DNA of 64,000 nucleotides from Tubulanus polymorphus. Taxonomy: Eukaryota; Nemertea; Palaeonemertea; Tubulaniformes; Tubulanidae. The stretch is from positions 1 through 64,000 of the forward strand of contig NW_027437430.1 of NCBI RefSeq assembly GCF_964204645.1, given 5' to 3'. Position 1 is the stretch's first letter; each line of letters opens with the position of its first letter. The notes under the pieces are model-generated. The model ran no database searches and was not told where the DNA came from. It worked only from the letters and a program-made list of their open reading frames with translations. A program made the translations under genes and the position numbers. This document shows, piece after piece, positions 1 through 64,000 of the stretch.

Positions 1-6
1 TGTCGA

Positions 7-50
7 GCAAAAGGTTGAAAGCCTGTTTTGGTCGATGGCGAGTGACGTCA
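7..50 (+). repeat. Left terminal inverted repeat of the transposon
   Basis: The 44-bp repeat begins GCAAAAGGTTGAAAGCC and ends with the palindrome TGACGTCA. It matches the right copy at 12066-12109 in inverted orientation with one mismatch. Because the window starts at base 1, the true outer end could lie slightly further left. Confidence 0.9.
43..50. promoter_or_regulatory. CRE-like palindrome TGACGTCA in left TIR
   Basis: A perfect 8-bp TGACGTCA palindrome, the consensus cAMP-response (CREB/ATF) site, lies at the inner edge of the TIR. The same site is conserved in the right TIR. Binding is inferred from the motif only. Confidence 0.4.
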
Positions 51-709
51 CTAGTACAAATTCCGAGCGGTTCGAATCCCACAATACGCCAAAATCACTA
101 CGGCCGCTCTGAGCGCACATCGCATTTCAACGTTGCCGTTTAATAATTGTAAAATAACTAATAATAGTTTAAGTTTTATAAGGGTTAGAAGTACATTGTA
201 TTTACTGCTAGTGTATGTATATATCATGTACGGTTGCGAGAAATCCCTGCCCTAGTTAAACAGTAAGTCCACTAAATCTTTAAATTTTAAGTTGTTTAAT
301 GAAACTATTATTGTTTTAAATTGTTAAAACTGCAAACTATGGTTGTCGAAGATGCACCTTCTTCACATCCTTTGAAATCCTAGATAGCATCGCTGTCGGC
401 AAAGACCTTCAGGTCTGTCTTCAACGGCACATCGCTTTGGAACAAGCGACTACTGTGTTATCAAATCTGAACTAGGTAAAAAAATGTTCCCCAAAAATAA
501 AGACAAGTAAACGGATTAATTTGAGGTTTGAATGTTTTTGTTTATTTGTTGGTTCAAATCGAACCCTCGTCATCCTGATCTCCATAAATCTAAGAAAAGT
601 ATTCGCACACTTAAAACAATAAAATACGAGCAATAAGCAATAACATCAGACTGGAGTAAGTAACTTTACTTAATTCACAGATACAATCCTACACAAAACA
701 ATAGCTATT

Positions 710-951
710 CAGTGGCGGATCCACCCCTCTATTTTTACCGATGTAGCCGCAAATCTATGCGTTACTGAGTAAAAACCGAATGAAATCTTTCTATTAAGTA
801 ATGCTCAGAATGCACCTGCTTGCATCTATTTTTCCAAAAAATTTTTAGGAAGGGTCTTCGCGTTATCGGTGCTTGCTCTGGAATGGCTTACAGCCATCTG
901 TTGTTGCTTTCATTTGCCCCCCCCCCCTTCAAAATGCTGGATCCGCCCCTG
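710..951. mobile_element. Small nested MITE-like inverted-repeat element
   Basis: The left boundary reads CAGTGGCGGATCCA and the right boundary is a near inverted copy (GGATCCGCCCCTG). The same GGGGCGGATCC-type ends occur at about 26209-26337, in an intron of the receptor kinase gene. It is non-coding, with a run of C near 919-927. No clear target duplication is visible. Confidence 0.4.
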
Positions 952-1080
952 AGTGCAGACAAAATGATCGACAAAGACATACAGAACTCTAAAACAACAG
1001 TTAACAATTTAAGCAACGATAGACAAAACAGATAGCTGATTACTTTACAAACCTGTTGTCAGAACCTTAATTATTTTTAC

Positions 1081-1965
1081 ATGTACATACAGAGGACTGT
1101 TAACAATTCAACCAATGAAATTGCGATAGAGATACAGAACATACAGCTTTAACAGTAAACAATGCAACCAATGAAATTGCGATAGAGATACAGAACATAC
1201 AGCTTTAACAGTAAACCATGCAACCAATGAATTGCGATTAACTAAGACCTACGAGCAATTATCAAGTTTGATAATTGCTCGTAGCTAAGACATACAGGAC
1301 AAACAGGACTAACTTAATTGCGATAGACATACAGGACATACAGGATTAACAGTAGACAATTCAACCAACGAATTGCGATTAACTAAGACATACAGGACTA
1401 AACCACAGGACATACAGGACTAACAGTAGACAATTCAACAACCAATGAATTGCGATTAACTAAGACATACAGGACATACAGGACTAACTTAATTGCGATA
1501 GACATACAGGACTAACAGTAAACAATGCAACCAATGAATTGCGATCGCGATCACAAAGACATACAGGACAAAACCACAGGACATACAGGACTAACAGTAG
1601 ACAATTCATTAACCAATGAATTGCGATTATTTAAGAAATACAGGACTAACTTAATTGCGATAGACATACAGGACATACAGGATTAACAGTAGACAATTCA
1701 ACCAACGAATTGCGATTAACTAAGACATACAGGACTAAACCACAGGACATACAGGACTAACAGTAGACAATTCAACAACCAATGAATTGCGATTAACTAA
1801 GACATACAGGACATACAGGACTAACTTAATTGCGATAGACATACAGGACTAACAGTAAACAATGCAACCAATGAATTGCGATCGCGATCACAAAGACATA
1901 CAGGACAAACAGGAATAAACCACAGTAAATTGCGATAAAAAAGACATACAGGACTAACTGCAGTA
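1081..1965. repeat. Subterminal tandem-repeat array with higher-order unit
   Basis: Short motifs such as GACATACAGGACTAAC, CAATGAATTGCGAT and ACAGTARACAATKCAACC recur dozens of times. Longer blocks are themselves duplicated: the segment starting near 1312 recurs near 1648, giving a higher-order period of about 336 bp. It lies inside the left end of the transposon. Subterminal arrays like this often bind transposase in other families, but here that is inference. Confidence 0.85.
1249..1284. repeat. 36-bp hairpin palindrome inside the repeat array
   Basis: Two perfect 16-bp arms (CTACGAGCAATTATCA and its complement) surround a 4-base loop. The palindrome is flanked by the 7-bp direct repeat CTAAGAC (1242-1248 and 1285-1291), as if it had been inserted into the repeat unit. 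Confidence 0.8.
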
Positions 1966-2736
1966 AATATATAGGGCCTTAGGAATGCAAAATTCATTCA
2001 TTTTGTCATTTGTAAACATTCCACAACTTATTTCATTATGTCATTTCCAGTTTTCAAAGGGAATTTTCTTAACTTCAGATGCCTCGAGGACATAAACATA
2101 TAGAAAGATCTGTCCCAAAAAAATGTCAAGTGTCTTTCATAGTGCAATGGGCCCTGGTTTCCACGTTTATATATCACATATAAAATTCTACAGAAACAAT
2201 CAATGAATAAGTGAAAATTTACGAATAACAAACAAGACATTCAAGCAGTTGAGTAAGTTAAAATGGGACCAATCTATATATATTATATATGGATTATACA
2301 ATTTAATCAGGGACAGCCTTGAACCGAGGTTGATGTGTCCATACACTCTCTTCATACACTCTCTGAACATGCATGTATGTATACTGCTGCCAATTGATGA
2401 TAAGTCAAGGATGTTGAAGTTCTAGACATGGTCAGAATCATCCAGAGACATCGGCACGCATCACAATAACTGATGATTTTGCAGTAACCTGTAACATAAA
2501 AAATCAAGCGGTAATCTATTCACAAAATATATTTTCCTGAAAGAAAAAACCTGAAATAGAGCACTATAAACACCAGTGCATATACATCGCTTCTTAACCT
2601 TATATATAATCGAGTAAATATATAGGTGACTAAGTGACGGTCATTATAGGCTTCTACGTTCACCATGGGAAATGAAAATATTTCTAACGTCAGGGATTCA
2701 TTCGAAACCCGATCAATAATATTCTATACAAACTAT

Positions 2737-5700
2737 TTAGGAAATCGGGTCACAATGAAAACAAAACCACCTGATATGTTCAGGAGGAGCCTCATTGATT
2801 GGAGCACATTTCCAATGATACCATCTATGGCAATTATCACATTCAATTGAGAATGTGGACTTTTTCTTAGGATTAGCATTGCAGTTTTTGTGGCAGACAG
2901 GGCAGGTTTCAGCAACTAACCGAGAAGGGGTTTTTTCAACTTTTGATGACAAAAGATTATCTAGTTTCAATTTTGCTAGGTTTTGGAGGCCTGCATTTCC
3001 AGGTTGATCTATAAGAATTTCTAATTCTTTTTCAGAATTGGAATTATTGATTTCTGTAATAGGAGAACTGTTGAGATAATCATCTCTATTATTATAATCG
3101 ATTACAATAGATTTTTTCTTATGATGATTATGTTCAATACGAATGTGCTTTTGAAGGAATGTTTCACTTGCATATGAATTAATAACCCCATCTGCCCAAC
3201 AAATAGCACATGAGATAGGTTTCAAAGATGAATGAGAAGTGGATATGTGCCTATCTAGTTCCCTGCGACATGAACAAAGATATGGAGGATTTATTTTGTC
3301 TTTAATACAAAAGGAACAGACAATACTTTTTTCAAATAAAACAGACTTCGAGTCATTTTTAACAACTGGTATTGACTTAATATCTTTTGGTTTGGTATCT
3401 TTTGATTTTTTTGGTAAGGATGATTTATTCTGACTTAAAATATCTGCTGAAAATTCGATATCATTGCCAGGATCTGGATCAGTGGAGTCTATGGTTTCAA
3501 TTTCTGATATTTTAGCTTTTTTACCTAGTTTGATAGCAGCATTTTCAACCATAGCAGAAAAGGATACACCTCTGTTAGCAGGTCTAATTATCTTTCGCCC
3601 TCCGTGTCTTGCATTCTCAGCATCTTTAGGCATTGTAACCTTAGGACAGTAAGGGTCTATCACTTCAAGTTCAGGAAGGTTTATGGCAACCTGATTGTCC
3701 TTGATTGGACCCTCAGCACGCCTATGAGCCATATTGTGAGGTTGTCGTTTGGCAGGTCGTCCGCTTATTAACTTAATTCCACAGTGGCTTTCATTATGTA
3801 AAATACTTAGAATGTGCCCTTTCCGAGCAGCATTGATATCATTCGAGCTAGCAATGTGGGAATGATCTTTTAACTTATCAATGAGGGTAGATGAAACAGA
3901 AATATTTTGTCGAGTAAAATTGTAAGTTGGCAGAGGCTCCACAATGTGGAATTTATATGCATCAATTAAAGCCTTCGTTGTGGTTATATTGTTTTTTTGG
4001 GCAAAACAGGCAAAAAGATGTTTGCAAAAATATGGTTGTCCAATCATTATAAAAGCTTCACAAGTACATATACCTAGTTTCAAATTGATTAAATGGCAAT
4101 TACCATCTACGTATGAAAGACAATTTTCAGGAACGATTGTAATAACGTAATTGAATAAGATACGACTGGATATTGAATCTAAATTTCCTATGTACCTTCG
4201 GCATTTTTTTGAAATGTCATATGAATGTTCCTCGGATATTGATACTTTATCGGGGAATCTTTCTTCTAAAACATCAAGCTGATTGAATGTATATTGAGTA
4301 TCACCATTGAAAAAATTATCATTATCTTCTAACCTATTTAAGTTCTTTCGTGAAGAACTCTTCACAACAAACCAATTAGTTTCTTCATCATATTTTAAAA
4401 TCTCATTATTCTGTAATAAATCAAAGGCTCTTTTGCAACACTTTTCTATCTTTTCAAGGTGACGTATATTCTTAACTCGTTGGTCAAGTTGCTTAAATTG
4501 GAGATTGTTCATATTTGTCGCTTTGATCTCATCATTAAAAACATTTTCAAACAGTAATCGTACAAAAGATGATATCAGTTTATTTAGGTGTCCACTTAAG
4601 TAGACATCATCTATTTGTTTGAATTTGCGCTCAGTAATATTATCAGTTAATAGCAAAGGGTTATTTCTGTTAGATTGGTCTGACTGATAAATTGATTCAG
4701 CATTGAATGCATCAGACCAAATTTGGGAATTAAACCAATTCTTCTTTAGGTAATCAATAAATAATGTTTTTGTATCTTGCGACATAAGGTCTAAAGAAAT
4801 ATCATTCTCAATAAAACTAATAAATGAATTGGCTATATCAGTTCTAGAGGAAGCATCCCATGATCTCATAATGCATTTGAAACCAGTTTCTAGAGGCTTG
4901 CAAAATAAGCGAAGTTCTTGATTTTCATTCATGAAGCGACGAATACACTGCAGGACATGAAAATTACATAGTACTGATTTAAGATTATTGTCAGATGCTC
5001 CTTGCTTTAGACTTGCATCTTTATCATGTTGTACAAAAGGACAAAATCTAGATGTTGATGAACATGGCTTGATTCTGAAAAAACCATTGCCATCATTAAA
5101 TATATAGAATTCAGATGGATGATTACATTTTTCGTCTTTACATGGTGTATTGGCTAGAACTAACTGGATGGTAGTTGCATGAGTAGCCCCCCCTTCATCA
5201 CTACTAATTGATGCAGCAGCAATACGTCCTTCATTTTTGTTGTCTGCAAAAGTTACAAATGAAGTTTTGAATTTCCACGAATTGAAATCATGTTTCACGT
5301 CAATACCAATGACAGATTGTCCAAAGTTGGATAAATGTTCCAGAGAACGAGGATCAGAGAGAATAATGTGATAATTACGTTTGAGTGTGGCATCCCCTCG
5401 TTGAAATAAAAGGACAGATTCATAGTTACCCTCTAATAATTTTTCAGTATTTCTCCAATCAGAACTTAGAATAGGTATTTCGTCTTGAGATTTCATATGT
5501 AATTTTATCGAAGATTTATCAATATATTTCAATCTATTTGAAATTTGATCTAGGGTATGGTCATGACCGGCGCCATCATTTACATTTGATACATGAAGGT
5601 TATTGTGAGCATTGGTGGCAGAAAGAACCTTCATTGCTGTGGCTTTCATCATGACTCTATTTTCATCCCATCTATCTCTAGTAGATAAATTAGGTCGCTT

Positions 5701-8700
5701 TTTAATTTGTAAAGGAATATTGTCATGATATTGACCATTAAGTGGTTTGCTGAAGATTCTCCACTTGGATAAATCAGTACTAAATAATACAAGTTTTGTT
5801 GCCCAATAACACATAAAATGAGGGTGAATTAATTTTTTTGGCTCAAACTGCTGCCTTAACTTCACAGGACGATCACGTTTATTCTTCAGCTTATAGTTGT
5901 AACAGTTGGAACAAAGTGTTTCACCATCAGCATTTTTCCTCCATTTGTTAGACATGGTAATGGAGCAATGAATACATTGTTTATCATTTAAAACAACGTC
6001 AATTTGACATGAGGGACAATTAGTGATGTTACTGGACATATTCAACTTTGAAAGATAATATCCACATGATGATTTACAAACTGAAGACTTTGACGAACAT
6101 TTTATGAGCATTTCTGCAGCCACAAATTGAGAAGTATCCTCAACAATTGGCTCAATAAATTCAAATTTATTATCTAATCTATGGGTTTGCCAATTCTTTT
6201 TTAATGTTAAGGAAGCTTTCATCGTTGTCTGGTTACCAACAAATGAAGGCCGCACATTCTTATGCAGACGAACTGTTTTTGTAAAATCAAAAGTGAATCT
6301 ATCGAAATAATATTTTGTGTCAGCACCAGTCATTACTTCCCCATTTTCAACCCATTCATCACTAAGTGGATTCTGGTTGTTGAGGTATTTCTTGATAGTG
6401 TCAATGGCTACCTGGTCATTTGTACCTTGGTCTGTACAATGAAAACTTTTATACTTCGTCTTACTGCCAGTTGAATGAAAAGCAACTTCAAGATAATGCT
6501 TTCCTCTCCTGATGCGATGGGAGATAGTAGTTTTAGAACCATTAATATGGGAAGTTAATGGTTCAGCTGAATTTAGAGTTAATGAGGATTGAGGATTCAA
6601 AATTGAGGATGTAGATTCAGGTGTAGATTCATTATTCGAAATTGGTGTAGATTCAGGTGTAGATTTAATAGTCAAAATTGGTGCAGATTCACTATTCGAA
6701 ATTGGTGTAGATTCATTAGTCAAAATTGGTGCAGATTCACTATTCGAAATTGGTGTTGATTCAGGTGTTGATTCATTAGTCAAAATTGGTGCAGATTCAC
6801 TATTCGAAATTGGTGTTGATTCATTAGTCAAAATTGCTGCAGATTCATAATTCGAAATTGGTGTAGATTCAAGTGTTGATTCATTATTCAAAATTGGTGT
6901 AGATTTAGATTTGGCTGTAGTTAAGACTGATTTGCTTTTTTTAGGGGCAATATAAGAGTCTGACATCTTTAATTCAGAACTAGCTAGTGTATTATTTGAC
7001 TCAGTTGATCGTTTATGTCTCTGTCTGCGAGATAATCGTGATATCTTAGAGAAAGTAGTACTATTAGCAGTAGGTTGAGATGACTTTGAGAAGAGTTGAG
7101 TAATATCAATTAGATGTTTCATAAGCCAATTAATCAATATCAATCTAACAAAATCAGAATAGTTAGAAATGTTCTTAAGATAAGATAATTCATTGGGAGA
7201 TGAAAATACACTTGAAATATCCTTTTCATAATAGGTTGCAATGCAAGCACCAATTAATGTAGCAGGGCCACAGACAGATGAACATGATTGGAGTGGGTAA
7301 TAACTAGTACAATTATTACTACATACATGCACTGAATTTTCAGTAACAAAATGAGGATCATGGAGGTGGATATAAACAGGATCAGGGCAATTCAAACCTT
7401 TCAAAACAGATCTTAAATGATTTTTAAATTCCCTTGGACAATCCCATGCTAGTGTATCAGCATAACACAGTTTGTTACTTTTTGGGTAAAAAACTGCTAG
7501 TGCATAATGATTGGCAACAACATGTCCATAAGAATTTAGAAATACGAAATCGTTTTGGGTGCCAACATGCAGGAAAAAAATTAGTTTATCACAACTTATG
7601 AGTGGATTAGGACCGAATCTTTTATATAAATTTGAAACATATTTCTTAGCATCAAATGTAAGTGGCATCATAAATGCATGAATATTACAGTACTGTTCAT
7701 TTATCATAGATGCAAAAGCATTTAACACAGATCCTTCAAACCATTTTTGATTAGTCATCGTCTGAAGTTCTGATACAGATACGCTATTATTATTACCAAC
7801 TGGAAATTGTTGAGAGGGTTTTAAGGAAAAGAGCATATTTGAAAATGCTTGAATCTGTTCCCAATCGACTGAATCAGTGGGGCTTAAAGGCTTACTATTT
7901 ACCCAAAGATTCATGGCAAAAAGATCTTGTTGTTTGGTTTTAGCATAATGTAAGAAAAGAAACCTATTAATCTGATCAATAGAATAGCAGCCTGTATCGA
8001 GTCTCACATGGATATTAATGGAAGGGTCACGGACAATCCTTGACTGCATCTGTGCTTTTATGTCCTCCAACTGATTTTTGTGGGGCATAGTGGGGGCATC
8101 ATCAGCCAAATGACATGAATTAGACATGTCACAAATTCTGAATGACGTGACCTTTGATGGCATAACAGGAGGAATTTTCAAAAACTGATAGTCATTGAGG
8201 CACATTTCTGTTGGATTGTAACTAAAATTTCTTCTACATACATGTTCATCATCAGAATCATTCTCATCACTATCATCAATTATGATTGGTTCGATACCTC
8301 CACCACCTGTGATACTTAGCTGTTTTTTGTTTTCCATCCAGCTATCTTCCTGCATCTTTAATCTTTCTATCCTTTCTTTCGAACTATCTTCCTGCATCTT
8401 TTCTGCTTCCTCTATCGTTCCTTCCGAGAAATTGTCACAAGCCGCGTCCTTTCCTTCTTCCTCCATTGTCCGCCTGAAATACACATTATCAACTCACTTT
8501 TTTTAGACATATGAATAGATAGAGTATGAAATTACCCATATAGGCCTAACATAAAACATGGGTATCTCTGAGTCATTTGCATTAAGTCATTTAGATTTGT
8601 AGGTACTAAATTAATTGAATTATGTTGTACTTACATTTCAGTATGGTTTAAACTAACATGGTCTAGAAGATCTTTCCAATTGGTGAATTCAACTCCGCAA

Positions 8701-11700
8701 AAACATGTCGAGTCAGCAGGATCCGTCTGTGGATGAATAACCTAATGTGGAAGAGCACATTAATCTGTTTTTGCTTCAACATCTAAGCAAAAATAACAAA
8801 AATGAACCCGCATCTCGCAGAAAGGGCATCAAACTTACATGTTCCACTGACTTCCTTTTTCTGTTAAATCTTTTAGTATTGTGACAACTTCTATTGTAGC
8901 ATCCCTGAATATGAAAACAAAGCTTTACAGCATAAATCATACCAATACCAATGAATTTCTATAATTTCATTTCGAGAAACATATTACTCACGTTCTTAGT
9001 CTGATAAAAAGGAGTAAATAATTGAGGCTTTAAACAAATAGCAACACCAGCCACATCAATTTTAGTCATGTACTGGAAAAAAAAGACAGATTTGTGCATG
9101 CACAGCCTTTAGGTAATTGTGAAATAAAAGTGACCAAACTAATATTAAATCATAAGTTCTTGAGATGATATGTACCTGGTCGAATGTGAAAAAGGCTCTT
9201 TGATCTTCACAACAGAATTGTTTCCTTGTATGATGCGCAACGTCAAAACTGCTATACTGGATTGAAGGATACAAAAAACTGTTAAAATATATCTAACTTT
9301 ATAAAGATAAATCACGTACAAATCACTTAGGAAAACAACTTTACCACTATTGTTGAATCATCCCATGCTCTTGCTTGATCATCCTTCAATTTGTTTTTTG
9401 CTATCAGCTATCAATATGATTCATTAATTCAATGCAAGGATTTTGAATAAAGTGGTTTCGTATTCAAGTTATAAAAACTAATTGCAAATCATTCATTTTC
9501 TAGGATATCAATGCTAAATGATTACCTTTCGTCGATGGACTGCTCTACTTCTTTGCATCTTTTCAATCTCATATGGAAAGTATTGAGGGCACCTGATTAA
9601 GAATCATTCATTATTTCCAGTACAATCATAAAATTTATGTAGTTTGCATACCTGGTAATTGGATAAAATAATGCAATTCTACGTACATTTCATCTTCATT
9701 TTTCAATAGCAGTAGTTCCATTATCCTGTTATTTATGAACTGATTTCCCTTACGGCTGGGGTGTAACAAGTCAGTCCTAGATCACAAAATTTAGAAAAAA
9801 ACAAGTTAGTTTAAATCGCGAAAAAATGCACATAACCTACTGGGCTTATTAAAATTAAACGATTACTTACGGTGAAAGGAGATCTCTTGAGAAGTGAAAA
9901 TCAACGAACTTTACACCAAGTGTAAAGCATTCGCGGTGCAGCATTTCATTGTAATGAAATATTTTTGTGTCAGCATCGAAACTTTAAAAAAGAAAGAAAT
10001 TTAAAAATCATTACATCGATCATAAATATAGTACTTCAAGAAAAATCTATTCTTGATACTTACTCATCACATCGAGGAAAAAGAGCTGGTACAATGATGG
10101 TCCCAGTACATTTATAGAGCAACAATCGAATTAATTCAACGTGTCTTCGCAGAACAATCTCAAGCGGGACATCACGCGTCATATTATTTGTTCCAACATG
10201 GACGATTAGTTGTTCCACATTCAGCATCTTCACCTTTTTCAATTCTGTAATATACAACTAATCAGTAACCCAATGAAAATGAACAATATAAATCAGTACT
10301 GAACCGAGAAATTACCTTCCATCAATGTTTCAATGGTTCCTCCGGGGCACACGATCCTTGTCCATTCAAATAAGCCTACACCATCTAGCCCAGCATACTT
10401 TAAAATGCTGTCTGCTACGAGACCAATACGCTACAAAAAAGATTATTTGTCAGTCTCAGGCCAATATCACAGGGAGGTGTGAGAGAGCACACTGGTTACT
10501 GTAAGACCCTACTACATGCAAAAGAAGTGACACATATATGTATATCAATGTGATAGAATTGATTGAAAAAATTGTGCATAATAGTAGCTAGTGCCCAAAA
10601 ATAGAACACAGTGTTATTGAAGTGAAAATTTCTAAAATCCTCTGAAGCGGTGCTTATTTGGTAGCTACATGGGTATTCTAATTGAATAAGCATAAAGATA
10701 AGCGTGCACACACAGTAGCCTATGCATAAACAAGGGCCAGTTTCACCTTCACCTAAAAGTCCTGCAGTGTGAAGACTAACTTGTTCACCTAAACCACCTC
10801 TACCAGGCTGTGGAAGGCCTAACATCAGGCACTAAATTAAAAGATTCCTCTAAATCAAATTATCTATAAACATCCTCTTAATTGCAGGCAGACTGATTCA
10901 GGGAGGGGTGCAGCCCAAAATAGGGCATACATATCAGTATCATATATAATTAAAAATCAAAAGGGCACCAGATCATCAGAAAACATAATACCTATATTTT
11001 GGAAGTAGGCCTACAGAGAACATGTTTTGGAATATAAGCTTTTTAAAAATACTTGTTGATATTTTTAATTTTTCCTTTAAATTTCATTGCGACTTAAAAG
11101 TTTTAAGGGGTGTACACCCCTGTATACTCTCCTGATCTGCCCCTGAATTGCCACTTAACAAAATTTCTCAGCTTAATTGTTGGCTAACTAGCTCAGTGAA
11201 ACTGGGACCAGACCTAATGCATACACCCTCAGTGGCCAGGGCCAGGATTAAACAGTTAGGCTACGTATATAAATAAAGGAATGAAAAGTACTTATCCTGA
11301 AATTGGTTAGGCTATCTATCTGCAACAAGAAATACATTTTCATTGACTCTGAATACAGGGAACTACCATTCTTCTGTTTCGAGGCCTTAAAATTTATTGT
11401 TTATTTTTTGTTGCTGGATTTGGAATGGTTGTTGGAATATTTAAGGCCTAGTAGGTGGTGACTGTGTACGGGCAACATAGGCCTATACCCAGTGGCATGG
11501 CAATGGCATGCCACTGGGTACCCACTACTGCACTATAGTATACTGCCTACGGCTACTGCGACTGGTGGTTCGGTTGGCAGAAATTACTTGTTAACATGGG
11601 GGGGGGGGGAGGGGGGAAGTAAGCGTGGATGAAGACAAATTAATTTAGCCGAGTAAGTAGCAAGCAAGTAAAGTAGTGGCAGTACAGTAGGCCTAGCGAC

Positions 11701-11946
11701 AATGTGAGTGTGGTGGTAACGTGGCCGTGGTGGCAATAACAAGACTCCAAAACTGGCAAAAGCCAAAATTAAAAAGCCCTGCCGCCGCGCGGTCGCGACG
11801 CCTCGCCTGCACCACCGTGTACGATCCTCGCGGCGTTCACCAGTGTTACCCAGTGAGTTTTTTATAATCTTGCAATCTACCTCTTTTTTCAAACCAATAT
11901 TCCCACCAACTGGTCCGGAGACAAGCTTAACACGTTCGGAAAACAT
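2737..11946 (-). CDS. Transposon polyprotein: SGNH hydrolase, Ulp1-like protease, DDE transposase, PHD
   Basis: Predicted exons (5' to 3'): 11946-11881 (least certain), 10430-10316, 10244-10064, 9981-9871, 9776-9687, 9592-9526, 9407-9345, 9256-9176, 9072-8992, 8904-8839, 8741-8635, 8473-2737. All junctions are GT-AG and in phase, giving about 2,254 residues. Domains in order: an SGNH hydrolase (VADS serine near 10408, HVGTNN, then DLLHPS); a C2H2 finger (exon at 8741); an Ulp1-like cysteine protease with His near 7508, Asp near 7457, Gln near 7289 and Cys near 7271, in the Q-x5-CG spacing of C48 peptidases; a Ser/Thr-rich repeat stretch; a GATA-type finger with C-x2-C-x17-C-x2-C spacing (about 5890-5980); a DDE core with Asp near 5300, a second Asp near 5018-5024, a CNFH motif near 4960 and Glu near 4631; a SWIM CxC...CxH finger (about 4020-4080); two C2H2-like fingers (about 3130-3330); and a C-terminal PHD finger (about 2745-2905). 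The last exon alone has an internal ATG at 8466, so a shorter product is possible. Function: probably self-mobilisation; the roles of the hydrolase and protease are unknown. Confidence 0.75.
6595..6905 (-). repeat. Coding minisatellite (Ser/Thr/Pro/Asn-rich) in the transposase
   Basis: Units alternate between ESTPISN-like and ESAPILTN-like peptides, about 10 to 12 times, and stay in frame. They form a low-complexity linker between the Ulp1-like protease and the GATA finger/transposase half of the protein. Copy number is likely to vary between element copies. Confidence 0.85.
10899..11145. mobile_element. Possible MITE in first intron of the transposon gene
   Basis: The ends read CAGGGAGGGG on the left and (reverse complement) CAGGGGCAGATCAGGAG on the right, resembling the GGGGCGGATCC element family at 710 and 26209. 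The match is imperfect and no target duplication is clear. Confidence 0.3.
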
Positions 11947-12065
11947 GATTCACAATCTTTTAATCAACAGCCAGCAAGAATACACTTGACAGAAAATTCA
12001 AATTCAGCGGTTAACCGTTAAAAGTGAGTTGTTTAGCTGTGGGAGTAACAAAAAGGCGATCTTGA

Positions 12066-12073
12066 TGACGTCA
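12066..12073. promoter_or_regulatory. CRE-like palindrome TGACGTCA in right TIR
   Basis: This is a perfect copy of the palindrome at the mirror position to 43-50. It lies about 120 bp upstream of the element gene and about 500 bp upstream of the PCIF1 start codon, so it could act on either. It could equally be a transposase-binding site. Confidence 0.4.
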
Positions 12074-12109
12074 CTAGCCATCGACCAAAACAGGCTTTCA
12101 ACCTTTTGC
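12066..12109 (-). repeat. Right terminal inverted repeat of the transposon
   Basis: This is the inverted partner of 7-50. It lies about 120 bp upstream of the first possible start codon of the element gene (11946, minus strand), so this end probably carries the promoter for the transposase gene. Confidence 0.9.
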
Positions 12110-12569
12110 CGCAAGCCGAGTGATGTTCCTCCTTAAAACAGTCTATATTTACACCTTTAATCACCAATGATCGTTAAGGTGATTATTGCAATTTAATCCT
12201 GTTCCATTGTTCTATATTTAGATGTTTGTTTTTACGTTCATCCATCCGTGAAATAAACACAATACATACAAAACTGCCGGCATGTAAATCGAATATATCA
12301 ATCAAAATTAAATCAAGTCCATGATGTTTTATTGCTAAATGTAAATAAACCTTTTATTCGAATGCAACAGTTTTTTTATGTCGGTTTTTTATGAAATAAG
12401 TATTCAAGACACACACACATATGTGATTATACAATTTGATTAATATTGGTTGACAGTTTTCTGATTGATAATTCCAACAACCGTCTTTGAATTTTAAGAG
12501 GCCTCTACTATAAGTGTCATTCAGTATGTTCTGTTTGTTTATTTCAGTAGTCAGTATAGATAGAGATCT
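12110..12569. other. PCIF1 upstream region
   Basis: AT-rich non-coding sequence between the transposon end and the PCIF1 start. A splice acceptor (TTTATTTCAG, ending at 12547) lies 22 bp before the start codon, so at least one non-coding first exon should lie upstream, either in this interval or within/beyond the transposon. Confidence 0.5.
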
Positions 12570-15500
12570 ATGTATGTAAAGATGGCAGAAGCTGATGATT
12601 CAGTTAAATTGCCACTTACTGTGGATAAGATCGATATTAAATCTGCTACCAATAACCAGCATACGACAGTAGATACAAGCAGTTCAGGGGATTCTCCTAT
12701 ACCGCAGTCGCCGGCTGTTGGTCCATCTCCTCACGTGTTTGGTGGATCTCCTGGCTCGGTTGATCCTGTTCACGATTTACCACAAGAATTACTGAACGCG
12801 GGATGGAGACGATTCTGGAGTAAACGCGAAGGACAGCCTTATTTCTTCAATAAAATTACGAATCAGTCTTTATGGGAAATGCCAACGATTGATGGGAGAC
12901 CCGCAAAGGTATAGAAATTGTCTTTGAATCTTCCACTCTCAGCTTACTTCATTCAACTGAACTGACTACATTTTAGACTAAAATATCAATGACTTTATTG
13001 CAGCACGATCATCTGAGCGATCCACTAGGTATTCAGACATCTCCACCGGCGCAGTTAGTTCCAGGTTCAACACCAGTTGGTGAGAAAAGAAGAGCAAGCA
13101 CCGACCATGGAGGCAGTCCCCCTAAACGTCCTGCCCAAAGTATTGGGTAAGCCTTGTTATAATTGAATGTTCGTGAATGAAGATTGATAAAATTGAGTTA
13201 TTTCCAGGGTTCTTAATGATCAGGGAGTTACTAAATTGTTTCAACTTGATTTTCAGACCATTCTGGAATTTTGAATTACACAGCAATGTTATTATCTACG
13301 AACAACCGATAAAAGCGATTCCACCGCCTCATCCAGATATAGAAAATATGCGATTGCAAAGTATGGTGAAATTACGACAACAGTATCAAGAACTTTGCCA
13401 TTCAAGAGAAGGTAAATTTAAACTGTTGTTGCTCGCTTTCAAAAGCTACCATGGGTTGGCTTCTGATTACTTCTCTGCAAACTTCTGGCAAAATATTCCT
13501 GTTATCGGACAATTTGCTTATTATACCCAAACTATAGGCTTAGTACCTTAGATATTTTTGATATCCGAGTGGTGCCATCTGAGGAGCTAGCTGGCCAATA
13601 AAAGAGATTTTTGACAATTTTGAGAATTTTATTGGGTTTCTTAGGAATTGAAGCTCCGAAAGAATCTTTCAACCGATGGTTAATCGAAAGACAAATAATC
13701 AATAAAGATGAAGACTACATGTTCCCTAGTGACTGCGTACCTGAAATCTCTCAGTCAATGTACCGCGAGATTATGAATGATATACCGATCAAACTTGTGA
13801 AACCGAAATATTCCATGGACGCTCGCAGGCAACTGTTGAAATACGCGGAGGCAGCAAAAACGATGGTTGAATCACGGAATTCAACTCCGGAAAGTCGGAA
13901 AATAGTCAAATGGAACGCTGAAGATACGTTTATATGGTTACGCAAACAATCAAATGCTTCATATGAAGACTACCTTGTAAGTGTGATTTCATTCCTGGAA
14001 AATTCGCATTCTTCATACTCTGGGAAGATCGTTGAAAAAGATTTAAAAATAATATTTTTCAGGAAAGGTTGGCTCACTTGAAACGGCAGTGCCAGCCTCA
14101 TTTAACAGAAACGGCTAAAACATCAGTGGAAGGAATCTGCAGTAAAGTCTATCATTTCTCGTGTGAATACGCGAAGAAAATACGAGAAAAACATTGGGAA
14201 TTATTATCACAGCACAACATAAAACGTAAGTGCAAATTCATACATCAACGATTGAAGTTCCAATATAATTCAGGTGTGCGAAAAAGCTTTCATTTATACC
14301 TATTTTACTTGATTATTTATTGTTATTCTATCTAGCACCTGATAGTGAAAGTATTCCACCTATTAGGAAGGTAATGTGTTACCCTGTACTGCTATCAGTG
14401 CCTTGTCCGCGGTTACCATCACCTGAAATACAGTTCACCAATGAAGGAGTTACATTACGCTATAAATCGGAAACCATCAGAATAAATACGGATCATTTTC
14501 AAAAATTAGTAAGTAGTGATTTTTTGAATTATACGGACACGTAACATCGGATAAAAACGTAATCCTTGTCCGTTCATTCGTAGGAACAATTGTACAGATG
14601 GAATTGTAAAGATGATCCCAGATTCGATAATTATCTCGCTAGATGTTGGTGCCTGATGAAACGATATCAGGTACAAAAAAGAAACTTTTATGAAAAATTG
14701 TTCTAATTCAGTGAATATTCGGATTTAATGTAAGACTTGTTTTCTTTCAATGTTTTAGTCGATGTTTGGTATCGGTAATGAAGGAGTGAGTTTACAAGGA
14801 GCTTTGCCCGTGGCTGTATTCGAATGTTTGCACAGATTATTCGGTGTTACGTTTGAGTGTTTCGCATCTCCTTTGAATTGCTACTTCAAACAATTCTGTT
14901 CTGCATTCCCAGATACTGACGGTTATTTCGGATCTCGAGGGTCAGTATTGAAGAAGAATTCACAAATAGATTAAACATCTAAATCGATTTAGATTTTTGA
15001 TTTTTTTCTGAAACTAGATAGATCATTGAACTCTGAATTAATACCAGCTGTTCATCTTTTAGATCACTGCTGAAATTTCAACCAGTCAGTGGTTCATTTG
15101 AAGCTAATCCTCCATTCTGCGAAGAACTGATGGAAACAATGGTCGACCATTTCGAAGTATGTTTATGCAATTATTACTATAATAATTAATCCTATAATCA
15201 AAATGCTTTTATTTATCGAAATGATTGAATTTTGCTTGTAGAGTTTATTACTGGAATCGAGTGAACCGTTGTCATTTATCGTATGTATTCCCGAATGGAG
15301 GGATCCACCGACAGAAGCTCTTATTAGATTAGAATCTAGTCGATTTAACCGTAAACAATTAGTCATCCCTCCATTTGAACATGAATACAGACATGGCTTC
15401 CAACATATCGTAGCAAAGTAAGTTTTTGATTTTACCAGAAAATGATTTCCGGTTGTGAAGTTTTTACCGGGAAAAAGACCGCTATATTAAAATTTTTTCT

Positions 15501-15646
15501 GTAGGAATGAAACGAATATTAAAGCAATGCACGGAACTTTGATAATCTTCCTACAAAATGAAGCTGGCCTTTCTAAGTGGGAACCTACAGCGGATAGACT
15601 TCATGAACTACGGTTAGCATTTCGACCTAAAGACAGAGCTCATTGA
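12570..15646 (+). CDS. PCIF1: PCIF1, cap-specific N6-methyladenosine methyltransferase (CAPAM)
   Basis: Exons: 12570-12908, 13004-13146, 13257-13411, 13645-13976, 14063-14225, 14336-14508, 14584-14670, 14759-14940, 15063-15156, 15242-15417, 15505-15646; 661 residues (human protein about 700). The enzyme binds the phosphorylated RNA polymerase II tail and methylates N6 of 2'-O-methyladenosine next to the mRNA cap, in the nucleus. A WW domain (about residues 70-105; AGWRRFW...NQSLWEMP) precedes the helical and methyltransferase domains; the catalytic NPPF motif is at about 540-543, within [13 protein letters not shown]. The C-terminal Ser-rich tail of the human protein is missing. The start could be 12570 or the next in-frame ATG at 12582 (MAEAD). 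Polyadenylation signals AATAAA lie at 15801 and 17339. Confidence 0.95.
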
Positions 15647-17915
15647 TGTGAATTCTGCTAAATTGATCGTTGTTCAGATTATCTATTTTACTCGTTTGCG
15701 CTAGTGCATGACATGACAGATATACAGAACACTAGCTCCGCATTGTTTCATAAAAAGACGAATAACTTGTGACGTGTAAATTACATAAAGCTAATTGGGA
15801 AATAAAATGATTGCAGTATTACAGCTCATAATTTTGCACGCCATCATTAAAAATGTAAGCATAATTATTATTGATACATGAGCACATGTATATGAGCAGC
15901 GTTATGATTACTGATATTTGAATATGTCCATGTCTATTACATTGGTTATCGTTACTGTAAATTAACAAAAGATGTAAATATTACATTTAGTGGGTTTAGA
16001 CATAACAATTGATACTGCCTCATAAAATGGCAGATTACTGGAAATAAGGGATATTTGAACCTGAACAGTTTCGATAAATGTAGTCACCTGTCATTGTTAT
16101 GTAGAAATAATCTGTGGTTATTTGAATGAATGACTAAATGACTACAGTGGAACCTCGTTACAACAAATTTCAGAGACCAGAAAATATGTTCGTCATAACC
16201 AATAGTTCATTACATCCAGTATGAAATTTTTAAGATTATCCTATTTGGGATGAAATTCTTTGTAATAACCGATAAATTGTTATATGAGGTCATTATAACG
16301 AGGTGCCAACTGTATAGCTGTTCAAGATTCTGTGCGGTATTTCAATGGCAGCTTTTATATTGTGAATATTCTGAGTAATGTTTAACCTAATGGTCCAAAT
16401 CAAGCAGGGTTCATACTATAGATTTCTGACAATGAGATTATTGAATCAGTTGCATTATTGTCTTATTGGAATCATGACAAATTCTAAAAAATAAAAACAG
16501 TTTCTTCCCCTTAAGCAATAACCCAAAATTCGCCTATTCAATCAATAGATTGGTATTTGTAGTGTGAACCTAACTCAATTTTCCATTTTATACTTATAAC
16601 TGATATATAACAATATTTTTCTGTGCCGCATTTGTCTATCTCAAAACATCTTGTTCGCCACCCTTTGTATTTATAGTTTTCTAAGTTGTAGTTTTTCTCT
16701 AGTTGTTATCATTATGCCAGATGGTTTTAATGTAAATAACTTTATTGTTTTGTACATAATTATATAATGTACATCATAATCAATCATATTCCTTCTGAAC
16801 AAATAATGCAGTGTATGTTGGATACTCATGATATCTTAGCTACTTGTATATGCATCATCTGCATTAATTTTTGTTTTCAGCATTTTATGCGATGTTTTAA
16901 ACTTGATAAATTTTATTGTACATATACTGAATACTATTAGTATTATGTACTCTTATATTTGGTAATTTTCGAAAGACAGGCCCAAGATTTTCTGAATAAA
17001 ATGAAGGATATCCTGCTGCATTTGGGGTCTTACACTAAGTGGTCTTATGATTGAAATGTACCAAACACTTTGGGGGAATTGGATTAAATCTAACAATATA
17101 ATTCCTGCTTATTATGTAGGACAGTTGTGTTATCGCAATAACAGGTTGAATGAAGCAATTTTTAAAGATGTATCTTTTATTTTAACTTTATACAAGCATT
17201 CTCATGTTCACATGTATGTGCTAATAATTCTATAATTTCGATTCCGGTTATTAGTTTCACCATTATTTTAGAGTGCAATATATCGTCCTTCATTGTAAAT
17301 TTTATATAACGATTAATTTAAAAACTTTAGTTCGTGTAAATAAAGATTAGATTTACAAGTAAGTTATCGACTTAGGTGTCATTAGTGTGGCTTTCTTCAA
17401 GAGGAGTCTATAACCATAAGTCAACCTCTGCTATACTGCCCATGTCAATGACCTATGACTGGTTTTAAGAGGTGTTCTTTCTGACCAGTGCCAAGACAAA
17501 TACACATGCTCCATTCACAGGGAATTGGGCAGGGATGGCAGTATATCGGAGGTTGAATGTAGGTAGTCGGTCAACACTGACTGACGTCGAGGGTAAATGG
17601 AAAATGAAAACTGATCAGTACCGGTATGTCGGTTTCGTAAATCCCATGAGAAGTTCATCCTTGCATAATCTGAATCGTCACAATCAATAATATCATAAAG
17701 ATAAATCAGATATAAAATATAAAATCAATTTTTTATTTCCATATCCAGGACTGGAAAAACAACTGATACAAAACAAAATGAAACATGAAATGGTGAACTA
17801 CATAATTGCCATATTCTTTGCAAGACACGACCTATGATACATTATTATCTAAGTCTATGATGTGCACGTGTTATATTTATGATTATTCTTATCCTCTATA
17901 CTATTGAGTTAAACT
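15647..17915. other. PCIF1 3' UTR and convergent 3' end of the PARP gene
   Basis: No coding sequence recognised. AATAAA on the plus strand at 15801 and 17339 could end short and long PCIF1 transcripts. On the minus strand AATAAA at 17737-17732 fits the end of the PARP gene. A 168-bp MITE sits at 16145-16312. Confidence 0.6.
16145..16312. mobile_element. Pogo/Tigger-like MITE (168 bp)
   Basis: The left end CAGTGGAACCTCGTTACAAC is mirrored by CAGTTGGCACCTCGTTATAA on the other strand at the right end. TA dinucleotides flank both sides (16143-16144 and 16313-16314), as expected for Tc1/mariner-type insertion. The CAGTKGAACCTCGTTA terminus is typical of pogo/Tigger elements. It lies in the presumed long 3' UTR of PCIF1. 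Confidence 0.8.
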
Positions 17916-20900
17916 CTATTTGTAGTTGAATTTAACTTTGATCAAGTATTTCATTTTTATTTGGCTCGTGTCGTAGACGATAAACTCGTTATAATTCAGA
18001 GTATAACCACGTGGATTATTAACGCCAGTATCTTGAGCTTTACCCATTGGAACAATGATACCATCCGATCTGAAAGTTAAAATAGAATATCTCATCATAT
18101 AAGAGTTAAAAAGAAATTTTCATTGGATTATTACCGATGTATAGTAGTCAGAATATCGAGATATTTTACTTACGTAGTGAAGTCTGCAGTTGCATTTGGT
18201 GCTACGCTACCGAGACCTTTAACACTATGTTTACCGGCTGGGAGTTTGTTAGCAGTGTAATTAGCATTAAGCAACTCATTCACTCCTCCGAGAGCAACCT
18301 ATAATATATACTGTAATCATTAGTTCCATCATAATGATTACTTCATTGTTAGAAAATGCATGATTTCAATGAACTTACATCGCATAAAACGAGGAGACCA
18401 ATATTCTTAGATCGCGTCGTGAAACAATAATTGGCACTTTTGCTCGACATATCAGCAAAATAAACTCCTTTACCAAACTGAAATAGTGATGAAATAAACC
18501 TTTAGATGGATAAGTAATCATTGAGTTGAAAATGAGTTACTTATGATTAGCTTACCATGTAACCAGTAACCGGAGCTTCGGGTGGAGCAATACGTAAACC
18601 TTTCTGTAAGATTCCACACCAATTTGTTAGTCGTGATCCGTGCCATAACAATTTCCTATATGAGCAAAATTCAAACAATATCAATAGTTTTATTTGGTTT
18701 TTGCACTAGAATTGGAAACTGTAAAACTCACCTATTTCCGAGATCCTTCTTGAATTTCTCGGCCTCACCCTCTTTTTCGCATTCAAATACATCAACAATT
18801 TTCATAGAATAATGATTATGTGTATCGGCATGTGTGTTCTTTAGATAATCTTCTACCATCTATAAACAAACATTCGAATGTCAAATTTCTGGAGTGTTAG
18901 TTACAGATCAATTCTCGCTATAGTGATTCACCTACCTTGAAATCTGGAGAATCTTGATCCAGCGGTTTTAAGCCACATTTCAATGATTTATAATGTTGAT
19001 CAACTGGATTTTCATCACTCTTCGAGTCTTCTCGCAACATTTTCATCGCTATTTCTATATCACCCAAAGCCTAAGTGACATTTCAACAATATTATATCTA
19101 CCGATATATATGTAACTTAGAGAATATAACCAAAACAATCGATATACCGGTACCTCTAATAAGTTAGATTTCATCTTGACTTCTGCTTCAGTTTTAATCA
19201 ATGGAGGTGTACGCATGCTGGAAATTAATCATTTTTACACTTCATTTCTGACCCAGATATTTTTTCCTTTATCAGTATCTTGTTATTTGTGATCACGTAC
19301 CCGAAATCATGTGGAATTCTAGTATAAAACGCATCACAAGCGGCTACCAATCTACGACCGGTATCGTTATTTTGGATGCATGTTTCTATTTCTTTCAAAG
19401 CTGTGTAACCGGCTTTAATCTGAGCAGTCGTCAATTTACCTACATTATCAATCAAATACATTGAATAAAATGAACTTCAAATAATTGCAGGTAGATGTAG
19501 AAAAACAAAACTCACCTAATGGCGCCTTTTTAGCATCGTACTTCATTTCAACTACAGCATCTTCCATTGATTTAACATCACATATCAGGTTAATCAGAGC
19601 CTGAAAGTGAAAATACAACCAGTCAACAAATTCATACACAAACAAACAGTCAAACTCAGTTAGGTCTTTAACGGATAAGTCATCACATTAACTAAGTTAT
19701 CTATTTCTAAGTGCCAATTCGTATTTCCAAATCAATTCACTTCGCAAAATGAGCCATCATTTGGATAAGTCATCAACACAATGATTGTCCCAGCTACGAC
19801 TTAAGCGAGTTTAACTTTTTAACATCAGAGCTTAGTCTACTATCTATCCATATTGTACTACGGATTGCAGCACTAAACAAAGCTTTGCGCTGACCTGTAA
19901 GCGAATATCAATTTTCGACGCAGGGACATCTTTCTTTGGTTTGCTTTCATTCTCTTCTTTCACATTCTACATTGGAAAACAACTTAACACGTATACATAG
20001 CTGAACATATGAAAGCGAATATACTGAGATGTTGTATTAAACACAGTGTTATGTACCTCAGTACTGTAATCCATCTCTAACATATCATACTTCCCTGGAA
20101 CTTTAGTGAAAGCCTTACGACTGTGCCACTCATTTTTTGTTTTATCCTTGAACCTGCAAATGTAATCACCAGTTTTCTTTCCAATCGCTTACTTGATTGC
20201 ATTAGTTAGAAAATACAGTAAAGAGAGGACATACTTTGAACAGAATAATTGCTTTGCTTTCTCCACATCACTGCCGCACGGTGTGAGACTATTTTGTCCA
20301 TTTTTACCAACTCTTCCCCAACGAAACCAAACATCATATCGTTTTGCTTTGTCATCTTCCAGTAATTGACATATGTAATATTTGTTATTGTTATTTTTCA
20401 AATTTGTCTATAAAATAAAAATACCTCATGATTTTCAATATTCTAATACATGCACCGGTAGTTCAAACATTCATCCATAAAATGAAGTGAATTGCTCACC
20501 TGGTTCAGCATGGCATCATATATGTCATTGCCTTCACAATACACATGAGCAACACCTATCTTACTGTGGCATTCTGTATCAACCGGCGCTTTACCCTTGA
20601 TAACAACTGTCTTCACTAAAGAAATTCACAATTTTTATATTACCTATTGACAACGGATCGTAGCCAATACAACAACTTCAGAAATCCAGTAAATTCATAT
20701 TTACCTTTAGAGTCATCTTGCGCCATTCCAGATGATTTCGACCCTGCTGATTTTGCTACTCTACCACTTTTACTTGCACCACTTTTAGCATTAGATTTTG
20801 GTTTGATATCCTCACTACTTGCAGACGTCATTACTTCATCATTCTCTTCATCTTCATTTTCTTTCTTTACTGGAGAAGCAGCATCTTAAAAATTGATTTC

Positions 20901-22128
20901 ATTACATTTTTAGCATTAATCAATATTTGCTTTCTATGCAATTCGCATTTTCAATTTCACTTAATAGATACACAAGAAATCGATACCTGATTTTTTTCGC
21001 CGGATCGTTCGGATTTTTTTAGTTCCTGTATTTTCTTGTTCCATTTTTTTCATGTCAATGGAATAATTGCTACCGGAATAAGACAGTAATACGGTAGCAT
21101 TATCAGCCTGTTTCGCTTGTTCTAAAGCCGATGCTTGTTCGATGTTGTAAGGATTCCAGTCATTTCTATCATCTTCCCATTCCCACAAATAATACCCTAA
21201 AAACAATTAGAAAATATTTTCCGATTGAAAAAGAAAATTCATAACCCCAGTGAATTCATGTACTGATTATGGTTTTAATTCTTTAAGCGCAAGTATTTTC
21301 AATGGTTTCAAAACTGCTCTAAAGACTTTATTTTTCTACCCAGGCATCGGACTTCAAATACCGGTATTTCAATTGTAAACATTTTCTTTTATTAAATCAA
21401 CCACTGATTGTTTAAACATACTTTTCAATGTTTTAATTGCCTTAAAATGGTGTCTACCACTAAATAGGGCACAAAAGATGGCAATAACAATAGTGTTATA
21501 ATAATAATAATAAGCTAATATGTACCATCATCACTTGTGTCATGGTAAGTACACCGCACTCTCCGCTGCCAACCAGTTTTTTTATTTTTCTGAGTTCCTT
21601 TCGCGAAATTGATCAGTACAGAGACACCAGATATTGAGAGCGTAACCTAAAAAAACAAATATGATGCAACAATAAACTATAAACAGCACATTCAGAAAAC
21701 CAGAAAAATCAGCAGAATCACGCATTAAACTTACATCCTTCTTTTTGTTCTGATAGGCATTACATATTTGTGTATTGTGTTGATCTGAATATTTCGTCCA
21801 CTTTTCGTTATCTTCCCATTCCCAATGTAATGACAAATTCACTGATGGCTGTTCATCACCACTGTTCTTTGCTGATCTTGTTGAAGACCTTTGTTTTTTA
21901 CTGGGTGTTTCAGCTGCATCTCCCCCACCACCTTTCAATTCATAAAGTAAACAAAGCGCAAATTGTATAATCATTTGTTAAAAATAAGGCAATACGCCAC
22001 AATGAATGTATCTTTAAATGGGTCTCCAAAGAATTGTGAACAAAGTTTAATTTGAATTTGCGTTTATACCAAAAAGCATCAGTCTCGTCATTTTTACCTG
22101 TTGTTGCTTTTCGTTTAGGGCGTGGCAT
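17916..22128 (-). CDS. PARP2-type poly(ADP-ribose) polymerase with two WWE domains
   Basis: Eighteen exons: 22128-22098, 21931-21735, 21646-21526, 21196-20987, 20884-20705, 20615-20500, 20407-20235, 20153-20057, 19966-19895, 19600-19516, 19439-19301, 19217-19154, 19070-18936, 18859-18732, 18655-18556, 18477-18379, 18298-18174, 18069-17916; 741 residues. It should add ADP-ribose chains from NAD+ to proteins at DNA breaks, in the nucleus. Order: basic N-terminus (MPRPKRKA), WWE 1 (about 45-112; WEWEDNEKW), WWE 2 (about 117-185; [10 protein letters not shown]), Ser/Lys-rich linker, WGR (about 247-370; [10 protein letters not shown]), helical regulatory domain, and ADP-ribosyltransferase domain. 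The catalytic triad is complete: H588 (WHGSR), Y622 (GVYFADM), E719 (NEFIVYD), so chain-forming activity is expected. The catalytic half is closest to PARP2 by eye. Human PARP2 (583 residues) has no WWE domains. Confidence 0.93.
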
Positions 22129-35202
<13,074 letters not shown>

Positions 35203-38200
35203 CGCTGGTAATTTACGTTTCGAAAATCTCTACGGCGAATAAATGTCATCGCGCTTCGGTAAAAAGTGAGGTCGTTTTATCATCATCATCATCATCATTC
35301 TGTGAACTGGCTGTTAGGAACGTGCGTAGTTATAATCTCTCGATGTATGGAACGGAGGAACCGCTCTAAAACTGTCTTCTATGTGTACGATGTTTATGGG
35401 TAATAATTCTAAGAGTGATATAATATAAACCGTAATTCCTCTGTGATGAACGTTCAGCTTAACATGTGTAGTCTGTGATGAGACCGATAGTTAGTGAGTG
35501 CCTTTTCACGCCCTGAAAACTTGTTTTTATTTTTACTCCTGAGGCGAAATGAGAGAAATAACTTCGAGAACAAAATAGTATTTGATTAATCTTCCTGATG
35601 ACTGTAACGGCGAATCATTTCATTCAATTAATCGCATATTTTTGGATCAGATTATTTATTTATTTTCAGGAATTCGTTATTCTTGTAATAGCGCTGAAAA
35701 CTATTTTCTCTTGAGGCTGCCACCAGTATTAGAATTGTTCCATAAAACGTAAACGCTATTAAGTGGCAATCACTAAAATCCTAATGTTGATATTGAGAAG
35801 GTTATACAAGAGTGCCTGTCTTCGCGGATGTATCTTTTATAAGTTTTTAAACGTAATGCCTTCAGATAACGTAATGCTCATGACTTGTAAAACATTGAAA
35901 CCTTCAATTGCGTGTGCCATTTGGTCAGTATTTCATGATTCTGTAAAATGAGAGAATAAAAACGAGTCCATGCCGGTGTTTGAAATTCATTACAAGTGAA
36001 AACACACTATAAATATCCTAAATCCTAGTTTATGTCATATGTTTGATATGCTTGATATGATACAACAATGGCACTTATTGAGACTGTGTTTTAGGCCAGT
36101 GTGTATAGTAATGGGTCTATAATTTGTATTGTGTGGATGTCTGTATGTAACTAGTACATTGTGTCACTTTTAAGAAAAAGGAATGATATAAAAGAATGAA
36201 TGATCATGTATCGGAAGTGTATCTATGATACACATTTATATACATTAGAGTTTCAACTGAAAAAGTGAACTCCTTGGGTTCTATTGCAAGCTGCCAAACA
36301 TACATGTGCGTGTATATGATAATGTAACGATATAAGATTGTTAAAATTTGATAATATAAAATGAGGTATGATAATTGATATCAAAGAATTGCTGAAAAAT
36401 TGCCACTGATGAAATTTTTTTAAAGAATTAGAAGTATGGGTTCATTGATCAGGTATTCAAACTATAAGATTCTTAGCTGATTATGCCTGCTGTTATTAAA
36501 TGATGTGTATACTAATCAGTTGTCATTTAATCTTTATATTTTTCTATTTGAAAATTGAATACCTTCCACCATCGACGACGAATTTCTTCCATTTTATGTG
36601 AAAATGCTGATCTTTTTTTAAGGTTTTTTTTGTACAATTTACTAACATTCTCCTGAAATTGATGCGGTCGATTGTAACCATCCCGTCGAACTTGCTGAAA
36701 ACTGCTATATACACACAGTAACACACTGTACTTGGTGATTTGATAAACAGCAGAACTTATCAGTGTTTGAAATACTCAGAATTGAGACGATCAATCAGTG
36801 GATTGTGAGCACCCTCTATTGAGTTAGATATTCACCGAGATTTCGTGTCACTAATTTCTAATTCTGTTATTCGCTTAAAAGTTACATTCTTAGTTATTCA
36901 ATCCTATGCAGCGGATCTTTTTCAAATGCAGCGCTATCTTATTTTACACGATTTTCTGCTGTTATTGATTCATGCAATTATTTTAGATATTTCTGGCTGT
37001 CTATGCAGGTAATTTGGTTTATTTATGAATTCATGGATGTTTGATTTTATCCAGAATGAGATTTCTACATTATGCATTGTTCCCAATTCAATGATTTATC
37101 AGATGTTGTTTATTTTTATGTGTATTAGAAAACAAAACCAGTTTTTAAGAACCAACTTTTAATCTTGCTAGAGATGCAATGTGATTGGATTTATTCCCGT
37201 ATAAGTAATTGTTAACCAAATGACCATAGTTTAACCATTACAGGTATATCGCCACGTGAATGACTGATATTGCGAAATGCAGTTGATTTTATTGTAATTT
37301 ATCAAGTCTTAAATACGAGTATAAGATTATGAGTAGTGTACTTAGAGTAAGGATCAGTAACTCTTGATTCAAGATCTTTAAAGTCATGATGTTCTTTGTA
37401 AATGAGAATTATTTGATCCTTATTTTATTAGTGTTTAATTATGAATATGAACCAGGCTGATCGAAGCCTAGCTTTATCAACTACCTCACCTTGTTTATCC
37501 CCTGGTTGTAAATAAATGTTGACGTGTAATTTTGTCCGATTTTAACATATATGAATATGACTTTAATTTTGAAACCAATGGTGGTAATGTCCATAAAAAA
37601 ACGTGTATTCTATAATAATATATTTGTTGTAATGTTTTAAGCGTATTTCACATGTCCAAAGCTGCTTGTCGCTGTCATCTAATGTCATACGATCGACACG
37701 AATACGGCGACCTCACTCCTTGTGCACGTCTTCAGTGAACGTGGTCTTGTTTTGCTCTAGAAAAACTTTGGCTTCCAAACCAGTTATTGATGGTTGATAA
37801 GCTATGATGATGATAGAAGGTGCAGCATTCTGTTATTATTTGCGACGTCACTGGATTACTCGGTGATCTATGTACATGTTCTCCATCATGTGGCTTATAT
37901 TGTAAATACTAAATGCATTTTCATGTTTGTCTGTCACTGATATTTGTGTACTGAGCATTTAGTCACTACTGGAAATGGAAAAAAATATAAACCGTAATTA
38001 TAAGAAAAACTGGCGATTTGAACTTTTCTCTTGTTTGTTTTACGCTCTGCAGATGTCACTCCTTCCTAGCAGATTCAACTTCAGCTCACTTTAAAGTTCC
38101 GAGGGTAAGAATTGCAGGAAATCCTACTCTCTCTTCGATATTCGAATGATTTTAATCCATCAGAATCCCTATAGTAAAATACCACGCACTCAATTTCTTT

Positions 38201-39535
38201 TTATACAAACCAAAATAATTTATTGAGAAAAAAGTGCTTGTTGGACAAATAGTCATACAACCGTTTCTTTTAAGAGGTGTTTTTTCTAATTCTAGAAAAT
38301 AAATTAATGCAAATTATGTACAAAATAAATAGTTAAAATTGCCTTTTCCCGCCTTGCAGGGGTAAACTTAATATAACTTAGCCCTGGGGTTGAATATGTC
38401 ATAATTATATTACTTTGTCGATTTTAAGACTAAAACAAAAATAAAATCATATTTATCTAACTAAATACTATTCCACGGCACACAAAACTCAATATATTAT
38501 TACATTTGCGCCATATAAATCGTGTTAGCATATAGATAGTTTTAGGCATCTTCAAGATCCGATGGCATCCAAATCTAAAAGCGACGTATATAGTAAATAG
38601 CTGTACATAATCTGAGCAAATCTAGGTATTGAGATTCATTACATGAATAAGAAAATTATCTTTTTATCGAAAATGATAATTGATATTGTATACACTTAAA
38701 AAAAAAATTGTCATCAATAAACATCGCGTATATACCGATAAAATGTATACAAACAACCAAAACTCCGCAATAGACGTATTTACAGGTTTAAAAGTTTATC
38801 AAAAGTATAAAACGTATATCTCAAAATGTCTACAATTAACTACTCGTTATGAAAATATCATGAATCTACATGGTTTGATAATGTATGTACAATATAAGTT
38901 TGTTATCGATGAAAATGAAATGAATTAAATGCAATGTTTCCACAACCGTTAAGGAATGCGTCGATCACTCACTCGATAATGCATTCGATATCATTTTCAT
39001 TATGTAGCATCATTTCATACCAGGACCGCTACCGCCATTCTCTTGTTACCACTTGAGTATGGGATGTTTACTGCTAGAAACTGAGAATATAGTGGATTAT
39101 ATTTTCTCTACACGATATCCGCCGATCGTCAGCTAATTTTCTAATTTTTTACGCTACTGTGAGAAATAAATGCCACGAAAAACAGGTGGCCCGACATATT
39201 TTTTGTTATCAATTCGGAATGTGCGGCATTGACGTTATTCCCTTGTAGCGTACCCAGTAACCCTATTCTCACGTAAAGCTGGGGAATATAATATTTCTAG
39301 TCGAGGAATTGATGATCAATCGCCACCGGAAACCGCCGACTTCAGGCTATACCTTATTTCCTCCCAGTAAGCACCCCATATTGTCTTATAGTATAGCATG
39401 AGTGCAAATAACGTAAACAGATTCAATCATCTGACAAAACATATCAAAAAGTCATCAGTGTATACAAAATTATATAAAATCCATTGGTCCCTTGTTCAAG
39501 AATTGTTCAAGCTTTGTAGGCTTCAGCTATGCGTC
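35203..39535. other. Convergent 3' regions of receptor kinase and Scratch genes
   Basis: No coding sequence recognised. After the receptor-kinase stop there is a (CAT)n tract (about 35279-35297) and AATAAA near 35954, a plausible end of its 3' UTR. On the minus strand AATAAA near 38224-38219 could end a 1.3-kb Scratch 3' UTR. Confidence 0.5.
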
Positions 39536-42500
39536 TTATTGCGGCATAGGGATAGGAACAGTTTGATGGACGTCTGTACCAGCGCTTTGAGTCGCTAGGA
39601 GGCGTTGTCGTTGACGTTGTTTCTTGAGAAGGGATCTTTGTCCGCGCATGCATGAACTTTCTTCGTGTTTGTACAGGTAGCTCTTCAAGGCGAATGCTTT
39701 TCCACATCGACCACAAGTGAACGGTTTCAGTGAGGAATGAGTCTGAATATGCGCCCGCAAATTTGATTTATCGGCGAAAGATTTCGAGCAGATATTACAA
39801 GCGAACGGTTTTTCGCCCGTATGCGTTCTTATATGTCCCTGTAACAGCCACGGTCGACTGAAATTCTTTCCGCAGTAGGGGCATTTACACCCCTGAGCAT
39901 GGGTTCGTACATGCATACTGTAAGCTGGCATTGATACGTAGACCTTTTCGCAATGTGGACATTTTCTGGCCTTCTTGTCGTCGAGACTGCGGTGAGTTTG
40001 TCGGTGGCGAGCCAGGTTACTGGAAGTGCTGTAAGATTTTTCACACAAGTCGCACGGAAACGTTTCACCGCTGTCTGATGGAATAGTTGACTCGGGTGAT
40101 GTGGGAGGCGTACAGTCGATACTGAGATCACTGCTACTGTCACCTATTACTGGCACGTTGTGAAATTCCAGATGTTGTTCATCTAAACCAATAAGACTCT
40201 GGTGAATGTGGTCGTTCGCTCTTGTTGTCTTCTGATCTTTGGCCAATAATGTTTCCATTCTGTAGTCGAAACCGGAATGGGGTACATTTTGTTGCGGGAG
40301 AGTTGACGAGAAGAACCAATTGGTGTTGTATGGTGGAGGCATCGGAATGATATGTGGAATGCGAGTTGTCACTGGATGTTGATTATTTGGTGACAGGCAT
40401 TGTGTTGATGTTCGTACGATGGAACTTTCTTTGGTGGCGTAGTTCGATAAATCTAAACCGAGATGTAAAATTGCCCGGGCTGCAAAACTTCTACTCTCCG
40501 CTTCATGGGCTGGTAGATGTTTCTCATATATAACCTGGTCGTCGGGCGAAGGGGTGATTCTTTCGTACTTAATTTCATCTCTGGTCCACTCTTTATCACC
40601 TAAAAAGAAAATTGAAAAACATGTATGTATAGATATGTAAAAGCTCTTAAAAAGTGCATTAGCATACACTGGCTTCATAGTTTCTTCCGTGAGTTCCCTA
40701 GTTGTTCACGAGGCAACCGTTCTAACAAGATTCCCGAGAAATTCTTTCATGGTCCAATGGAATTTGTTGCGAATCTGCCTTTGTTCACAACTATAACTGG
40801 ATTCTTGATGGATTCTCCGACTTTGTTATCGTTTACTGAATTCGATTGCTTGTCAAAAAGGAAGAATAACAAAGAGCGCTTGTCGGAGTCTGGTCTCCAT
40901 GTTTCTGGACGATTTCGCTAGTTTTTTGATAGCGGTTATCGTAACCTAGATAAAACATATTACTGAGTCATTTCCTGAGGATGATTTGCTTTTTGAGACA
41001 ACATCGATACCGTCAACCTCAAACGGCCTAGTTTTACTGATATTACAACCAGGTGAAAGTAAATCCCTTTTAGATTATTTTTGGTCCGATATAAGTGAGG
41101 ATTCTAAACACAATTTGAAGAGCAACGCGGAACATAGGTCTCCAGAAGTGTTTTAACATAACATTTTCAACAAAACTTTTAACAAAACTTTTTCATCAAA
41201 TTTGATTAATTGAATTAATTTTAATCAAAGTTAATCTTACAGATTGAGAATAAACAATTTTCAAAGAGACCAATGTTTTTGCGAAATTAACTCTAAAATT
41301 AGTTTTTCAAGATGTGTTTTTTCATGAAGAAGTTCTCCATGTTCAGTCAACAACGCTCTAATCAGTATCGGCTAGCGGGGCAGGTCGATCGCCTGGACAC
41401 CCGGTTCCGAACGCTAACGGCGACTGTCTCCGAGACCGAAGGTCCGAGCGCACTAGCACACACCTAAGAAATTAGGTGAAGTTGGGTTTTTTTCTGTTTT
41501 CTTCAGCCGGATGATGAAAACCGATGCTTTCAGTTATTGCATAACAAACTGCTAGTAATAGACATACCGATCTATTCGTGTGGTTTTTTTCAGACGATCA
41601 ATCCCAATACAATGGATCTTAAAAAATCATGAAACCAGCATTATTTATGTATATCATCAAAAATACATGTTTATCATATATCTCATTTGATGCAACGATT
41701 GAAAATAATACTCATGGATTCTAGACACATATATTCTTGTTTGTGTAAAATCCGAGTCGACGGTGAAATAAATAATAGTTCTGGATGTAAATAAAGTAGA
41801 TGTAATTGACGAGTGAAGACAGTTGCATAACGGCGATGAGTGATGAATAAGCCTGATGTCGGTCTGAGTCCCGTCTGTCATCATTTACGCGTCAGTTGCC
41901 TGTCAATGTCAACCTCGCTGATCAACCTTATCTGGTGCTGACTGATGTGGTGCTGACCAACACCCTCGATCAATCAGCTCCGTCTGGCCAGTTTTTGTTA
42001 CAAAACCTTGCTATCAGATTATGTATAGTTACTTCAGCTATGGGGATAAGATTCTTCGGCGAATATCCCAGAAAGAGACACAAGATTCCGGTAACAAAAA
42101 AATGGGGGAATTACGTTACGAGGTCAAACTGACTGCACAGTTGCTTTCTCGTGTTACCGCTCCATAGGTAACAACTATTTTTTTGGGATAATAAATCATA
42201 TTCTACGATATAAACAACCGACTTTAGAGCCACCTGGCTTGGAAACGAAGGTAGTTACACACAAAAAAAAACCAGTCAGCTATGCACCTTTTTTGCTAGA
42301 TAATATCCCTAACGTCCATGGATCGACCTCGGAATTGAGTGGACAAAATATACGACGTTCCGAGGGAATGATATCATTTTCTATCAATGGATTTTATCTT
42401 AATGTGCGTCTGGGTTAAACGTGGTACTAAACGTGTTCTAAGTCCAGACGTTTTTAAAAACGTGTAAAGTTTATGCACGATCGGCAGTGATGAGTCACTT

Positions 42501-45133
42501 CACGCATTTTTATTTGAAGTTTGTTTAGCTGATCCAGCAGTGAGACGAACTGTAAACTTGAGGGACGAAATTATGAGTGATTTTTACAGGTGGGGCCCGA
42601 CACATGGGTTGAAAATAAATAGTTAGCTAACTGTTTGCGTAACTGGGGCCACATAGGATAAGATACATTGAACGGTGAACTGAGTTTTTAAAATGTCAGT
42701 AGAGTGGTTGATGAATATACATGTTCTCATATTCAAATAGATGCACCTCGCTTCGATTTACTGATTTTAAGATTACTGAAAACCTTCCATTTATTTCTAA
42801 ACCCACCACTCATGCTTTCAGTTATGAACAATATTAAGGGATTTTTACATCGCAGGTGAATGATGATACAAGATCGAGGCACTGATGGAATTCCCGGGGC
42901 TCGAAACGTCCATCTATCTCTGATAAAAGTGTTGGCCAGATGAAGCTTGTTTTTGAGTCGGGCATCAAGTGTTTTAGCGTGTATAATGTTGTTTACCCAA
43001 AGACGACATCATGGCCGGCATGTGTATCAGACGTTTTGAGTCATTCTGTTCAGAAATAACTCAGCCACTTGAGTCAGTTGCTCGCACGTGTTACTTGTAT
43101 CTGGTATACATTAATGTGTTTGCCTCCTCTCATTCATCTTCTTTGTCTAAGGTGGCTTGTCTTCGAGTGTTTCTTTCTTCGAGTTTTGAAAATCAAAGAA
43201 ATCACTGATTTTGCCACGCACATTTTTTTTCGTCGAGAATATTTATCTGGAATGCCGCACTAAATCCAAGTAGTTTGCAAACTAGGATGTAGTTTTTTAT
43301 TACCTGTCTCTGGCACACTTGTTAAGAACGAACGACCTGGTTTTTTTTTACTTTGGCGTTAATCCAATATCTGAATGGATAAAAACTCCAGATCCGGCCT
43401 AAACCACCTGCGTGAAAAGTTATGGCTAAATCCCTTCTATTCCTTTTTAAAATCTGCAACTTTTGTCAAATTCGTTGGTGAATAGTGTTTTTGTAACGGT
43501 GAGTAGCTGACTCCGTATGCGCACGATTTGAAGATGTTTTGAAGGTGGAATTAGAAAAATATGGATAAAATGAAGACGTATTTGGTGAAAAAACAAAGGA
43601 AATATTTTTGAACAGTTGCTAAGGTAAGCATTTCACCCAAGGTAGAATGGATTATGCAACGTTAACAAAATAATCATGGAAGGAATCGACGAACTTTATC
43701 GGAAGCTGTGAAAACATGTGATTTAAAAATTAGCGTGTTGAATGTAAACAAGATAATTTAAATCCAGACTCGACATTAAGTGATAACACGTTTGGACATC
43801 TATGATAGAAATATTAATCTGAAGTAGAAATGGTTGATAGTATGGCGCACAGAGAGTTTGCGCTGAGATTATGCCGAAAACCTCAAAGCACCGCAAACGT
43901 TTCTTTAATCTATAATATACTTGAGATTAACTTGAGTGGACCAAATTCAATGAACATGCTTTGTATGAATTTTACAGCGCTAACCGACAGTGGTGCGTGG
44001 ATAAGCTACTGAAGTTTTGGCAACTTGATAAAGAGAAATGCGCAGTATCAACAGTAATCCATTAGACGATATTTCACTTTAGGGAACGCATTCGCCTTTT
44101 CCCTAGGTTTTCTTATCAATCACTTATCATAGAAAATTCGGATTACATTTGCATTACTTTTCAAATATTTTTTGTTCCATATTTCTGGAGCAAACGGTTA
44201 TTTTTAATAAAATGATGAGCTGTAAGACGATTTTCTTTGTTTTGGCAAGCAGACAGTGTTCTCCGTCAATCAGTTTGTAACATGATAGTACTATCTTACT
44301 TTCCAGGCATCTGGAACTCTGTAGCATGGCAACTTGCCAAACATTCTGCAACTGCACAAAGAAACCAGTTGCGCCAACAGCATCAGTAATAATGACGTCA
44401 TCGAGATTATGGAATATAGACGCCGCTCACGTAACTTCAATCGATTTTAGATTAAAATATTCATTAATAGTAAGATCTAACAAATAGTAATATATACGTT
44501 TTCTGTTCTATGAAATATGGAGATTTCCACTTAGAAGGAAATGCCACGTTGTTTTTGTTTTGATGATTTCGCAAATAAAGAATTCCCGGTGGTTTCAGAC
44601 GCAATTTCCGCGCGGTGAACCATAAAACACCGCAGTGGATTACCATTGTGTCTTTATCTGACGCGTTACTTATCATGAAATGTTCAAATAATTAAAAAAC
44701 TGATTATGCAATCTCTTTTACTTCCTTTGATATATCACTCTCTAGAGGTATTCCATATTTCACGAATCTTGTTAGTTTATAACACTCACGGATTGTAAAA
44801 CGTTTCAGAGTCCATGATAGGAAAATCAAAAAGCGATCATTCAACATTTGGTTCTATTCACTTTGAAAACAGATAATCACATTCAAAGATGTTAAACCAA
44901 AAACATTTTCAAAACAAATGATTTTAAACCAGATTCATATTGAAAACAAATACCTCGATACTTTGCTTAGAAACTATCACTGAAATAGAGATCATATATA
45001 TTCACAAATATTGCAAATTTTGTAGGATGATCTTACCTTTGATAATATCATACGTTTCGAATCCATGTTCGCCGTCTGAAGATATTGAGTCTGATTTATA
45101 TCTTCTGTTTGTCAATAAAAACGCACGAGGCAT
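39536..45133 (-). CDS. scrt: Scratch-family SNAG/C2H2 zinc-finger transcriptional repressor
   Basis: Two exons, 45133-45037 and 40599-39536, joined in phase 1 across a 4.4-kb intron; 386 residues. Exon 1 encodes the SNAG repression motif at the extreme N-terminus (MPRAFL), which recruits LSD1/CoREST-type corepressors in this superfamily. Exon 2 encodes a long Pro/Ser-rich middle region and five C-terminal fingers: [24 protein letters not shown] with [26 protein letters not shown], and [17 protein letters not shown]. The last finger ends in a Cys-type ESSC ligand. FALKSYLxKH in the fifth finger separates Scratch from Snail/Slug (SRMSLLxKH). Scratch proteins bind E-box DNA and promote neuronal fate and survival. 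Two CACGTG E-boxes lie upstream of exon 1 (45266 and 45306), compatible with auto- or cross-regulation. Confidence 0.93.
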
Positions 45134-46216
45134 GGCGGTAAGTTCACGCGAAAACTATCAACTACAGACTGAGTTCATCTGGTTTGAGTTGTGAGTCAAA
45201 ATTACTCAAAACTTATCTCAACAAGTGTCCCGCGCCGCCCGCTCCTCCTATCCGTACGCGCCAGTCACGTGACCGAATCCCAGCTTCCTGAGTGGATACA
45301 GCCAACACGTGCGGACTTTGCGATAACCGCCCAACAGTGGAAGCGCGTATATTTTGATAACCACCAGGGTCTAAAAACAATTTTCAGATGGTCATATTTA
45401 TCCGGTGAAGAGGTATCGAGACGAATTGCGAGTTAAATCCTTAGATTGGGTAATTCACGTCGAGTTGTATATGTAGGTAACCGTTTGAAAAGTGGTCCTC
45501 AGTCATCTTTCCGATTTATTCAGATAGTAAACAGATGTGGGTGTCAATCCGAGTGAGAGGACTCAGAATTTGTTGATTTAAAACAGACGATGAGATTCTA
45601 CCGGATAAAAATAACCCTGAAGTAAGAGGTAGACAAAGGGATCTGGTTTGAAATATTGATAGCTGTTTCATCATCGGCATTTGACGATACATTTTCAACC
45701 GGGGTCGTTGTGATATAGACCCTTCATGAATTCGAGTTGACAGCTTAACAAACGAAAACAAAATGAAACAAATAGTATATTTGACAACATTTACTTATAG
45801 AATTATAATTCTAAATTCGTATTCACGTTTCCCCTGTATTCAAAAAAAGTTCTCCTGAAAGTGAAAAATGTGTAACACCTCCGTCTTTTTTATTTCGAGA
45901 TTCTAATTCTTATTGAAAAAAAAAACTACGCAGATTGAACAGTTTTATCTACTATCATCGGTGTACGCGGTTTTATTGTATTTTTCTTAGAAATCATAAC
46001 AGCACCAGCCCTGCGTTCCCCTCAAAAATATGATAAGAAGGCACGTGGCGAGCATCATTAACATACTACTACATCAGCTGAAATTGGAACCATCTTGAGA
46101 GTTTATCCGTCATTTAGATTTTTTAAATGAATACCCGTGTTTACTGTAAAACATATTCGACACGCGAGAAACCGCGGGTAGACGGTCGTATATATACTTG
46201 ATGATGTGGGTTACTT

Positions 46217-46441
46217 GTGATTATATCTGCAGGAATTCTGTTGATTTGGGCGGTTTTTATATGCGTCGTCCATATTACGTTACCGGCGTTATATTATTTA
46301 AGGTGCGTTTTCAACCCCCGGAAAAAAAAGATGAACCGCAAGTTTAGTCACGACACTCCTCGGCGCAGTCACGAGCGTGCGTCCTCGCCAGGCAGGTCAC
46401 TAGTCCAACAAATTTTCCATTCGACAGTAATCGTAATCTGA
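46217..46441 (+). CDS. Possible 74-residue single-pass membrane peptide
   Basis: A 74-codon ORF opens with a hydrophobic stretch (ILLIWAVFICVVHITLPAL) and then a strongly basic tail (NPRKKKMNRKF). A splice-acceptor-like TATATCTGCAG (ending 46232) and donor-like AAG|GTGCG (46302) bracket the hydrophobic part, so it could instead be an exon of an unseen gene. I do not recognise it, and it may be chance. Confidence 0.15.
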   Translation: MIISAGILLIWAVFICVVHITLPALYYLRCVFNPRKKKMNRKFSHDTPRRSHERASSPGRSLVQQIFHSTVIVI

Positions 46442-46507
46442 CCCAAGCAATCAAATGGGTCATAATTTAGATATATTCGTTTCTTTCTAGAAATGCGATC
46501 ATAAAAT

Positions 46508-46617
46508 CAGGGGCCGGTTGCCGAAAATTTGGTTAAAGATAATTTGCAGAAAAATACCATAGTAACAATGAATATCTTGTCATTGTGTTAACTCAACTTT
46601 TGAGCAACCGACCCCTG
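46508..46617. mobile_element. 110-bp MITE with GGGGYCGGTTGC ends
   Basis: ATCAGGGGCCGGTTGC on the left and, inverted, ATCAGGGGTCGGTTGC on the right are near-perfect inverted repeats with no coding capacity between them. Confidence 0.75.
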
Positions 46618-47051
46618 ATTGTCAAGTGTTCGAATGACGCAACTTTTACATCACTCGAGGTGTGAGTCTATGCATGCGTTCCCCGAGTACAATCGATATT
46701 GTATTCATAACACTTATCGTTGTTGGACATAAACAGTGAGACTGTTTTTTCAAGCGGTATTAGATTACTCTCTATCGACCCGCTGTTTTTACGTAAATCC
46801 CGACCCATTTGTTACCCGTGTTATAAAAACAATCAGTCAGTTGAGATTCTTCTGGTCAAGATAAGTTACCCAGCAACTTCTATCCTTCAAGTAACCGCCT
46901 GGGTCGTTGGTACAGAGACACGTTGCGTCGTCATTTTGTGAAAATCTTAAAAAGGACAGTTTACTTGATGATATGCATAAACCAAAAAACTGGAAAAGTT
47001 ATGTTTGATAGAATTTATTTAGGTAAAATTGAAAGTATATCATTCATTGTT

Positions 47052-49403
47052 TCACTGTTTTGTACATGTCGACTTCTCCGCATAAAATAACCCCCATCTT
47101 TGATTTCCGTTGTCACTGGCTCTTGTGATTTTCTCTTTCCATCCGTCGACAATATACAAATAATCAGACTCGCTAAATTCCTACAATTTAGAAGAAGACG
47201 CTTTCTGAACATCCACCGCCAGCCAAAAAGACAACACCAGCTTCACGTGTTTTTATACGTACTTTTATGAATTCGTCTTTGATATTTTCAGTTTTAGCAA
47301 CTTCATTTTTCAAAACATCCACAAACATCTGAGTTCTGTCTTCGGCCTTTACATTGACGAAACCGACTTCTTCTAAAACCTGGTACAATTATGGCCACAT
47401 TAATAAGAGTGAATTTCTGAAGACAATCAGTAGCTTGGATTATCTACGTACCTTTCCGTAAGCAGCTGGAGAAAGTAGTGTATAACCTCTCTGTTTCACA
47501 TATTTTTGAAATTGTTCAGAATGCGTCCCATCACTGCAGCAATAATCTGTGATCAACAGTTTTCCTCCTGGCTTCAGCCATTTCTTGAAATAAGAACATT
47601 GGATTGAAAAAATTAACTCAATCGCGATAACACAACTATGAGAATAATGGCAGTTTAAGGTATCGAGGCTCGTACCAAAAATGATGAAAACAAGGCGTGT
47701 TTATCTGGAATGTGTAGAATTGTATCACGGCTGTAAATCACATCAAATTCATTTTCTGGATATTGAACTTTAGTTGCATCGACCACTTCAAATAACACCT
47801 AATGAAATAAAAACCGCACATGAGCACTCAAGTTCATGGGGGAATAAAACAGAGTTTCATATCTTCAATATGAATATATACCTTCGTGTTTTCTGCTCTC
47901 TCTTCGTTTACTCTTTCGATACCGATGCTTATCATATTCCCTGATAAGTCAATACCTAAAACTTCGCAATCATAGTCCTAAAAACATTGAAATTATCGTG
48001 AAAATCGTGAAGAAAATACTAAATCGTGTTGCAGACTGGAGAATAATGCAAACTTACGTCTACCATTAGAAAGGCACTACCTCCTATACCAACTCCAACA
48101 TCTAATACTTTTTGACCTGGTTGCAGATTTAACATGGGCAAAAATTCCTATATAAACCAGAAAGAAAATAAATAAATCGTAGTGTTCCCTGAATAAAGAC
48201 TACCTTTATAGGCGTTACCTTTGTGGTTTCGATTCCTCCAGTACTGACAAAATGGTGACCGAATATCTTCTCATATCGAAGTATACCCTGTCTTGTGTAT
48301 TGTTGACCATCTAAAAATTCCATAAATGTTTTATATCCATGATAGTCATCTGCCAATCTAACTTTCTTCGCTAGGAAACATATTTGGTTCAATGTTCTTT
48401 CATGCTAGAAATAGGATCGTTTACATATTATGAGGCTTCATGATTATAACAAAAAGATAATCCCAGTAGATTTTTTACCTTCACGTAGGTTTGTAGAGAT
48501 CTTGCGAAAACCAATTCGAAACCGTAGTTACATCCGGTTTCAGTTTTGATACTGCATGATTGTAGAAGAGCGCAGTACGAAGCCAAATCTCTGTATATCG
48601 TTGGGTCACCCGTCACATGAACTCGTTTACCTAGACAAGGAATAACGGAATATGATCTATTCATTTGGCTATTTTTTTCTCAACATATTTCTCAACAGAA
48701 CGGTTTCTCTTACCAGCATTAAAACACGGTTCATGGAAAAAGAAATGACTTCCCTCTTTCAATGACCCAAGCAACGTGGACATCAAAGTTCTGCATTGTT
48801 CGTCTGTGAGAAACGCTAGCATAACATTTGAAAATGCAAGGTCGTACCTTTTTAAGTGAAAGTAGAAAAAAGAATTATATATCCATTGAAAATGTATATT
48901 AACAAATATTAGGATTTGACACAGCATTTGAAAAGTGCTTACTTATCTTGTTCCTTGGGCAGCTCGAGGACGTTTGACTCCACGAACGTTATATTTGATT
49001 TTGTACCATTACGCGCTTTATTTGCCGTTATAAATTCCGGTAGGAAGTCGACGGCAGTCAGAGACTGCGCCTTTTCTGATAGAACCCCAGTAAATCGACT
49101 GAAAAAAATCATTTATTAATGTAAATGACCTAAAATACATTCTAATGTAATCATTCATTATTCATATACGTCTAAGTTTGATTGGCAAAAAACATCATCG
49201 TGCAATTACTGAGCACCTAATGGAACTTACCCAGCACCGCTGCCAAGTTCTAGCACATTTTTGTCATTGAAATCAGGTAACAAACCCAGGACCTCTGCAA
49301 CCTCTTCGTTGCTTATCTGTTCACCATTATCTCCGAGTAATACCTGCTTCACGTTGCCATTCTTTACCAAAGATGTGAAAAAATCTCTTGCAGTGTCCGA
49401 CAT
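47052..49403 (-). CDS. Phosphoethanolamine N-methyltransferase, two-domain
   Basis: Exons: 49403-49231, 49098-48943, 48847-48714, 48630-48479, 48404-48219, 48147-48058, 47977-47882, 47798-47676, 47583-47452, 47379-47263, 47180-47052; 495 residues, matching plant PEAMT length. It transfers three methyl groups from S-adenosylmethionine to phosphoethanolamine, giving phosphocholine for phosphatidylcholine synthesis, probably in the cytosol. Two Rossmann methyltransferase domains are present: the first with LELGSGAG (about 51-58), the second with LDVGVGIGG (about 282-290) and [11 protein letters not shown]. In nematodes the two activities sit in separate proteins (PMT-1 and PMT-2), but here both AdoMet-binding motifs are intact in one chain. 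The 3' UTR seems very short (AATAAA about 33 bp after the stop). Confidence 0.93.
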
Positions 49404-51070
49404 GGCAGCAGCAATAGCAGACAGATGTCACCCGTGAACTAGCACTGACAGCAGTTCATAATTAAAACATGGGACAAGGTTCATAGCGTAGGTCTACTGT
49501 GTATGAACGTTGTACCATGGACTCTATACTGTAATTTGCTGTGTAGTCCATGGTTGTACCGAAGGTATATGAATTCAACAGTACACATGCGAACCGACTG
49601 ATTCTTTTCAAAGAAATATATTTCTTGTCTGTTAATCGGTGGTGGCTTTCGCATAAATCTACTGGGTAGAGTAGTCTTAGAACATCGGCTAGAGAACTCG
49701 GTTCAACGTAAATCCAAGCCTTGACAAAAAACTAAAAAAAACTGATGCCCTAATCTTCATCCTCATGAATAATTCCAGACGGCTCCATATGCCGTAAGTC
49801 CGTTCTTGGTCGATTTGTCTTGTTTTTAAAAGCAAGTTGTTTATATCGGGGAACCAGGGACTGGGATAATAGCTACTTATTGAAATAAATTCCATGTGTT
49901 TCTAAATGCATGACGAATCAAAACTCGCAGACGCCATCTACCGGATATATTGCCTTCCTCGTATTCATTCCATACACAATAATATAACAAACAATTCATA
50001 TATAAAAATATCGCGTTTATTTACATATTTATTGTTATTGACAACTGACATAATTTTCAGATGATTATTAGTATTTTGGTGTCGACTTGTATACGTTATG
50101 ATTGTATTCCAAAAATTAATTTTCATTATGCCACCAAACATGCTACGAAATATATTATAATAATGTACGTGTTTATATATCATGGTTTTATTTCAAGACC
50201 GAGTGTTGAAAAATAGAAAACATTTTCGACGGATGAGATGAATTTCATAACCCGTTAAAATGCGTCACTACCGACACCGAAAATACACTAATAACGACTG
50301 TACCTCGCGGGACTGACTGAAAATCCACACGACTTTCACAGGCGAACATCGGTCTCATAAGAGACGTCATTAGCACAGACAGGAAGGCACGGCACCTCCC
50401 TGGCACAGGTCAATATCAACGACGTTCAATTTGAACCGAACGTCGGAATGAATTGTCCCGGTATCTGTGGTTGCGAGAATAACTCGAATATTCTGTTCTA
50501 GTCTGTGCTCTGTTACCGCCATGTCGAAGCCGAAATGGACGTAGATCTCACGTCGAGGTATAACAACTTACCGCCATATTCCTATTATTACGTATATTAT
50601 ATTACATATAGAGTTATTCTATAATCCACATCTATTTTTATGTGCACATGTATAAAATAATTCAAAATATTCCCAAAAAATGAACATATTAACATTTATT
50701 ACAACAACAACAACATCTATCTCAACGTCAAATCTTTTTCGTAGATTTCGTTTTCACCAATGAAAATGACCGTTATATTGAAAATACATGTACGTATAGT
50801 CATGTATAAGCAATGATTTAGCGTGGTTTCTGTGCATGATTTCAAATGGACGAATCATTTTCAACGGCACCATTTACTTGCATAGTAAATTCCATTTTAG
50901 CAGATTGTATTTCTCCCGTGGTGGTGAAAACCGTTACTATAAAATATCATTTGTGACACAATGGTTAGTACATCTATATCAGAGAATAATGGACAGGGAA
51001 AAATTGGTACAATTGTTTTTGTACAAACGATATTTATAACAGCAGTGAAAGAGAGAGAGAGATATAGTGT
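49404..51070. other. PEAMT upstream region and SLC18B1-like 3' flank
   Basis: No gene recognised. Short AT-rich ORFs here have no family features. AATAAA motifs on the minus strand, for example at 50700-50695, could end the transporter transcript. A (GA)n tract lies near 51051-51061. Confidence 0.5.
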
Positions 51071-54000
51071 TCAAGGAATGGTAGCGGAAATATGATTGAT
51101 AACTCCGTCGTTTCGTTTAGGTGCATTTCGGTTTTGTGTCTCGTCGTCTGCATAGTAAGTATCGTCGGTTCCGTCGCTGCGCGTATTGTTACGTTTTCTC
51201 AGCGGTGAATCGTCGCTGCTGTAGCCGTTGTTTTCGGTGCCGTACGTTTTCTGGTCGGACACGTTGCCGTCGAGAGCCGTATCGGAACCGTTTATCGTGC
51301 GCTCCGCCGGTTTTCTCGGTTTCAGCCAACTTCCGGTGATTGTGTATATACCTCCGATTACGACACCCTGAAAAAGGTCGAAACATCGAGTTGGTTAAAA
51401 TCAATTTTCTTCGCGAGAAAGAAACGTGCGAATAAATGAGCGAATATGAAATACGCTTACGATGAAAACGAAGACTCCACCAATGATGGTAACTGCCGAC
51501 TGGAAACCAACGCTATGCGAAATATACCCTCCAAAAAGTGGACCAATGAAGTACCTAAAACGAGCAGTTATTGATAATCAATGATACAGTTTCAGTACCG
51601 ATGAAACGACATCGACACCGTTATAATACATGTAATATCTTTCATTTGAATTACATGACACTTACCCAAACATGTCAGGGGCAAAAAATGCAGCTGAAAC
51701 TAGCGCATTTGTATTTATGTGTTCAGGGTAACCAACAACGAGCCTGAAAATATGGAAGAAATTCGATATATATCTAACTGTATGTTACCTCAAACGTATG
51801 GTAGAGCTAAGAGCTAATCAGATGTAGTAATTATCATGAATTCCATGAAATCGGACACATATCATATTACTAATTGGACAGCCACACGCACTAAGTCAGA
51901 GGGAGGTGCAGTTCCCATAATTGAAATAGCTGTTATATCTATTTGGTTATTACAATATCTTTCATTACCAACATAGCTTCAACATTAACAAGTGTTTAAT
52001 GGTTTCAGGTGAGAGAGCACTTACGTGGCATAAGCTAACATGTCAGCTGGGGTACCGATAGTCAAACCAACACAACCCAAACCAGCGACAAACATTCCCA
52101 AAAATATCATCCATAGGTCATTCCTGAAATATACGATAAACAAATCACACCATTATTAATGTTTGTTAAAGAGTCAGTGATGTCAATAACAATCTTCAAG
52201 AAAAACAGGTGAACTTACCCAGGTGTGACTCCAAATATTTGAGATTGACCAGTTAATACAATTCCAAGGGCGGAAAGGAATACACCAGTTATCATGAATG
52301 GTCGTCTTATACCCTAAATATAAACAGATATATGATCGATCAGACTCTTAATTACCAAAGGGATTATTCATTTTATATCATGCATATTCTACATAAAATC
52401 ACTTTCATATAATTCCACTCATAAATGCATAAATAAGAAGTATTTGGGTTGATTATGTGGCAATTATTTCATTTCAGGCAACCTATATATGACCAGCTGT
52501 TGTAGGTGGTGACAATGAGTCAGAGCTTCGACAGTCACGCTTTCGATGATACATATTATTTGATACTACAGTAAACTCGATATACCAGCCCACTTTTACA
52601 GCCCCATTGAATATTCATAATGCTTACCGTTTTATCCAAAACAAATCCGAAAATGACTGATCCGATGGCATATGTCAATATTGATACTAAATACACCAAT
52701 CCAATCAAAGAGGCTTCTAACTTGAAATACTGAAAATAGTAAAGAATAGATATTGATACCACTTTTTTTTTTTTGATACATGGAATATATTCAATCAGTG
52801 GCTAAGTTTTTAGATGGTTGAACCACATGCTATATTTAGTTTAAGACTAGGTTGATAAAGTTCATGAAGGATTATTGATCCATGATTTGTTTGTCCATGG
52901 TTGGATAAATACTTAGGTCTACATGTACATTTGTTGACAACGAATGTAATTTCAGACATGTTCAACTATTGTCTATTATTGAAAAGTCGTTGAATTTTCT
53001 ATTGCGTTGTATATCATACAGTGAATATGCAACAAATATGGACAATATTTTTAACACATTTTACATAAAAGGGTTTCAGAAAAGAGAATAGAATTAAAAT
53101 TTAATGTGAAGCTTCTATGAAGCTGAAGCTGATTCGGGTTGTTTGTATTTACAAACTCGATGTTGGTTCTGCGAGCAACCATAGCAACACATGCCTAGTC
53201 AAAATGGCAGCCATTGTTTCGTGAACTGCACGCACACTGTTCTGTGTATTCAGAAACACGTCTTACAGCTGTCACATTTTGCCCGACTATTTCAACCTCA
53301 TAGAACCACAAAAATATCAACTGTATACATATGAATTGTTCTATGCGCTTTACAGATTTGTAACCATTTTTGTTCGGGGTAAATTACATTGAACAGTACG
53401 GATTTTATTCTATTCTACATCAAACTATGAATGGATCAAATGTTGGAATTCATTATAATACATCGTTTGATGGTAGATGTCCCATGAGTCCTTTAAAGCA
53501 CATACAAAAGTTTCATGTGGGGCAATTATACGACGTATAAAACCAATTTTATTATTCATCGCTGAATAGGAGCAAATTATAAAATAGCTTTTTTATGATT
53601 TTATGCGTCACACGTTCAAAATACAAAACGCAGTACACACTGTACTGAACTGAACAAAGTTCTGCACTCAGTCTTAAAACACAAGTCGTTTTTTTAAAAG
53701 ACCATTGTGCACCGGAGAATGACGTAAGCGTTAGGTAGACATTTACCTTTTTTAAGAATAGAGCCAAAGTTGGTTCGGCAAATCCGAGTAGCACACCATG
53801 TAACATAATGACAACTGCTGCCATGAATATTGGACCGTGTCTGAAAAGACGTAGGTAGTCTCTGGGCGTCGTATGAGGTGCTTCCACATGGTCTACAAAA
53901 TAGAGAGATATAACGATTAATTATTTGCAAATGAAAATTAATTGACAATATCAATAGACTTAAATATTCCTTTATTTACCTGTATTTGGCATAATTGCAG

Positions 54001-57000
54001 TTGCAATTACAGTAAATGTAAACAACACTCCTCCCATAACCACAAATGGTGTCACGAAACCGCCAACCTGGTACAGAGCACCTCCTAAAACTGGACCCAA
54101 CATGGCTCCAATGCTGCTTACGCCAGCCGTCAAACCCTGAGAAAATGAAAAAACATTTTATGAGAATCAACTCAAAAGATTCGTTCGTGGAAATGTATAT
54201 TTCAATTCATCTGGATTTAGTTCGACGGTTGAGAGTTAGCGTTAACATCGGGTTCATTTTCGATGAGTTAACTCCGAAACTCAGAACTATGGAATTTGAT
54301 ACCGATAAGATACTTATGACGTACATAAATGGTACTCGTTTTATCTGGATACAGCGTAATACACAGTGCAGTACCAGTAGCCATGAACATTCCACCTCCA
54401 AAAGCCATAGTGAAACGAAGTATGAAGCTAAATGCAGTAAATACGGCACCAGGGGGTGCGTATTTCAAAAACCTGTCGATAAAACAACAAAAAATATTAA
54501 TACAAGTAACTTGGCGAACCAAACAAAGTGTAACGCATTCTTCGATTACCTCAGCAAACTTACCCAAATGCTATCACAGATATAGAGTTGAGAAAAGCTC
54601 CCGAAGCGAACATACATTTAACACCTATTCGAACCATCTGAAATATAATAAATGATTTAAAAGTTTTATTCATAGAAGTTTAATAATTTCCTAGTATATT
54701 CAGTTTAATTTGTTACGTGATGTAGTCACTTTTTTTCTTGTTTTCTTGGACATTTCCGAATAATTAGATCTTTCTAGTTGTAGAGGAATTTGTTTCATCC
54801 TTTTTTCTTGATTTATTTCAGAAAGATTGGGGAATTCTTTGCAGTTTGGGTGGAGATATAGGTTTGAGCAAATGTCGCAATTAAATTCACAGATTTCCAC
54901 TATTCTTCTGAGAATAGACGCACTTCGAAGAATATCGACACACAGAATTCAGACTGAACAGAAATGGTCATGAATTAATCTGTTCATTCATTATATATGA
55001 CCTACTATAGCTATTGCAGAAACTAAAGAATTATGTATATACAACATACATGACCCGCAGTATAATAGAAATCTGTTTGATCATGTCAGTACATTGAAAA
55101 ACAATGAATTCAACTAGAACACCTTCATGTGAACATACTTCTGGTATAGGAGATCTAATATTTATAGTTACTTATGTGTATAATGCGATCAGCTGCCAAT
55201 TTTTACAATATATATATAGAAACCACATGATGTTCAAATATCAATTCTATATCGATTTTGTGCAACATATTTATATATATATGAAACACCTGCCACTGTA
55301 TCATCGAAATACTGTTTTCAAAACGAAAATCAGAGATATGTCATGATAATCTCAGATTCTATTTATTTCGTGATAAGTTAACGTTCAGTTATTTTATTTC
55401 ACTATTTAAAAGGTTTTCATTTCGTTTCAATTTGATTTCAATATACCAGGAAGCAGTAGAACACCGTAGAAAGTGTTTTCTAAGAATAGCGATAATACAT
55501 AGTAGGCTTACAAAGGAATGTAATACGCTGTGTGAAGGGAATTGCTGATAAATTGTTGAGTAATGTCCAATACCAATATGTAGCCTGCATAATTAATTCA
55601 TTACTCGATATGTAATAATATTTTGTTTCCAAGAGATAATTGATTATCATAAGAAACTCAATAGACAATACGGACATCTAAGACAAAATACACTTAATAA
55701 TCAAAAAGAAATGGGTTCTACGCGATATTTATCTAAGTCGGCCACAAAATACCCGTAGTTTAACCCTGTCTTTATCAGGAACTATTGATTGAAGGAAAGT
55801 AAACAACATTTCAACAATGGCACAAAATGTTCCCGGTGTTAATGTCCAAAGTTCTCAATATGGTCCGATGTATATATCGACCCTAAATTTATCTGTTTAT
55901 GTTGACACAAAACTAATGAATATTCAAAATAAAGTCGACTTTATCGAAGTATCTACTAAATATTAAAATCAGAATATATAAACGCATTACATTAATCTAT
56001 AGCCTACAAGGAATTGTATTGAGAGGGATAACCAGGTCAATTAGAGTTTATTCAGTGGTTGAACGGGAAATGAGAGGTCGGGCAATAATTGATGCGCAGT
56101 TATCGTTATTTTTCGGGTATTCACATATCCTGGTCGCAAATGAGGCAGTATCACAAGGCTGGTATGCTATGATGGTATAAAAAAAATAATGGAAACTGAA
56201 CATATGTATACACTTAAGAGATACAAGCGATTTCATTAAAACAAAAACAATTTCTATCTTTCCTAGGGGCCACCGATGACATCTACGTTCATATTGCGTA
56301 GTGTCTGTTTATTTTACGATTGTATTGATCTGCGAAGGTGAAGTGAACACCCGAAGGTATACTTACATATATGCCGGAAAGAGTGACGGCTATGAATTCG
56401 CCTATGGGAAAGGCGGATATAACCCATCCTATTGTTCCAGAATTCAAACCCTTTTCCACCGCCTGAAATTAAAAGAAAATGGTCAATGAATTCTGGACTC
56501 CTGGAAAAAGATACATCGTAAAACACTCAAAATAATCATATGTATTTTTTAAAGTTTATTTCTTTTTATTCAGCTCAATGTCAATTCGAATTCAGTTGCT
56601 AATAAGCGGAAGTGAGAAACATGGGCATCAGGGTTCTGTTGTAAATTATCAGATAATTCATCAGCCCGGATGTGTTAAACTCGGGTGAGTCAAACACATG
56701 ACTAATCCTGATATCTCTAATTATACATACACACTGCAATATATAGTTACTAATTTGACTATTTTGTGATTAGGACTAAAGCCCCCCCCCCCCCCCGGAC
56801 ACGTTCTTTCCCAGGAGACATGAAATATAGCGTGTTACAATGGATAGATTCTCGTGTGACTGGTGGTGTGCTCACATAGCTCCGGTGCTGTCACAAATCG
56901 CCATGGTTACATTGTGAAGGGCTGATATGTATGTTTTAAAACTAATTGAATGTTTTTCACTTTAGAATCTTAAGCATTTATAACACTAGCATTCAACAGG

Positions 57001-57623
57001 CCTCTGCAACGCAGTCAAGGCTGGAATGAACAAGCCTATTTTAAATTCCACATTTATGACTGGAAAATGACGCATCGTTGGAGAATCTAAACATTCTTTT
57101 AACAGATAACGAAAACTTGCTAACCTCGTCAGCTGGAGGTTAGCAATCGTTAAGCACTCTAGGAATTTGACAATAGTGACCGAGAGGGTTCTTTAGGTTC
57201 ATATTCAAACTATTCAACTACCCGTATTCAAAAAAGAAGTGTTCTAGTTATCAGAACAATCATTCATGGAAAATAACCATATCGCCAATGGGGTCACGTG
57301 ATAATGGTGTATATAAGGTTATATCTTACCTCTTGCGGGTAGAAGGGAGCCAACATGAAGAAACAGAGGCAACCAAAGAACAATAGCAAGGAAAATAGAG
57401 CGATTATGCACATGTCCTTTTTCTTGTAACCGCAACATAATTTGTCCATGTGGTCCCCCTCCACTTCATCATTTGGGAGGAGATTCTCTTGAGAAGATGC
57501 CGAAGAGTCCGAAGATGTCGGAGAATTTAATTCACCATTTCCTAATGATGGGTTGATCCCGTTCTGAATGTTCAATTGCGGGCTTTCTTCGTCGATAAGC
57601 GTGATTTTTTCTGTCGTCGCCAT
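51071..57623 (-). CDS. SLC18B1-like MFS (vesicular amine/polyamine-type) transporter
   Basis: Exons: 57623-57330, 56462-56367, 54637-54564, 54472-54325, 54136-53980, 53892-53747, 52729-52628, 52313-52219, 52123-52025, 51743-51666, 51554-51461, 51367-51071; 559 residues. It has an acidic Ser-rich cytosolic N-terminus with LIDEESP- and LLPNDEVE-like stretches, then about 12 hydrophobic helices of the major facilitator fold. The first helix (ALFSLLLFFGCLCFFMLAPF) is followed by FPIGEF and LSGIYMVRIGVKCMF, the usual MFS loop. SLC18B1 in vertebrates is a vesicular polyamine exporter; the substrate here is inferred. The C-terminal tail of about 80 residues is hydrophilic, rich in Asp, Asn and Arg, and longer than in vertebrate SLC18B1 (about 456 residues overall). 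Confidence 0.88.
56782..56796 (+). repeat. Poly-C tract in transporter intron 1
   Basis: A run of 15 C residues within the intron between exons 57623-57330 and 56462-56367. It is a likely assembly-length uncertainty. Confidence 0.95.
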
Positions 57624-60600
57624 TTTAATATTATATAGTTTTGCAGATATAAATCCTTCGTATAAATCCGTTTAGTTTATTCGAATTGTTTCAGGTCGAA
57701 TTGGAAGAGTTTTAGTTTCGATTACTAATCACAAGATGCCGGCTGATGATGATGCTGAAATATCGTACGATAAACGACCTTGAGTTGTCGGCGTCCGTTT
57801 ATTCCACTCTAGCTTCATAATTTCCTGCAATACGGATATAAAAGACGCATTTAGCTACACGCTAAGTACACTATTATACTGAGCTGTAAACTTACAGCGA
57901 AATAAACATCAATGGAGACTTTATAACTGGTTCTGAGCGAATATATATATGTATTAAAATCCAGACGCTTTTCGTTCCACACCCTGAATGTGCGAACTGC
58001 GTTACACTAGCGCCACATAGAATATACCAACTAAAACTGCACTCAGTACTGAAAATCATCAGCAGTACTGCTGTTGCTACACAACATATGACGATAAAAC
58101 CACACGCGTTCAGTACAACCAGTACGTGGGACGGGTATAATAGACACTAGCCTATGCGGTGCAGGACCCAGTAGCTTCGATCTAATTGCTATGAATTAAT
58201 AATCTAACTAATTGAATGGTGAATTTGAACGAGTGCTGCGAGGTCGGGCATTTCCGAATCGGACCCGAAACTAATGGGTTAATCTTCTGTCTAGACGCAG
58301 CGTTGATCTCACAGTAAATAAGACTCAATTCAATTCATGTAGCTCCTCAGAATCCTCGACCAAGTCAAATATATTCGTCGGTATAATGGGGTATAACAAC
58401 GCTTAAGATGCCTATCCCTTTCTTACTACAAAAACATACCTCTTCCATCATATTTTGAGAGAAATCCTCTAGCCTACAAACGACAGGCTACATACACTAC
58501 ACCACCTCCATAAGACATGTCTGAGTGAGACGAGACTTAGATGAGTGCCACGAGCTTTTGTACGCTCTTTTGTCCCGTTTCCCCATGAACTGCTATTGTT
58601 GTTATGCTGGGGCGGACTTTTAGGCTATTTGCGACATGTGGCTTTATTTATTAGTCAAAATGAATTTGTCCTAATTACATGGCATCGGAAAGTCGATGTA
58701 AATTCAATGCCGGCTTAAAGTCTTAAAGTAAATTCATATTAAATTCTGATTTCCTGTCGATTATACTCCACTCACTGAAAGTTGGAAATTGCTCGGATTG
58801 ACAAGATCGTAGTAACGTTAGAGCCTAAACGCATAGTGACAACATTTTTTAAACTCCAAAATCACTAGAGTTTAGAGTTAACCACACAGCACCACGATCG
58901 ACACCCCCACCTGGCGTACGAGGGGAATACGCCTAGTTTTTGAAATTAACATTCCCCAAGGATATAGGCCTATGATAGAAATCACCAGTAAAGAATCTAT
59001 GCGCTTTCGCCTACTTACATAACATCCGCAAGAAAGTTAGTCTTGATCCGTAATCTGTAAATGAATGCCGCTGTGATATAGGAGCACACTGGACTGACGG
59101 TTTGGTCACACCGAAGTTTACTGACGTATGGCTTGTGCATGTACAGACCTACGACGTCAAAGATTACTGATCCATTACGTCGATAAAAGTATAAGCTTAG
59201 TTTGGCAATATTCCATGTCGTAACCTGCGCGCGAAGATTTCAATCTAGATTAATTAATAGCTATTGAACAATAGATTTCTCGAAATTGCCTTCTACGTAC
59301 TGGGGGAGTTTCGTGGACTGTGACAGCACTTGTCATTGATCAGACACAACGCGTCATCGGAGCGAGACTGATTAACAGGTTTTTTTACAGTTTTTTGGGA
59401 AGAGTGATATCATTGAAAGATAAGTCAAACATATGATGACATTTATTGAACTCTTTTGAGAAGTTATTATAGAAGTTCAGCAAAATAAAAAATTATTTCG
59501 ATTAGCATGAGAAGAAGATCAATGTGTTGACATAAATTAATGTTTATTTTTCTAAATAAATTTAAACAACTTGTGATATTATGCAAGACAACAGCTGTAA
59601 TAATTTCTTCAATACTTCGTTATATCGAGATATTCATATTTTAAACTTTATGAAAAAAATCATAAGAAATAACAAAATCTACGCAAATCTATCCACTATG
59701 CAAAGATGAATAAATTTTAAATTATCTAATTTCCCAATATTCAATAAACAAATGGAAAATAGAATAGACAAAATTGCCTGGGACCTGCTGCACTGTCATG
59801 GCCTAGATTTAAGACCAGTCTAAGAAAAATCTTGTGAACATTTAAGACCATTTCTTAAGAATTGTTATGCAACTGAGCCCTGAAGGTCAGTTTGATTAAA
59901 GAACCGGGTTTTTAGTAAAAGAAAGACATTTAGTTATAACAAGCTATTTTCCACCGGATTTAGATCATACATGTAGTGTTATCATAATTCTGTGCAACAA
60001 TATTAACAATTCAAAATTTATGAATAACAAGGAGTATTTGCATTGTTTAGTAATTTTGACCAAGATCTATGGCTACACTGTCAAAAACCTATTTGTCTAA
60101 CAGGTTTTTTTAAGTACAAAAAATTTATTGGTCCACTGAAAATATTAATAGATAAAAATTTTTTATAAAGAAGACACCGTTGTCCATTGAATAAATTCGC
60201 TTGATTTAACCATGGACTATAACTATACCATTTTTCTATAAGATCTATAGAGTAGAAGTTGTTCTGGAACATGTTAGAAATTGTCATACGGTACTCAACT
60301 GACTTGAGTCATTAGTCAAACAATCATTGTATATGTAATTAAAGCTACTGGAACTAATACCTGGTACACATTGTATATCATAACTTAGATGTTACCGGCT
60401 TAAGCCTGACTTGTACCGGTACTGGTATGCTTACGTATTTCTCTTAACAGACTGTTCATTATGCAAAATACATTCAATTACATGAAAGAAGTCTAATGAA
60501 ATTCTTATTCTAAAACCATAATTTAAAAGATACAATTGTTTCACTATAAATACAGCTTATGCATGGACATGAATATTATAGACATTTAATGAAAATGGCA

Positions 60601-60689
60601 ATATTTGGCACTAAAAGTGATAAATTTTGTCTTTCGTAGCACCTCGATTTTTTCAAAATGCTTTTTATTCGATTGATTTAGCAGTGAGT
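57624..60689. other. SLC18B1-like upstream region and ABCD 3' flank
   Basis: No gene recognised. The sequence just upstream of 57623 is the probable transporter promoter/5' UTR. A diffuse inverted-repeat-like segment near 59780-59885 could be an old MITE. AATAAA on the minus strand at 60669-60664 lies about 21 bp past the ABCD stop and is its probable poly(A) signal. Confidence 0.5.
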
Positions 60690-63600
60690 CTATTCTGTAA
60701 GAACTTCATTAATCAGCTGTGAATCCTCGCCTAGTATCGAACACAACTCTTTCAAACGGTCTTGCATTTTAGGCATCCCGGACAGGGCAGTTTCCAGGTG
60801 AACTTTCTCCTCTTCAAGAGATACACGCGCAGCGCAATCAAACTGAACAAATTTCCAGCCACCTTCTCCATCAAACTGTAATAAGTGGCTGTGAAATTTC
60901 CTGAAACATACGAAACAGAATTTAGCGCTATGAATTCAACCTTCTCAATAATGGGTACAAAATACCACCCGTACTCACCATAACGATGGACGATGTGTTA
61001 TTGTAAGGAGAATAATTCCATTATCTTTTGCCGTTTGGTAAATTTTACTTTCGACGTCAATAGATACAGCACTTGTACATTCATCTAACAGGGCGAATCT
61101 AGGCCTGAAATGTGATACATACCGGTATCTATAGTCTACAATCTTTAGGTAGCGTGTACATCTATCATATCTCTACTTACTTGTGGTAGAAAAGTCGAGC
61201 CATTCCCATTCGCTGTTTTTCACCACCAGACAAAACATCTTTCCAATCACTCACCGCATCCCAACCTATCGATACATGCAAATATGTGCGTGTAAAATTT
61301 CATAAATCTCGATAAAACATAAAACAAAAGAAAAACTTTCGGTTTGAAACATTGACAATAGTGATTGATGCTTACCCCCTTCTCTATGAACGATATATTG
61401 TAAATTGACTATATCCAGAATGTTTTCCAAGTCGGAATCATTGTAACCTTTGCTGCGCATATCTTCTAATGTATCTGGATACATCACTTGGTCACGTAGA
61501 CTTCCGATAGACATGTACGGTCTGAAAACAAAAACCAAAACTTTCATTTGTACTCGTAAAATACCCTTCTCGAAGATCAGATTTTAAAGGGCAGGTTACC
61601 TCTGAGGTATATAGAACATTCGATATGGTGGTGGTTTATATAGATGTCCATGGTACACTGGCCACAATCCACTCAATATTCGAAATAGTGAACTTTTACC
61701 ACAACCATTCGGACCAGTAATCAATAAATGCATCCCTGATCTAACCTAGAATTAAGTGAGCTAACGTACAACACCTAGTCAACAGCATATTCAGGAAAAT
61801 ATATGTTTTGTACAAAAAATGCTAGTTATTCAAGTCAGGATAGAGCTATATACCTAATAAAACAATGTTGAAATTAATTTACCTCAAAGCTGAGACTATT
61901 GACCACTATATCTCCATTTGGAGTAATGATGGGTACATCTTCTAATACAATGTCTGTCTCTGTGTCTGTCACTTTTCCTGTGAAGAAAGAATTATCAAAC
62001 GTGCGCCATCTATCATGAATTGTCAAAATACATATTCAGTGGTACTCACCCCTCATAACTAGAGAGCTTTCAATCTTATCCTGTGATGTATTGTTTTTAC
62101 CGTTGGTTACAGTAGAGCGAACGTACTTCCCTTCTTTTACATCTTCAAATACGTTGAATAGATCAGCGACACGACTTGTATACCCGGCTAATTCAGTCAC
62201 CTGAACAATCATTTAAAAAATCACCACTCATAAATTTATAATCCAAGGCCATTATTCGTTTAGATAAATATCAATATTTACTGACATCTTTGTAAGAAGA
62301 AATGATGCGTTCAACCGCATCAGCTGAATTTATTAGTAAATTTCGAGCAGTTGTGAATGCCTTTGTTCGTTCGCTCACTCCGCCATCAGGATCATCATCT
62401 ACGTATGAACCTACAATAAAATTCACACAGTTTATAGGCCTAATCCCGTTTCAAGATCCTGGAAAAAACTGTGGGCCTACGCCTAAGAACTCCCAATTTT
62501 CAGTTTTCAACTATAAACCATTTTCATCAAAATTAAGTCAAAAACCGAAAATTCAGAGTTCATTATAAATTCATTCATTATTCATTATTATTATTATCAT
62601 TATCATTATTATCATTAGATTCCAAAATCATTTTGATGGATGGGTTTGACACTTGTGTCCTTATTTGTAACGCATTGCGAATATCTGCCTCTTCTAGTAA
62701 CAAAGTTACACACCATCAGCTTTAACAGCTTTAGCAGTAATTACAGGTACTGCAATTATCATCATTCCAGCTGTACTCCAGATATACTTCATCAGAAACT
62801 GCTCCAACATTATGTACCAAAGTTTCTTCGAAAATATCAAATTCATTTGTTCTGCCAGTAATTTGAAACCTTTAAACAACAAATTCATTTCAACCTGGAA
62901 CAAAATTAAATCGTTAACAGTAAGAATAATCATTAATGTTCTTTCACTAAATGATCGCAAGCGATGAGGTTTGTTAGGTTTTACCTCATGTCCAGCATAA
63001 AAGGCAATCTCTTCAGCATTAGCGATGATCCTCGAATGTAAATAACGCAGATATCCTTTTCTATTTGCTTCTTCAGCGACCAGTTTACCAAATGTTGGAG
63101 AAACAAATTTCAGTATTTGTCCAGTACATAAGACGACAGAAGTAGCTATAACTGCTGGTATTTTAGAACTAGCCCCACGACTACGCGCTAATTGAAACAA
63201 GGCAAAGTTAATAAGAGCTACATCTAATATGGGTTTTGTTAGATGGGAATACAAATGAGACAGAGTTGAGGTAAACATAGTAATATCCTCTGTAAGACAT
63301 TGATCAACATTGGCTAAACGTCCATCTAAATTGCTAACTCTATAATACGTCTGCTCTTTAAAATAAGCTCTATACGCATGTTTTACTAGTTTTGAACGTA
63401 AAGCAAGCGCTAGTTTGTTTTCAAAGAAGCGTATAAGACTGTTGATAAATGTTGCAGGAACAGCAATAAGTAACCATTTCATAACTTCAATAGCAAACTT
63501 CATCACATTTTTCTGGACAATAGCTTTCACAATTCTACCGTCCAATTTGGCAACGTAAATGGACAGAAAGGTGCGGGTAATTAATGAGGTGGTGTGGAGA

Positions 63601-63956
63601 ACCAGGATCCCAAATTCCTTTGACAGCGGTCCAGGTATCATTATCTTAATCAATTTCTTCAGCTGCTTTAAGAATAATTTATTGACAGCTGGTGAATTCT
63701 TCTTTTGTAGATTATTGGAAATAATTTGACAGTCATTTTTGTTTTCCGTTCGTTTGACGTTGTTTTGAATCGACGGCGAAGATGAAGATGTGATCTGATG
63801 ATTGTCGATGTCATCGCGTGACTTCCGGGTTCCAGACAGCAGGATCGGATATAGCTTTTTAACGCTGTATACCGCAAATATCGCTACCGCAGCACCCCCA
63901 GCCAGCTTCCCACAAGCGGCTTTATTTTTCTGACTCATTTGAAGCAGTCTAGACAT
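60690..63956 (-). CDS. Peroxisomal ABC half-transporter, ABCD1/ABCD2-like
   Basis: Exons: 63956-62985, 62894-62714, 62398-62286, 62200-62050, 61977-61883, 61745-61600, 61521-61376, 61265-61181, 61104-60979, 60900-60690; 741 residues (human ABCD1 745, ABCD2 740). It dimerises in the peroxisomal membrane to import very-long-chain acyl-CoA for beta-oxidation. The membrane half carries [11 protein letters not shown] and the EAA-like [10 protein letters not shown] near 315-324. The nucleotide-binding half has Walker [10 protein letters not shown] (about 515-523), signature LSGGEKQR (about 613-620), Walker B FALLDE (about 633-638) and the His-loop [10 protein letters not shown] start at the ATG at 63956 (MSRLLQMSQ); the frame stays open upstream only to a TTG. 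TTCTGCCCTTCCAAAG directly before this ATG resembles a splice acceptor, so a 5' exon may lie outside the window. Confidence 0.95.
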
Positions 63957-64000
63957 CTTTGGAAGGGCAGAAGGACACAATTTCAAACATAATTTGACAG

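Follow-up and report, generated by a model that had tools for sequence, protein, structure and literature searches.

The window analysed here covers positions 1 to 64,000 of contig C13 in a genome of 267.8 Mb and 77 contigs. It begins with a 12.1-kb DNA transposon carrying a gene in which an SGNH hydrolase, an Ulp1-like protease and a DDE transposase are read in one frame. The neighbouring genes in the window, recognised by Pfam and by eye, encode a WW domain, a receptor ligand-binding part, a tyrosine kinase and a C2H2 factor and suggest an animal host, and the transposon copy lies approximately 470 bp ahead of the first ATG of the WW-domain ORF. The features of the element, in the direction in which the gene is read, are as follows.

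12066..12109, no strand: 5' terminal inverted repeat (TIR), 44 bp, 120 bp upstream of the start codon
11881..11946, minus strand: exon 1 with the start codon (spliced frame)
10316..10430, minus strand: exon 2, SGNH block I (Ser30) and block II (Gly52) (spliced frame, Pfam)
10064..10244, minus strand: exon 3, SGNH block III (HVGTNN, Asn80) (spliced frame, Pfam)
9871..9981, minus strand: exon 4, SGNH (spliced frame)
9687..9776, minus strand: exon 5, SGNH block V (Asp160, His163) (spliced frame)
9526..9592, minus strand: exon 6 (spliced frame)
9345..9407, minus strand: exon 7 (spliced frame)
9176..9256, minus strand: exon 8, first Cys pair of a putative zinc motif (motif by eye)
8992..9072, minus strand: exon 9 (spliced frame)
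8839..8904, minus strand: exon 10, CYNRSCH as putative zinc ligands (by eye)
8635..8741, minus strand: exon 11, C2H2-like finger, with an AT/G phase-2 join to exon 12 (spliced frame)
2737..8473, minus strand: exon 12 (5737 nt), with the Ulp1-like protease, GATA, DDE, SWIM-like, C2H2 pair and PHD parts and the stop codon
6994..8196, minus strand: Ulp1/C48-like protease region, with His665, Asp682, Gln738 and Cys744 of the spliced protein
6620..6905, minus strand: coding minisatellite forming a Ser/Thr/Pro-rich linker (repeat analysis)
5884..5979, minus strand: GATA-type zinc finger (below the Pfam cut-off)
4582..5319, minus strand: RNase H-like DDE core with D1401, D1493, CNFH and E1624
4006..4074, minus strand: SWIM-like motif CTC..FCKH (CxC..CxH by eye)
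3136..3324, minus strand: two C2H2-like fingers (by eye, weak Pfam match)
2746..2910, minus strand: PHD finger (Pfam)
1102..1882, no strand: minisatellite arrays with 56-, 77- and 166/171-bp units, between the stop codon and the 3' TIR
7..50, no strand: 3' TIR, 44 bp, with 98% complementarity to the 5' TIR

When the 12 exons were joined in phase from 11946 to 2737 on the minus strand, they gave a single frame of 2254 aa without an internal stop. All 11 introns of this gene model, built on the window copy, have GT-AG borders and matching phases, and the in-frame gene of eleven upstream exons and a 5.7-kb last exon described in the first-pass annotation was thus recovered. The interval given there, 2737-11946, covers the gene but leaves out the ends of the element at 7 and 12109. 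The 22 splice dinucleotides were all kept in each of the 10 end-to-end copies examined besides the window copy; an eleventh copy, only partly fetched, did not include the region and was left out of this count. Since the dinucleotides are kept in 10 of 10 copies, and since the order of domains recurs in a second family of the same genome and, as far as it was fetched, also in a third, the joins are considered to lie beyond chance.

The outer 33 bp of the TIR were found at 65 genomic places (≤3 mismatches), and the reversed control at none. Ten TIR pairs, the window's among them, lie 11.6-12.6 kb apart. Exact 9-bp target site duplications (TSDs) flanked 10 of 12 TIR pairs and none of 132 mismatched pairs, and they were also present in 8 of the 10 copies fetched end to end, which had been picked as TIR pairs 9.7-12.6 kb apart. 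Three of these ten overlap the 12 pairs, so the family of the window (family 1) has an exact 9-bp TSD in 16 of 19 distinct copies. No TSD is visible in the window copy, because only 6 bp of contig precede the left TIR and these mismatch the right flank. The copies range from those closest to the window, approximately 99.8-100% identical over long stretches, to more divergent ones at approximately 94-99%. The whole frame is intact in five of the ten other end-to-end copies (6 of 11 counting the window). In the five broken ones the last exon is disrupted by deletions or frame shifts, and in one of them exon 8 is broken as well. A genome scan with the DDE part gave 70 matches, including a further intact last exon of 1918 aa at C2:19709476. 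The element is a recently mobile DNA transposon, probably a cut-and-paste one of the Rehavkus type (MULE clan) with one spliced gene.

The SGNH domain of family 1 passes the Pfam cut-off for Lipase_GDSL_2 (34.4 bits, cut-off 32.9), and the block residues S30, G52, N80, D160 and H163 of the spliced protein are present. The block letters are kept in three families. The nearest matches in the PDB were all weak (E 0.001 to 0.07), including Oskar, the zebrafish LINE ORF1 esterase, GDSL lipases and a PAF-acetylhydrolase-like protein; the structure 4c1b, a LINE ORF1 esterase, was among these few.

The motifs that the first-pass annotation had regarded as intact differed in how they were recovered by profiles. 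Besides the SGNH domain, the PHD finger of family 1 just passes (24.2 bits, cut-off 24), but the GATA-type finger, C-X2-C-X17-C-X2-C by eye, stays under its cut-off (17.7 and 18.9 bits, cut-off 26.8), the Pfam match of the SWIM motif is weak (E 0.25, in family 2 only), and the protease and DDE parts have no Pfam match. For the DDE part this includes the MULE family (PF10551), although 102 other places in the genome match it (E up to 1). When three rows of the DDE alignment were compared with three of these 102 MULEs by hhalign, a distant similarity was detected (P 1.2e-4, probability 54, 198 columns; controls 0.13 or worse), with the first Asp, QHDKD and CxxH all aligned to their counterparts. 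The comparison suggests D1493 in QHDKD, 18 residues upstream of CNFH, as the second Asp. An earlier candidate for this residue, in FNDGNG, was replaced after the comparison. Against the PDB, the DDE profile gave one irrelevant match (E 1.5). The D-D-CxxH-E order and the profile similarity, both features of the MULE clan in the broad sense, are thus present.

For the protease region, no match to PF02902 was found, and none of the 23 C48 matches in the genome falls in it. When a five-sequence profile was searched against 177,635 PDB sequences, its best match was yeast Ulp1 (E 0.0025, best stretch 0.019), followed by four hippocalcin entries at approximately 0.2 and by SENP2 entries and SENP3 at 0.57-1.1; a PDB search with a single protease sequence gave no match. 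The stretch matching Ulp1 contains the His-Asp part and stops short of the Cys. With hhalign, the protease matched three C48 domains of the same genome (P 3.4e-5, probability 72) over 34 columns around the His and Asp, again falling short of the catalytic Cys, and SENP8 alone with P 0.016 (probability 2.9), where the controls gave P 0.12 or worse. The four residues follow each other as His-Asp-Gln-Cys, in the order of Ulp1, with spacings of 17 residues from His to Asp and 6 from Gln to Cys, again as in Ulp1. The sequence-profile tests reject neither the SGNH nor the protease fold; rejection of either had been named in the first-pass annotation as a result that would count against the gene fusion.

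The Ulp1-like domain would most likely remove SUMO-type tags. The main alternative is that the gene makes one polyprotein that this protease cuts itself, in the manner of adenovirus-type proteases, freeing the SGNH part from the transposase. The position of the protease between the two is consistent with this, as are the poorly conserved stretches adjoining it (17-29% identity between families 1 and 2). Ulp1-type enzymes, however, usually cleave after the Gly-Gly of SUMO, and self-cleavage is regarded as unlikely, though the strongest of the competing explanations.

The fusion into one frame can be followed in the related families. Family 2 (L059, with L062 and L063 as further copies), modelled from its own splice sites, has nine exons that give one SGNH-protease-transposase-PHD frame of 2183 aa. 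Its SGNH domain passes Pfam with 36.1 bits, and its PHD finger scores 28.5 bits. The identity to family 1 is 52% in the DDE region, 37% in the protease and 28% in the SGNH domain. In family 3 (L061), the SGNH exons are 42-44% identical to those of the window, and a finger exon, a protease region and the beginning of the part on the DDE side are likewise present. The claim that SGNH, Ulp1-like and DDE parts belong to one gene of a DNA transposon is therefore supported both by the copies and by families 2 and 3. A minisatellite is present also in family 2, with a different unit (74 bp x 28) approximately 200 nt after the stop codon, and the position of the minisatellite is thus kept between the families while its sequence changes. 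No TIR pair was found for family 2, in which the sequence more than approximately 550 bp upstream of the ATG is another repeat.

The same comparison bears on the possibility that the locus makes two products, an SGNH-zinc finger protein by retention of the last intron and a separate protein from an ATG of exon 12 itself. If unspliced, the phase-2 donor AT/GTAAGT brings a stop codon into frame directly behind the exon border, and an ATG occurs early in exon 12. The family 2 model, however, has an additional exon of 75 nt after the finger exon and before the last one; it fits phase 2 on both sides, and the frame is kept only if it is joined on both sides. This exon is recognisable in L063 and absent from the hits listed for L062, and families 1 and 2 both have a finger exon with a phase-2 end. 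Two separate products are accordingly considered rather improbable, though less so than the explanations taken up below, and the single fused protein is retained as the preferred reading.

Differences among the family-1 copies are too few for measuring selection; in the PHD part of the broken copy C4a, nine nonsynonymous differences stand against one synonymous. In family 2, omega was estimated between L059 and L062 with codons lacking an L062 counterpart dropped. The values were 0.17 (0.08-0.34) for the SGNH domain (104 of 211 codons), 0.34 for the linker, 0.18 (0.12-0.26) for the protease (394 codons), 0.22 (0.15-0.32) for the GATA/DDE part (598 codons) and 0.41 (0.18-0.86) for the tail (100 codons). 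Between L059 and L063, omega was 0.40 (0.24-0.68) for SGNH, 0.29 for DDE and 0.77 (0.53-1.20) for the protease, which is broken in L063. Both the SGNH domain and the protease are under purifying selection in family 2. The fusion of SGNH, protease and transposase is old and kept, and since the related families keep the same design, the additional enzymes seem to be of importance for the transposon.

It could be argued that the SGNH exons were picked up passively from the host and serve no function, like the fragments in Pack-MULEs, given that MULEs often capture gene fragments (according to the passages of PMC2528002 on this subject) and that capture of SGNH by fish Helitrons is reported (in the corresponding part of PMC4021074). 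The block letters kept in three families, the purifying selection on SGNH and the frame open in 6 of 11 copies make this explanation very improbable. A domesticated single-copy host gene, which the many introns and the adjoining host gene might suggest, is ruled out by the many near-identical copies bearing TIRs and TSDs.

The known elements that resemble this transposon most are the Rehavkus elements, a little-studied group, which in the sections of PMC6446971 (Dupeyron et al. 2019) devoted to them have a 9-bp duplication, TIRs of 26-400 bp, one ORF, a PHD finger and a minisatellite before the 3' TIR. Their hosts there are arthropods and annelids, and the known elements are described in Repbase only. 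The window element shares with them the 9-bp TSD, the TIR (44 bp), the single gene, the PHD finger and the minisatellite before the 3' TIR, and its size is similar to the 9.5 kb of Rehavkus-1_TC (PMC6446971, PMC10218199, as far as their descriptions extend). It differs in its SGNH and Ulp1-like domains, which do not appear in the published description of Rehavkus in the relevant passages of the same two sources. The traits fit membership of the Rehavkus group, the assignment being by described traits. Rehavkus itself is treated as an outgroup of MULEs in the part of PMC13359780 that concerns it, and counted with Mutator in that of PMC4438587. With MULEs the window element has in common the 9-bp TSD, the DDE core with CxxH, the SWIM-like motif and the distant profile similarity, but it lacks the Pfam MULE match that the 102 other genomic places have.

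Single parts of the protein have counterparts in other mobile elements. Ulp1-type proteases occur within the plant DNA transposons KI-MULE and CACTA-ULP, that is, in MULEs and CACTAs; in KI-MULE, however, the protease is reversed relative to the transposase gene, and no SGNH domain is described for either in the passages concerned (PMC2528002). An SGNH hydrolase is found in the ORF1 of LINEs (CR1, RTEX and others), as described in the relevant sections of PMC3905857, but there in a retrotransposon, whereas the window SGNH belongs to a multi-intron gene with a DDE transposase. The texim genes of fish are likewise intron-bearing SGNH genes on a DNA transposon, although according to the part of PMC4021074 dealing with them they are Helitron-associated genes rather than parts of a DDE transposase. 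In the main text of the open-licence literature, no account was found of an SGNH domain and a DDE transposase in one gene. The combination had been called unusual in the first-pass annotation, and this stands for the fusion of a conserved SGNH enzyme with a cut-and-paste transposase, but not for the other parts, as the PHD finger in Rehavkus, Ulp1 in plant transposons and SGNH genes on fish Helitrons are already published in the sources above. The convergent recruitment of the esterase, also suggested there, is plausible.

The joint explanation that fits best, and that is held with good confidence, is a Rehavkus-type element making one fused protein; the steps by which it may work are the following. 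Transcription would start beside the 5' TIR, and the element ends would be bound by the GATA-type and other fingers. The DDE domain would excise the element and insert it with a 9-bp stagger, while the PHD finger may read histone tails, so that insertion would be steered to open promoters. The Ulp1-like domain would strip SUMO-type tags marking the complex or the local chromatin for silencing. By analogy, the SGNH domain would act as an accessory esterase or deacylase, as proposed for the LINE ORF1 esterases. The lipid-binding and esterase properties reported for the LINE enzyme in the passages of PMC3905857 on its activity are the best guide to what this domain may do, and what the esterase does in LINE ORF1 is itself described there as still open. 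The model given in that source concerns assembly of the RNP at membranes, a step that a DNA transposon can do without.

A tentative proposal, given slightly less than an even chance, is that animal cut-and-paste transposases of an entire lineage have the SGNH esterase as a conserved and selected working part, and that its recruitment was independent of that of the LINE ORF1 esterases. If this is true, an acyl-ester hydrolase would be required by animal DNA and RNA transposons alike, for example for reaching germ-line compartments or escaping silencing. When viral contigs were searched for relatives, six pattern matches were obtained, none of them confirmed by tblastn. An intact and selected SGNH domain in a DNA transposon free of RNA particles separates the explanations that require an RNP from the others. 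With an Ulp1-like protease built into the transposase, a connection of SUMO-type tagging with the control of transposons can be put to the test. The family is suited to such tests because it includes intact, near-identical copies.

The family 3 copy (L061) has, in addition, a tandem duplication of approximately 1.6 kb and an insertion that by eye resembles a LINE.

Pairs of the transposon's 44-bp terminal inverted repeats (TIRs) are also present elsewhere in the genome (G000), and one of them, on contig C2, encloses an intact copy of the 1918-aa last exon.

G000:C2:19705419-19722669, TIR pair with 17.2 kb spacing, enclosing an intact 1918-aa last exon

This pair is probably a nested insertion. 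The shorter TIR pairs are spaced 2.1-7.6 kb apart, some of the lengths recurring (6864-6865 bp three times, 4765 bp and 4790-4791 bp twice each), and are probably non-autonomous deletion derivatives that amplified too. Both TIRs of the window copy include a short palindrome.

Window 43-50 and 12066-12073, palindrome TGACGTCA, present in both TIRs

TGACGTCA is the cAMP-response-element consensus, and it may serve as a promoter or as a transposase-binding site. The window copy itself lies near a promoter, since a WW-domain ORF that resembles PCIF1 has its first ATG ~470 bp beyond the element's end at 12109 (window 12109-12582).

A possible relative of the element was found in the tandem loci L060 on contig C8.

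G000:C8:14395000-14402500, L060 tandem loci, 795-aa frame

The frame has ~30% identity to part of the element and retains its GATA-like and C2H2 parts; no match was seen to the SGNH, protease, DDE or SWIM parts, nor did the Pfam search of L060 give any match. L060 is possibly a domesticated derivative without the transposase. The same genome also includes a separate transposon-like gene carrying an Ulp1 protease, a multi-copy element (L064, L065 and L067) with a C48 protease recognized by Pfam and, at L064 and L065, a 1758-aa open frame including it.

Further along the window, Pfam gave domain hits that may mark a receptor.

Window 28407-33741, + strand, OpuAC-like domain, then start of receptor ligand-binding domain, then tyrosine kinase

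The OpuAC-like domain scored 22.1 bits (cut-off 21.2) and the ligand-binding start 23.5 bits, under its cut-off of 25.4, the kinase being located 4 kb beyond the latter. If they belong to a single gene, these domains may make up a receptor of the Venus-kinase type that carries an additional substrate-binding domain.
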